A stretch of DNA of 64,000 nt from Fistulifera solaris (lineage: Eukaryota; Bacillariophyta; Bacillariophyceae; Naviculales; Stauroneidaceae), in NCBI GenBank assembly GCA_030295235.1, contig AP026176.1, positions 124,001-188,000 of the forward strand. The letters are read 5' to 3'. Below are positions 1 to 64,000 of this stretch, in pieces (positions within the stretch are counted from its first letter, which is position 1; the number at the start of each line of letters is the position of its first letter). The notes below the pieces were generated by a model that made no database searches, was not told where the DNA came from, and saw nothing but the letters and a program-made list of their open reading frames with translations. The position numbers and the translations under genes are program-made.

Positions 1-871
1 ACGATGCCTCTTTATAGATAACGTTTTTCTCAAAAATGAAATGGAGGGCTCTTGAAGTACAATGTTAACCCTCGGCGCGACTTGGTGGTAGAACTCGTGG
101 CCCCGCAGATCGCCAATGCATGTAGATAATTTATCATACAGAACGAACTCGAAATAAATTTATACGGTGCTTAGCTTGGGTGCGGATCTCGCAGATGACG
201 TGCCACTTTTTTGTGCTGCTTTGCATTCTTGTCATGGTCTAGGAGGCTCAGGTCGTCGTGTAACACACATTATTTCTTGGATATTTGAAACGATTCTCGT
301 GCTTTCCAGCATTCCGCGGCTACAATACGCTCTCTGCGACCGAAACAGGAAAGCTCGTCCTCAGCAGACAATGATAATTTTTCCCATCAAGGCGAGCAAT
401 AGCGACATTAACTTCCTTAAGCAGCTTTAATGTTCTACTTGGTCACTCCATGCAGTGCCGTTCACCAAATTTTATCATCCCTTGAGCAAGCCAGTTAAAC
501 ACATATTATGTGTTATAATTCTCGTATCTTTGACAGTAGCTAAAAACAAACACGTATATGCCCCCAACGAAAGAGCTGCACATGCAGTGTAGCCGATGCT
601 TGTCACAGCAAAGCGCTTGATTTTTCATCAGGGCAATATTTTAAACCATAGCCTTCACGAAGCTTTGTTCGGCTAACAGGAACCCGCCGAAACTAAATCT
701 GCATCCTGCCTTGTCTTTGGTTCCACCGGCTTCTGGCATCCCGACAAAAAAACTGTTATCTCAATAAATCCAATTTAGAGCTCACGCGGGGCAGTTGTTT
801 GGGCAAGCAGCATATGCCCACCCATCGTTCCGATCACTTAGCCAAAATGCAAAGATTCATCTTCGTCCCTC
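1..871. other. No supported gene
   Basis: I see no convincing coding region, RNA gene or repeat here. The only open frame (167-430, plus) has no recognisable domain and ordinary composition, so it is not called. Confidence 0.4.
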
Positions 872-1204
872 CTATTTAGCTATGTTTTTCGCCTCAAAAA
901 GATGCTTGACTTTTCGGTCAGGAGCAGCGACAACGTTGAATTCAATTTGATGTTTTAGAATTACTGGTGTCGTCGAGAGTGGTCCCTTTAGCGATAGGTC
1001 GGATCCAACCTCTTCGGAGCATCGCACAGTAATCTTTCCCTTTTGTTTATCGTAGACGACGAGATGATGACTTTGTCTCCTCCTACTCACATTCGAGTTG
1101 GCAAGGATGCGTGTTGAGTCTTTATTGAGTGGTGTGTCGTCTTCTTGCGTCTCCATTTGCAATGCTGACGACAGACGACGCTGACCATTTTTCAGGCAGA
1201 TCAC
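872..1204 (-). CDS. Possible short hypothetical protein or terminal exon
   Basis: This 110-codon open frame is not recognised. The C-terminal half has a plausible globular composition (a VVYDKQKGKITVRC stretch, then a basic end VKHLFEAKNIAK). The N-terminal part is Ser/Arg/Asp-rich and starts without a clear promoter or signal peptide. It could be the last exon of a minus-strand gene starting further right, or chance. No neighbour supports a function. Confidence 0.22.
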   Translation of the reverse strand: MICLKNGQRRLSSALQMETQEDDTPLNKDSTRILANSNVSRRRQSHHLVVYDKQKGKITVRCSEEVGSDLSLKGPLSTTPVILKHQIEFNVVAAPDRKVKHLFEAKNIAK

Positions 1205-2202
1205 CTCGCCAGACCTTTATGATGCTTTTTATTCTATCACGCCTATGCATGTCGTCTCCCTCTCGTCGTGCTCATGGATTTCGTTGAAATAAAGGCATCA
1301 TTATTTAGAGGTAATGACTAGACTATCTCAATTCTCAATCCCCTTGCTCCTTGCTGTTTGTTTGCCTGTAGCTTGCAGCCTGCCGCATGTCCGCATTCTG
1401 CATGTCCGCATGTCGAATGTTGAATGTTGATTCTTCTAGAGCTCGAACAACAAACAACGAACAAGATGACTTAAATCATAAATACTCCGAGCTCCGAAAC
1501 TCCGAATTCGTAAGCTGTTAGCTGTTCCTATTCACTATTCTACATAGTAAAATGAAGAAGATGCTGAGATGATTGTTCTTTATGGTTTCGTCGGGTAGAA
1601 AGTAGGCCATTACTTTCAGTCACACTTTTAATAGAACCGGAAACGAGCATTCTTTTGCATCTTCTTTCCACCTACTTAATAAACATAGAGTGCCCGATGT
1701 CCTACGCGGCAGCAACATGAAGAAGTAGCGACGGCGAACAATACGAGGATGTAGAATGTAGAATAATGACACATGAGACATGACGTGGGCAATAAAGTGT
1801 ACAGGTTCCACAAAATATAGTAGAGAACATGTAGAATGAATAAAGAACAATACGGAGTAACAATAAATAATAGATACGTAAATTTGGTGACGTCGCTGTA
1901 TAGGCTGCCCATTGAAAGTTGCACATAATTCACAATTATCGCATTCATTATTTTCCGCACGCTCTCTACCACCCACCAGATCGTATGTTGTGGTAGACGA
2001 TTATCGTAAAATGGCCTTGTCCTTGTCGGGACAAAACCTAAAGTGTATAGTAGTATAGAGCGTTCTTATTTGTGCCATTCCTTCTCTTCCCTTCTATATT
2101 CCTCATAGACAAAAAGCTATCATCAATCGTCCGAGTCTCGTTCCAATTCTAATAAGCACCCGCCCCTTCATTATTTTCTCCTCTCTATGCAAACGAACAG
2201 CA
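1205..2202. other. Intergenic, short direct repeats only
   Basis: No supported gene. Around 1381-1430 there are short reiterations of a CGCATGTC-like word followed by GAATGTTGA repeats, and around 1485-1510 reiterations of ACTCCGA. Both look like simple slippage. The AT-rich minus-strand frames at 1620-1976 overlap each other in several phases and have no protein-like pattern. Confidence 0.4.
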
Positions 2203-2509
2203 ATGAGCAAAGATCAGCTAAACATAAAACGTTCCGATCTACCTACTGCAAATAACTTGGTTCTGGAAGGTTGGAGTCGCGACACACGTTCCCTTGCTCG
2301 GGGATACGGTCCCGACAGAGAGCGCCTCCTACAAATCCTCAATGAGGCACTCGCGTTATTGGAACAGTCGGCTGGCTCTTGGGACCATCGACGTGGAAGA
2401 GCTCCTCCTTCGCCAGAAGACTCTTCCTCCGATAAGAGTGGTCAAGAAAAGAGGAGCAACAGAAGTGACACGCTACTCTTTTGTTTCGGAGCCCCTTCTT
2501 GGACAATAA
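2203..2509 (+). CDS. Small hypothetical protein, frame broken once
   Basis: Two overlapping plus-strand frames make one plausible protein of about 101 residues. The first frame gives MSKDQLNIKR up to NEALALLEQSA. The next frame continues as ALGTIDVEELLLRQKTLPP and ends SFVSEPLLGQ at 2509. Removing one base near 2375-2385 joins them. The second half (amphipathic helix, then a basic stretch) looks more natural than the Ser/Asp-rich continuation of the first frame, which is why I prefer the join. The family is not recognised. It ends about 70 bases before the convergent gene at 2578. Confidence 0.4.
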
Positions 2510-2577
2510 TGACTATAGCTTGAACGATGTTCTTTCACCGTTTTTCTTCTCGTCCTCTCTAGGCTTCATCATTACTT

Positions 2578-4190
2578 TTATTCCTCCATATCTCGTTGGC
2601 GACGTAACTCGGTGGACGAAATGTCAACACGAAAGTCGGGCAACAAAGTGAACTTGGCAGCAACGTGCGCAGGTAGTTCGGCTACGGCTTCTACTCCGGT
2701 CACAAATACATCCGGTCGTTTCGGATCAACACGGCCCCCGGCGACAAAGTGACACGGTAATGCCTCCAGTGTCGTCAGCATGCGTTCACGTGAGTTTTCA
2801 TAGTACTTGGGATCGAGTAATCGGACCAATGTATCGGTACCGACGCAAAATGTCAAGGCGTCGTCGTTGTCGTCGTTGCTACTCGTCGGCCGAGGCCGCC
2901 GCTGGCTGTTTCCGGTCATGGGATACAGTAGATCAATTTTCTGCGCAAACAGTGGTGCATTCGTCAATAAAACACCCCACTGATAGTCTTGCAACTCGGG
3001 CAGCAATTTCCAAAACTGCTGGATACGCTCCACGGCCACGGACGGTGCCAACGCCGGCTTATCCGCATTTGTCAGAGACAATTCGAACCAAATCACCGGA
3101 TTGGGTGTTTTTGATAATAAGCGCCTATAAGCTGCCACCGCCAGTTGCACATGCCCCGTATGTGGTGGATTGAAACTTCCCGGTACAATGAGAGAATGTG
3201 GTGGCAAGGTCGCCACGCTGCCTTGAATGACTCGATATTGCTCATGTTGCGGCACCAACAGCACCACCGACTCTTGGCCTGTGACAATCGATTCGGCCGC
3301 CTGAATGACAGGACACTTTGACTGGGTGTGAATTTGCACACGTCCTTCTTCTCCATGTCCCAACGTTTCCGTCCATTCCTTGCCGGAGGATTCCATTTTG
3401 GTAACCATTAAACGCATAGCGAGTCGGTCTTCCCAAATCGTGTTCGAAATAGTGTCTTGATAATCATCTTCCCGTAATTGCATGGCATATTCCAGGCACG
3501 TCAACATGGCATGTGCTACTTGCAAATCTTGGTGACGACGACTCAAATACGTTGGAATTGAAAACGTGATTTGTACGGAGGATCCGTGCGGCAAGTGCGC
3601 CACAATGTTTGCTGTACATTTGCCTTCAGATCGCAACTGAGACGCACACGCCAAACCCACCGTAAAGGGCATTTGTGACAACGCACGGTACGTGGGTCGT
3701 TGACTGGTGGTCGATCCTACCGTGAATTGCAGTGCGCGTTGCACCGCCGCCGTCGCGGCACGTTGGGCGGCGTGCATGGATGCATATTGTAGTTTGGGTT
3801 CTTGTTGTTGTGATGTTTGGGCCGTAAATGTTCGAAAACTTTCTCGATCGTACAATGTCACGGCTTCCATCAATATCGAAGACGCTCCTGGGGTGGCCGC
3901 CAACGTCGATGCAAAAAGGTTCCTCCACCCGCCACGGCAACGACCAGTCGACAGTTCGCACTTTCTCTCAAATGCCGTTCCATGCGATCAAACAAATGCT
4001 CGTGGTCCGAATCGAAGGATATCGACGAAGAGAGTGCCGTCGTCATTCTTGGCCGTTGCGGTAATCTGCGAAAGGAACGCCAAAGAATGGAAGTCTTCAT
4101 CCAGCCGTGCGCAGGAAGGATGCAGAAAAAATGCAAGATGGAAACGACGCAAAGAAGGGAACCGTTGAAAGGCTTTTGCCGAACAGGCAT
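2578..4190 (-). CDS. CinA-like / NMNAT-like nucleotidyltransferase fusion
   Basis: The N-terminal half resembles the CinA C-terminal (PncC-like, NMN deamidase) domain: LVVAVAGGG, then TPGASSILMEAVTLYDRESF, then the Ala-rich helix YASMHAAQRAATAAV. The C-terminal half is a cytidylyltransferase/NMNAT-like Rossmann domain with PGSFNPPHTGH (the HxGH nucleotide motif) and the late ISSTELRR motif. This order is known from a plant and algal family; a role in pyridine-nucleotide metabolism is inference. The main frame starts only at 3903. The missing N-terminus lies one frame over, upstream of an A5 run at 3912-3916, and one extra base restores it. The 4190 start gives about 537 residues with a hydrophobic leader; 4046 gives about 489 without it. 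Confidence 0.75.
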
Positions 4191-4320
4191 GATAAACGTA
4201 GACGATGATATTGTTGTGATCTTTGCGGTGCAATAAAACATCTCGCAGTGCGAGAAAATCACGTGCGGCGCGGTCGATAATCAACTGCGGGACTGCTATG
4301 GAAATGGAGTCACGAGCCAA

Positions 4321-4822
4321 ACGACACTACATTGGACGCTACCAGGTACACTAAATAAAAAATAAAAATTGAGAGTTTAGACTTAATTATAATGCAAGGA
4401 ATGCTTCTTATTGCTGCAACCGCATCAACAAAAAAGTCTTCAAAACTGAATTGCGTCTAATATATGGTCTTTAAAGGCTTGTCTAGCTAGTTTTTGTGTC
4501 AAAGTAATTTTGTACTAAGACTGGAAAACGATGTGATGCGTGATCCATCCTATCGGAGTACCGCAAGCGACACGGTACGACATTCTAATCCCATCCGTCG
4601 GACCACGTCATTCATGACGTCTTTCTTCAAACCGTCTGTCATTCGCCCCGTCTTCACTACATATCGTTCTCGCATCCTTTTTGTTTTTTTATCGCATCCC
4701 ATTGTCTCACACTTTACCGTTATTGCCCTTTCCATCAATCGTATACGTTGCCTACAAACAAGTTGACGCGTTGATATTCTTATTTTTTTGTATTCACTAA
4801 ACAAAGCCCGGTTTACTATACA
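4321..4822. other. 5-prime flank of NFS1
   Basis: There is no gene in this stretch between two divergent genes. It is AT-rich and becomes pyrimidine-rich towards the NFS1 start. It holds the palindrome listed separately at 4605-4620. Confidence 0.4.
4605..4620. promoter_or_regulatory. ACGTCA-TTCA-TGACGT inverted repeat
   Basis: Two perfect six-base arms, ACGTCA and TGACGT, are separated by four bases about 200 bases upstream of the NFS1 start. TGACGT is the core bound by bZIP factors. The same core, in both orientations, forms the CO2/cAMP-responsive elements described in diatom carbonic-anhydrase promoters. That it works here is inference from motif and position only. Confidence 0.3.
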
Positions 4823-6235
4823 ATGATGCGAAGAGCACTTTTCACCGCTTCACGCCGTTGTCTTCCTACGACTAGATCCGCTCGCCTCCAGAATACGATT
4901 CGTACGATGAGCGTCGAAGTCGCGGCGCTTTCGAATACGGAACCACTCAATATTAACAATGATGTTTCCAAATTCAATTTACGCGGTCAATTTCGATCGG
5001 GCAAAGCCGCCTATTTGGATACCAGCAGTACAACGCCCCTCGATCCGCGCGTCCTCGATGCCATGTTACCGTACATGATTGGAAGTTACGGCAATCCGCA
5101 CAGTCGCACGCACGTCTACGGCTGGGAAGCCGAACATGTCGTAGAACAGGCGCGACAATCGATTGCCTCTTTGATCCATGCCGATGACGCGAAAGAAATT
5201 ATCTTCACGAGTGGAGCGACCGAATCGAACAATTTGGCCATTAAGGGCGCCGCGCACTTTTATCAAAAACGCGGCAAACATCTCATTACGACACAGACCG
5301 AACACAAGTGTGTCTTGGATTCCTTTCGAAATTTGGAACAAAAAGAAGGATACGAAGTGACGTATTTGCCCGTCCAAGCTTCGACGGGGCGGATTGATAT
5401 GAATCAATTGCAAGACGCCATTCGACCGGATACCATTCTGTGCAGTGTCATGGCCGTCAACAATGAAATTGGAACCTTACAGCCACTCCAAGAAATTGGT
5501 GCATTGTGTCGACAAAACAAAATTGTCTTTCATTGCGATGCGGCACAAATGTTGGGAAAATTGCCCATTCATGTCAATGATTTACAGATTGATTTGATGA
5601 GTATGAGTTCGCACAAAGTGTACGGTCCGAAAGGGATTGGAGCCCTCTATGTGCGTCGGCGTCCCCGCGTGCGGTTGGAGCCGTTGTTGAGTGGAGGAGG
5701 ACAAGAACGAGGATTGCGCAGTGGAACCTTGCCGCACTTTTTGTGTGCCGGATTTGGACACGCGTGTGCATTGGCGCAACAAGAAATGGAGTACGACACA
5801 CAGTGGATCACGTACTTGAGTAACAAGTTGCAAAAAGGGATTGAAAGCACCATTCCGGCCGTCGTCCGCAATGGCGATCCGGAACACAATTACAACGGGT
5901 GTCTCAATTACTCCTTTGCGTATGTGGAGGGAGAAAGTTTGCTCATGGCGCTCAAAAATATTGCCGTCAGTTCGGGATCGGCGTGTACGTCCGCGTCACT
6001 GGAACCCAGTTACGTGTTGCGGGCCCTCGGGGTCGATGACGAATTGGCGCACAGCAGTTTGCGATTCGGCATTGGACGTTTCACGACGGAAGAAGAGATT
6101 GATTTTTGTTTGGAATTGTTGCAGAGACACGTCGAACGATTGCGGGAAATGTCGCCCCTGTGGGAAATGGTACAAGAAGGAATCGATTTGAAAACGATTC
6201 AGTGGACGCAGGACGCGACAGATGGACATCACTAA
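4823..6235 (+). CDS. NFS1: Mitochondrial cysteine desulfurase NFS1
   Basis: A PLP enzyme that takes sulfur from cysteine for Fe-S cluster assembly and tRNA thiolation. The 470-residue frame is intact and of normal length. Residues 1-30 are Arg/Ser-rich and fit a mitochondrial presequence. Visible motifs are [14 protein letters not shown] (64-77), the GATESNN cofactor loop (131-137), TEHK (His161), HCDAAQ (Asp239, Gln242), the Schiff-base lysine in [10 protein letters not shown] (Lys265) and the mobile-loop catalytic cysteine in [12 protein letters not shown] (Cys388). The C-terminus, with [14 protein letters not shown], is typical of eukaryotic NFS1 and not of bacterial SufS. The 4823 start gives the presequence; a second Met at residue 29 could give an extramitochondrial form, which is inference. 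Confidence 0.97.
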
Positions 6236-6634
6236 GTTTATTTGAATCTATGCAATGCATGAATGCATTATGAATTTGTAGTACCAGGTATGTGGCGGTA
6301 CGAGTCGATGGGTCAACGACTAAAAGTAAGAAAAGTGAACATTATTTAATTGCAAATTCGTAGATGGTACTTTTGAATCGTTAGGATGTGTGGGTAAAGC
6401 GATCGCATCGCGCAGATTGCATGTAATTGCGCTTTAGTGACGAGAAGACGACTTCTTGTAGCAGCACCTAAAAAGAGAATTCCTTCAAGAATAAGAATAA
6501 CTTAACTGTTAAACGCAGCAAGGCAACATCCTCATACGGTGGGAAAAGTTGATTATAGGCAATGGTTTTTACTTCTATGATATAGTGATTGTGCGGTACA
6601 ATGTGTGCAAGAACAGTGTGCGGAGAACTATCGA
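6236..6634. other. Convergent intergenic stretch
   Basis: Shared 3-prime region between NFS1 and the minus-strand gene at 6635. I see nothing beyond AT-rich sequence and presumed polyadenylation signals. Confidence 0.4.
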
Positions 6635-7036
6635 TCAATGCCCCAGTAGCGCGAACGATTGTCCTGTCATGATTTCGGTAACCAGTAATAAGACAGCCAC
6701 GACCATGGCAGCTCGACCGAATTGCAATTCGAGATCGAAGGCGAGGGATTTGGTGCCATCACTGTGACGAGGCAGATCCATCCACGTTACCTGTTGTGGC
6801 GATAACGACTGTCGTTGTGCTAGCGAGAGTTTCTTGGCGTGCTGCTGCTCCGCGGGGACGCAGTATTCGGCTTCTAGCAAACATTCGGGATGATCCAAGA
6901 GGAAATGCGTCGTCGTCGATACCGACAGAAGCGTTTTCGGTGTCTTCGAGCGAACGTCGACAAAGGAGGAAAAGGCGCACACAAATGTCGCTGTCGAAAG
7001 GAAAAGCGACAAGCAAAGAAGTAGGTTGCGATGCAT
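6635..7036 (-). CDS. Plastid one-helix LHC-like (OHP/HLIP-type) protein
   Basis: A 133-residue protein. A signal peptide (about 1-20) ends in FVCAFSS, so a Phe sits just after the predicted cut, as diatom plastid import requires. After a Ser/Thr-rich linker there is one membrane helix (about 107-125) starting ELQFGRAAMVVAVLLLVTEI. This is the chlorophyll-binding helix pattern ExxxGRxAM of HLIP, OHP and ELIP proteins: Glu103 and Arg108 would form the ion pair and Glu103 a chlorophyll ligand. The usual Asn before Gly is Phe here. Such proteins act in thylakoids in photosystem assembly or photoprotection. The assignment rests on one helix and the targeting signal, so the exact subfamily is open. 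Confidence 0.75.
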   Translation of the reverse strand: MHRNLLLCLSLFLSTATFVCAFSSFVDVRSKTPKTLLSVSTTTHFLLDHPECLLEAEYCVPAEQQHAKKLSLAQRQSLSPQQVTWMDLPRHSDGTKSLAFDLELQFGRAAMVVAVLLLVTEIMTGQSFALLGH

Positions 7037-7548
7037 TTTGTATAGTTCGTATCACAAAAGATTATGCGAAGAAAGAAGAAGAATAGAAATGCCAATGATG
7101 TGCGTTGTGAGAAAAAAGATTTTGCGTGGCTTCTGTTTTTATTGACACCTGGGGGCATTTTCCGGATGGGGTTAATCGCGGTTTCTGGTTTCTGTTCGCT
7201 CGTCGCGCCCAAAATGACCGCGGAACGCGAAACGTCTGCTTCTACAGAACAGGCTATGCGGAAGTTATTGAACTTCAAGTCGTAGTGGTGCACGAATTCA
7301 ACTGTTATTGTACTTATTAAGCGACATTCTTCGAGACTAAATTTAAGTCCCGTCACTGGATTTGACGGCGCCGTCATTTTGCGATGTGCGTGCGTGCGTG
7401 CGGTTTTGTTGCACTTCTTTTTGTTCCTTCGTTTCATGAAAATCAGAGCCAAAGAAACGTACTGTTGATGCATTTACCTTATAACATTATCCAAAACCAT
7501 CGATTACACGCGCCGTTTTGAAGTTTTCATTCAACGGTCGCAGTAAAA
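7037..7548. other. Divergent promoter region
   Basis: About 510 bases between a minus-strand and a plus-strand gene. The open frames here have low-complexity composition and overlap in several phases, so none is called. No clear motif seen. Confidence 0.35.
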
Positions 7549-9001
7549 ATGGCAACTAGTGACAAAAATGGGCCCTTACTGGAACTCATTCCAGAAGCTC
7601 AGCTGAAACCACCAGTGCCGAAAGTTTATGGAAGTGAACCTATATCCACGTACAAATTTCGAAGTGCTCCTACGCTGAATGATCTTCATCAAATGACAGA
7701 AGAGACACGGACTTGGTCGATCTGGCAAGAAAACGATACATTAATAGTGACGGACGGGGTCGTCGAGGAACTTCACGGTCATCTGCGCTGTAGCGATCAT
7801 CATTTGATTCGCCTGACGGACGGTGACAAATGCCTTTCCTTCTTTCCGGCTCGCTGTTTTGTTCGGTCGTTGGGAAATCTGACGAAGCGATTGCGGAAAC
7901 AGCGGCCTTTCTGTGGAGTTTAGATGTCGAGAATGAATTCGCCTGTATCCGTACCTTTGGTGAGACGTTCGACTTTAGCGTGGTTTCGCTGGATCAGCTG
8001 CGTCTTCTGTTTCAGCCGCCCCCGAGAACGCGACCACTCATTATGACACTTTCGAACATAAGTCCGGCACAGTCGGTGTTTTTGGCTCGATATGAGTGTC
8101 CGATGTATCTCGAGTTCATGCACAATTCCTTTCCAGCAACTTCTCGGATGGCGGTGAAGCCTTTGTTGAATCGCTTCTGGAAAGACGCTCATGGTTTGGT
8201 AATCTATTCTTGGAAGGTGAGGAGTCCGATGTGTTTTATCGTCTTTTACAGGTCAAAGCCATCAACACGATGGAAGTCAAATTCTCACAGGAAACATCGC
8301 AAGATGTACCTCTGATTTTGTCAGCATCCGCCAAGCGTTTGAAGTTCCGGTTTCATGCAATACCGGTGCTGGACGTGGACTGGTCGACTGTCGATATTGT
8401 TCCGAAAGATCTAGCAATATGGTTGCCGTGTTCCAAGCCGGTACAATGTGATTTTACTGTTTCGTTGTTGCGCCGCATTGCCGAAGTGGGGAGTCTTGTG
8501 AAGCTGGACTTCGAACTTTATTATTCCAATTGTGTGCCGGCAATTATTACAGAGGCTTTGAAACAAGCCGTGGATGGAAACCAAAGCTTGATGGAATTGC
8601 AAGTGCGTCAAAACGTGTTCGAATGTACCGAAGAATGGGAGGCACTGTTGAAGACTATGGAGCATCACGAGAGTTTACGCCGATTTGTGGTGAACACGTA
8701 CCCAAAAGATATAGATCCGGACTACTCGATGTTGAAACAGTTGCTAAAGCGGAATCAATACATCGAAGTGATTGCTTGTATCGGAGGCAGACCTACCGAT
8801 GGTGGTGAGGTTGATCGGCTTTATGCTTTCAACCACTTCTTTCGAAATCTTCGGCATCTCAAGCGCCTGCCACTGTCTTTCTTGTCGACACTTGTAGGGA
8901 CGATCTTGATCAACAGTGCCGGCAATGATTTTCCACGGTCTGCGCTAGTGATTGGGAATCATACAGACGCGCTGTGCGAGCTAATTCAATATGCGTCGTA
9001 G
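7549..9001 (+). CDS. Unrecognised diatom family, copy 1 (frame broken twice)
   Basis: Tandem paralogue of the intact gene at 9507. Shared landmarks run in order: LLELIPEAQLKPPVPKV near the start; DKCLSF; GKSDEAIAETAA; FDFSVVSLDQLR; LSNISPAQSVFLA; NFSDGGEAFVESLL; LDVDWSTVDI; and a conserved end RNQYIEVIACIGG...LYAFNHFFRN with SALVIGNH. The frame shifts near 7835-7860 and near 8115-8140. Each break needs one extra base, giving about 484 residues against 492 for copy 2. The regular Leu spacing suggests a degenerate leucine-rich, alpha/beta repeat fold, but no domain is recognised. Given how common single-base breaks are in this window, I treat it as a gene with sequence errors; a young pseudogene is the alternative. 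Confidence 0.6.
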
Positions 9002-9506
9002 TTTCCTCCGCATAACAAATCTAACATGTAAAAAGGCTCGCCAATGGACCTTAATGTTTCTACAAGTATCTACCCGTGAGCTTATTTTCCACGCCGTGAT
9101 AGTTTTATCATAAAAGTGATAGCTACATAACCTAACCTGCTCTAGGTATCCCGTTGTAGGTTTTGATGAAAGTGTTGGACGCTCAATTTTGAAAGTGAGG
9201 AGTCAAGTCCGTTATATTCTTTTTATACGGTTTGATGTAGACAACCACGACTTCTCTATTGCTTCCAGTCACGGGACGTTATGGGTCGCGGTGCGTCTTT
9301 TTTGTATTGTGCGTTATGCTGCGAGAAAAGACGCGGCGAGACTATGCGAGGATTGCGACTTGCGACACGCGAGGAGATGTTATTGTGCAAGATGATGAGG
9401 CTGTTATTGTCATTAACGAAGCGTTATCAATCTTTACATCTAATAACAATACTTTTTCGAAGACAGAACCGCTCACTCTAGCCCCATCGAAAGACGGAAA
9501 GCAATC
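9002..9506. other. Intergenic between tandem paralogues
   Basis: Promoter region of copy 2. No gene seen. Small frames at 9189-9540 lack family features and run into the true start of copy 2 in another phase. Confidence 0.35.
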
Positions 9507-10985
9507 ATGTCAGCGAATAATGAGTCATTACTCGAATTGATTCCAGAAGAGCAGCTGAAGCCGCAAGTGCCGAACGTTATGTACGAAGGGAAAGACAAGT
9601 TACCCACGTACAAATTTCGAAGACCTCCCAGGCTACACAATCTACATCAATTAACGAACGTGTTTCCGCTGTGGTCGATTTGGGAAGAACGTAATGAGAC
9701 GTTAATTTTGACAGTGCCGGCAATCGGTCTTATGCATCAGCATCTGTGTTGTTTTGGGGGTACCCACATGATTCGCGTGGCTGAAGATGACAAATGCCTT
9801 TCTTTCGGCTCTGGTTCTCTGGATTATACAGTCATTGGGAAATCGGAGCATGCGATAGCCGAAACAGCGGCTGCACTTTGGCGTTTGGATACCCACGAAG
9901 AGTTCAGGTCCCTGCGGTCTCTGGGCAAGAATTTCGATTTCGGTGTTGTTTCTCTAGAGCAACTACGTATCCTCTTTCGACCACCTCCCACCACGTCTTT
10001 CCTTTTCACTGTTTCGAATATCAGCCCTGTGCAATCAAAGTTCTTGGCCGGGTTGCCGTATCCTATTTCCATCTATTTGACGGAGGATCCCCTCGGCTCA
10101 TTTTCCGATGGCGGTCATACGTTCGTAGAAACACTTCTTCAACGAAAGGCTCCATTTGGTGAACTGCGACTAGGTGAGGTTCAAGATATACAGGGGGACG
10201 TATTTCAGCGTCTTTTACGGGCCAAAGCCATCGATACGCTGGAGCTAACACGCACATGGGCGACCGTGCGAGAAATACCGCAACTGCTGTCGGCGTCTGT
10301 CAAAGGCGTCAAGTTCTATGTTAGCGTCATGGACTCGTTAGAGCTGGACTGGTCGACGATTGAAATTACTCCGAGAGAGCTTGCACTGCAGTTTTCTTGT
10401 TACGAGCCGACACACTTTGACTTTGTTATTTCCTATTTGCGTCGCATCGCCCACATGGCGGACATTGTGAAGCTAGGATTCGGTGTGAATCACGTCGGGC
10501 AGGTGCCTGACAGTCTTACATGGGAGCTCATTCGAGCTGTAGGTGCAAATCAAAGCTTGGTAGGCTTGCATGTACATCAAGGTATACTATATTCGGCAGG
10601 ATTAATGGAAGAGATGCTGCAAACATTGAAGCATCTCAAAGGATTGCGCCTTCTGACATTGGATGATTACTCAGAGAAAATGGATCCCACCCATTTGTTG
10701 TTGAAAGAACTTCTTAAGCAGAACCGCTACATTGACGTGGTTAAATGGAATGGAGACCGCGTCACTGACGATGACGAAATCGCCCGGCTCTACGCATTCA
10801 ACTATTTTTTTCGGGACTGCCAAACTTTGGCACAGGAGCCACTTTCGCGGCTACCGTCACTTGTATATGAGATCCTATTGCACAGCGCCAGCATGGATTA
10901 TCGACGTTCTGCGCTAGTGATGGCGAACCATGTGGACGCTGTCTGTGCGCTGGTGCAAGATTCTTTCGACCTTTCTGAGCCCTAG
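9507..10985 (+). CDS. Unrecognised diatom family, copy 2 (intact)
   Basis: An intact 492-residue paralogue of the gene just upstream in the same orientation. It opens with SLLELIPEEQLKPQVPNV and has no signal peptide or membrane helix. The middle holds Leu-rich segments with regular spacing (QRLLRAKAIDTLELT, LDWSTIEITPRELAL, LRRIAHMADIVKLGFG, LKHLKGLRLLTLDDY). The end is strongly conserved between the copies: LLKELLKQNRYIDVVKWNGD, LYAFNYFFRD and RRSALVMANHVDAVCALV. The pattern resembles expanded cytoplasmic LRR-like families of pennate diatoms. That is a resemblance in architecture, not an identified domain, and no function is assigned. Confidence 0.75.
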   Translation: MSANNESLLELIPEEQLKPQVPNVMYEGKDKLPTYKFRRPPRLHNLHQLTNVFPLWSIWEERNETLILTVPAIGLMHQHLCCFGGTHMIRVAEDDKCLSFGSGSLDYTVIGKSEHAIAETAAALWRLDTHEEFRSLRSLGKNFDFGVVSLEQLRILFRPPPTTSFLFTVSNISPVQSKFLAGLPYPISIYLTEDPLGSFSDGGHTFVETLLQRKAPFGELRLGEVQDIQGDVFQRLLRAKAIDTLELTRTWATVREIPQLLSASVKGVKFYVSVMDSLELDWSTIEITPRELALQFSCYEPTHFDFVISYLRRIAHMADIVKLGFGVNHVGQVPDSLTWELIRAVGANQSLVGLHVHQGILYSAGLMEEMLQTLKHLKGLRLLTLDDYSEKMDPTHLLLKELLKQNRYIDVVKWNGDRVTDDDEIARLYAFNYFFRDCQTLAQEPLSRLPSLVYEILLHSASMDYRRSALVMANHVDAVCALVQDSFDLSEP

Positions 10986-11215
10986 CAAGGTCCCCGCGAT
11001 ATCGCTTGTAAAGAGAGTGTCTGTCTCTGTCATTTGTGAACTCCTATCATCATTGAAATACTTACTTATTGCTTAATGCGGAAAATCTTTCTATATCGTC
11101 TAACAATTACAGCCTCTGTCTATCCTTAACGCCCCCATCCAAGACTAGCGCAAATGACCAGAGCATCACAAAACAGACTCCAATTGCTCTACGGTCGTCA
11201 TCCTCCCGGTCACTT

Positions 11216-12211
11216 TTACTTTGTATCGCCTTTCCGAACCAGGTAAACCGGATGCGATAACCGCGGGTTGGTGGTCCGGTCCGTTGCGGTTTGAGCAATC
11301 ACCACCAACGAATGCTCGACACGAAGTATAGTTCCCGAAGGATACGATTCACAAGTATTATTATCGTCGGGAATGGTCAAAAGCACTTTCGTAGGAGGAG
11401 CCATGACCGCACCGGGATTCTCGGACAACCATTCTCGTCGTCCATTGACTTCCAAAGTGGCATCCGCAACTGTCCGTTCCGTTTTGTGTTCAATTTTGTC
11501 GCTTCTCGCCGACTTCCAAACCAGAGTTTCCATCAAACGCACCACAAAATCTTTCAAATCGACTTGGCTGCGATTCTCGCCTTCAATGGTAATCTCAATG
11601 GTCGATTCGGTCGTTACAACATCCGAAGGCGTACTCCAGCCCCAATGGAGGATACCGCGGGGGAACACGACATTGGTAAGAATGTTAACTTTCTGGGGTG
11701 TCAAGGCAATGCTCTGCCCGGGTGGAATGCAAGGGGCGGCTTGTAGATGGACCGGAACCGTATCGTGAAACAGCACTTGGCCTCGTGGGGAGATAGCACG
11801 GGCCATGATTTGATAAGCAATTTCGAAGGTTTGATGTGTCGTGGTAAAATGAAAGCTACTGGGTAGACAAGACGGCAATTCCCAGGCAAAGGGATATTCG
11901 TACGACGACTCCTCACTCTCTGGATCCTTTTCTTCGCTGGGTTGTAAGCTCGAATTGTTAGTAAAAGAATGAAGCGTGTAGGGAAACTTGACCAGAATCT
12001 CTTTTTCGATACGTTGCCGCGTTATGGGATGCAAATTGCCTTCCGTAACGGTTTCTGTCTCATTCGACGTAACTTGTTCATATCCTAACAATTCGAGTTC
12101 GAGACGACTTGGGCGTTCGGACCCTTTCTCTGGCGTCCAACTCACACATCCTTGAATCAATTGACCTGCCGTGCAGTAAGGAGTGTCGACTTGTAAATGC
12201 ATCGATGACAT
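11216..12211 (-). CDS. Arrestin-like domain protein
   Basis: 331 residues, intact. The N-terminal half begins with a beta-rich segment (LQVDTPYCTAGQLIQGCVSW) that matches the opening strands of alpha-arrestins. It reaches the hallmark region YEYPFAWELPSCLPSSFHFT followed by FEIAYQIMARA, corresponding to the arrestin FxFxxxLPxxLPxSF...YxIxA pattern. The second half is also predicted beta-sandwich (VVTTESTIEITIEGENRS, KVLLTIPDD). Members act as adaptors in endocytosis and receptor or transporter ubiquitination. No PPxY motif is visible, so a direct link to a NEDD4-type ligase is not supported. It is convergent with the paralogue pair to the left. Confidence 0.7.
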   Translation of the reverse strand: MSSMHLQVDTPYCTAGQLIQGCVSWTPEKGSERPSRLELELLGYEQVTSNETETVTEGNLHPITRQRIEKEILVKFPYTLHSFTNNSSLQPSEEKDPESEESSYEYPFAWELPSCLPSSFHFTTTHQTFEIAYQIMARAISPRGQVLFHDTVPVHLQAAPCIPPGQSIALTPQKVNILTNVVFPRGILHWGWSTPSDVVTTESTIEITIEGENRSQVDLKDFVVRLMETLVWKSARSDKIEHKTERTVADATLEVNGRREWLSENPGAVMAPPTKVLLTIPDDNNTCESYPSGTILRVEHSLVVIAQTATDRTTNPRLSHPVYLVRKGDTK

Positions 12212-12978
12212 TTCTACGTGTGGGCTAAAAATGAATAGCTTTTAGTTACGCATGAATGAGAAAAGCAAGGTGCGTTGCGCATTACTTGTTTTATTGCACG
12301 AATACGATAGAATGCGCTTTGCATGCGCAAAATTGCTACGTGAAACAGATTTTCATGTAAAGTTAAACCAGAGAGACGAGATCACGGATCCAGTATCAGT
12401 TGTACAGTTGGTTTAGAGTCATCGAGTGACGGAAGGATGCGAATGTCAATCGTGACTGGAAACGAATTTTTGTGTATTTTGTCTTTTTCCTCGTAACTTG
12501 TAACAAGTTGGTTAGAAATGACTGATTACAGCCAATTATTACTTTCCAAATGTCCAGTCTTTGGATAAAGTAGCTTTTTTCCGTCACGTTTTCGTATTTA
12601 TCAAAGGAAACGATGATTCGATTGACGGCAATAACGGCCGTGTCACGCTACATAGATTTGTTCCCCATTCCCCAAGTATTCCCCTTCCAATCACGCGACA
12701 AAGAAATAATAACACAAGATCTAGGTAGAATTGAAGTATAACTTACAACCGTGGCACGAAGGATCTCCTATGTCGCAACATTATGAGGCGGATTTCGGGA
12801 CTTACCAGTAGGTCTAGGAATTACTATGTAGGTAATACATCAATTACTGCACGCAAAAGTTGAAAATTAATACCCACGTGATCAAGCCAAGAGCTTACGA
12901 CATTTGTTTCTTCTTGCTTCGCTTCGCACAGTGCACACAATTTTCTCGCACATCGTTTTGCTTTGCGCTTACTCGAAG
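12212..12978. other. Divergent promoter region
   Basis: About 770 bases between the arrestin-like gene and the carbonic-anhydrase-like gene. A CACGTG E-box/G-box core lies near 12875-12882, about 100 bases before the next start. No gene is supported. Confidence 0.35.
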
Positions 12979-14597
12979 ATGAAAAACCTCTTGAGGATTC
13001 TGATCATTTTGACATGTCGAATGGGCAGCGCTGTCGCCACGGATGTCGCCAATTTAGATCGCTTTAACTACGATACAACCGTCCAAGCGAACGGCTTGAA
13101 AGACTATGGCCCCCAGGATTGGGGGCGCGTTCAATGCCTCGACAAGGACGTCTGCTTGGGCTACCCGGATTCTTTTGATGAAGCTATCGGCTGGTCCTAC
13201 CGCGAAAATTCGTGCCGTTGGTGCCCTCCCGGAAGTCGCGGCTGTGGTGTACATCATCAAAGTCCCATAAACCTTTATCGTCAAGTCACGCAAACCAGTG
13301 ATCCTTTGTACAACAAATGCATTGATGGACACAAGATGATCTTCTTCTATGGAACGTGCAGCTGGGATGATTTGGTACGACAAAATGCGTTCTCGATCGA
13401 ACGCCATGCATTAAAAATCATCCAACCCACAGAGCTCATGCCAGATGGGAGATATCGCATTGCGTGTCGAAATCCAGCCATTGGACGTCGTTTTCCTCGA
13501 TTGGATTATGCCAAAGGCTTTTCGCATTGGTGGCATTTAAGTCACACTGATTTGCACGTGCCTTCGGAACACACGCAAAATGGAAAGCGATACGATGGTG
13601 AATTGCAAATGTATCAGTTTTACTCCGTGTCTGGCCTGGAAGCGGGCGTCAACAATGAGGTAAGTTTGATGAAATCAGTACGTTTTGTTTGTATGCTTCC
13701 TACCACCCGACTAACAAGCCTTATGCTTTCCCACATCAAAATAGATGGGAACTGTCTCAGTCTTTTGCAAGCCTATGACGATAGCCCTGATTACGCCATG
13801 TTAAATCGTGTCATTTGTCAATGGCGAGAGGTTGAACAACAAACGCGCAGTGGCTGTGGATTGCCTAGCGTCAGTGCTCCATATGACGGTTGCCACTCCT
13901 CCAGACGACAACTCCGTCCAATTTCCTCCAGCGCTAACACAACGTTGCCGTCCAACCCAATGTCGGTACACGATATTATGTTGCATAATTATCTAAATCC
14001 CGACGAGTCTAAGATCTTGGTGATAGAAGACGACGAAGTTGCCGAGCCGAGCGATCAAGATGAGATGGACTGGGCCGCCTTTGTCCAGCAACAAGAAGAA
14101 TACCAGAATCATCGTCGTCAATTGACGAATCAACAAGTCAGTCCGTGGCACAACTACTGGCCTCTCATTGGCGTCCAAACGGAGTATTATTACCGATACA
14201 GTGGGACACAAACGGTCCCTCCCTGCTACGGTCGATTCGCGCGGGGCAACAATCGCGCACAAACCAACAATTGGCGTGTCATGAAAGATCCCATTCGTAT
14301 TTCCAGCCGACAGTTGAATGAATTGCATCGCTTACTGCGCGAGCGGATTGCTCCCCCGATGATCCTTTGGTGGCCTGTCAGGCCGATACCGCCGCCAAAA
14401 TAGACTCCAACACCGGTTTTGCTGATGTAGCACGGCCTTTACAAGGCAATCAAAAAGCGCATCACATGGTATATTGTGAATGTGAGAACTGGGGCAGTCA
14501 GTGGCAAGCCGATCAGGATTGGTGTCGTACGTATCGCAACGACAAGGATGCTCGTTTGTTTCAGCATCCTTACAACTTTTATACCGATGGGTTTTAG
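12979..14597 (+). CDS. Alpha-carbonic-anhydrase-like secreted protein
   Basis: Starts MKNLLRILIILTCRMGSAVA, a signal peptide; an in-frame upstream Met at 12904 would bury it. The body has the alpha-CA landmarks QSPINL and SEHTQNGKRYDGEL, then MGTVSVFL-x-AYDD, ICQWRE and a C-terminal CECENW...HPYNFYTDGF typical of long diatom members. Where canonical alpha-CA has ELHL (third zinc histidine) this protein has ELQM, and no clean HxH pair precedes SEHT, so catalysis is doubtful. An 85-nt intron lies at 13660-13744. Two one-base losses break the frame, in T4 (13763-13766) and C5 (14353-14357). With the intron removed and both bases restored the length is exactly 511 codons plus stop. Confidence 0.8.
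13660..13744 (+). other. Spliceosomal intron in the CA-like gene
   Basis: GTAAGT donor directly after AACAATGAG, a CTAAC branch-like word at 13711-13715 and a TAG acceptor at 13742-13744. Removing it joins GVNNE to MGTVSVF, the family-conserved sequence. The intron happens to be open in frame, so a naive single-exon call reads through it. Confidence 0.8.
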
Positions 14598-15426
14598 ATG
14601 CCTCCCTCGCTAAAACAGGCGAGTATTAAAGTACCGAATATGATTTGAATTTTGTCCAGTAAAATCGCATAGACTTTGTAGTAATACAATTTCCTTTCCC
14701 ATCGTTGGTTGTGCGTGAAAGTGTAGTCGCGATATTCCGCAATTCATCATCGCCCCGTCGCCCATTTCTGCGCCGAATGCCCGAGACCGATCAACCAATC
14801 CGCTGTTTAGCAACGAATACACCTCCCATGATCCGTTTTCCAACGTTCCGTTGCGCCGATTGCCCGACCTTTGGTCGAGAACCGGTGGTACCTTTGCTTT
14901 TCTCTCGGCTTTGCTGTAGATTATTGCAAGGCTGCTGGCGTTCTTGAAGAAGAAGCAGAAAACGCATAATAATCTTCTTCTTGTGATATAATATTTATTA
15001 TCTTCTTGTTATATATAACACGGAGTATATTATGTAAATGCAATTCATTCGACATCGCATTATCGACAACAAAAATAACGCGGCTATGATTCTACTTATA
15101 GTCATGACTGAAATCAAGTCGTGTTAATGTCTCGCTGCACTTGCGGGTGCGGCGGTAGCGATCGGAATAGAAGGTCCGCAATGCAGCTAGGGCTATTATA
15201 ATAATAACAAACAAGCCTATAGTAAGTAAGCAGATACGACAATCATTAGTTAGTGAGCATGGACTCGTACTTATGATTCATAACTGCGTTTCAACACTTC
15301 CGATCAAGAAAAAATAAATAATAAAAACCTCGACAACAACTTTCGATATAAACCTCTTCATAAAACAAGAGAAAGACGATACCTCGAATTTTATTTTACC
15401 ATATTCAGTTTTCAAACGGAAACAAG
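14598..15426. other. Intergenic, one dispersed repeat fragment
   Basis: No gene supported. The plus-strand frame at 14705-14947 has no family features. The stretch is AT-rich after 14950 and holds a partial copy of the dispersed element at 15101-15126. Confidence 0.35.
15101..15126 (+). repeat. Dispersed GACTG-CAGTC element, partial copy
   Basis: Begins GTCATGACTGAAATC and ends AAGTCGTG, matching the left half of the element found at 34245, 34465, 36112 and (reverse strand) 47868. The right half (ACTATAGT box) is missing at the usual distance, so this is a fragment. Confidence 0.4.
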
Positions 15427-16614
15427 TTATCTTCTGGTTCCCTTTCCCTTTCCAGACACTCCTCCTTTTCCCGGCCGTGAACTTCCCTTTCCTGACACGG
15501 AACCCCCTTTGCCATAACTTGCACTACCTTTTCCCAAACCACCACCTTTTCCACTGCCTTTTCCCGAACTTCCTTTGCCGGAAGAATTACCTTTTCCTGA
15601 ACTCCATGTGCCTGAATTGCTACCCTTTCCCGCACTACCCTTGCCGGACGGTTTGCTCTTTTTGGATTTCTTACTGTACTCGTACGAGGAGGAGGAGGAT
15701 GGATAGTCCGACATGGAGGGCGCATAGGTCGTCGGTACAATCGTGGAGGTAGTCACCAAGGTAATGGTGGGTTCTATCGTCAGAACATCGGATGGCATTT
15801 CGGATAAGAGGGTGGGCAACGATGATGGCATCGCGGTGGGTATTGTTGTGACCGCGGGAACGGTCGTGATCAGTTTTGTGGGTGCTTCGGAAGACATAAC
15901 GGTGGGTGCCATTGTAGTAGCCATTTGAGTTGGAAGAATCGTCTCCGTTGCTTCCAAGAGGGTTGGCGAATTCGTGGGTCGTGACGATTGTGGTGATACG
16001 GTGGGCACGGTCGTCACCGGTTCCGTCGTTGTCGGTTCCATCGTCATCGACGGTATCGTCGCATTACTGATGACTTCTTGGAAACACAAATCATGAAACG
16101 TCCATCCCATGGAAAGTGACCGAATCAACACTGTGACTGTATCATTGGTGGCATTTGCGAGATTGAAGGACACGGTGACGGGACTGAAACTATTCCAGTC
16201 GTCGGTGACCGCCATCGCATCGACCGTCGCATAAACTTCTTGCGTTTCATAATCTTCGACGCGAAAACTTCCCTCTCCCAGTGGACTGGTGACACTGAGG
16301 GTCATATTGTAGATTGTTGTAGTATTACTGACAGGAACCGAATACGCCAACCAATCGCCTTCATCCAACCATCCGATATGGTTGCAGTCGACGGCAATGC
16401 CTTCGGCTTGCATGAAATCACTGGCATTCATAAAGACTTGACATTGGCTGTAATTATTTGCAGGCAAATCATCGACGGCATCGGCTTGAAACATATCCGG
16501 CGTGACAAGTTGGAGTGTCACACCATTCTTTTCATGATATTCGAGATTCCGACGGACTTGCGCCCGAATCGGAGACAGGAGGAATAGGAACCAGGGCAGT
16601 GATCTCGTCGTCAT
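15427..16614 (-). CDS. Secreted CBM6 protein with Lys/Gly/Ser tail
   Basis: 395 residues. A signal peptide (MTTRSLPWFLFLLSPIRAQ) precedes one family-6 carbohydrate-binding module. Its landmarks are ASDFMQAEGI, GWLDEGDWLAYSVPV, TSPLGEGSFRVEDYETQEVYATVDAM and the closing SMGWTFHDLCF strand. A Thr/Pro-rich mucin-like stalk of about 110 residues follows. The last 90 residues are almost only Gly, Ser and Lys: KKSKKSKPSGKGS, then many GKGS units, ending GKGKGTRR. Lysine-cluster and Ser-rich tails of this kind occur in diatom cell-wall proteins and silaffins, so a wall or extracellular-matrix role is likely. This is the first of three CBM6 genes on this strand. Confidence 0.85.
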   Translation of the reverse strand: MTTRSLPWFLFLLSPIRAQVRRNLEYHEKNGVTLQLVTPDMFQADAVDDLPANNYSQCQVFMNASDFMQAEGIAVDCNHIGWLDEGDWLAYSVPVSNTTTIYNMTLSVTSPLGEGSFRVEDYETQEVYATVDAMAVTDDWNSFSPVTVSFNLANATNDTVTVLIRSLSMGWTFHDLCFQEVISNATIPSMTMEPTTTEPVTTVPTVSPQSSRPTNSPTLLEATETILPTQMATTMAPTVMSSEAPTKLITTVPAVTTIPTAMPSSLPTLLSEMPSDVLTIEPTITLVTTSTIVPTTYAPSMSDYPSSSSSYEYSKKSKKSKPSGKGSAGKGSNSGTWSSGKGNSSGKGSSGKGSGKGGGLGKGSASYGKGGSVSGKGSSRPGKGGVSGKGKGTRR

Positions 16615-17062
16615 CGTCGTTCATGTGCATTTGTTTTGAGACTAGTCAATAGAAGGTCTCCGCGACGACTATGATGTGTTGGGCTCCCTATGTCGCTTGG
16701 TTCTGTTGGTGGTGATTTTCGTTCGCAAGAAAAAGTCCCGAAAAATTCAAATTTTGGATAAGAAACGGTGTGACACATAAGGAACATCACTTGCCGGGCG
16801 ACGGACATACGATACACTCCGCGCCCAAGAAAAAAGTGAACATCGCAAGAAGGAAGAACGACCAACGACAATGATTCAAAGAGAATAAGCCCTTCATCTT
16901 TCTCATTTAACGATTTGCTTTCTATTTGTGTATTATAAAGCGCATTCCGTGTGCTAGTCATGCAAGATGCGATGACTGCGAGGGAGGAAAACTGGGCACG
17001 AAAGCCTGAGGAGAAGAAGGGAAAGGAAGCGACGACACGAGCGTTCTTCCTCTTTTGTAATC
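16615..17062. other. Divergent promoter region
   Basis: About 450 bases between the CBM6 gene and the helicase gene. No gene or clear motif recognised. Confidence 0.35.
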
Positions 17063-18588
<1,526 letters not shown>

Positions 18589-18684
18589 ATAGAAAACATT
18601 TGATTTATATAATGAATTATAAACGATTACATTGCATGATAATGAAACAAGGCGGTGGTTTTTGAAACAATATGCTGGTTCGAA

Positions 18685-20046
18685 CTAAGTCCAAATCCAC
18701 GTGTCGGGATTCGAATCGGATCGAACGGGTGACGCTAGTGTCAAATCGTTCTCTTCTTGCTGCTCTGTCGGCTCTCCTTCTTCTTCTGGTTGCGGAACCG
18801 GAGCCACGACTTCGGAGCGAGACACGACCGGCGCGGCTTGTTCTCGGGGCGCCCATGTGGGTGGCACGACGGGAGTACGTGTCGGTTGAGTCAAGCGAAT
18901 GGTGGTCGGTGACAGCGTCGGTGGCAACGTCGGCGGCAACGTCGGCGGGAACGTTGGTCGGGGGATTGGATTGGACAAAGGTGATCGCGTTGGTGTTCCG
19001 GTGGGGGCTGCTGTTGCCTGTGCAACAGGTCGATCGCTCGGTGCTTGTGACGGACTGGTACTGGCCTTGATTTCGAGTAACTCGAAGGATAACCACTGCA
19101 TGTTCCAACCTGTTTGCACGGGTACAAGCCGCAACGTCAAGGCACCGCCGGGAAATTGCACGACATTACTGATAGTTTCCCAAATTTGCCAGTCTCCGGT
19201 GCGGGGAAATGACGAAATTTCCGCATAGACTTGCATGGTTTCGTTGTTGATGATTTGAAAGGCACCCTGTCCTTCGGGACTCGCTATCCGTGCTTTGAAA
19301 TTATACGTTCCCGCATGCGGCAATTCAATGCTGTATATCACATAATCGGATGGATCCAACCACCCTATGTTCTCCAGTCCCTCGGACGATGTTTGCAATT
19401 CAGCTCCGTGGAGACGTACAAAATTATCGGCGGCAATCATGGTAAAGAAAGTCGGAGGAATCGTAGTCTCTGTTTGAGTGACGGGTGCGAACGTTGGTGC
19501 AGTGACTGTGGTTTCCCCAAATTCGCTTTGCGATCGTGTCGAATCGAGTGGTTGCAACGAAAAATCTTTTAAATTCCAGCCCCCTTGCAACGATCGAATT
19601 TCGAGAGGTACATCACCAGAGGGTAATTCCACCGTCACGCGGATGGCATGCCAGCGAGCATTCCCTGCCGAGGGTATACTGGAAACGGTCGCATATTTGG
19701 CGCGGGTTTCTGCATTCCCCACGACAAAGGACCCTGTACCAATCGGACTGGAAACACGCAATTCCATCACATACACTCCGGCCATGGGTATATTCACATC
19801 GTATCGCAACCAATCGTCTGCATCCAACGAACCAACATAATCGGCTCCTTCTACCGTATCGACGCCGTACATGGAGATATAATTGGTTCCGTGAATCAAG
19901 ATGTTGCTCGAATTGTGGCTATTCATGAGATACCACAGATTTGATCCATGCGTTTGCACGGACGTGACATGGTCTGACAACGATAGTATTAGAAAGAGAG
20001 GCAACGCCAGGATTCGGCTCCACGGTCGGATAGAGCGTTTCATCAT
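18685..20046 (-). CDS. Secreted double-CBM6 protein with Pro/Thr tail
   Basis: 453 residues, intact frame. A signal peptide (MMKRSIRPWSRILALPLFLILSLS) is followed by two CBM6 modules. Module 1 contains GADYVGSLDADDWLRYDV, SPIGTGSF and GGWNLKDFSLQPL. Module 2 contains ENIGWLDPSDYVIYSI, ASPEGQGAFQII and TGWNMQWLSFELL. The C-terminal 110 residues are Pro/Thr-rich with PPTLPPTLPPTLSPT reiterations and then an acidic Glu/Gln stretch. No membrane anchor is seen. The protein is probably secreted and bound to extracellular polysaccharide. It is convergent with the helicase gene, about 100 bases apart, and neighbours its closest relative at 20684. Confidence 0.85.
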   Translation of the reverse strand: MMKRSIRPWSRILALPLFLILSLSDHVTSVQTHGSNLWYLMNSHNSSNILIHGTNYISMYGVDTVEGADYVGSLDADDWLRYDVNIPMAGVYVMELRVSSPIGTGSFVVGNAETRAKYATVSSIPSAGNARWHAIRVTVELPSGDVPLEIRSLQGGWNLKDFSLQPLDSTRSQSEFGETTVTAPTFAPVTQTETTIPPTFFTMIAADNFVRLHGAELQTSSEGLENIGWLDPSDYVIYSIELPHAGTYNFKARIASPEGQGAFQIINNETMQVYAEISSFPRTGDWQIWETISNVVQFPGGALTLRLVPVQTGWNMQWLSFELLEIKASTSPSQAPSDRPVAQATAAPTGTPTRSPLSNPIPRPTFPPTLPPTLPPTLSPTTIRLTQPTRTPVVPPTWAPREQAAPVVSRSEVVAPVPQPEEEGEPTEQQEENDLTLASPVRSDSNPDTWIWT

Positions 20047-20683
20047 CTTTGACGTTGGGAGTTCATACTCAATGAAATCGAATGATTACGCAGTTTCTTG
20101 TCAAAAGAAACGGCATCAAGACGATCTCTTGGCGGAATCATGGTGTTCTCCACTCACTTTCGGCTTTCGGCGTCTTTTACCCTACGGATTACAGTAATTG
20201 CTCTACATACAATCTGCGCCAGACTCAAAAGTAGGCTTTAGTTCACTACTATAGTGACATTTTGCGAAGAGCGAAGAAGGATACTCTACAGTATAATGTG
20301 CCGATGCTGTGAACAGTTTCGTAAATGGTTCAGTAGTTAATTGTAGGCGTTCACGACTACAGACTCTAGTACAGACGTACAGACTACAGAATAAGAGCTC
20401 GCTCGTATTTCGTATTCGGTAGACTAGACTATTCGCTATTCGCCATTCGCCTTCGCATTTTCTGACGCCATGATGTCATTCGTCACTCGCAGGCTCGCAG
20501 GCACCGGAGATTGGGAGGGGGCGAAAAATCGGAAAATTGGCCAAGGTCGCCAAAACTAGAAAAGGTAAACTAATGATCTCTATTAGCTCAGCTTCTATGC
20601 AAGTTGGGTAAACTCTAGTAGTCAATAGTTATGTCCATTACGGAGTATTATTTTACAGCTGAACCAATCGAAAAGAATGTAGA
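20047..20683. other. Intergenic with short reiterated words
   Basis: No gene supported. From about 20350 to 20460 there are runs of GACTACAGA / ACAGACTA words and then ATTCGCYATTCGC reiterations. The word GTAGACTAGACTA also occurs near 24647. These look like slippage products. Confidence 0.35.
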
Positions 20684-21736
20684 TTAGTTCGCCTCGTTGA
20701 CCAAAACAACGGGCGAAGTAACATCAATCAACGGCTCAGGTTGTAGCTCGAGCACGATCCACAACAAATTCCAGCCATGCGACAAAGCTCGTATTTCCAA
20801 TGATAAGTCGCCAGCTGGTAATTCAACGCTCGTTGTGATGGTTGCCCAAGTTTGGAAGCTGCCGGTAGACGGTAGCTCGGTCACGGTAGCGTAGACTTCA
20901 CCGCTGACTTGGTTGCGAATTTGAAAGGCCCCAATTCCTTCCGGACTTGCGATTCGAGCTTTGAACAAAAAGTTGCCGCGTACGGGCAAATTTAGTTGAT
21001 AAGTGACATGATCACCACGATCAATCCAATAAAGATTTTTGAGGCCTTCAATCGAGTCTTGTATCAGCATGCCTTCCATTTCGCTGTAGGTAGCTGACGC
21101 AATCATGGCACGATAGGGTTGATTCGTCAGGTCTCCTTGTCGAGCAGCATTCGTTCGGGTTATATTAACAGGGGGGATTGACAGGAGGGGCAGCGCTTGT
21201 GGGACTGTCCAAACCAGGAGGTAGGCCTGGTGTAGCATCATCAACTTGTGCAACAGAAAACCATTGGAGGCCCCAGCCTTCTGTAACAACTTGCAATGTT
21301 AATGGTACAAGACCTTTTGGCAAGGTGAGGCCAACTTCTACCGTTTTGAATTCTTCCCAAGCCGTCGTCATCGGCACTGTATTCAGACTCGCGTAAACTT
21401 CATTCGTTTCGCGGTTGATCACTTGGAAAGCGCCTTCTCCCAATGGACTCGAAAGACGAACCTCCAGCCAGTACTGCCCGGCTTCTGGTAAATCAAGCTC
21501 ATACGTAACCCAGTCGCCCTTATTAAACCAGAATAGACCATTCGTAGCATCCTTCACGGTCGCCCCATTCGTTTCGACGAAATTCGACGCTGGTATTCTC
21601 TTTTCGAATTTCTTGACGCTACTCTCCACTTGCAAACTTCGTCCGCCACGCAGTGCGGAGCGACTTATTCTGTCTGCTTTCGTGAAAAGAGATAATAAGC
21701 GAAAAGCAACAGAGCCCTTGTCTTGAAAGATCTCAT
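20684..21736 (-). CDS. Secreted double-CBM6 protein (frame broken twice)
   Basis: Two overlapping frames each carry one CBM6 module and join into a 350-residue protein resembling the gene at 18685. Module 1: GLFWFNKGDWVTYELDLP, SSPLGEGAFQVINRETNEVYAS and EGWGLQWFSV. Module 2: NLYWIDRGDHVTYQLNLP, ASPEGIGAFQIRN and HGWNLLWIVLEL. The joint is a G6 run at 21171-21176 that must lose one base or gain two. Upstream, another frame starting at 21736 gives MRSFKTRALLLFAYYLF, a clear signal peptide, joined through an A4 run at 21685-21688 that needs one more base. The long N-terminus of the uncorrected frame (starting at 21782) is therefore not real. Confidence 0.75.
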
Positions 21737-22523
21737 GATACTTTGTTATTGTTGTTGTTAGTGTTATTTTCAAACATTTCAAACGCTTTTATTGACATCC
21801 CGATTGTTCAAACGTTGCACCGCGCGATTAGTTGGCCCAAAACCTTTTTCACTATCCAGGATTGTGTACGAAATCGATTAATTTAATACTGTAAAAAGAA
21901 GCAGGTGAAACACGCACAAGACAAATTTGCCTATTTGAAGGGCAGTAGTAAGTATAAACAAAGTGTCTAGGGTAATTACCTATAAGTTTACCACGCCATA
22001 AAGTACAAGTACACGATGAAATTGCAAGTTGCAAGTTGCAAGGGATAGCCTTTTATCGTACTTGGAACTTGGAACTGGTCGAACAAACTAGTGCGACGAA
22101 AAACTCATAAAGTTGTGCATAGTGTATACTTATCTCAATTTGATGGATTGAAGCCACCACATGAAATCATTGCGCACCCATTCACTTTTCTCGTTTAATT
22201 CAAAGAAACAAACTTTGGATTAAACCCATTGCCGGTTTCTTTAATTCCGTGATAAAGTAGAATAATCTATTTCCGTATTCTCAAACTTTAAAAAAATTAG
22301 TAGCGTCGAAAAGGGTTTCAAACTAAAATGTTGCATTAATTAAAAACCGAGTTGCGCATTACCCTGGCAAATCAGTTGTCTCGAGTCAAATAGCACTGGC
22401 CCTTCACTTGCCTTGATCAGCCGTGCAGCAAAAACCCAATTCAATCAAAATATAGCAACTGTCAACAGGCTATTTCATTCCTAATACCAGCAGGCTGCTT
22501 TGCTGTGTTGCGACATCAGCTAA
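21737..22523. other. Intergenic
   Basis: AT-rich, about 790 bases between two minus-strand genes. No open frame with protein-like pattern and no repeat recognised apart from a short GCAAGTT triple near 22023. Confidence 0.35.
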
Positions 22524-23667
22524 TTATCGAGTTCCTTCCAGTAATTCCAATTTCGCCGCTCGCACGTGGTGCAATTGACGCACTTCCAAAAATTTCGCCA
22601 GAAAATCATCCACATCCCCTTGCTGATCAATCCAGTTATCCGCGAAATGTTCCGATTGATCAAAGGCCTCTTTCTTGGCTTTACTCAAATCTTTGATGAC
22701 TTTCTTCGGATCCACCGGATGGCACAAATGGTCCTGTTGTTGCTCCAACGTTCGGAAGGTGGCTACTTTGTCTCTCAATTGTTGCTGCAGTTCGGTTGCT
22801 CGTTCGTGCAAGTTCTGCAATTCACTTTTGTGTTCCCAGTTTTGTTGCGCCAATTTCGCATTCTCCTCCACGACGGAGGTAACCATGGTCACGAGCGTTT
22901 TCACCGAATCCAGTTTATTACAAAAGGCTTGAAAATCCAATTCATCCGACAACAATGCGTCCAACTGTTCCCGATCCAACTGTTCAAGTTCCGGAAATTC
23001 CGTCGGTACGGAAGGCATTTCGACGCGGGTTGTTTCACGGAGCAAAGACGAATACGTGGGTGGTTCGTCTTCCATGGGTTGTGTCGTCGTCGTCGTTGTT
23101 GAAGACGAGGTCGAACTGCGCACCCGATTGTGTTGTCGTTCCAACGCCGGATCAGTGATCCGATGCAAGACCGGCGGATGCATTTGCAATTCTTGTATGA
23201 CGTGATGGACGGCTTGTCCCAACAACAGACGCGACTCACGCCAGGCCGTCGCCGATTGGAGGGGTGGAAATCCCACAATTAGGCCCTGTCGATCCACCCA
23301 CGGGTGCGTTGCTTCCACGCCATGCAAAATCATTTGCGGAACACGACTTTCATTGAAATGAACGCGCAACAAAAAGGTATCCCCGTTGACGCTTTGAAAG
23401 ACCGTTTGGAAGGTTTCATTGCCTGTTCAAGAAAAAGTGAGTCTTTCTTGATTGTATGTTCGTTTGCCTGCCGCGCACACACTTACCCGGACCCACCACG
23501 CGTGTACTGGGTTTTAAGGTGGCGTCTTCTAAATACGAATCAAGGTGTTGTGCGTGCGTGTATTCCGGAGGTCGGATCGTCCCTTGAATCGATTGTGCTG
23601 TAACGATGCGAGAATTCCGCATCCGATTGGTCGTTGCCGCGCTTTGGTTGCTGTTCCATTGAAACAT
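22524..23667 (-). CDS. VPS37: ESCRT-I subunit VPS37 (Mod(r) domain)
   Basis: Two exons encode 359 residues. Exon 1 is 23487-23667. A 64-nt intron (23423-23486) has a GTAAGT donor and an acceptor after a pyrimidine tract. Exon 2 is 22524-23422. The splice reads VVGPGNETFQTVF. The N-terminal part is a UEV-like beta region; a Ser/Thr-rich linker follows. The C-terminal 160 residues are the helical Mod(r) domain: PELEQLDREQLDALLSDE, then a long coiled coil, then DPKKVIKDLSKAKKEAFDQS and FLEVRQLHHVRAAKLELL. VPS37 scaffolds ESCRT-I with TSG101 and VPS28 for multivesicular-body sorting. No frame break is needed in this gene. Confidence 0.88.
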
Positions 23668-24053
23668 ATTGTTGTAAGCGTTTAAGAAATAGAAAGAGAG
23701 CTTCCTATGTTGCAGAAATGAATCACAATCACAACAAGAATGGCAAGTGTTTTACTGCAGTTGTTTGTTGATTGCATCACTTCGAACCAAGCTTCGAACT
23801 ACTATTCATTCGAACCGCCGGAACATTCGGTTCGTGGAACGGCCGAAGTGCAGGCCGCTAACGACTGACTTCGTTGAGTCACGAATGAGAATTGTCAAAT
23901 GTCAAATCATCATCATCAACGTTCCTTCGGCAATGTCTAGACCTGCTAAGATTGTTTGATATGCATGAGTATCTTTTTTCAGCAGCCTTTACCATGACAT
24001 TTATTTCAGAACGACGCGCCGATCATTCTATATTCTCGATAATATTGCATGGT

Positions 24054-24541
24054 CCAGAAATTCTGGAATCGAAATTTCGCATCAAACAGAAATCCTGCGT
24101 GACTACCAGAAATTCTGGTACTGGCGTTTTCGGACGTACAGAAAGCCTGTGATTTTTTTTAGAGATGTTGCAAACGGTGCTTCGCGTCACATGGAGAATT
24201 TGTTCTGGAGCCGGTTTTTGAGTTAAACAGAAATCCGGTGCGAGTTCCAGAAATTTTGGCATCAAGCAAAGATTTTGCGCATGTTCCAGAAATTCTGGAA
24301 TTTGTTTTTAGGGATCAGACAGAAATCCTGTGGATGTTCCAGAAATTCTGGATTCGGTGTTTTTCGGTCGAACAGAAATTTTGTGGGGTTCCAGAATTTC
24401 TAAAATCGGTGTCTCGGGTCATACAAACATCCCGTCTAAGCTCCAGAAATTCTGGAATCGTCGTTTCGCATCACATAAAGATTCGGTGCAAAATCCAGAA
24501 ATTCTGGAATAGATGTCGTGTGTAAATTCCAGAAATTCTGG
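24054..24541. repeat. Array of CCAGAAATTCTGG palindromes, about 52-bp period
   Basis: Eight clear copies of a 13-base odd palindrome, usually within TTCCAGAAATTCTGGAA, start at 24054, 24106, 24247 (one change), 24286, 24339, 24443, 24495 and 24529, with a degenerate copy near 24391. Most spacings are 52-53 bases. The intervening sequence is partly conserved: an ACAGAAATCCTG-like word and a TCGGTGTTTCG-like word recur. It is a diverged tandem repeat in which the palindrome is the best-kept part. The 17-mer contains alternating TTC and GAA triplets as in heat-shock elements, but with one base instead of two at the centre. Confidence 0.75.
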
Positions 24542-24652
24542 AATTCGTTTGTTTCTCGTTAGAAAGAGATTTCGAGCTCTTTCCAAAAAATTATGTGAAC
24601 GTGGAACCGATGTTTTCGATCGGTTCTGTGGACGATGAGGAGGAGGTAGACT

Positions 24653-24681
24653 AGACTAGAGACTACTCTAGTCTGTTTTTT
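24653..24681 (+). other. Perfect hairpin followed by a T run
   Basis: AGACTAGAG, loop ACTA, then CTCTAGTCT forms a nine-base perfect stem, followed at once by G and a run of nine T. It resembles a factor-independent terminator or the 3-prime end of a short Pol III transcript. I find no upstream RNA gene boxes, so it is listed as structure only. Confidence 0.35.
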
Positions 24682-24956
24682 TTTCATTTCTTTTAAGCGT
24701 AATGGATTAGGGGTCGGGATCAACGCCAGCCGATACAGTGCCGCGAAAACTGAACCTGTCATAACAAAATGTCATTTCGTTGCTTGAGTAGGGTTACAAA
24801 GTATATTACTTTTTCAGAAGAGTTTCTACAGATAGTAACGTCTCATTTATGCCGCAACTGACACGCGGTCACAACATCAGAATGATTTCGTTTGCTGTTG
24901 ATATTCTTTCTTTCATTCATTCGCAAAGCAACATCAACAACAGCCTTTTTTTATCC

Positions 24957-26358
24957 ATGAGTCTTCCAGAACAGCTCAATATTCATTCCTTGTTTCAATC
25001 GATGACCCTATTTGAGGGTACTGACTGCGAAGAACCCCTGGATGGTGCCGACAACGAAGATGCGAGTTGTGGCGAACATGTCCCTGATCTAGTTTGGTCC
25101 AATCTCACTGAAAGTAATAGTGGCTTGGATGATCACTCGCATATAAATGACGGTGAGGGAGGATAGTATCGTATCCGTCAACACCTCGTTCGACGGCTCA
25201 TGCTCGGAATCACATTATGAAACACGTCTCAAGGCAACGCAGAAATTGATCAACGATTGCGTGATCACTGGAAAAGGCGAAGAAACGCTCGAAAATCGCT
25301 CACCATCGGTGGAAGAAGAGACGTTCTTTCCGATCAACGTCCCGGCCAGAGATCCTGTTCCAAACCCAATGGTCCGAACGTGTTTCGATTCTGTACACCT
25401 CCTATCGCCCACCTATTTTGCTTCTCCGGAACAACAACAAAAGCCACCCGCTACGACGTTATCACCTGTCAAACAAGAAAAACCTTCCACATTGTGTTCC
25501 ATGATACATCCCATGAGTTTGGCAAGTTTGGCCCTTGTCACTCCCAGTGGTCCAGCTGAATCCGTGACCACAAGTGACGCACCTCGCACGGTGAAAACCA
25601 TTCGTAGTTCTATTCGTAAGGAAGACAGTGGCATTCGACAATACCCTCGACTCCAATCGGCGTTCAAGTCCTCAGTGCTCAACGAAAGTATCGAGTATTG
25701 TTTATCGACGGGAAAACAGGGAATGAGTCCGCATCTTCGGAGACAGAGCCGGAAACTGCTTCCGGAAGATCTGACGAAGCGAATGAGTGACGAAGGATCA
25801 TCGACTACGACAAAAGAGAATTGCCAGTCGCGTTTGTTCGATAACAACAACGAACCGACACGCTCGCTCCATCTTGCACCAGACTTTCAAAGTACTCTCA
25901 GCATTCTACTACTCGAATGTCATCAAAAGGTATTCGAAATAGTAGCGGTAGATCACGTTACAGCGGAAACGTCCGTGGGGGATGTACTCAGTCGGGCTCG
26001 ATCTCAGGCAACAGATCCTAGGCTGTCGCGTCAAACCTACACCAGTCTTTGCAATTCGGTCAATGAAATGGCGGCGATGATGCTGCCGGTCCATCTCATG
26101 ATGGACCTGGAACAATCTACAGAGAAGAGAGAACGAAAACAGAGAGAACCGACGTTAAAGAAATATGACCGTTTGGAAGCCGCTCGTAAAACTTGTGACG
26201 ACCTGGGTCGACTGCTGGTGGCTGTTCCAGAGGGATCCAGTGCGGAAGCGGTTCGTGAAATACAGAAGACACTATGGTGTCATCCACGAGTGCAACGATG
26301 GTGGCGGAAAGAAAATCGATACTCGGGAAAGAGGTCGCATAGAAAGATAGACTTTTGA
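24957..26358 (+). CDS. Hypothetical Ser/Thr-rich protein, frame broken once
   Basis: Not recognised. The first frame (from 24957; an upstream Met at 24849 is also open) is acidic and ends shortly after LDDHSHINDGEGG. The next frame starts REDSIVSVNTSFDGS and runs 400 residues. Removing one base in the GACGGTGAG stretch near 25150 joins them into about 466 residues. The middle is low-complexity, with many SP/TP sites and a basic RKLLPEDLTKR. The C-terminal third looks helical and globular (FQSTLSILLLECHQKVFEIV, YTSLCNSVNEMAAMML, KKYDRLEAARKTCDDLGRLL, HPRVQRWW), suggesting a conserved helical domain. Convergent with the gene at 26552. Confidence 0.6.
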
Positions 26359-26551
26359 AAGAAGAAGTGCCCGTTGGATCGACATTTATTTCCCGCTGCT
26401 ACGCCGTACAGTAATACGCTTGTTTGTTAAGAGTATAGATGTATTATGAAATGCTACAAAGCTAATATATAAAAGTAGTCACATTGGTGTAATGTCAAAA
26501 TCATGCGGTGCAAAAGGTCCATCCAAATGCACTCGAGCTGCTGCAACTTAC

Positions 26552-27475
26552 TTAGCAAAAGTAATGCGGACTCTCCTTGGGCGAAAATGCGGAAGAACTC
26601 TGACCCAATTGAATGGTCTTGACCGGAGAAAAGAAAGGATTCTCGACCATGACACGTTCGATGCGCGATATGGGAGGGAGTTGGGGCGGGACGGCCATTT
26701 TCTGACGCGGAGTAATCGGGATGGTCATGTTGGCACCGGGATTGAAGCGGACGCGCTTTCCAGCGGGTGAGTTCAACGGCGTCCCCGACATGTAATTCTT
26801 TGTATCATCGTCACCGTGCTTGCAAGTTTTCGAAGAATCCGGCCCGTCTAGATCCATCGAGAGTAGAAAGTCGATCGTTGACTCGATCAATCCTGCGCAC
26901 GACTCACTCTCCGTCCAGGGAATAGGATCAAAATCGGAAGGCTGCTGCTCCGCGACATGAGGCAGAGGACTATGTTTCTTCAAAGAGCAGGCAACCGGGG
27001 CAGCAGCTCCCATAAGCGTCGGAGACGGTGTGATCGAGTTGACGTGACCCTGTTGCTGACGTGGGATCGTCTGGATGCCCTGATCGAGTGCCAAGGAATT
27101 CAACTCTTCCTCAATATCCTCTTCTTCTTCCTCAAGACGAATAGTGGGCTTCATGAGCTCAACAATGGCGGGAGGCTTCGTCGTGCTACGGGAAGAGTCA
27201 TCGATTGACTTGAAGTCCGACACGTTCGTGTTTGCTTCCGCGGCCGAATAAAAGTCCTCGTAGCTGTACGGTCCTGGCTTGGAAACTCCCGTCGCGGAAT
27301 CCTCCCAGAACGTCGCGACTTGACGCACCAACTCAATCGGCTGCGGAGTCGTTTCTTTGGATTCATTGATAAGGACACGGCGTTTCTTGATCGGTTTACG
27401 ATCCTCCGCGATGACAGCCGGCGGGAGCGTCTCGTCCTCCTTGGTCGGCGTTTTCGGGGCTGGTTCGATGTTCAT
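26552..27475 (-). CDS. Hypothetical disordered protein with RVxF motif
   Basis: 307 residues, intact frame, no signal peptide. Mostly disordered: a basic KPIKKRRVL near residue 30 could be a nuclear signal, a Glu-rich run (LEEEEEDIEEELN) lies mid-protein, and many SP/TP sites are scattered (TPTK, SPTL, SPLP, TPLNSPAG, TPRQ, SPVK, SPKE). GKRVRFNPG matches the RVxF docking motif of protein phosphatase 1. The combination of RVxF, a basic patch and CDK-type sites would fit a nuclear PP1 regulator. That is inference from short motifs and could be chance. Confidence 0.55.
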   Translation of the reverse strand: MNIEPAPKTPTKEDETLPPAVIAEDRKPIKKRRVLINESKETTPQPIELVRQVATFWEDSATGVSKPGPYSYEDFYSAAEANTNVSDFKSIDDSSRSTTKPPAIVELMKPTIRLEEEEEDIEEELNSLALDQGIQTIPRQQQGHVNSITPSPTLMGAAAPVACSLKKHSPLPHVAEQQPSDFDPIPWTESESCAGLIESTIDFLLSMDLDGPDSSKTCKHGDDDTKNYMSGTPLNSPAGKRVRFNPGANMTIPITPRQKMAVPPQLPPISRIERVMVENPFFSPVKTIQLGQSSSAFSPKESPHYFC

Positions 27476-28146
27476 CGTGTGATGCGAGTGCGCGATATAT
27501 AGAAGCGAATGAAAGCGTGATAGTGTGCAATGAACGGTATGATGGCAATGAGCTTCTCGTTACAGGAAAAGCAATTGTGTGCGCTTTGATGGGAAATGGG
27601 AAATGATGTGTTGTTGTTGTTGATGGGTTCTCGCGAAAAAAAAGGCGCGAGACGTTAGTTTTCTTCGGAACAAGGAAAGTGGGAACCTTGTGAGATGGAC
27701 TATGAAACAATAAGTAGACGACGAACGCCAGAAACGGAAGCGTGACTCATCCTGTGTACCGTATCACGTCTGACCGGTATGTTGTTCAATGTCGCAGTTC
27801 GTTGCGTTAGACGTGTTTCAAGTTTTACACTCCGTTCGTAAGTACATTCGAAGCTCAACATTATTGGCGTTCCGACATAGATAGTGACAGTACTATGGGA
27901 CACAAAGACTATGATCGCAACTGTACACGGGACCGAACCATTCGATCGGCGACAATCCACGATTTTTCGCGATCATTCTTGTGTTGACCCAAAATTGAGT
28001 CGCGGAAGACTTGCCCAACAGTTGCTTCCCAACTGTGCTTCTCGGGTTTTCCGGCAAGGCGAAGGCCCCACTTTTGGCGCTTCTCATCATCATCATTTTC
28101 CTTCAAAGCGAGCGTTCTCTGCTCCAGAACCTTTCATAAGCTAAAC
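27476..28146. other. Divergent promoter region
   Basis: About 670 bases between a minus-strand hypothetical gene and the cyclin. Frames at 27884-28144 have no conserved pattern and are not called. Confidence 0.35.
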
Positions 28147-29003
28147 ATGTATTCGACACCAGCAACAGTGAATCGAACTAGCATGCAACAAGTCATCGAC
28201 ACGATCCATGCGCTGCGTCGACAAGAGGAGCACTACTTTGTGACGAGTTCCTATCACTATCCCGCACGTGGCGTCGATTGGGATTGTCGCCAGAAAATGG
28301 CCGCGTGGTGCTCTCAAGTGATTCAATTTTGTGATCTATCGCATGAAACTGCCGAGACGGCCATGGTCTTGTTGGATTGTTTTTTAGCGTCGAGTGGGGC
28401 GAATCGGCGCGGACATGTCGCGATCGGTATCGTTTGGCGTGTATGGCGTGTTTGTATGCGGCTATTAAAAGTACGGAAACACAAGCGTTGCACTCGAATA
28501 CATTCAGCGAGCTTAGTCAAGGGGCCTATTCTGTCAAAGATCTGGAGCAAATGGAATTGTCAATACTGACATGTTTGAATTGGAGAGTCAATCCACCCAC
28601 GTCGATGGCGTTTGTGAGAGAAATGATGCATTTACTACCTCCAGCATTTGGTCGAGAAAAGAAACGAGACATTTACGACTTGGCGGTTTTACAAACCGAA
28701 CGCGGGTTTGGTGCGGTGGTCGCATCGCCTTCAGTGGCAGCGTATGCGGCTTTGATGAACTCGGTCCAAATTGTTTCCAAAGACACTCACTGTTGGGCTT
28801 ATATTGCGAAAACGATGGCTGATCTACTGAAACTGGACGGTACTTCGGATGAAATGCGAGGCATACAAGCGAGCTTCTTTCACTTTCTTCCCAAGCGTAT
28901 CACATTCGTCTCGTCGGGCCGATACATCGAAGGTGACGACCGACTCAGCAATAAGTCTGCAAGTCTATCTGGCTTTCACTCGCCTCGTTCTGTTTCCGAA
29001 TAA
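28147..29003 (+). CDS. Cyclin (diatom-type)
   Basis: Cyclin N-terminal box, about 285 residues after one join. The first frame reads the first helices (MAAWCSQVIQFCDLSHETAETAMVLLDCFLASS). The next frame continues with the cyclin core: CRDRYRLACMACLYAAIKSTET, FSELSQGAYSVKDLEQMELSIL and LNWRVNPPTSMAFVREMM. A G4 run at 28396-28399 needs one more G to connect them, giving CFLASSGGESARTCRDRYRL. The pattern (LDxxLASS, then ACLYxAIK, then LxWRVNPPT) is that of the expanded diatom-specific cyclins thought to link nutrient or environmental signals to the cell cycle. The C-terminal cyclin fold is weaker. Which CDK it binds cannot be told. Confidence 0.8.
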
Positions 29004-29232
29004 CCATTCAAGACGTGACTGGGCACCCGCATCTTATTGTTCGAGTCAACAATTTCCGCTCACGTACAAATGAAACTGCGACACCTCGCTATGACCATAT
29101 CTCGCGACTCTATCACCTTTTTCGAAGCTATTTAGTTACCGCTATGAAAGCGCTAATTGTTAGATATTGTTGATAACGATAAATATTATAAGTAGAGTCT
29201 TTCTAGAAAGTTTCTTCAGATGCAGTGCTCTT

Positions 29233-29670
29233 TTACATGATGCAACATCCTTTCTTCAATTGTTCTTTTTCTTCGTCCGTCAATTCGGGCCAACTTTCGT
29301 AATCTTCATCCCATTTGTCGAGTCGACCGCACACCGGATACTTGGTATCATAGTACTCGGACCAATTCTTGGCCGAATTGTGCATCTTCTCGTCCAACTT
29401 GACAAACTTATCGAGCCACTTGTCGCCGGTGACGTGCGCTCCGATGGTCAACGTCATATCGTGACCCGCGTATTCCTTGTAGGCACCTTCGGGGCCGTAA
29501 CTGTTGACGGCAGCCGTGACATCGTAGATTTTTCCAAACAAACAGAGACAGCGACGGTCGGGATTGTTGCAGTGATATTGATTCAATTCTTCCAACGAAA
29601 TTGTACCGAGTTGTTCGACTTCCGGCAATTCGCCTTTGCCGGAAATCAGAGAAAGTGGATTGGGCATCAT
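29233..29670 (-). CDS. Cytochrome b5-like MAPR protein with C-terminal CaaX
   Basis: 145 residues from the double Met at 29670; an in-frame Met at 29808 adds a segment that looks like untranslated leader. The domain is of the membrane-associated progesterone-receptor (MAPR) type: SLEELNQYH, LFGKIYDVTAAVNSYGPEGAYKEYAGHD. Tyr58 and Tyr64 correspond to the heme-contact tyrosines of PGRMC1, and the two axial histidines of true cytochrome b5 are absent. The last residues are KKGCCIM, a CaaX box with Met at the end, the kind used by farnesyltransferase, preceded by Lys. Family members usually anchor by an N-terminal helix. Here a lipid anchor may replace it (inference). Confidence 0.82.
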   Translation of the reverse strand: MMPNPLSLISGKGELPEVEQLGTISLEELNQYHCNNPDRRCLCLFGKIYDVTAAVNSYGPEGAYKEYAGHDMTLTIGAHVTGDKWLDKFVKLDEKMHNSAKNWSEYYDTKYPVCGRLDKWDEDYESWPELTDEEKEQLKKGCCIM

Positions 29671-30296
29671 CTTGACAAGAAAAAAGGGGGGGCTGCAATT
29701 AATAACTATTTTGAGAGAAGAGAATGCAACAACTAGATACTTGTATCTTTGCAAAAAGGTTCTGTGCTTTCGGTGATTCGAGGTTTGAGGTGATTTTCGT
29801 TGGGTCATCAGTCATCATGTCATCATCTATGTTCTTTGTTCTTTCCGTCGTCGTCGAGGCGATGATCAGTCTACTGTCTACTGTAGTTGCCCGGTCATTC
29901 TAGTTCTAGGTTCGCGGCCAGCTGTCGTGATTCGTGACTAATTCTAAGACTCATGTCGTCAAAAGGTAACTTAACGATTACCGATAGTTAGTGAATACAT
30001 TCTCATTATCGAACGACACAATGAGGAAAATATGAACTTAGACTTCGAACAGGACACAGCCGGACCAACTATTTAGATTGTGCGGTGTGGCTACGGAGTC
30101 GTCGACATGACACATGACATGGTAATGCTGCATTGAAACAAAACTAGTAGTCGGTCGCTGAACGCTCCGTAGCAATAAGACTACCGTAAAACCGTTGAGC
30201 AAATTCTTATGTGATTGAGAATGTGGAAGCTAGCATCTCCTAGATCATTCTAAGATTAAGGTATGAATAGATCAATTTGTTCGGGGTGGTGAGCTT
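29671..30296. other. Intergenic
   Basis: Promoter of the MAPR gene and the 3-prime flank of the next minus-strand gene. No gene or repeat recognised. Confidence 0.35.
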
Positions 30297-32371
30297 TCAG
30301 GAAGCAACCGTATCATTTTGGCCTGCTCGAGGATTCGTCATCGTAAGGAAATCAGATAGACTGGTGTTACTATCAATTCTGTGAAGATCACTTTCATTTC
30401 TTTTTTGGTTGCAATTCGCCTTAGAATAATCACGCCTATAATCATCCAGGTCGGCTAGCTCAACATTGCTCTGGCTCCTTCTAGCGACCGGCATTTTGCT
30501 CTTCTCGTTCACATCATCTGCACCAGTCCCATCGACCATTAATACGTCCGTGCTAATGGTTTTCCGGATTTTACTATCGCCATAATCTTGGTCGCTTATC
30601 GTCCTTTGAAAGTAGTCGCAATCGCTCAAGTCTTTGTCCCCGGTAAGATGTGGATTACTGTGACTCCTTCGAAAAGTAGGCTTCGTATCCGAATCGCCAT
30701 TGCAAACGTATCTTCTATTTCGTGCTTGCATCTTTGCATCTGCATCATCTATGAGTAAAACCTTCGCATTGCTGCTTTGTCTGTATTGATGAAATTCTGT
30801 GTCGAATAATAGTCTCGATTTACTGTGACTCCTTCGATGAGCAGGCTTCCTATCGGGATCGTCGTCAAAGCCGTTCCTTCTGCCATGCCGCTGTCTCGTG
30901 ACTTTCTCATCGTCGTGTAGTAAAGCATTCGTACTCTTAGTTTTTCGAATGGTTTTACCATCTGCTATCTTGTCTGAACTTCGTCGAAAATCATCGTTGC
31001 GGCTCAAGTCCGCATTGGATAGCCTAGAATTGCTGTGTATCCTTCGATAAGCAGGCTTCACATCCCCATCGTCTACAGAACCTTTCCTTCTGCTTCGCCG
31101 CTGTCTCTTTGCTTCCTCATCGTCAAGCAGTAAAGCATTTGCACATTTACTTTTTCGAATGGTTCCACCGTCTGCATTCTTGTCTTTGTTTTGTCGCAAC
31201 TCATCGCCCGCATTGGATAATCTTGGATTACTGTTCATCCTTCGGAGAGCAGGCTTCGCATCGGAACTGTCGTTAGAACCGTTCCATTGGCTTCGACGCT
31301 GTCTCCTTTCTTCCTCATCACCCACAAGTAAAGCATTCAAACTGTGGCTTTTTCGGATTTTAATTTTGTTTTGCAGCTCTGGATGTCGAGGACTAGTTTC
31401 TTTAACTTCTTTAGGATGTCTTTCACAACGTGCCAAGTCACCATCATACCATTTTTCCGTGGACAAAACGTTTGACCGCCGGTTGTCGTGGTGTTTCTTG
31501 TTCTGTGCGCTTCCGTGGTCCATCCATGTCATGGACACCTGTGAGAGTTCTTTCTCATGGTCATCACCCAGTGACCAAGCATGCAAAAACAAAGACTGTG
31601 ATGATCGATTTAAGGTTTGGACTTTGTGCCACAGAAGTGGTGACAACTCGTTGCGTTGAGGTGGGCATTCAACGACAACATGGGTTGTGGTAGGTGCAGC
31701 AACTTGCACTTTTTCCGACTTGTTCCAGGATGGATCCGCGCGAAGTAATTCATCATTCGGCCCCAAGCTTCCTCGGCGTTGTGCAGCTCCCGAGCGTCCT
31801 CCAGGGACGAGCTCCTTCATCGGAGAAGGATGTCCAAGGCTTTGCCGGCCTTGACAAGCATCGGAAATATATGCGTCAGCATAGTCATTCGCTAAAGAAT
31901 CAAAAAGGCACTTTCAAGGCTACCACGGCGTTTGCGATAATGAATTTCAGGGACTATGTCACAGGTGGAATGCGTACTTCCCAAACTTGCCCGGCGTTTG
32001 GCGGCTCCCGATAGTACAAATTGCTGCTTTGGGCTTTTCAAATCACTGAAATCGTTTTGCTTGTTACTGGCATACTTTTCTCTGGTCCTGTGTGATCGGG
32101 TATTCCGGTGTGCACGTGGATTATTGTTTCTACGTCTTTGTTTGGGACGGAGTGATAATTTTGATGATAAGGCGTTTCTAAGGTCTTCTTTCTCGTTGTT
32201 TTCTATGAATCCATGATTATCATCGTAGTCTACCGACAAGGAGGATGTTGAGGCAGTGAGTAAGGACGTGTCGTCGCTTTTGCAGTTTGCACGCTCGACG
32301 TCTCGCATTATTTCTTTCTGTTGGTGAAACGGTGTCGCCGTCTCATCAACTTCGCTTCCTCTTTCATTCAT
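30297..32371 (-). CDS. Hypothetical tandem-repeat protein rich in RRxS sites
   Basis: Two frames join through an A5 run at 31902-31906 (one base missing) into 691 residues; the joint reads SAFFDSLANDYADAY. The N-terminal third is disordered and basic. The rest contains about five diverged repeats of roughly 42-48 residues. Each has a KIRKTKSTNALLxDDE segment, an Arg-rich RQRRSRRxG, an acidic DDxDxKPAxRR and RRSHSNSRLSNAD. Arg-Arg-x-Ser sites recur many times (KRRASLGS, KRRGSLES, QRRGSLGP, FRRSHSNP), the consensus of basophilic kinases such as PKA or CaMK. No domain or targeting signal is recognised. A multi-site phosphorylation scaffold is a reasonable guess only. Confidence 0.65.
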
Positions 32372-33356
32372 TGCAGATTATTTTTTTAAAAAAATCAAAG
32401 ACTTTAATCGACATCCGGTGTCCAAAATGATGCACGCGGCTTCTTTTTGACGAGAGAAAAAAGATAGTTCATATCGTCGAGTTCCTCCGCGGTTCTTCGC
32501 AGTAGTAGTATCGGATTGACTGTAGGGAGACGGCGGAAATTCAGATCACAAAGAACAGTCCCCTGTCCCCTTTCGTCGGAATTAAAAGGGTTAACTGTTA
32601 ACTCAGCCTCATCTCTACTAGAAATGTTGATTCGTTTCGGTTGAATTCTTCATTTTTTCGTCTTTATCCCTCAACGGTGCTCTCACTCTCTTAACATAGA
32701 TGGCCTCTAAAAAGAACGTTTCGAAGAAATGAAGCGAAATCTTTCGAGGCAACGAAGCGATCGGAAGGAGTCGTCGTCATCTTTGTACTCCGTGTTTTCC
32801 TTCAACGACAACAAAATCCCTTCACTCAATTGAAATTCCCAATCGAAGAATCAGGCATTCGTTCGCGCTATTTCAAGCATTCTGACAGGAAAAGACATTG
32901 GAAGGACTTCAAGCAGGGCATGTTTTTCGAAGATAAGGTGCGGTAGTCCAGCAACAGTATGGCGCTGATACTATGAAATGAGCCTCGTCTGCAAGAGCAT
33001 CTTCCATAAACCACTTCTCTATTTGAGGTTATGTCCACTAATCGCATAATGGTTATTGTCGATGTCGAGACATGAATAAAAAAAGAGGTTGGGTATTTTT
33101 ATTATCCTTGGCCGTCAACTGATGTTTCGTCCACGTCGCAGCGAAAGAAGTCGTCTCGTTCTCAGTTCTCAGCCGTACTTAAACCCTAATTCTACACAAT
33201 GCATTTCGGGTCTTCAATTATTATTACTCGCAATATAACCGCAACCGCAACATATAGCTGCAAATCATTCCATTACTTCTTGTCGTTTGTTGTAGTCGAC
33301 AAGTTGTTTTCCTTACTCTATTTCAAAGTTGAAACGACACTTTTCAATACTGAGAA
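32372..33356. other. Long divergent intergenic region
   Basis: Almost 1 kb between a minus- and a plus-strand gene. I see no open frame with protein-like pattern, no tRNA-like cloverleaf and no copy of the dispersed elements. Confidence 0.35.
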
Positions 33357-33733
33357 ATGCCCGACACCGCCGACGAAGAATACGCAGCGGCCTTGACTCG
33401 CGAATTGCAAGACCTGCAGGAACAACTGGCGGCGCTTCGCCAGGAACGCGATCAAGGCAAACAAACCGTGCGGCAATTACGGACGGAACAAATCTTTTGC
33501 TGCGGCAAAAGAGCAGCGAGAAAAAGTATCGTGATTTGTGTCAACAACAAGATGATTTGGTGCAACAATTGGAAGAAAAGAAACGACAAAAGAAAAAGGC
33601 GTTGCAACAGCTGGTGCGCGAGAAATCGGGTCTCGAAGACCAGCAACAGGATGTTTCGGAAATCACGTTTCAGTGTGGTGTGGATGACACCGATATTGAT
33701 GTGGAAGAATTCATGAAAGAGATTGATAAATGA
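33357..33733 (+). CDS. Small coiled-coil protein, frame broken once
   Basis: About 125 residues. The first frame encodes MPDTADEEYAAALTRELQDL and a Gln/Glu/Arg-rich heptad pattern to RQLRTEQ. The next frame continues the coiled coil (LLLRQKSSEKKYRDLCQQQD, VQQLEEKKRQKKKALQQLV) and ends in an acidic segment TDIDVEEFMKEIDK. The A3 run at 33490-33492 needs one more A. The continuous heptad character across the joint is the evidence for joining. No partner or function recognised. The acidic end loosely resembles half an EF-hand loop but lacks the spacing of calcium ligands. Confidence 0.6.
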
Positions 33734-34244
33734 AGAGTGAAAGTTGCAAGGGGCAGTATGGTGTTTGCTCATGTCGCAATAAGCACGGAACGAATCGAAT
33801 CTCGTCCCCATGGCACAAAACACCTATCTAGTCGGTTCATACGAAGTAACAGTTTTGATGAAAGGTGTTTGGGTCCGTTTTGATTCAGCGCGCCCCTTTG
33901 CAAAGAGATACGGCTACTTTCTCCGATACTCGCGTGCCTCGAGTCAAAATGAGAGCAACGGAGTGCCTGGCAGCTACTTCTGGACTGATTTCGAAGAACA
34001 GATAGAACAGGATACAGCTACGACAATGTTCAGGGACAAGAACTGAATTTAGAATAGAGAGAACCTAGAATGTTCGGGTTGTTTCGTCGCATCCGCTCGC
34101 CTCTTCACGCCGAACGAAATGTTATTGCAGCTAATGTATCCCTCGCTTCAAACTGAATCCGTAGTCAGTATTCGTTCAATTCATTGATCAAGTCGTATTC
34201 CCACTCCATAGTTTTGGAAGTAAACCAAAGAATAAAATCCAGAG

Positions 34245-34319
34245 CTCATGACTGAAATCCAGTCTTGGCGGGAAAACGGACAACGGACAACACTTTCGGA
34301 CTATAGTGAAAATTGGACG
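34245..34319 (+). repeat. Dispersed GACTG-CAGTC / ACTATAGT element, copy a
   Basis: CATGACTGAAATCCAGTC (GACTG and CAGTC arms are complementary), then a GGGAAAACGG stretch, then ACACTTTCGGACTATAGTGAAAATTGGACG. It shares both boxes and their order with copy b 220 bases downstream. Both lie in the 500 bases before the CRAL-TRIO start. Confidence 0.5.
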
Positions 34320-34464
34320 TTACAGATCTGTGAATCTTTGACGACAGTACCACCGGTGTAATTCTATCGCGTATTGCTCATTGCTCATTATTGGAACCGA
34401 AAAAGATAGTACAGTAATAAAGATGATTACAAGTAATAATTTGGTAGAAGGATCGACCATCGTG

Positions 34465-34524
34465 CATACTGAATCCAGTCGTGTCGAAAACGGCATACAC
34501 TTAGGGACTATAGTAAAATCTGAC
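34465..34524 (+). repeat. Dispersed element, copy b
   Basis: CATACTGAATCCAGTCGTG, then CGAAAACGG, then ACACTTAGGGACTATAGTAAAATCTGACG. It is clearly homologous to copy a but diverged and shorter. Confidence 0.5.
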
Positions 34525-34745
34525 GTCGTGAAAATCGTCCGGCGCGTAAAAAAGCAGCACAAAAATCGCGACGAGGTGCAAAAACAAAAAGAGGAGCATC
34601 AATCAACATTATTTATGATGATTCATATAGATACTTATGTATGCAACGTTTTCTCGGACCTGAACTTAAGAAAGATCTTTGGTTCGACTTGAAGGTGCGG
34701 TAAAAACTCAAGCGAAAAAGCTATCAAAAAGAAAGAGTCGTCGAC

Positions 34746-35594
34746 ATGTCGTCGTTGGATGACATGCCATCCGACGAATCATCCAGTGTTCAGGAAGTTG
34801 CCGCGTTATGGGAATTGAGTGAACAAGAACAGGAAGAACTTGTTGATTTGCGACAACGACTGCTCGATGTACAAAGTCCTTTGAATCAATGGCGCGATTT
34901 AGTGCGATTCCTACGAGCCCGACCAGGAAATGTGACCGCCGCCGAAACCATGTTTCGTCAAATGGTGCAGTGGCGGACCGTCCACCAAGTCGATGCTACT
35001 TTAAAAACATACACACCGCCTTCGGAAATGCTTCGCTACTATCCCGGTGCCTTGTTGGAAGGTTTCGATCGGGAGGGTGATCCTGTCTTTGTGTCTCGTT
35101 TGGGTGTCACCGATGGGGTCGGTTTGTTGCACCGTTACGGCAAAGATGAAATGATTCGACACGCCATTTGGATACGAGAACTGGTGGTACAGAAAGTAAA
35201 AGAAGTAGAAGAGAAACGGGGACGGCCCGTGCGGAGAATTTGTTTGATCGAAGATTTGCACGGTTTGAGTTTGAAAACGCACGGCCATCGGGGTTTGCTT
35301 TCCGCGTATGGAGAAATCATGCGTCTTGATCAAGACAATTATCCCGAAACTGCGAAAAAGTTACTAATTGTCCGGGCCCCTACATTGTTTCGTATGATTT
35401 GGTCGATGGCCAAGCATTTTTTCGATCCAGGAGTCGTCCGGAAAATGGTCTTTTGTGGTGTCAGTGATTACCAAACTGTACTGGATCAGTATGTGGAATT
35501 AGAGGTGTTACCGGAAGAAATTGTTCCGGGAATAGGACGTGGGAAAGCTGTGGAAGGTATGCCATCCGATTTTTTGGGAGGTCGACTGCCTTGA
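34746..35594 (+). CDS. CRAL-TRIO (Sec14-like) lipid-transfer protein
   Basis: 282 residues, intact. A short CRAL-TRIO N-terminal helical part (LVRFLRARPGNVTAAETMFRQMVQWR) leads into the lipid-binding lobe: YYPGALLEGFDREGDPVFVSRLG, a long helix (AIWIRELVVQKVKEVEEKRG), ICLIEDLHGLSL, DNYPETAKKLLIVRAPTLF (the conserved NYPE...IxxAPxxF motif of Sec14) and FFDPGVVRKMVFC. No GOLD domain follows, so it is a compact Sec14-type protein. The family exchanges phosphatidylinositol and other lipids between membranes. Cytosolic location is inferred from the lack of targeting signals. Confidence 0.9.
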   Translation: MSSLDDMPSDESSSVQEVAALWELSEQEQEELVDLRQRLLDVQSPLNQWRDLVRFLRARPGNVTAAETMFRQMVQWRTVHQVDATLKTYTPPSEMLRYYPGALLEGFDREGDPVFVSRLGVTDGVGLLHRYGKDEMIRHAIWIRELVVQKVKEVEEKRGRPVRRICLIEDLHGLSLKTHGHRGLLSAYGEIMRLDQDNYPETAKKLLIVRAPTLFRMIWSMAKHFFDPGVVRKMVFCGVSDYQTVLDQYVELEVLPEEIVPGIGRGKAVEGMPSDFLGGRLP

Positions 35595-35940
35595 AATAGA
35601 GAAAAATTCGGCATGAAGTTAGTTGGGAATAGTGATAACGTTAGCTGTGGAGCTTTCGTTACTTTCTTGTTGTTGTAGGTTTCATCATGTCGTCGAGCGC
35701 GGAACGTCGTCTTGTCCGTGTTGTCCTCACGTTCGTGGTGTGTGGGATCTTGACTCAAGATACGCGCTCAAAGACCAGATGGAGTTTAGAAGTCTGCGAA
35801 AGATCCATTCTTGGATCTTCATAGGAATACTGGAAGGAATTTATTATACTTTACTGATTTAAATCCTCGACATTCCCAGGTGCCTCCAGGCTGTGGGCGC
35901 TCGTTTGTTAGGTTCGCCTTAGCGCGGGGGATGTTTTCAC

Positions 35941-35961
35941 GTCTCCAGAAAATCTGGAGAC
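35941..35961. repeat. Perfect inverted repeat GTCTCCAGA-AAA-TCTGGAGAC
   Basis: Nine-base perfect arms around AAA. The core CCAGAAAATCTGG differs by one base from the CCAGAAATTCTGG palindrome of the array at 24054-24541, suggesting the same kind of site. Confidence 0.5.
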
Positions 35962-36111
35962 CGAGAACCGCTGGGTATATAGTGAATACGGAACTCAACG
36001 GTTCGCAAGGCACTTCGACGTAAACTTCCATGACAGATAAAGATTATTTCATTTCAACAACAGCACATAATGTTTGCGGAACATATTACATTCAAGCTCG
36101 AAAGACAATAA

Positions 36112-36170
36112 CTCATGACTGAAGTACAGTCGTGGAAAAGTTGCTCTACTACAGTTTCGACTATAGTGCA
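36112..36170 (+). repeat. Dispersed element, copy c
   Basis: CTCATGACTGAAGTACAGTCGTGG, then CTCTACTACAGTTTCGACTATAGTGC. It lies about 220 bases before the proposed start at 36393, in the same orientation as the gene. Confidence 0.5.
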
Positions 36171-36392
36171 AGCTGTTTTCTTTATTTGTATACAGACGGA
36201 AATTCTGAAATGCTGCGCCACGCTTTTTTGTTGCGACGATGGTTGATGGCGGTTGACGGCAAAATCTTTTTGGTTGTCATGGCATTTTTATCATCCTTGT
36301 TTCTCATCCTATTATCTATTTCGACAAGTCGATCGATTCGCCGACAGAATACAAGCCACGATAGTTCATTTAACAAGCCAAAGAATGCACAG

Positions 36393-39300
36393 ATGACAGG
36401 AAGGACGGCCTTTTGTATTACCTTCCTATGGATATCGTTGCTTTCCTGGCAATTGATGGCGTTTGCTCCTCGTCCTCATCCGCCTCGTACAACACCCACA
36501 ACGTCCATGGCACCCAATTTCCTCGAAAGTATCCGTCAAGCTTTCTTCAAAACCGAAAAAGAGATTCTCTTGAGGGACTTTCCCGTGCCGGATTCGGAAG
36601 CCGTACGAAAAACGCTGTCTCTCATTGCCGTCCATCCGCAACAAAAAGAGAACAAGAAGAAGAAAAAGAACAATATTTTCCACAGCATACAGCAATGGTG
36701 GAACCAACAGGCTTTTGCACGCAATGATGATGATTTCGTTTTGCAAAAGGATGTGGAGATTCTCAGTGCCGAGGAATACCTTTCCTTACGTCGGGAACTG
36801 CGACCCGATTTTCAAATTCCGATCAATAGCAATCCACCCATTACTGTCGATGTCGAAGAAGCTATTCAAAAATCAGAGATAAGCAAAGATAGAGTCCGAC
36901 CAAGACCGGACTTCACACCATCTACCAGTTTCGATTCAGTTAACAATGATCCACAGGTGATTCTTATCGTTCCACAGACGACTCCCGCTAATGTGGATGC
37001 ATTGCGTCCGCAACGCGATTCGGTACGTCCAATCTCCACAACTCGGGAAACACAACCGAATCAGCCCGCACGGACATCGTACCTGGAATCTTTGGAGGCT
37101 GTTGACCGAGTCGCTCGTTCGGAGGGAACTTTGCGAGAGTCGTCGTCGTATTTAGAAAGCTTGGATGCATCGGAATCTTTTGCCAGTCGCGTATCCCAGA
37201 TACCTCGTCAACAAGAGTTGGAAGCGCTGTCAAATCGACGGGAATGGGGAACGGAAGAAACGTTAATGCCACCGTTGGAAGATCCAGGGATCGCATCCAG
37301 TGATTCGAACTATTTGGACGTTGCAGTGATGAAAGAGGAGTCGCTCAAAACGCTTTCAGCGCAACAAGTGTTGGAAAATGATCGAAGTCAAGTTCCATTT
37401 GTTGATATACCAAAGCCATCCGGTCCAACGGGAGTTATAGCATCGGTGTCGTACTTGGAATCGTTGGAGGCTGTCGACCGAGTCGTTCGACCGGAGGCAA
37501 CTTCGCGGCAGTCGTCATATTTAGAAAGCTTGGATTCGGATGCATCGGAATCGTTTGCCGGCCGCATGTCCCTAATACCTCGTCAACAAGAAACGACGGC
37601 TACAGCAATGTTGAACCAACAGGGTTGGGGGACCAAAAGGAGACCACACTACCGTTGAAAGAACAACGGGTCACTTTCAGTGATTCAAGCTATTTGGACG
37701 GGGCAATTATGAGAGAGGAGTCGCTGAAATCACTTCCAACACAACAAGTACAAGAAAGTAGGCAATACTCATCGCTACAAGAGATGGAAGATTTAAAAGG
37801 TGCAATCAATACTTTCACTGATAATAATGTCCGAAACCAACTCGATCAAGGAGGCACATCTGAGGTGACGAAAGACGATACACCCGCAGAAATAGACCCA
37901 ACAGCCTATAGAGTTTCATTACAGCAAGAATCACTGTTCACGATGGGCGAATCTGCTGCCGATTCTGACGATTTACAAAGCTCAACAATCAGCTCGGAGG
38001 AAACTGCCAATAAATCCCGTGTCGGGTATAAAAGAGAGTCTACCCGTCCAGTTATACCACAAAGAGCTTCTTTCTCGCCCGTTCGGTCAACTGTAAAAGA
38101 TTACAACTCAACCGGTTCCAGCCCGTATCTCGCGTCGATGAGAGGATTGAAAAGCAGCCCATTCAACGATGAAAAGGAACCAATTATTGATACAAGGAAA
38201 CCTCGCAAGTCGTTTGAAGCGACAGGAATCGGAACATTTTCACCCGTTCGTGCTTCTATCAAAAATGTGAATTCCACAAGCTCCAGTCCATATCTTACTA
38301 ATTTGCGTGGGCAAGCAATTGCGCCATTTGATTTTAACGCAGCAACGTTTGCTGCATCAGCGAAAAGATGAATCCGTAACGCCCAATGAAGATACCACTC
38401 CGCTGGAGGCTGACACTCCGGATCATTCTGCGACACAACGAACATTTGCCGATGACTTGTTCTGGTCCCCGCAAAGAGCGCAACCCACAAAATCTTCCTT
38501 TGCCCCCGTACTCTCAGGAATTAAATACGTCAATGCTACAAGTTCAAGTCCCTATCTCACTGCTTTGCGAGGAACAACGACGACGCAGCCTCGCATGAAT
38601 TTGTTGAGACCGAAAGTGACAACCGATATGCAAGCCAATCAGTTACCTGTGGGGTTAAAAGACGTGAATGAACCGGTAGGACCCGTAGGTGCATCCCTCT
38701 CTCCGGTTCGCCCTTCTATCAAAAACATGAATTCGGCAAGTTCCAGCCCGTATCTCGACGCACTGAGAGGACGTACAATGCAGTCCTTCGAAGCGATGCA
38801 TGTCAGCTTCGTTCCAACAAATAATACCGTCGCAAAGACCCTAACGCGTCCTCCGGGTGCTTCCTTCTCACCCGTTCGCTCGACAATAAAGAATGTTGAC
38901 TCGACCGGATCTAGTCCGTATCTTGCCACGCTCAAAGGACGCACGATGGCAACATTCGAATCCATGTATAGTGCTAGCCGAACTTCGGACCGAACAATAG
39001 CGTTATCGGCGACAGAAACAAAAACAGCTCGACCAATGGGTGCATCCTTTTCGCCAGTGCGCTCTTCAATCAAAAACATGGACTCGAAAAGTTCCAGTCC
39101 GTATCTCGACGCACTGCGAGGACGTACAATGCAGTCCTTCGAAGCGATGCATGTCAGCTTCGTTCCAACAAATAATACCGTCGCAAAGACCCTAACGCGT
39201 CCTCCGGGTGCTTCCTTCTCACCCGTTCGCTCGACAATAAAGAATGTTGACTCGACCGGTTCCAGTCCGTATCTTGCCACGCTCAAAGGACGCACGATGG

Positions 39301-42300
39301 CAACATTCGAATCCATGTATAGTGCTAGCCGAACTTCGGACCGAACAATAGCGTTATCGGCGACAGAAACAAAAACAGCTCGACCAATGGGTGCATCCTT
39401 TTCGCCAGTGCGCTCTTCCATCAAAAACATGGACTCGAAAAGTTCAAGTCCGTATCTCGACGCACTGAGAGGAAGTACCATGAAGTCTTTTGAAGCGACG
39501 CCTGTCAGCTTTGGTCCTTCAAACACGGTCGCAAAAACCCCGACGCATCCTCCCGGTGCTTCCTTCTCACCCGTTCGCTCGACAATAAAGAATGTTGACT
39601 CGACCGGTTCCAGTCCGTATCTTGCCACGCTCAAAGGACGCACGATGGCAACATTCGAATCCATGTATAGTGCTAGCCGAACTTCGGACCGAACAATAGC
39701 GTTATCGGCGACAGAAACTAAAACAGCTCGAGCCATGGGCGCATCCTTCTCTCCGGTTCGCCCTTCTATCAAAAACATGGACTCGAAAAGTTCCAGTCCG
39801 TATCTCGACGCACTGAGAGGACGTACAATGCAGTCCTTCGAAGCGATGCATGTCAGCTTCGTTCCAACAAATAATACCGTCGCAAAGACCCTAACGCGTC
39901 CTCCGGGTGCTTCCTTCTCACCCGTTCGCTCGACAATAAAGAATGTTGACTCGACCGGATCTAGTCCGTATCTTACCACGCTCAAAGGACGCACGATGGC
40001 AACATTCGAATCCATGTATAGTGCTAGCCGAACTTCGGACCGAACAATAGCGTTATCGGCGACAGAAACAAAAACAGCTCGAGCCATGGGTGCATCCTTC
40101 TCTCCGGTTCGCCCTTCTATCAAAAACATGGACTCGAAAAGTTCCAGCCCGTATCTCGACGCACTGAGAGGACGTACAATGCAGTCCTTCGAAGCGATGC
40201 ATGTCAGCTTCGTTCCAACAAATAATACCGTCGCAAAGACCCTAACGCGTCCTCCGGGTGCTTCCTTCTCACCCGTTCGCTCGACAATAAAGAATGTTGA
40301 CTCGACCGGATCTAGTCCGTATCTTGCCACGCTCAAAGGACGCACGATGGCAACATTCGAATCCATGTATAGTGCTAGCCGAACTTCGGACCGAACAATA
40401 GCGTTATCGGCGACAGAAACAAAAACAGCTCGACCAATGGGTGCATCCTTCTCTCCGGTTCGCCCTTCCATCAAAAACATGGACTCGAAAAGTTCAAGTC
40501 CGTATCTCGACGCACTGAGAGGAAGTACCATGAAGTCTTTTGAAGCGACGCCTGTCAGCTTTGGTCCTTCAAACACGGTCGCAAAAACCCCGACGCGTCC
40601 TCCCGGTGCTTCCTTCTCACCCGTTCGCTCGACAATAAAGAATGTTGACTCGACCGGATCTAGTCCGTATCTTGCCACGCTCAAAGGACGCACGATGGCA
40701 ACATTCGAATCCATGTATAGTGCTAGCCGAACTTCGGACCGAACAATAGCGTTATCGGCGACAGAAACTAAAACAGCTCGAGCCATGGGCGCATCCTTCT
40801 CTCCGGTTCGCCCTTCTATCAAAAACATGAATTCGGCAAGTTCCAGCCCGTATCTCGACGCACTGCGAGGACGTACAATGCAGTCCTTCGAAGCGATGCA
40901 TGTCAGCTTCGTTCCAACAAATAATACCGTCGCAAAGACCCCGACGCATCCTCCCGGTGCTTCCTTCTCGCCCGTTCGCTCGACAATAAAGAATGTTGAC
41001 TCGACCGGATCTAGTCCGTATCTTACCACGCTCAAAGGACGCACGATGGCAACATTCGAATCCATGTATAGTGCTAGCCGAACTTCGGACCGAACAATAG
41101 CGTTATCGGCGACAGAAACAAAAACAGCTCGACCAATGGGTGCATCCTTTTCGCCAGTGCGCTCTTCAATCAAAAACATGGACTCGAAAAGTTCCAGACC
41201 GTATCTCGACGCACTGAGAGGACATACAATGCAGTCTTTGGAAGCGACGCCTGTCAGCTTTGGTCCTTCAAACACGGTCGCAAAAACCCCGACGCATCCT
41301 CCCGGTGCTTCCTTGTCACCCGTTCGCTCGACAATAAAGAATGTTGACTCGACCAGTTCCAGTCCGTATCTTGCCACGCTCAAAGGACGCACGATGGCAA
41401 CATTCGAATCCATGTATAGTGCTAGCCGAACTTCGGACCGAACAATAGCGTTATCGGCGACAGAAACAAAAACAGCTCGACCAATGGGTGCATCCTTTTC
41501 GCCAGTGCGCTCTTCAATCAAAAACATGGACTCGAAAAGTTCCAGTCCGTATCTCGACGCACTGAGAGGACGTACAATGCAGTCCTTCGAAGCGACGCCT
41601 GTCAGCTTTGGTCCTTCAAACACGGTCGCAAAAACCCCGACGCGTCCTCCGGGTGCTTCCTTCTCACCCGTTCGCTCGACAATAAAGAATGTTGACTCGA
41701 CCGGCTCTACTTCGTACCTCGATTCGCTGAAGGGACATACTATGTTATTGACTGACTTAAAAATCGAGAATCTTGTGTCCGAAAACACAACGGATTCTTT
41801 TGCTTCGCTGTCGACAAGCCAAGAGCTGCCACGACCTTCTGGTGTATCCTTCGCGCCAGTTCGCGCTTCGATCGAATACATGAACCCAAAAAGTCCCAGC
41901 CCATATCTCGAATCGCCCGATTCGACGCCTGTTACTTCGGTTCCTGCAGATGAATCAACAACAACAACACAAGCGAAAGCCATACATACTCATGCTTCCT
42001 TCTCGCCAGTCCGTTCATCGATAAAAATGTTGATTCGACCGCCTCCACTCCCTACCTTGATGCGTTGAAAGGGCATACCATGCCGCCCGATGGTCGTGAA
42101 GGATCATTTGTGTCACTACCAAGCCGAACAATCAATACGTTTGATTCAAATCTTTTGTCTCAACAGTCGGCTGATTTGCACCAGCACTGCTTAAACGAAA
42201 AACAAGAACGTCGCAGAACAGATCATTCATCTACGATCAATGAGACTAGCGTACCCCGTTTTGTGGTTTCGTCGAATCTGTCAGGCTTTCGCCCCACACC

Positions 42301-42673
42301 AGCGAGTGAAGATTTCCGCGAGTCGTCCATTCTAGATAATAAGGAGAATAATCAACCCGCTTCCCAGGACTTGCAAATTTGGCTTAATGAAGCTCGCAAG
42401 CACGCACCATTGCTTCAAGCAGGTCCTGATAAACCAGATTTGAAAAATAGTGTTCGAATGATGTCGTCGCCTATAGCGAGTCCGTACCTCGACAAGCTTA
42501 TCTCGTCACCTCGTCAAGAGTCTCCCAAGCCGCAGGGTAGCTCTATTGTTCACAAAACGAGCCGATGGTCACCTAGAAACGGTGGCGGCCCCGACGCAGC
42601 GGACTTGAAACATAAAGTACTCATGTCTTCATCTTCATCGAACCCCTACTTGGATAGCTTACGGCAAGAATGA
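36393..42673 (+). CDS. Giant plastid-targeted disordered repeat protein
   Basis: One gene of about 2,093 residues after three joins: A4 at 37635-37638 (one base short), A4 at 38363-38366 (one extra) and A5 at 42023-42027 (one short); corrected length divides by three. From 36393 it begins MTGRTAFCITFLWISLLSW, a signal peptide, then QLMAFAPRPHPPRT, a diatom plastid A-F cut with basic transit region. Met at 36210 adds a second hydrophobic segment. Residues from about 200 on are disordered. N-terminal part: diverged SYLESLEAVDRV / SSYLESLDAS units. Centre: 23 copies of a module like ASFSPVRSTIKNVDSTGSS followed by PYLATLKG, about 55-61 residues apart. C-terminal part: SPYLDKL and NPYLDSL. No known domain. 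A multivalent plastid linker is inferred. Confidence 0.8.
38691..41740 (+). repeat. Tandem array of alternating A/B modules (about 350-bp dimers)
   Basis: DNA-level tandem repeat inside the giant gene. B units (about 55-56 codons, IKNMDSKSSSPYLDALRG type) alternate strictly with A units (61 codons, IKNVDSTGSSPYLATLKG type), giving about nine dimers of 348-351 bp, many nearly identical. B units come in two forms, MHVSFVPTNN and TPVSFGPS. Their order is MH, MH, TP, MH, MH, TP, MH, TP, TP. A marker word GAGCCATGGGC recurs exactly 1,050 bases apart (39730 and 40780), showing duplication in blocks of three dimers. No frame break occurs inside the array. Confidence 0.9.
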
Positions 42674-42779
42674 ATGTGACCGACGAAGGCTACAATAGGG
42701 TTGTTGAAAAGACGACCACTTCGCGAAACGATCATGCACCAAACGAAATTCGATCTATATCACCACTATTTACTCTAGT

Positions 42780-45700
42780 TTATGACCTCTGTTTTGTAAG
42801 CATTTGTTTTGTATACTCCCATATCGTGATTGCACCGGTGACGTGGACGTTCAGACTGCGAATTATACCGAATTGCGGTATTTCGACACATTCGTCCACA
42901 GCGTGGAGGTATTGAATTGGAATGCCTTCTTTTTCCTTGCCTAGTAAAAGGACTGTCGGTCGATCGGGGAAGGAAAAATCGGATAGTTGGACGCTCGTTG
43001 AAGTCTGTTCAATGCCAAGAATGAAAAATCCTTCTTCTCGTTTCTTCGTCAACCACTTTAGAAGATTCTGTCAATGTTCACGTGCAAATAAAATTAGACT
43101 GCTGCACGATAGAATCGCGAGAAGACATATATTTCAGCAAAAGACATCTCATCGTTTGATCAATTTTCCATCAAATGGCAATCGGAACAGATCTTGGTAA
43201 TTTATCAAATAATCACGGATGTAGCGACGATAGCAACAAAGAATACCTTTGACTCACCTTCTCTTTACATTCTTCGACGGTAATCCAGTCTCCAGCTCCA
43301 ACACTAATACTCTTAAAATTATCCATTTTGGCAACTTTCTTGTCAGGGGATGACTAGGGAATCTACCCCAAATATTTCCGACGTTCGAGCTAATCCTCCT
43401 AGATTGGGCACTTTGTCGATAAGACTAGCGCACACAATCAAGTTTTGTTTCGTCCGGCCTGCAGCTGTTCGAAGCCGGCGCTCAGATATGCTTTCGAGAG
43501 CCAAATTCAACGCGTCCAAAGGAATGATTTTTCGCTGAAAATTCACGACGTCACAGACAACGGTAGCGCTATTTTGCGAATCATTTGTTTCGTCTTCGCC
43601 TTCCTGCAATAGCTTCCATGTCGGTGCGTCACCGCCACGAGACTCCTCATAAACCATTTGAAGCCCATCTTTGATTACTTCAACTAAGTGACTGGGAAAA
43701 GCTTCACCGCCTTCATCCACGGAAATGTCCAATATACCTCTGACAGTGCATACTTCATTTACTTGGTATTGGTTGAAAAAATCAACCTGCTTTGACCGTA
43801 AACGCTTCATTTCGGCGTTCTCATCCAAATGTTTGAATATGGTCCTGAGATACCAAATGCTGTCGAATTTGTCTTCCACGCATGTCACGTCGATTTTCAG
43901 CGGAACTAGTTCGTAAACAAGTAATTGAGCTATTGCCCGGCTGAAGCCTTGTGTGCTGCTGAGCCATGGGATGACCCCTGAAATGAGTGCATCCAATGTA
44001 TTATTGTTGGAGTCTGATGTTATAGCAGGCAAAAACTCTTCCTTGTGCCTTCCAACAACCAAGTTTCCAGTAATTATCATTAATGAAGAAATAGTTTGCA
44101 GAGATAGAGCATGCCTTGTAATGTTGTTCACCAAAGAGTCTACGAAAAGCTGAGGGAAACGTCTCGCGCATTGAATGGCCAGAATTTCTATGAAGTAGCG
44201 GATTTGTCCGTGAAGGGTCTCTTCAAGAGCCTCAAAGATTCGATCACGCACAAGTTCCACCAGAGGCGGCGTCAAAAACTTAGACAGAACACACAGTGCC
44301 TGCCATCCCCTCATTTTTGTGCAATATTCTGGACTGCCGATCATCACCATACTTGTAGTTTTCTTTGATCCTTTCTTCGCAGAAGGGCGCACTGCATCAA
44401 GCAATCGTTTGACCATGGGACTAATTAATGAAGTTGACACATGCTCGGGTAGCTCTGGGTTCTCAGCCAACTCCGCAAAGAATGTAAGAAGGATCCCTCT
44501 GGTGACACTCTGATCGTGAGCAGTCACCGAAACTCCAATACCCGTTTCTTCGGGAAATAACGGATTCTTCGTGGTATGGGATACAGCATCTTCGACAGCA
44601 TCGTCTTTTTGTAGAAGCAGCTTTTCGAGATCATCCAAGTAAGGAATAGCAGCAAGCCCTTGGTTACTTGCACTTTCTGTCCGCAGCCAGCCAACGACCG
44701 CGTAGGCCAAAACAGTCCTGCTTATAAAAGACTTCTTTGTACCAGCCAATTCAATCATTTGACGAAACGTGGAGCGGATAGGTGTGGCAGTATTTTTGTT
44801 GTCCAACAGCCTGGTGTACTCGTCCAGCATTAAATCCGATCTGAAAACAAGACGGCAAATCCCATCCAACATATGTAGATTTTCTTTAGCAGTCTTACAT
44901 TCGGCCACGACCTTAAGCAGAGTCTTTATCACCGAGCTCAAGCAGTTTACATGCTGTTCTAAACCCGTACCAAGAGTCAAAAGATATTTGCCGGCAGTAA
45001 TAACACAGTCAAAAAGAAGGGTGATTGCCTCAGCAGGAGTAGCTTCAATGTCTTCGGCGGCAACAGAGAATAGCTTCTCCGAGGCGATTCGAATTTCGTC
45101 GTCATTCGTCGAAGCAGAGGCAAGGATAGAAAACAAGCACGACAAAGCACCCCACCGTGCAAAGTGAAACAAAGACCTGCAAGCTTGCTTGTCGTCTCTC
45201 GAAGATATTCCAATTGGACTGAAATCCATTACCAGCAAAGCGTTCACCGCAGAGAGAGCTTGGGGTGTGTTTATTTCTACGCCAGCAAATAGGGCGCCAT
45301 ACAATAGACAGAGCCCTTGCAGTATTTTCACGTCGGCCTTTCTGACACCGACCAGAAGTGGCAAGTTTTTGTCAACGATTGACGCGTTACCGCTCGAGAG
45401 AGCCATGCTGGACGGAAACGCTTTATGAACTATGCGAAATTGACAGATCAGCCCCGAGTAGGTCTGGGAAAGAATACGTGCGTTCCCTGACCGAAAGCTT
45501 CCTTCTCGGGTAGCATCCTGGCCATTCTGCGCAATAAGCCCAATAATGTGGTGGTGAATAAAGTCGAATCCATTGGTGAGAACGCGCTCAACATTTGAAG
45601 GGGGTGGCATCATTTGATTGGTAGAGTCGACAACCAAGTCTCCGTTTCCCATTCCCGAAAGTAATTGTGCTTGGCAACCATATTCTAGCAACAGTAAAGC

Positions 45701-47733
45701 TCGAGCGACTCTATCAGCCATTGACCACGACGGAGTTGCTATTGCGACAGGTGCGTGATTTATTCCTTTGTTAATGGCTGGCCATAACAACTCACTTGAC
45801 GTACTAGTCGATTCAGTTGCAGCCGAGGTTGCCAGAAAGCAAAATGAAACGACCGCTTTAGCAGTCACTTTGTCCAATGCCGAAACACCAATCTTCGGAT
45901 TCCATGATTCCTGCTGTGTTGATGAAACGAGTATTCCATCTACAAAAGCGGTTGCAATAGGACCACCGGCACCGGCAGCCCATCCAGGTTTCTCAGAATT
46001 CAATCCTGTTTGAATCCATTCTCGCAATGCCGGATTAACTTTGTCCACGAGAGGATAGAGACCAAGTACCGCCAAAATACTTGGAGGTGAAAGTGCTTCT
46101 TCCGCCACGGTATGCTGCAGCACAACTGCGAGGTTTTGTAAAAGAGAGTCTTTGTACTTTTGCACCACCGAGCCCGAAGAGAAAAAGACTCTCAAAAGCA
46201 GTAGCAACGTTCGTCAAAACTTGTTGCCCCACAGGAAACTTAGCACCGCTCTTTGCCATGGCCGACGCCGAACATTCCAACAACTGAACTACCGTCTTGT
46301 GGTGCATCTGACACACCACCGCGTTGGACAATAATCGAGACAGGAATCGCCCGCGAATGTCAGAATTGTCTAGCGTCAAAATGTAGTCGTACAAAAAGTC
46401 GTACATCATCTCCGCCATATCTTCGGCAGAATGCTTCTTTTGCCAACCTCTTCCATGTGCATGGTCAGGCCTACCGAATCCGATAAAGAATCGTACGACG
46501 GAAGGATAACATCAAATAGAAAATCCGGAGTAATACTGGCCAAGGGCGCACCCTTTTGTGACGATTGTCGGATGATCCCCGCTTCCCCGCGAAACAAGCG
46601 GTACAAGGTGAGTTTGCGGACGACGGGTAAATCCGGCGAGACCAGAATGCGGGCCAACAAAAGAAACGTCCAACGAAACGAAACGCCGGGGGCATAGTTT
46701 CTGCCTCATTGTTTTGACTCGCTTCCGCGAGCAATTCTTGCACCGAGCCCCATATCTGATCCATCAAATGCGGTTCTTGTTCCATTTCCGCCGTTTCGAA
46801 GCATGCTACATACTTGTACCACGATTTGTGGGAATGTTGTTCTTCCATGACACGCAGTAAATACAAACCCCGTCGTCGCAACAACTGCGAGTGTGATTCT
46901 TGTAGTGTTGTTTCCGTTCCACGTCGTGTCTGTTTCATCGGTGTGACGTTGTGACATCCTTGTTGTAAGCATTGATAAACGAGTTCCCATACTCTGGGTT
47001 GTGTCCAGGGCGATGCACTCTCTAGGAGGACCGGAAATAGGATACAGAGAACCGACGTGATCACCAAGAGTGATCGCGGAGATGAATCGGCCTCGTACAG
47101 CTCCCACATCCACTGTTCTACATGTTCGCAATGATTCGGCAACAATAAAGGAAGTAAGGAATGAATGATGGGACCCATCAATGCCGCTCGTTCGGCATCA
47201 TCGGTCAATCGAACGGCTTGTTGGATACCCCCCTTCAAAAGATCGAGACCCATGGTCGGACGTTCGAGTCGTTGCACCACGAGACACAAATTCTTCCATG
47301 GCTGATGAGAGTCTATAATCCGAATCATTTCGTCGGTTTGCGCAATTTGCGGGGGCAAGGGAATCGTCTCGTCGTGCGCAACCACAACAACATCGAGAAA
47401 TGCATCCAGTAATTCGGAAGATTCCTTCCAACAAACCGACAAGATCATCGATAAAGCATTGTTTTGGCTGTTATTGTGTTGATGCCAAAAGACAAGTAAC
47501 AGAAACAGTTTGTGCGAATTCGTTTTCTTCTTCCAAATGGAATCCACCCAAGACCGATCTTCTTCCTCAAAACCTTCGAAAAACGACGCAATGTTGGTCG
47601 TCGTCAAGACGGTGAGTGACGAGGAAGCCTGCAACAAACATTGCAACGCGGGTACGAGGGCTTTGAGTGACAGACTCTGCAACAGCGGTTCCACCGATTG
47701 AAACAGTGACTGCAATTTCGTCATTCTCGACAA
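42780..47733 (-). CDS. TARBP1/Trm3-like tRNA Gm18 2-prime-O-methyltransferase
   Basis: A long helical-repeat protein ending in a SPOUT (SpoU) methyltransferase domain, 1,587 residues after corrections. SPOUT motifs: NLGGLARTSEIFG; LLLGKEKEGIP; EIPQFGIIRSLNVHVTGAITIWEYTKQ, where the knot binds S-adenosylmethionine. Human TARBP1 and yeast Trm3 share this architecture and methylate G18 of tRNAs. The last exon is 42780-43067; a 190-nt intron is 43068-43257 (GTGAGT donor, CAG acceptor, joint EKNLLKWLTKK). Frame breaks: G4 43346-43349 (one extra), A5 46182-46186 (one extra), T4 46438-46441 (one short), G5 46688-46692 (one short). Together these restore a length divisible by three. Convergent with the giant repeat gene. 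Confidence 0.85.
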
Positions 47734-48130
47734 TTATTCCCTGTATTTGTGTGTCAACAAATGAATGCTTTACACTTGCATGTTTGTCGTCACATTTTTT
47801 CATGTTGCATGGTTATGGCGCTACTATCCGTACATAAGGCCAGACGAATGAGTCCCAGTATAGTCTTCAAATGTACCACATTTACTATAGGCATTGAGTG
47901 TTACCACGACTGCATTCCAGTCATGAAGCAACTCGCGGACGTCCTGCTAGCTACGCGGTTTGCTTTTCTCAAAAAATCAAAACAAAGTGAAATAATGGAA
48001 GTCCTTAGTCTAATGCAATCACCCTTACTAAGCAACCTGACACGGTAGCTTTACAGACAATGCCGCGCTCTAGTCAATATTTCAATGCGAAACAACACAT
48101 CCTAAAATCGCCATTCCAACTTTTTACCCA
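47734..48130. other. Intergenic with one dispersed-element copy
   Basis: Upstream flank of the TARBP1-like gene and 3-prime flank of TVP23. No gene supported; the plus-strand frame at 47749-48048 is AT-rich and overlaps the repeat. Confidence 0.4.
47868..47926 (-). repeat. Dispersed element, copy d (reverse strand)
   Basis: On the minus strand: TCATGACTGGAATGCAGTCGTGG, then about 20 bases, then CCTATAGTAAATGTGG. It lies about 135-190 bases upstream of the TARBP1-like start, again in the same orientation as the gene it precedes. Confidence 0.45.
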
Positions 48131-48864
48131 TTATACATACGTAGCACTACTACTACTACTTTGGACTCCCGTCAACATCGACAAGACGTTATGACGCATC
48201 ATGGCCATGGCCCCTTGTTGGGCCCCTTGTTGCATCATGCGTTCGAACCGCGCTTTTGATCGGTACTGCATTTATAGTAGCCGTACACATTCGCACCGGC
48301 CAATGCCAAGGCCAATCCATCCACCAACAACCATTCCCAATGAAACGACACCAAGGCCATGACAAAAAAGACACCCCACGTGAAAGGTGTCGCATACAGA
48401 ACCGTCCAAAAGACATTCTTATCAAACGGGTTGACTTGATAGCGTGGTCGTCCTCCTTGTTGTTGATATTGTTCGGCACTTTCAAAGATCCATGTCGTGG
48501 TATCATTTTCGACTTTATTCCACCATCGCAATCCTACTAACAATCGTCCCGTGACATTTTTGACGACCCAAAAATCGGCCGCCAATAGTAGGATGCAAAC
48601 GACGGACCACGTAATGAAAGCGCCTTCACTGTGACCAATGAACCAATTGGCAAACAAATACAGCAAGACAGCGGCCGCCTTGAAGAGAATGTGAAACACA
48701 ATGACGACAGGATGGGACGATTGTGACAGTTGATTCAAGACAGAATCGACCATGTTGTTGGGTTGGGCGGTGGTTGTTACCGGTAGAGGAGCATCGTGAC
48801 CGGCGGGAGAAAAAGTACCGTCGGAATTTTGGACTTGAAATTGCAAATCGTGGGTATTGTTCAT
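48131..48864 (-). CDS. TVP23: Golgi membrane protein TVP23
   Basis: 244 residues. Typical TVP23/FAM18 landmarks: SHPVVIVFHILFKAAAVLLYL, then LLAADFWVVKNVTGRLLVGLRWWN, a WIFES motif, NPFDKNVFWTVLYATPFTWG, and LALALAGANVYGYYKCSTDQK. Four membrane segments are evident. The simple frame stops at 48235, but TVP23 proteins continue. A T4 run at 48254-48257 needs one more base, after which the frame runs KARFERMMQQGAQQGAMAMM to a stop at 48131. TVP23 works in vesicle traffic at the trans-Golgi. The N-terminal 40 residues are polar and disordered. Confidence 0.9.
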
Positions 48865-49385
48865 CTCTCTTGCTTTTTTCTGTATATATATTATTCACTA
48901 TTTCTTGTTGAAATAATTAGAACGAAGGAAAGAGATTGAAAATAAGGAAATGGGCATTGCGAATGAATAGAATAGAACGGCAACCATAACAGCACACGCG
49001 CCTTATGGCGGCTGAGGGTCGTATGTACTTTTGTGTACTACAATTTCGGACTCATTAGTCACGAGTAGGATGACTTTTGCGCGAGCCAGTCTTCCGTTGG
49101 GGTCATTTCTTCAACTTTTTGTCATTAGTGTGACATTCACCTCCATCTACTCCGCATGAAACTGTAGGCGTCCATTCAACGGACTCCGCCCTCCGCAGTC
49201 ACTCGTTTCGTTTTGTTGCAATAAACGATCCTCTCTGTCATTTCGGCCCTGTTTTATTGCAGGAGAAAAGGAGAGAGAGGTCATTGATCTCCTTTCGAAT
49301 AGAAATAGATACCGTTGACATCAGAATCAAAGTATTATTCTTCGATTCCTTCTACTACTAAGACAGAAAGAACTGTTCAAATAAA
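48865..49385. other. Divergent promoter region
   Basis: About 520 bases between TVP23 and the kinesin. Around 49035-49070 there is a TGTACTACAATTTCGGACTCATTAGT stretch faintly like the right half of the dispersed element. No gene supported. Confidence 0.35.
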
Positions 49386-52300
49386 ATGCCCTCCGCATTC
49401 CCCGCTACCGTCGCCGAACGGGAAGCCGAATTGATTGCGTTGCAATCGGCGTTTGATGAATACATTGCGAGTAGTCGGGAATTGGAAGAAGAACTCGATG
49501 CCGAACTCGCCAAGATGCGTAAGTAAAAAAAGAGGCGAAGAGTGTGAAGGAAGAGTCGTAGAGTCAGGTTTCTTTCTCTGTATATTGTTCATCATTCATT
49601 CCTATCGTATCTTCTTACTGTACTTTTATTTGCGTTTTTCACAACTCACACATCCTATCGTTCCCACCCACCCACCGCAGAAGAAAAATTGGCCGAATCG
49701 ACCGCCGCCAATGCCGCCTTATCGGCGCAACTCGAAAACATTTCGCCGCAATTGGCCAGCTTGGAACAAGCGTTGACCGAAAGTCGTTCGAAACTGCGCG
49801 AAGAACAAAAATTGCGCCGGGCCGCCGAGAATGCTCAAGACGAAGCCGATCAACGCGTTCGCGAATTGGAACAAAGTTTGCAACAGGCACGGGAAGAATG
49901 TGATGATGTGCATGAAGAATTGGCCTTTCGAGAAAATGAATTGGAAGAAATGAAATTGGAGCTCGAAGTGGAAAAGCAACAACTGCTCAATGAATTGGCG
50001 GCCGCGCGGTCGTCCGCACCGACCGAAGTGACCGAGGCCGCGGATGAGGGGTACACCAAGAAATTAGAAGAAGAATTGGAATTGGTGACGGAACAATTGA
50101 TTGATATGGAAAAACGTCTTTCCGAGGCGGAAGCCGATGTCGCCAACAAGCAGGCACAGTTGGAGCGTCTGCAAACAGAAGGTCGTCGGGAAGAAGATGA
50201 AGATTTGATTCGGACCTTGCAGACGGAAAATGCGGATCGACTGGAAACGGAAGAACGACTCCGGAACGAAATTTCCGTCCTCAAAGAAGAACTCGCTCTT
50301 TCGAAAGAAGAAGTGGCCTTGCAACAAGAGGAACTGCATGCTGCGGAAGAAGATTACAAGGCCACGACCATGGCTTTAGAAGAGGAACGCATGAAACACA
50401 AGGAAGAAGTAACACGATTGGGTATGCGCATCAAAGAAGCCGAAATGGCCACCACCAGTACTTTGGGAGAAGCCGCCATGGTGGCGACGACGGTCCAATC
50501 AGCCAATGAAGAGAACGCACAGCTCAAGGATGAGCTTATTTCGTTAGAAGCTGCCTTGGCCAACGCCAAAAAAAGATTACGAGACGGTCATGGAAGAATT
50601 AGAAGCGGTCAATGCACGCTTCGATGAAGCTCGGGAGGAGGCGCGTCGTGAGGGAGAAGAAATGGCACGAGAAAATCTCCGCAACGAGCAAAAGAGTGAT
50701 TCTTCACATGAACTGCAGGAAGCGAGAGCGCAATTGGATAAATTGATACAGGAAAATAAACTACTTCAAGAAAAGGTGGATGCGGCCGAAGTGGCATTGG
50801 CGGCTGCCAGTGATCGGGAAGGCGGTGATGCTGCGGGCGGTAGCAGTGAAGTTGTAAAACAATTGCAGGCTCAGTTGGCGCGTTCAAAAGACGAATTGGT
50901 GCGGAAAAACAAGGAAATTTCCGAATTGTCTGAAATGACAGAGCAGCGCCTCAGCAAGGCTGAGGAAAATGTTGTTCAGTTGGAGAGTCAATTGAGAGCC
51001 ACCAAGGCTAGTTTGGCTGAAGCGGAAGCTCGGATCATTGTTCTCAAGCGCGAGAAGGAACGAGCCGAAAACGTCATTCCTCCTCAATCGCCTCGTAGAG
51101 CAAAGGAGGTGATAGAGGGTGGTCCGTCACCGCCGACACTCAGCGCGGCGAGGTCTCGTTCGCGCAGCCCTTCGGCTCCAGTCCGAGAGGAATTGGAGGA
51201 TATGGAGGATGCCCCAACTCCCAGCAAAGGACGCCACCGGGCTCGTTTCGAGCTCGCCCTCGTCTGTGATGCGCTTGGAATTTCAGCTGGCAGAACAGAA
51301 AACAAAATATGCCGAATTGGAAAAGGCTCACAATGAGCTGCTGGATCAAAAGCGCATGAGTGAAGTCAGACTCAAGCGCATGGAAGAAGACTTACGGTTC
51401 CTTCGCAAACAAGTGTTTGAAAAGGATGGCGCGACCGTCACGCAGATGACACGTTTGAGTTCCCTCGCGAGTAGTCAGAAGGACACAGGACTCGGCGATG
51501 ACAATGAGATGGGTCGTGTGAACGAGATCATCGAATCTCGTGATGTCAAGGCCATGGCGGCTGAGTTGATCAACCTAGAAAAGAAATGCAATAGTCAGCG
51601 TCTTTACAATGCCGAGCTGCTCAGCAAGATGCTTCATCTACAAGGAAATATCCAGGTTTATTGTCGTGTCCGTCCCATGTCGTTGGCCGAAATTGAAAAA
51701 GGATACAAGAGTGCCGTCGAGGCTCTGAGCGAAAACGAAGTGGGATGCTTTGACAGCCGTACCAACAAATGGAAAAGCTTCGCGTTTGATAGGGTTTGGG
51801 GACCGGATCAATCACAACAAAGCGTCTTCCAGGATGTTGAACCATTGGCATTGAGTGTGGTGGATGGTTTTAATGCTTGTATCTTCGCGTAAGTGAACGA
51901 TTCGCGAGCGGTTGTTGTCGAAGATGCATCTAACTTTATTGATTTCGACTAATAGCTATGGTCAGACTGGTAGTGGCAAGACCTTTACCATGGAAGGTGT
52001 AAGGGAGAACGGCCAATTCGGTATTAGCTACCGAACTATCCAGAAAATCTTTCACCTTTTGAATCTCCGTGCTCAGCAGCAACGGGCAGCTGAAATGTTT
52101 GTTGGACAAGAAGCAGAAGACGACCCGGCAAAGGAAGTTTCGTTTCAATTTACAATCGAAGTCGGCATGTTGGAAATATACAACGATGAAATTTACGACT
52201 TGTTGGGGACTGCGGGGGCTTCGATGGCAGAGAAAAAGGAAGGCGCAATGAAAGCTGGTGGAAAAAGTTCGTTGGATATTCGACGCACTCCAGAAGGACG

Positions 52301-53613
52301 TATCGAAGTGCCGAACTTGACAAAGGAGAAAGTAAACTCCATCGAGGAGGTTATGGATCTGTTAAAGAGAGGTAACTCCAATCGCGCCACAGCAGCCACC
52401 GACATGAACACACACAGTAGTCGATCGCACATGGTGTTGATGGTAGACGTAAAATCTGGTCTTGACGATGCTCAGAGCAATAATGGTACTTTGTACTTGG
52501 TCGATCTTGCCGGATCAGAGCGTGTGCGCAAATCTAATGTTGAAGGCGACCAACTGAAGGAAGCTGGGTTTATCAACAAGAGTCTTTCCGCTCTCGGAAA
52601 TGTGATGGAAGCTTTGGACAGGAAAGCTTCACATGTGCCGTATCGCGACAGCAAGCTTACGTACATGCTGCAAGATTCTCTTGGAGGTAACTCTCGAACC
52701 ATGATGGTTGTCGCCATCAATCCAGTTGATAATTCGTTTGATGAATCTATCCACGCACTCCAGTTTGCGACTCGAGTAAGACGTATTCAAATCGGATCGG
52801 CACAGCGCAATGTCACTTCGAAGAATCTTGAAGAGACAGTCAAGTCTCTCACCGAGGAAATGCGAGCACTCACACGCGCGAAAGAGCGATCCGAAAGTCA
52901 GCTTCTTTCACTGAAGCGCGATAACACGCGCGTGCAAGAGAAGCTGCAGAACCTCAACAAATCCAAGCAACAGAGCCGCTCTGACAGTAAGACGCTCGAA
53001 GTGCTACGTAAGAACAACGACGACATGGCCCAGCGATGGCAGAAAGAAAAAAGCAGCTCGAGAAGAGATGGCAGAAGAATTGGAAAATGCTCGAAAGGAA
53101 ATGAGGGCATTGAAGCAAAAGCTCAGCAAAGCTGAAATGAAAGTGGATAACTTTGAAAAGACCCTTGAGGTTAAAGAGCACGAGCTTGAAGTGGCGAGTA
53201 AGCAACTAAGGGAGCAGCGAAACAATACCTCTGCAGCAACTGCTCGTGCGCGTCGCGATATGGTCCTTCGAAAGCCTGCCGGTACTGTATCGAAAACATC
53301 TGTTGCATCAGCCTTGTCGTCCAAACCAACAACTCCGTCTCACACGAGCACCGCATCAAGCGGCGCAACCGACGTCCGAACAAAAGTTTTGACTCTCCTC
53401 CAGAAGCACGATCCAGTCAAGGCCGATCGCATTGATATAATTATGGAGAAATTTGCTGGCAAAGAGGACTTATTGCTCGAGAAAATGACTCAAAGGTATG
53501 AGGGTAGTGCAGCGTCGAGCGTCCTTGATCGAAACAAGCTCTCCGTGCAGCGGCATCAGGAACGGATGCAACGCATTAGGGAAAAGCAAAACGCAAATAA
53601 TTCTGGATCCTAG
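49386..53613 (+). CDS. C-terminal-motor kinesin (kinesin-14 type)
   Basis: About 1,331 residues in three exons: 49386-49518, 49681-51888 and 51956-53613. The 162-nt and 67-nt introns have GTAAGT donors. The first 750 residues are coiled coil (stalk). The motor follows: IQVYCRVRPMS, the P-loop YGQTGSGKT split by intron 2, switch I NTHSSRSH, switch II DLAGSE, and the SLSALGNV and PYRDSKLTYMLQDSLGG segments. A stalk before the motor marks a minus-end-directed kinesin-14. Unusually, about 260 residues follow the motor: a second coiled coil, a Ser/Thr linker and a small helical block (VLTLLQKHDPVKADRIDIIM). Frame breaks, all one base too many: A7 50568-50574, A3 51226-51228, A6 53047-53052. Confidence 0.9.
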
Positions 53614-53893
53614 TTTAGCCTTAACAACAGAAAGCCTGTCGTATTTCATATGTCATATTCAACCTGGCACTTTAATCCTTGTTGTTGTTGTATTTTTTTT
53701 TGAAACTTTTTGTTGTTGATATACTTTATTTGATGACTACTACTTTTAGTCAAAGTTCGACAAAGAATCACGCAATTGCAGTCGAACAAGAGCCTTACGC
53801 GGCTCATTGATTGGTAGAACATAATATAATTAGGACAACGCGTAATAATGCAATTATATGTAACTTAAGTCTCCACAACCCTTTTTGAGTAGG
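53614..53893. other. Convergent 3-prime region
   Basis: Shared flank between the kinesin and the vWA gene. It is the source sequence of two fragments found around SET copy 1 (53580-53612 and 53633-53673). Confidence 0.4.
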
Positions 53894-55267
53894 TTACCCA
53901 CTAGCCTGCTTCAATTGTTGCTTAAAGGTTTTTACTGCTGAGATTTGGCTGGCCATCGGTACGCGGACAAAATCACCATAATGGGCTTGCCAATTCTGGT
54001 TTTTCTTGAGCTGGTCAGCTTTGTTTTTGGGGCGTCCGTATTCATCACGCTCCACAACGCGAGCATGCTGGGCTTTCACAAAGTGGTCAAAGTAGTGTCT
54101 GTACAAAGCATCATCGTGATTCACTCCCAACAAATTGTCCAACGTGGTTTTAGAGAAGGGGACACTCTCATTGATAGCATCCAAATCTTCTGGGTTGGAA
54201 GCCGCTATCAATGAGCAAATCAGCCAGAAGCCCTTAGTAAAGGGCAAGGCCATTCCCTGATCACGCAAGACTTCCGCAGCCTCGTTAGCAAAGTCATCAC
54301 ACGCAGAGCAATACGGAACCACCTCTTCGATGTCCTTCATCCATACTACTTCGTCGCCGGTGTTAGAACAGATCAAAAATGTCATTGGGTTCTGCGCTGG
54401 ATTCTGGCGATTGATCAAGAGTCCAGTAATCCCTTCCTTAGCGAGAAGACCCCCGTTGGGAGTACCGTCACAGAAGAGATAACGCGCAATGTTTCGATTC
54501 ACACCCGATGCGAAAGACTCTTGCAGTTTTTCAAACACCGGCGTGCCTCCCATGGGCATTCTATGAAAGGCGGCATCAATTCGACGATGCGCGTCAACCA
54601 AAAACGACTTTGGATCCCGACCTTGTCTCTTCAACACGACCCGATCTTGGCGATTCAGAAAACAAACTTGAATTTCCTGAAATGGTACGTACGCCAAGAT
54701 GTCCAGCATCTCCATCAACCGAGCTTGTGCTTCTTCCCAGCGTGTTTGCGTCTGTTTCGTGGCCGTCAATGTATCCGATAAAAGCGTCATCGAGCCGCTA
54801 TCGTCAACCATGAATTCCAACACCTCAAATTCACTCAACATCATGAGTTTATTCATCAATCCCATCGGGACTTCGTATTTATACAATACACGTCCAAGTT
54901 CATCGACCATTGTATCCGGTTGCATTCCAGCTTCCATGCATATTTCCGGTTCTTGCATCATTTCAACCGTAGCGTTCACGCTTTCACTAGAAGCAAACTC
55001 CTGTCCGCCCCACGCGACACTTGCTTCATTGAGAGCTTCATGATCTTCCAAGTTTGTTACAACAGGCAAAGCAACGTTAGCGTACACCAGCGTGGTCGCC
55101 GGCTTTCCCTCCGTGGCTTCTTTCCAGTAGGTGAACGTAGGGTTCAACTTCATGACACCATCCTGACGAATGTACTTTTTCGGAGACGATTCGGGAGGAT
55201 TGCTGGTCGCCCACGGAGAAGGAAAGCGAAAAGCTTGCGGAGCTTGCGAGAAGGAATTGCATATCAT
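53894..55267 (-). CDS. von Willebrand factor A-like protein
   Basis: 457 residues, intact, no signal peptide. After a polar N-terminus and a region around LNEASVAWGGQEFASSESVN, a vWA-type Rossmann domain starts with VLEFMVDDSGSM. DDSGSM (155-160) is the DxSxS part of the metal-ion-dependent adhesion site. MGGTPVFEKL supplies the Thr and YLFCDGTPNGG the Asp, so the metal site looks complete. The C-terminal 150 residues are helical, with SACDDFANEAAEVLRDQGM, and end in a basic KNKADQLKKNQNWQAHYGD. Intracellular vWA proteins act in protein-complex assembly; the specific role is unknown. Convergent with the kinesin. Confidence 0.8.
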   Translation of the reverse strand: MICNSFSQAPQAFRFPSPWATSNPPESSPKKYIRQDGVMKLNPTFTYWKEATEGKPATTLVYANVALPVVTNLEDHEALNEASVAWGGQEFASSESVNATVEMMQEPEICMEAGMQPDTMVDELGRVLYKYEVPMGLMNKLMMLSEFEVLEFMVDDSGSMTLLSDTLTATKQTQTRWEEAQARLMEMLDILAYVPFQEIQVCFLNRQDRVVLKRQGRDPKSFLVDAHRRIDAAFHRMPMGGTPVFEKLQESFASGVNRNIARYLFCDGTPNGGLLAKEGITGLLINRQNPAQNPMTFLICSNTGDEVVWMKDIEEVVPYCSACDDFANEAAEVLRDQGMALPFTKGFWLICSLIAASNPEDLDAINESVPFSKTTLDNLLGVNHDDALYRHYFDHFVKAQHARVVERDEYGRPKNKADQLKKNQNWQAHYGDFVRVPMASQISAVKTFKQQLKQASG

Positions 55268-55845
55268 CTTTTCGTTGCTTTTGCATATGTTATTGTGCGG
55301 GGGGAACGAAAAAGTGTTGTTCTCGTGAAAAACGGATGAGGTTTGGTGTCATGATTTCATGTAGACTGCCAGTACAGTATCTCAGAGTGTCGTGTGGTTC
55401 CGAATTCCGAATGGGCTGCCGGGGACCTGGACGCAGGTATGGGAAAAGTGTACATTCACGAGGCCCCCGTAGAAAAATGTGTCAAGCAGAAGTGCATTCC
55501 CGTGTCTCCGGCTGGTAAAGATCCAAGGCTTGTCCATTTTCCGTACACCATAGACCATACTGATAAAAGAACATCGTTTGGGTTCTCATTTACCGTAGTA
55601 TTCTGGATTCTGGTGCTACAAGTACCTGGTACGGTACCGTTACTAGTACCAAATTCCACCGCGTCATGTACCATCGGACACCAATCGGTACTGTAGAGTG
55701 AAACGTTTTCGCCTAAGATCTAAGGTCTTGTTTCCTTCGGCTGTTGACGTCGCCTAGTTTCCTTCTCTGAAACACACTGGCCGGCCTCCTCATTTATTTC
55801 ACCATCATCAACCGTATTGGAAAAACAAAAGGCACATAATTCTGG
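55268..55845. other. Intergenic
   Basis: Flank of the vWA gene. No gene supported. The far end runs into the kinesin-derived fragment and the decayed C-terminal tail of SET copy 1. Confidence 0.35.
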
Positions 55846-55851
55846 ATCCTA
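55819..55851 (+). repeat. Duplicated fragment of the kinesin 3-prime coding end
   Basis: 33 bases matching 53580-53612 with three mismatches, including AATAATTCTGGATCCTA-type sequence that encodes the end of the kinesin and its stop. The next 20 bases also align loosely. Confidence 0.65.
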
Positions 55852-55998
55852 ATCGAGATTTATAACAACAAATGCCATGCTTATCCCACGATGACGTCGT
55901 TTGACCAGCTTGCACTGGTGGAGATTGCGACCATCAAACGTATGTTGCTTCAATTCCAATACATGGACTTGACGTCGTTGTCGTACTTATCCGAATCA

Positions 55999-57434
55999 TT
56001 ACTGCGTATCTCTACAAAACAAGCCAGCAAAACGTTTTCGTAAGATGAATCCTCTTTTCATCTCCGAATCCAGCAGCAGCGGCTCATTACGGGCATTTCG
56101 ATCCGCCGCCGAAATATAACTCTCCGCGGGTGGCTCCCATTCAGAAAGGTATGTTTGCCAGGCTTTCTCCCATTCATCGCCATAGTCAAGAAAAAGCTCT
56201 TCACCAGCTTCAATATCCCGTGTGGCCACAATCTCCATAATCAAGCCCGCATACTTTTCCTGTTCTAAATCGGCCGGCCTTCGGTCGAGCCAGTCTTTAC
56301 GGTGACGTGGGTGATTCGACCACCTCAATTCGGCGTTCTTCAAAGTTTGGTTGTGATTGAGATAGTTGACAACTGGCGAATACGGGTAGAGGAGCAGCGA
56401 ACTTTGTGGATGCCCGAAGCAGTAATCGAGTAACAGTTGAGATCCTATGCGGACAATCTCATTCTCTTCATCGCCCGTGTCGGATTTAGCAACCGCACGA
56501 AGTTCGTAGACTTCCATTTGGTAGCGACGAAGCTGCACGACCGGCAATGGCGCAATGACGGATCCCTTGGCGAGACGACGCGTCGCAAATGCCCCACGCC
56601 CCGCCTGTCGAATTGTGGACATGCCCGGACTAATGTTATCGAGACACATTCCGTGTTCTTCCAACCACTGTTTTGTCTTCATCAGTCCAGGTAAAAGTGC
56701 CTTGGCCGCTCCTTCATTGAGCGCTTTGGGGACGCCACTGATATCATCTGGAAGAGCATTTTTCATGCGGGGCTCTACTTTCACAGCAAATTGTAGTAGC
56801 TTGTACATGTCGCGTCCTCGTTTCGTTTCATAATTGCCATCAACAATCTCTGAAAACTTCTTTAGCACATCATCGGCGTGTTTCCAGTGACGAGACAAAG
56901 GTACATTACCGATGTTTTGGTGGCGTTCCTCAAACCAACTTTCCCCGTAATCCAAAAAAATCTCGGCTCCGGCCTCAATCGCTTTTGTAGCGATAAATTG
57001 GGCGTCATGAAAGTGGGTGGACGCTCCAGCACCCGGATCATAGGCTCGATTCAAATCGGCATATCGTTTGGGATTCCGTGGGAGTGCATTGAACAAAGCC
57101 GGATGGCCATTGGCGAGTGTTCCAACACCAGGAATGATACTGGTAACATTCACGGCTTCAAAAACAGCTAGCGTAACCCACGACGCCCAAATATAATTAT
57201 CCAGTAGCCATGTGGGATCGTCTTTATTTGATACTGAAAGAAATCGCCTTGTCCGCTTCATGTTTTCTTCATAATCCTCAATATTGCACACAAGATCTCC
57301 CTCCAAAATTCGTTCCCCCCTTTGGAATAAATACCCCAACCAGCGTCCGGGATGGATGATTCTGCTAATTACAGACTACATGAGGTACTTTCTTCTGAAA
57401 CTTGTTCTTCTTCTTCTTCTTCTTCTTCTTCTTC
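55999..57434 (-). pseudogene. Double-SET protein, copy 1, 5-prime end disrupted
   Basis: The open core (446 codons from 57339) closely matches copy 2 at 58950. SET half 1: LVCNIEDYEENM, GVGTLANGHPALFNALPRNP, HDAQFIATKAIEAGAEIFLD. SET half 2: GRGAFATRRLAKGSVIAPLP, SPVVNYLNHNQTLKNAELRW, TRDIEAGEELFLDYGDEWE. The N-terminus is broken. Upstream frames encode ESSIPDAGWGIYSKG, matching copy 2, but a C6 run at 57315-57320 shifts the frame and an in-frame TAA at 57369-57371 sits where copy 2 has Tyr. Before it lies a (GAA)10 run. No start codon is found. The C-terminal tail (55846-55998) also matches copy 2 only in other frames. A decaying copy is likely; sequence error is the alternative. Confidence 0.6.
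57405..57434. repeat. (TTC)10 microsatellite
   Basis: Ten uninterrupted TTC triplets, reading as poly-Glu on the minus strand in the former coding frame of SET copy 1. Copy 2 has TDDDS at the equivalent place, so the run is an expansion private to copy 1. Confidence 0.85.
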
Positions 57435-57588
57435 ATCCGGAGCGTCTTCTTGTTGAAAGTAATAAGTGTCCTTTGCTCGAAGGAATGATTATTCCGTGTG
57501 GTTGACCAAACGTTCGAAAGGCTCGTCGCCGCTGTCGCAAGTTTCGTTTTCCGCGGCCTGCACTGAAATGAGATAGATGCATACTAAG

Positions 57589-57655
57589 AGCGTGTTGTAT
57601 CTCATATGTCATGTTTCACGCTAGCACTTTCTGTGATTATTATTTGTTGTTGTAG
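57589..57655 (+). repeat. Duplicated fragment of the kinesin 3-prime flank
   Basis: 57589-57612 matches 53633-53656 with three mismatches in 24 bases (shared TCATATGTCAT). The match goes on, more diverged, through CTAGCACTTT to a GTTGTTGTAG stretch. It continues the fragment at 55819, with SET copy 1 between. Confidence 0.55.
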
Positions 57656-57660
57656 GTGCG

Positions 57661-58155
57661 ATCATTTCGATATTTTGTGTGCGCCTAATAATATATAAGT
57701 CGTCTACGCCATGACGATACCTCCGACTCAACTTATATTCAGTCCCGGAACGGTCACTATATACGGAGAATTCGTGGTGCTGTATTTGCGCAGCAAGAAA
57801 AAAGTGTTACGGACAACGAGTACCAGGTACCGTACTGTGGGGAGTAATAGTATTGTTGTTGTTGTTGTTGCGTTGATACAAGATACAAAGGATGAAGAAT
57901 GAGTCGTCGTCTGAAGTCCGAAAAGATGAAACACATAACGGAGGTCTTCTTTCCGCAATCGACAAGTAAGACTCCGACAAGCAAATGGCGCAATAAAAAA
58001 CGCAGCGGACAAAAGTAGATTTGGTCGTAGCAGCAGGGGCGCCGCGTCCACCCAACTTTCTCATAACTTATGCGAATCAGACTCCAAAGCACAAACGGCC
58101 GACGACTACCGCAAACTACAAAGACGTTTGTAAACTTTTTCTTATCCTATAGTTG
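57661..58155. other. Intergenic with a TTG microsatellite
   Basis: No gene supported. A short (GTT)n run occurs at about 57853-57870. Frames at 57711-58092 overlap in several phases and are low complexity. Confidence 0.35.
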
Positions 58156-58660
58156 TTACTCACAGGCATAGCACTCTGTAAGCGAACCATTTTCGCTACT
58201 CTCTTGTATGGGACCTTTTCCCAACAACAGAGTGCTCGTCGGATTGAAATTCGCTGGACAGTTGAAGGCCTTGGTCGCATCATAGAGAATCAAACATTCG
58301 CCATCGGTATATTCCAACCCGATCGCGTCGATGGCGTTCGAAGCCGCTTTCTGACAGGCTTCCAAAGAAAGGAAATCGGCGTTCGAGCAATACGGGTATT
58401 CTTCCTGACTCGCATCGAGGCAAAGTCCAGGACCAATCAAGCTGGTACAGCGGTTGATGGTTGGCTCATTCTTGTCGCAGAAAAGGACTCGGCGTGACAA
58501 AATTGGTGGAGCCGTCCCGATGATCGCCATCGATCCTGCTGGAACGAGATGATTCAGAAATGAAATTTGCGGAACGATAAGAATTCAACTGACCAAAAGT
58601 GAAAGAAACATAAAAGCAAGTAAGACACAACATCATGGGAAAACAGACCGTCGAAGTCAA
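58156..58660 (-). CDS. Small Cys-rich secreted protein, frame broken once
   Basis: 167 residues after removing one base in the A3 run at 58558-58560. The first frame provides a signal peptide (MTSTVCFPMMLCLTCFYVSFTFGQ). The next frame gives the body from VPAGSMAIIGTAPPILSRRV. The mature part has about ten cysteines in pairs (LFCDKNEPTINRC, GLCLDASQEEYPYC, LEACQKAAS, GECLILYDATKAFNC, TECYACE), probably disulfide-bonded. The last residues CYACE leave no anchor, so it would be soluble outside the cell or in the secretory path. No family recognised. It lies between the two SET genes on the same strand. Confidence 0.6.
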
Positions 58661-58949
58661 AAAATAATTGGATGCGGAGTAAAGGATGTAAAAAAGAATG
58701 AAATGAAATGTAAAAATGGACTAATAATACTCGCGTGGCGCTGGGCTGTTAGTGCTTCCGGCGTGTAATTTTTCAGATGCTCTGAGCAGTACTTGCATTT
58801 ATTTAGCAATATTTGACACGAAATAATAAAAAAGCTATTCTAGAGTTTTTAACCCCACAATTTCGACAACCCATGACCAACCGCGGGTCTACATCCCTCT
58901 CCTGTTCGTTACGAAAAGAAAACTGTTGATAACGAAATCGGTGAGACTA
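58661..58949. other. Intergenic
   Basis: Flank between the Cys-rich gene and the 3-prime end of SET copy 2. Nothing recognised. Confidence 0.35.
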
Positions 58950-60801
58950 TTATTTGCGGATAAAAATATCGCGCCAAGCGTCTGGAACCATGCTGTCCGG
59001 CAAAGCCATCTCGTGTCGGAATGCCGATCGAAGGAACATATCGGATGTGTACATGACATCAAAATACTGAATCGCTTCCCGTCGAATATTCATCACACGC
59101 CATGTTTGGCGTTCTTCTTTAATAACGACATCATACAGGTCATTGTTGTGTTTCTTCACCACGAAACACTCGTGAAGGTCATTCACATCAAATACTTCCT
59201 CCGTCGCAGGTGCCCAGGTGATTGTGGTGGTAGAGCCATCTTCACCCGCATCGTCGAAAGGTAATTCTACGAAGCAGCCCATCAAAACATTTTCGTAAGA
59301 TGGATCTTTTCCATCTCCGAATCCAGCAGCAACGGCTCATTGCGAGCGTTTCGATCCGCCGCCGAAATATAAGGTTCCGCGGGGGCTGCCACTCCGCAAC
59401 ATACGTTTGCCAAGCTTTTTCCCAGTCATCACCATAGTCCAAAAACACTTCTTCCCCCGCTTCAATATCCCGCGTCGCTACAATTTCCATAATCAAGCCT
59501 GCATACTTTTCCACGTCCAAATCGGCCGGGCTTCGGTCGAGCCAATCCTTGCGATGATTGGCGTGGTTCGACCATCGTAACTCGGCATTTTTCAATGTTT
59601 GATTGTGATTTAAATAATTGACAACTGGCGAATACGGGTAGAGGAGCAGCGAGCTTTGTGGGTGTCCGAAACAATAATTGAGTAAAAGTTGCGAACCGAT
59701 GCGAAAGACTTGATCCTCTTCTTCGTCGTCGTCCGAGTCGGCTTTCGCAACAGCACGAAGTTCGTAGACTTCCATCTGGTAGCGACGCAGCTGCACGACC
59801 GGCAACGGCGCAATCACGGATCCCTTGGCGAGACGACGCGTCGCAAACGCGCCACGACCGGCCCCTGCAATCGTCGACAGGCCCGGACGAATGTGATCCA
59901 GACACATTCCGTTTTCTTCCAACCATTCTTTCGTCTTGACTCGTCCCGGCAAGAGAGTCTTGGCGGCCCCCTTCCTCGAGTGCTTTCGGTACGTCACTGA
60001 CATCCTCGGGGAGAGCATTCTTCATGCGGGGCTCTAATTTCACAGCAAATTGCAGTAACTCGTACATTTCGCGTCCAATTTTCGACTGATAGTCACTATC
60101 CATGATCTCGGAATACTTCTGGAGTACGGCATTCGCGTGTTTCCAGTGACGAGACAACGGAATATCGCCTAGATATTTCCGACGATCCCGAAACCATGTA
60201 TCCCCGTACTCGACAAAAGTTCTGCACCCGCTTCAATATCCCCATCGGCCACAAAGTGCACATCGTGAAAATGCGTCGACGCCCCGGCCCCGGGATGTTG
60301 GGTGCGATGCAAGTCGGCGACGCGCTGCGGGGGTCGTTGAATGGCATTGACCAACCCGGGATGACTGTTGGCCAACATACCCAAGCCCGGAATGACACTA
60401 CTCACTTCTTCCGCTTCAAATTCGGCCAAGGCGTTGCTGGGGGACCAGTAATAACTATCGAGGAGCCAGGAAGGAGTGTTTTTGTTGGATCTTGACAAGA
60501 ACTGTCGACGGAGTCTCATATTTTCTTCGAAATCTTCGATGTTACAAACAATCTCGCCGTAGAAAATTCGTTCGTTGTGGGCAATGGATTTCGCCGTAAA
60601 CATTCCCAAACCCGAATTGGGAATGGCGGATTCGGCTAAATAGAGACCGCACGAGTCATCATCTGTGGATGATGATTCGGTGACGGAGACCGTCCCATCG
60701 ACATTGACGTTGTATTCCTCCGACGAGAACGCTCCCGACAAACTGATCAACAACAACACGGAGGTGGTGAAACGACTAGTCGTCAGCCGCATGGTAGCCA
60801 T
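58950..60801 (-). CDS. Secretory-path double-SET-domain protein, copy 2
   Basis: 617 residues after four joins. A signal peptide (TTSVLLLISLSGAFSS) is followed by an acidic, not basic, region, which suits the ER or secretion better than the plastid. SET half 1: GLGMFTAKSIAHNERI, GLGMLANSHPGLVNA, DGDIEAGAELFVEYGDTWF. SET half 2: GRGAFATRRLAKGSVIAPLP, VVNYLNHNQTLKN, RDIEAGEEVFLDYGDDWEKAW. Half 2 keeps NH and the ELFLDYG motif; half 1 lacks the usual NHS. A tail with VFDVNDLHECFVVKKHN follows. Breaks: A4 60215-60218 (short), C5 59967-59971 (one extra), G5 59381-59385 (short), T4 59307-59310 (short); corrected length divides by three. Histone methylation is unlikely given the location. Confidence 0.75.
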
Positions 60802-61226
60802 CTAAAAAGAATACTCTTGTTGGTTTATTAGCTCGTTATAACGAATGGCTTAATTGTGCGATGAGAAGAGCATCCATGCGATTATTATTTTTGAGATTAT
60901 GCGAGAGAGCCGTTTAGCGATTCCATCTACAAAATGATAGAAGGCAAGATGTCATAGCATGATTGACCTTTCGTAGCAAAAAATATCATTTACTAAGGAC
61001 TCAGATGTACAGACAAACTGGTTTCATTAAAGTCGTACCGGTTCCATTTCGCTTTAAGTCTGTATCTGGATGCTTCTATTCATTGCATTCTCGTCGTCAC
61101 AAGAATGAGTGCCGCCATTTTCCGCCGTGCACGGGACTCACCTCGCCACAATTTGTCGCATCCTGCTTCCTTTATTGATGGCATTCGTTTCCCAACCACA
61201 CAAATCCGACAACACAACATACCATC
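60802..61226. other. Divergent promoter region
   Basis: About 425 bases between SET copy 2 and the surface-protein gene. Nothing recognised. Confidence 0.35.
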
Positions 61227-62078
61227 ATGAGTCATCTTCTTGTATCATCCTTATTGATCAGCAGCTCGGCTGCCGCCCAATTCACAACCTCAAAAGCAAA
61301 TCAGCAATTGGCGCTTGGGACGACGACTCCACCAAGCTCTGGTACCAACCAGACGACAACTTCAACAAGATGCTTGTACGTTTGAAAAACTCATGAACCA
61401 AACGTGTCATTTATGGGAATTTTGTGTGGATTTGACGTTTGATGCTTCCAACGTCGAAGTTCGGTGTGGTGGGAACATGGATGCCGATTGGTACATTTTT
61501 ATGGATGCGGAGGAAGCTTGCTACCACACGGGCGAGGAAGCTCGATCGACCGGATCATTCTTCCGCTATTGTTCGCACGAGCAGGGTTACTTGAATTTCA
61601 CGAAAAGTGCATTGGTGTACGCGGATGTGACGGAGATCATCACGGCTCCCGTCCAAGGGACACTTCACGAAGTTTACCGAATTTCGGAATGCGACATCAG
61701 TCCTCCCGATTACTACTTCGGACGGGGGTTCTGCAATGATCCTTGTCCTTATCAAATGAATGTTGGAGGGATGAGTTGTAACGGAGTTTGTCAAGAATGT
61801 TCCGATGGAAGGATGGTTCTCAATTGTGCCGATATTAGCCCAGGTCTCGTCGAACGATGCGATGCTACCGACAACATGTACATCTATCAAGAATACTTCA
61901 ATTTTTTCGAAGAAAAGAATCGGCTGGAAGAAAAAGAATTTCCGAAGAAGAGAATGCCTCGGAAGGAACGGAATCAAGCGAAGTGGTCGACGATGTTCCA
62001 GTATCAACAGCCGAAACGAGAGCAACAACGTGGACGATGATTTCGACGATCATCGCTGTGTTTGCTTTTTCTTGCTGA
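61227..62078 (+). CDS. Cys-rich surface protein with GPI-like C-terminus
   Basis: 283 residues after two joins. From 61227 the frame gives a signal peptide (MSHLLVSSLLISSSAAAQ) and a Thr-rich linker. One base too many near 61360 shifts it to the long frame, which begins DACTFEKLMNQTCHLWEFC. The ectodomain has some sixteen cysteines (VRCGGNMDADWYIF, FCNDPCPYQMNVGGMSCNGVC, QECSDGRM). The long frame then ends in a basic run. The alternative frame after T3 at 61939-61941 gives an acidic linker and ends TTWTMISTIIAVFAFSC, a hydrophobic tail with no cytoplasmic residues, as in GPI-anchor signals. I prefer that ending because it matches the two neighbours. No family recognised. Confidence 0.55.
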
Positions 62079-62391
62079 AAGGTGATAAGTGATACCCTGT
62101 TTCAATTCCGATGTATTACAATTACATTATTTATACCTAAGCCCCTCTAAGATCACCACTTGTCTGGTCCTTAATCCGTTAAAATTAAACTTGTAGAGGG
62201 CACAAGGTGACATTCTGTGCAAAACTACTGCAAAACGGCTTCTCCATACTTAGAGCTTAGATCGACGGTTCTTGAAGCAACGCTTGAAAGATTTTAGAGA
62301 TTAATCGCCATCGCACCATTCTTGGACGACGTAGGTCACAACACAACCTCGCACACCGCGAAATCGAAGATATCAAAAGTCTGTTATCAAA
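62079..62391. other. Intergenic
   Basis: Flank between two plus-strand surface-protein genes. Nothing recognised. Confidence 0.35.
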
Positions 62392-62769
62392 ATGAAGACT
62401 TTATACTTGGCCATGCTAATCTCCTTGTCGACAGGTGCCTTAATTCGGCACCATAACAGCAAAGAGCAGACTCGTAAACTGGAAGAAGACTTGCCGACAA
62501 TCTTGCCCGGTACTCCAGTGCCTACGACTGCGCCGACAACGGAATTACCAACGATCTTGCCTGCTATTGTGGATACTGGACTACCAACAGTTGTTCCTGT
62601 CATAGATGATACCGGTTTGCCTACGATTTTCCCTGCCATAGTAGACACAGGAGCCCCAACGACGGAAGATGATTTCCAAACCGAGGGTCCTACGCCGCCT
62701 GTAACGTCAGGGTCCTTTATTTCCGACAGTACCATAGCTGCCATTGCTATTGTCGCCGCTCTGCTTTGA
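62392..62769 (+). CDS. Mucin-like GPI-type surface protein 1
   Basis: 125 residues, intact. Signal peptide MKTLYLAMLISLSTGALI, then a Pro/Thr/Ile stalk with three units of the kind LPTILPAIVDTG / LPTVVPVIDDTG / LPTIFPAIVDTG. An acidic spacer follows, then TSGSF and a final hydrophobic stretch (TIAAIAIVAALL) that ends at the stop, as in GPI-attachment signals. TSGS is the probable cleavage region. The stalk is suited to dense O-glycosylation. It is a paralogue of the gene at 63491. Likely a wall or plasma-membrane glycoprotein. Confidence 0.7.
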   Translation: MKTLYLAMLISLSTGALIRHHNSKEQTRKLEEDLPTILPGTPVPTTAPTTELPTILPAIVDTGLPTVVPVIDDTGLPTIFPAIVDTGAPTTEDDFQTEGPTPPVTSGSFISDSTIAAIAIVAALL

Positions 62770-63490
62770 GCTAAATAGTATGGAGTCAGCATATCGTTGG
62801 ATAAACTAGAGGCCCATGATTATAGTAAATGCGTTTTCCATATCCAAGGCAAGAACTCGGCTCTATGCTCGTCGTCTTCGCGTTTGAAGAAGCAAATCGT
62901 TGCATATAGAATATGATGGCGATCGAACAGCGCTGCTTATACAAACTTTCGAACCTTTCATCATTTTCGCAGCCGCCCAATCGTTGTTCAATTGCACCTC
63001 GACAAGTCGCACCTACTCGGACGACGAAGGAGAGACGAATCTTGACCCTCCAAAATAATCAGGCACATGTTCACTTCCCATCAAATGACGAACTCATTTC
63101 GGCTGCCTGTATCATTGAGGATGTATCATCTTTCGTTTCGGAACATCGTTGCCTTGTAATTCCGATGTGCCCTCCACCCGTTATCATACCATAATATGAG
63201 ATCGCCCCAACCGATCAAGTCACGTTCCACGTAAATGCACCCGATGCATTTCTTCGTCTTGTTGTGGCTAGACAGAACATGAACATTAGATGAAAACCAT
63301 AAAACGAGAAGTTTGGTGATTTCCGGTACTCCGAGTCGATGTATGTCACTTCTTGATTTTTGGAACGGGGTATTCTCATCTTACATGAAAGAGGACGACA
63401 AAAGACTCCTTTTGTTTCTCTCACAAAGGAATCCATTTCATAATCGCGATTTTTGCACATACTTTTGATCATTGAAACTAAGACACCACG
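62770..63490. other. Intergenic between the two mucin-like genes
   Basis: About 720 bases. The plus frame at 62913-63194 has no signal peptide or repeat and no relation to its neighbours, so it is not called. Nothing else recognised. Confidence 0.35.
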
Positions 63491-63934
63491 ATGAAGACAG
63501 CACTCGCATCGATTCTGTTTCTCGCCATGAGCGCACAAGGCCATTTCATCGGCGACGATTCACGTGATTTACAAGACAACATCACCGATTCCACCCCTAC
63601 CATCGTTCCAGCGATTGTCGACACGGCGGAGCCTACCGTCTCTCCCACGGTCGCCCCCGATCCGACCGCCGCGCCCACGGCACAAGATACGCCGGCTCCC
63701 ACGGTCGCACCCACCGTTCCGCCCACGGTGGCACCCACCATTGCGCCCACGACCGTGGCACCGACCGTAGCTCCGACCGTGGCACCGACCGTAGCTCCGA
63801 CGGCCATTGAAGTGACGATTGAAGTCAATGGAACCGAAGTACCGGCGCCGGCTCCGACGTCGGGGTCGGCCTATGTTGAGGGAGGAGTCAAGTCATTTTT
63901 GGTTCTCTTGGTTGTGACGGCCTTGTTACTCTAA
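63491..63934 (+). CDS. Mucin-like GPI-type surface protein 2
   Basis: 147 residues, intact. Signal peptide MKTALASILFLAMSAQGHF, then PTIVPAIVDTAEPTVSPT, shared with gene 1. A run of APTVAPTVAPT-type tetrapeptides is encoded by slightly varied codons. A short EVTIEVNGTEV block has one N-glycosylation sequon (NGT). The end APTSGSAYVEGGVKSFLVLLVVTALLL is a GPI-attachment signal with the same TSGS as gene 1. The two genes share orientation and layout and are a tandem duplication whose stalks have diverged by repeat slippage. Confidence 0.72.
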   Translation: MKTALASILFLAMSAQGHFIGDDSRDLQDNITDSTPTIVPAIVDTAEPTVSPTVAPDPTAAPTAQDTPAPTVAPTVPPTVAPTIAPTTVAPTVAPTVAPTVAPTAIEVTIEVNGTEVPAPAPTSGSAYVEGGVKSFLVLLVVTALLL

Positions 63935-64000
63935 AGAAATCATTGGTGAATTGTGCGGAACGAGACGTCCGCGTAAAGGCATTTTCTGCAAGGAAACGCC
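63935..64000. other. Window end
   Basis: 66 bases of 3-prime flank; nothing can be said. Confidence 0.3.

Follow-up and report, generated by a model that had tools for sequence, protein, structure and literature searches.

Among diatom Rubisco linkers, PYCO1 of Phaeodactylum tricornutum alone was found described in the literature searched, as far as the available portions of the sources go. As reported, this plastid protein is disordered, has a pI of 10.03 and six repeats of about 80 residues, and carries the stickers KWSPR/Q and GTGYNP in addition to prion-like domains; a BLAST search by its authors gave no homologue in other sequenced algae (PMC10288592). EPYC1 of Chlamydomonas is characterized as a multivalent, disordered protein of the stroma with spaced binding motifs (PMC10473226 and PMC11570498, both in part). 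Rubisco linkers are also found by FLIPPer, which uses disorder, repeats and a spacing of 20-120 residues (PMC11570498, in part). A linker from Fistulifera was not found in the available parts of PMC11670289, PMC11142338 and PMC6723447, and a literature search on the module motifs described below returned no paper in which two of them, or one of them together with diatoms, occurred.

Fistulifera solaris has been described as allopolyploid, its chromosomes forming 42 homoeologous pairs that are 75% similar overall (PMC5935921, in part). The analysed window, a stretch of 64,000 nucleotides, comprises positions 124001-188000 of contig C40, and genome searches were carried out on the 51.7-Mb assembly with its 61 contigs. 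A 23-base guide-RNA target which both homoeologous apt genes of F. solaris share, according to a paper that reports an RNP method for this species (PMC13276009, in part), was detected exactly twice in the assembly, on C38 and C39, and its reversed control had no match. The window is collinear with contig C41 across about 29 kb (24.7-54.1 kb), which places a homoeologous copy of the repeat-protein gene on C41. The original prediction had described one gene at 36393..42673. Its start at 36393 and its end at 42673 on the + strand were retained, whereas the single open frame was not, as the region consists of four open pieces in two frames that are connected by three single-base frame changes. The open pieces sum to a predicted protein of about 2,090 residues with 227 kDa and a pI of 9.57; EPYC1 is several times shorter. 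The features of the locus are as follows.

36123-37658, 37406-38371, 38271-42068 and 41954-42673, + strand: the four open pieces, from the ORF list
36393..36461, + strand: signal peptide of 23 residues, cut before FAP, from the sequence; helix predicted over residues 2-23 with pLDDT 77-88 in the first 20 residues; start conserved in the homoeolog
36393..37635, + strand: N-terminal piece in frame 0; disordered, its SYLESL boxes covered by helices predicted at low confidence
37077..37705, + strand: six lone YL boxes (SYLESL, NYLDV and SYLDG type) with no FSPV box, from a motif scan; weak DPC2 match at about 37449-37553
37636, + strand: single-base frame change, frame 0 to 2, beside an A-run; not in the homoeolog
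37637..38364, + strand: second piece, frame 2, with modules 1 and 2
38365, + strand: single-base frame change, frame 2 to 0, at GCGAAAAGATGAA, beside an A-run; in both homoeologs
38366..42021, + strand: third piece, frame 0, with a lone FWSPQ (38463), modules 3-22 and, at 42000, the opening box of module 23
38688..41716, + strand: tandem array made of 8.7 copies of a 351-bp unit, each unit holding two modules; 93% matches, score 5064
42022, + strand: single-base frame change within module 23, frame 0 to 2, beside an A-run
42026..42673, + strand: C-terminal piece, frame 2, to the stop, with the YL box of module 23 (42053) and lone YL boxes at 42485 and 42647
42563..42577, + strand: RWSPR, with no other [KR]WSP site in the locus; the homoeolog has RWLPR instead

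From 36393 the protein begins with MTGRTAFCITFLWISLLSWQLMA^FAPRP, so that the signal peptide with an A-F-A-P plastid cut, as claimed beforehand, is predicted to be present; the copy on C41 begins with MTGRTAFYTSLWISSLLSWPLVA^FTTP. Since the region upstream of 36393 is poorly conserved between the homoeologs, the start was placed at this position. A crude presequence test, which scored a hydrophobic core followed by [AGS]F over the 571 open ATG contexts of the window, was passed by nine of them, including 36393 and an in-frame ATG at 36279. The C41 presequence was not among the passes, its hydrophobic core lying under the threshold of the test. Phe at position +1 of the predicted cut is an established mark of diatom plastid import and occurs in the target gene as well as in both related gene pairs described below.

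Each module is composed of an FSPVR box and a subsequent SSPYLxxLxG box. About 23 such two-box modules, some 55-61 residues apart, had been proposed; 23 were counted, each FSPV-type box being paired with a YL box, at a spacing of mostly 55-61 and overall 50-87 residues. Within the array, distances of 55/56 and 61 residues alternate, and the range of 50 to 87 applies outside of it. In 22 of the 23 modules Tyr follows Phe at a distance of 18 residues, the last module being one base short at the frame change. In total the protein contains 31 YL boxes, namely 23 in modules, six lone ones before and two lone ones after them. The spacers are basic and rich in Ser/Thr, in agreement with the basic, Ser-rich spacers described at the outset: to the pI of 9.57 for the whole protein comes one of 10.62 for the array, which is devoid of Trp and Cys and contains more Arg (72) than Lys (52). 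The mean charge of a module is +2 (17 array modules).

SPVR is the cyclin-dependent kinase consensus, and Ki-67 is an example of a large basic repeat protein that coats chromosomes. Since the array contains 20 [ST]Px[KR] sites, where 1000 shuffles average 3.1 and never exceed 10, a phospho-regulated repeat protein of the nucleus or cytosol has to be considered. We regard this as very improbable in view of the signal peptide with its plastid cut and of the related proteins, which carry SPFG and not SPxR. Moreover, phosphorylation of stickers occurs in pyrenoids too, where KEY1 phosphorylates EPYC1 at the Rubisco-binding sites (PMC13086578, in part).

The proposed absence of a folded domain was supported by the domain searches and by structure prediction. 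A Pfam search of the repeat protein gave no match of weight, and the AlphaFold2 models reached a mean pLDDT of 34.5 for the array, with 234 of 234 residues below 50 (five-sequence model), and of 41.2 for the N-terminal 414 residues, of which 356 were below 50 (single-sequence model). Besides the signal helix the N-terminal region showed no fold, with low-confidence helices over the SYLESL boxes, and the array model contained no consistent helix at the boxes. High Pfam/NCBIfam scores of the array (PI31, FpoD and similar) were rejected because no single stretch passes alone. Searches of the PDB revealed nothing related to the array, whose best match (E 1.1) was ascribed to chance, or to the related protein on C24, and nothing was found there with a peptide built from the PYCO1 motifs, as distinct from the PYCO1 sequence itself. 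In a viral contig collection the queries A2, A1 and the C24 protein had 7, 32 and 2 pattern matches, and in a collection of prokaryotic and viral genome contigs the C24 protein had 12; none of these was confirmed. Both collections consist of viruses and prokaryotes, and therefore say nothing about other diatoms.

To analyse selection, consensus units were built from 8 units of the C40 array and from the 4 units of the C41 array that are readable in frame, and these were compared codon by codon, with the module limits set to the motif named in the original prediction. The modules (52 codons) are 92% identical between both copies, with a dN of 0.035, a dS of 0.387 and a dN/dS of about 0.09, whereas the spacers (64 codons) are 62.5% identical, with a dN of 0.225, a dS of 0.331 and a dN/dS of about 0.68. 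Nonsynonymous changes are distributed unequally between modules and spacers (Fisher p = 5e-5). The boxes were kept by selection and the spacers were let drift, which is the strongest result of the analysis, and this contrast is the pattern expected of stickers and spacers. An analysis of disorder and stickers had been named as a check of the idea, and its outcome is favourable: disorder is predicted, and between the homoeologs the modules are constrained while the spacers drift.

All three frame changes (37636, 38365 and 42022) adjoin A-runs with a length of four or five. The homoeolog carries one extra base at 37636 and reads through, and at 38365 the sequence is the same in both copies, within 49 identical bases (38339-38387). 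The C41 copy is likewise interrupted by several frame changes. Three changes in the target, several in the other copy and one in both could point to a decaying gene or an assembly product from which no full protein is made. This explanation appears quite unlikely to us, as all changes in the target lie beside A-runs and the reading frame has evidently been under selection: in the homoeolog alignment of 36393-38650, 22 of the 24 internal gaps have a length divisible by three, not counting the two terminal gaps, and the dN/dS of the modules is near 0.09. In the C41 array, one kind of site is present as A5/A5 four times, as A5/A4 three times and as A4/A4 twice, an A5/A4 difference at five of nine sites, and a neighbouring site lacks one C in two of nine. 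Furthermore, five of ten neighbouring ORFs of the window switch frame against C41, including a kinesin at 98% identity, a count in which introns are not excluded and one of the ten ORFs is covered over 76 of 484 residues only. In our reading most of the frame changes are assembly errors; the change at 38365, present in both copies, may stem from a systematic error common to them, from an intron or from +1 recoding.

The target resembles PYCO1 in its disorder, its basic character and a repeated aromatic-Ser-Pro box, with repeats tens of residues apart. It differs by its 23 modules instead of six repeats, its length of about 2,090 residues and an array without Trp. With EPYC1 it shares multivalency, disorder and spaced motifs, a likeness judged by the description of EPYC1. 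Its disorder and its spacing of 50-87, mostly 55-61 residues lie within the criteria of FLIPPer, as given in the available part of PMC11570498. In these criteria of disorder and spacing it is also similar to CsLinker from Chlorella, and it is dissimilar in that its predicted helices are of low confidence over the SYLESL boxes and not consistent over the array modules (PMC11570498, in part).

A likeness to PYCO1 by sticker, which had been suggested as well, was not borne out. The codon pattern for the sticker KWSPRGG had 0 matches in the 51.7-Mb genome and its reversed control had 1, and GTGYNP occurred 0 times in the three forward frames of 36393-42673, the C41 copy and the four related loci. 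The locus contains one RWSPR and one FWSPQ, and the lone RWSPR is replaced by RWLPR in the homoeolog. The Pfam family DPC2 (PF25195, 'Diatom pyrenoid component 2') matched at a SYLESL double box with 15.5 bits and an E of 0.025, well under the curated cut-off of 70 bits; the match covers model positions 21-57 of 105, and it recurs in sub-pieces of the protein at 13.1 and 13.8 bits. It is absent from the homoeolog and is not obtained with the first SYLESL double box by itself. Among ten shuffles, five of which kept the YLESL boxes in place, DPC2 appeared in none, while some other family was matched at E 0.06-0.07 in three, so that E-values of that size arise by chance. A DPC2 search of the genome gave no match, with equally silent controls, and a literature search for DPC2 yielded papers unrelated by title and abstract. 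As judged by sequence, the target fails the tests for PYCO1 and DPC2, and the DPC2 match is to be taken as a lead, no more.

Codon adaptation was calculated with 14 of 16 light-harvesting fragments as reference, after four of 20 without a recognised frame had been dropped. Values above 0.6 were obtained for 14 of the 16 light-harvesting genes, or for 13 of them when each was excluded from its own reference, the target ranged from 0.44 to 0.50, the related proteins from 0.47 to 0.53 and 15 other ORFs of the window from 0.41 to 0.56. The target falls into the range of ordinary genes, which suggests that the protein is probably not very abundant, and a low-abundance tether or hub fits better than a main matrix linker. 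A genome search for Pro_CA (beta carbonic anhydrase) gave no match, hence a pyrenoidal control of codon bias was not available.

A genome search with the two-module unit detected both copies and, beyond them, a single weak match, which is on C22 (E 0.05). The latter sits in an open frame of 756 residues with its own plastid-type signal peptide and the modules YSPFGKKMADGKSSSPYLNAV. This frame pairs with frames on C21, and a second gene pair is located on C23 and C24. The module of these pairs is YSPFGKKM...SSSPYLNxV with 16 residues between the boxes, and each protein contains 6 to 13 of them; the spacing is 58 residues in four of six intervals in C24 and mostly alternates between 30 and 69-77 in C22. 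Three of the proteins were measured at 430-732 residues with a pI of 9.6-9.7, and they are rich in Ala/Ser/Pro/Gly. An alignment of the module profiles from the target and from the related pairs by hhalign gave a probability of 94% and a score of 28.4, which was reached by none of 500 column shuffles (best 21.0) and compares to 6.9 for the reversed profile. This likeness may reflect common descent or convergence on one partner, and both are possible. Genome searches for further module families gave no convincing one; the only other match, on C7 to the C21/C22 module (E 1.2), falls within a short frame that faces a long one and was ascribed to chance. FNIII-A_GpJ exceeded its cut-off in three of four scans of C21/C22 pieces and was rejected because the match consists of 35-45 residues of low-complexity repeat in a phage tail model.

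Both pairs have a plastid-type presequence, a related two-box module and a basic pI in common with the target. They differ in being shorter, in a module with 16 residues between its boxes and in spacers as conserved as the modules, and with regard to length and repeat number (6 to 13 compared to six) they are nearer to PYCO1 than the target is. Modules and spacers did not differ in C23/C24 or in C21/C22 (Fisher p 0.23 and 0.14), both being conserved; the C21/C22 comparison covers codons 1-265 of the C22 protein and the first of the C21 pieces. The contrast between modules and spacers in the target is therefore not general.

The composition of these relatives also bears on a secreted biosilica or cell-wall protein of the silaffin or cingulin type, for which a signal peptide and basic, Ser-rich repeats would be typical. 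The target has a signal peptide and Ser/Thr-rich basic repeats, and the C22-C24 proteins are Ser-rich with about 6% each of Tyr and Lys. Lysine clusters are a mark of silaffins, whereas Arg (72) exceeds Lys (52) in the array, and the A-F-A-P at the cut of the target together with Phe at +1 in all three families speaks against such a protein. A biosilica protein is an unlikely explanation.

As the best explanation we propose, with a probability slightly below one half (about 0.47), a multivalent plastid scaffold of stickers and spacers, with the pyrenoid as its likeliest site and Rubisco as its likeliest client. A nucleus-encoded protein would be imported via the secretory route into the plastid stroma, where about 23 two-box modules and eight lone YL boxes would act as short binding motifs. 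Some of these motifs would perhaps form nascent helices, and basic, Ser/Thr-rich, disordered spacers would hold them mostly 55-61 residues apart. The scaffold would condense a multimeric plastid protein or tether the condensate to another structure, most likely in the pyrenoid, and Rubisco would be the likeliest and not the sole possible client. The computations established the sequence architecture, the predicted disorder, the selection at the level of the modules and the presence of a related module in two gene pairs. The assignment to the pyrenoid is plausible and rests on the design, the presequence and the weak DPC2 match. For the putative pyrenoid-type function the chance is about one half, and for a putative direct binding of Rubisco it is lower.

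A scaffold of the same design in the plastid stroma might instead serve a client outside the pyrenoid, such as the thylakoid, the nucleoid, the division machinery or a metabolic enzyme cluster. The plastid presequence and the sticker-spacer selection fit this explanation equally, and it is in keeping with ordinary codon adaptation and with a genome that has no match to the PYCO1 sticker. The one pyrenoid-related family match, weak as it is, concerns a diatom pyrenoid component, and the module spacing fits the linker criteria (PMC11570498, in part), so that we consider such a client possible and rather doubtful.

Regarding a pyrenoid scaffold in general, the missing PYCO1 sticker, the DPC2 score below its cut-off, the ordinary codons and the frame changes in both copies were counted against it. 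The same applies to the array model, in which no residue exceeds pLDDT 50 and the boxes form no consistent helix, to the missing contrast between modules and spacers in the related pairs and to spacing and disorder, which are generic to repeat proteins.

Returning to the proposed pyrenoid scaffold, F. solaris might use a common address motif, aromatic-Ser-Pro...Ser-Ser-x-Tyr-Leu-x-x-hydrophobic, for disordered plastid proteins from three or more nuclear gene pairs. One pair would code for a giant hub, with about 31 YL boxes, and two for smaller linkers, and all of these would jointly build the pyrenoid of a diatom whose genome gave no match to the PYCO1 sticker, in the manner of the shared Rubisco-binding motif of Chlamydomonas. 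We put this forward as a speculative and on balance improbable extension.

The original prediction was right in its description of a multivalent plastid scaffold design, with import into the plastid as a predicted step. The module of the target is repeated and selectively constrained, differs from that of PYCO1 and has a relative in two other gene pairs. If it binds another partner than Rubisco, it would still mark a kind of plastid scaffold that was not found in the literature searched. If the proposed reading is true, the module would provide a testable candidate for Rubisco condensation in other diatoms, and a short peptide along with it.

The frame change at GCGAAAAGATGAA in the gene encoding the giant plastid-type repeat protein is present in both homoeologs and is enclosed by 49 bases (window 38339-38387) which are identical between the two copies. 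It may be due to an intron, to +1 recoding at this site or to the same systematic error in both copies. Antisense to the tandem array of this gene runs an open frame of 1,116 residues (window 38639-41989, minus strand); it is regarded as a side effect of the repetitive sequence. Short tandem arrays, of 52/34 and 12/24 bases, are also located at window 24281-24544 and 63698-63801.

An ORF at window 12871-14403 (plus strand) matches eukaryotic-type (alpha) carbonic anhydrases (E 7.7e-12). For beta carbonic anhydrases (Pro_CA) no match was obtained at E 0.001 across the whole F. solaris genome; nine of the 14 control genomes were positive. Contig C60 of the assembly (232,645 bases) carries two rbcL matches on opposite strands, perhaps due to an inverted repeat or to plastid DNA assembled more than once. 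Similar light-harvesting matches were detected on contigs C28, which comprises exactly 300,000 bases and is perhaps cut, and C29 (825,955 bases).

Besides the main gene, two more homoeologous gene pairs, on contigs C21/C22 and C23/C24, encode plastid-type repeat proteins:

L024:1309-3579, repeat-protein gene on C22
L058:1752-4365, repeat-protein gene on C21
L056:2043-3524, repeat-protein gene on C24
L057:2239-3552, repeat-protein gene on C23

Their products are rich in Ser, Ala, Pro and Gly, contain about 6% Tyr and are characterized by the module YSPFGKKM...SSSPYLNxV. With regard to length and repeat number, PYCO1, the Rubisco linker of Phaeodactylum tricornutum, is closer to these proteins than to the giant protein.
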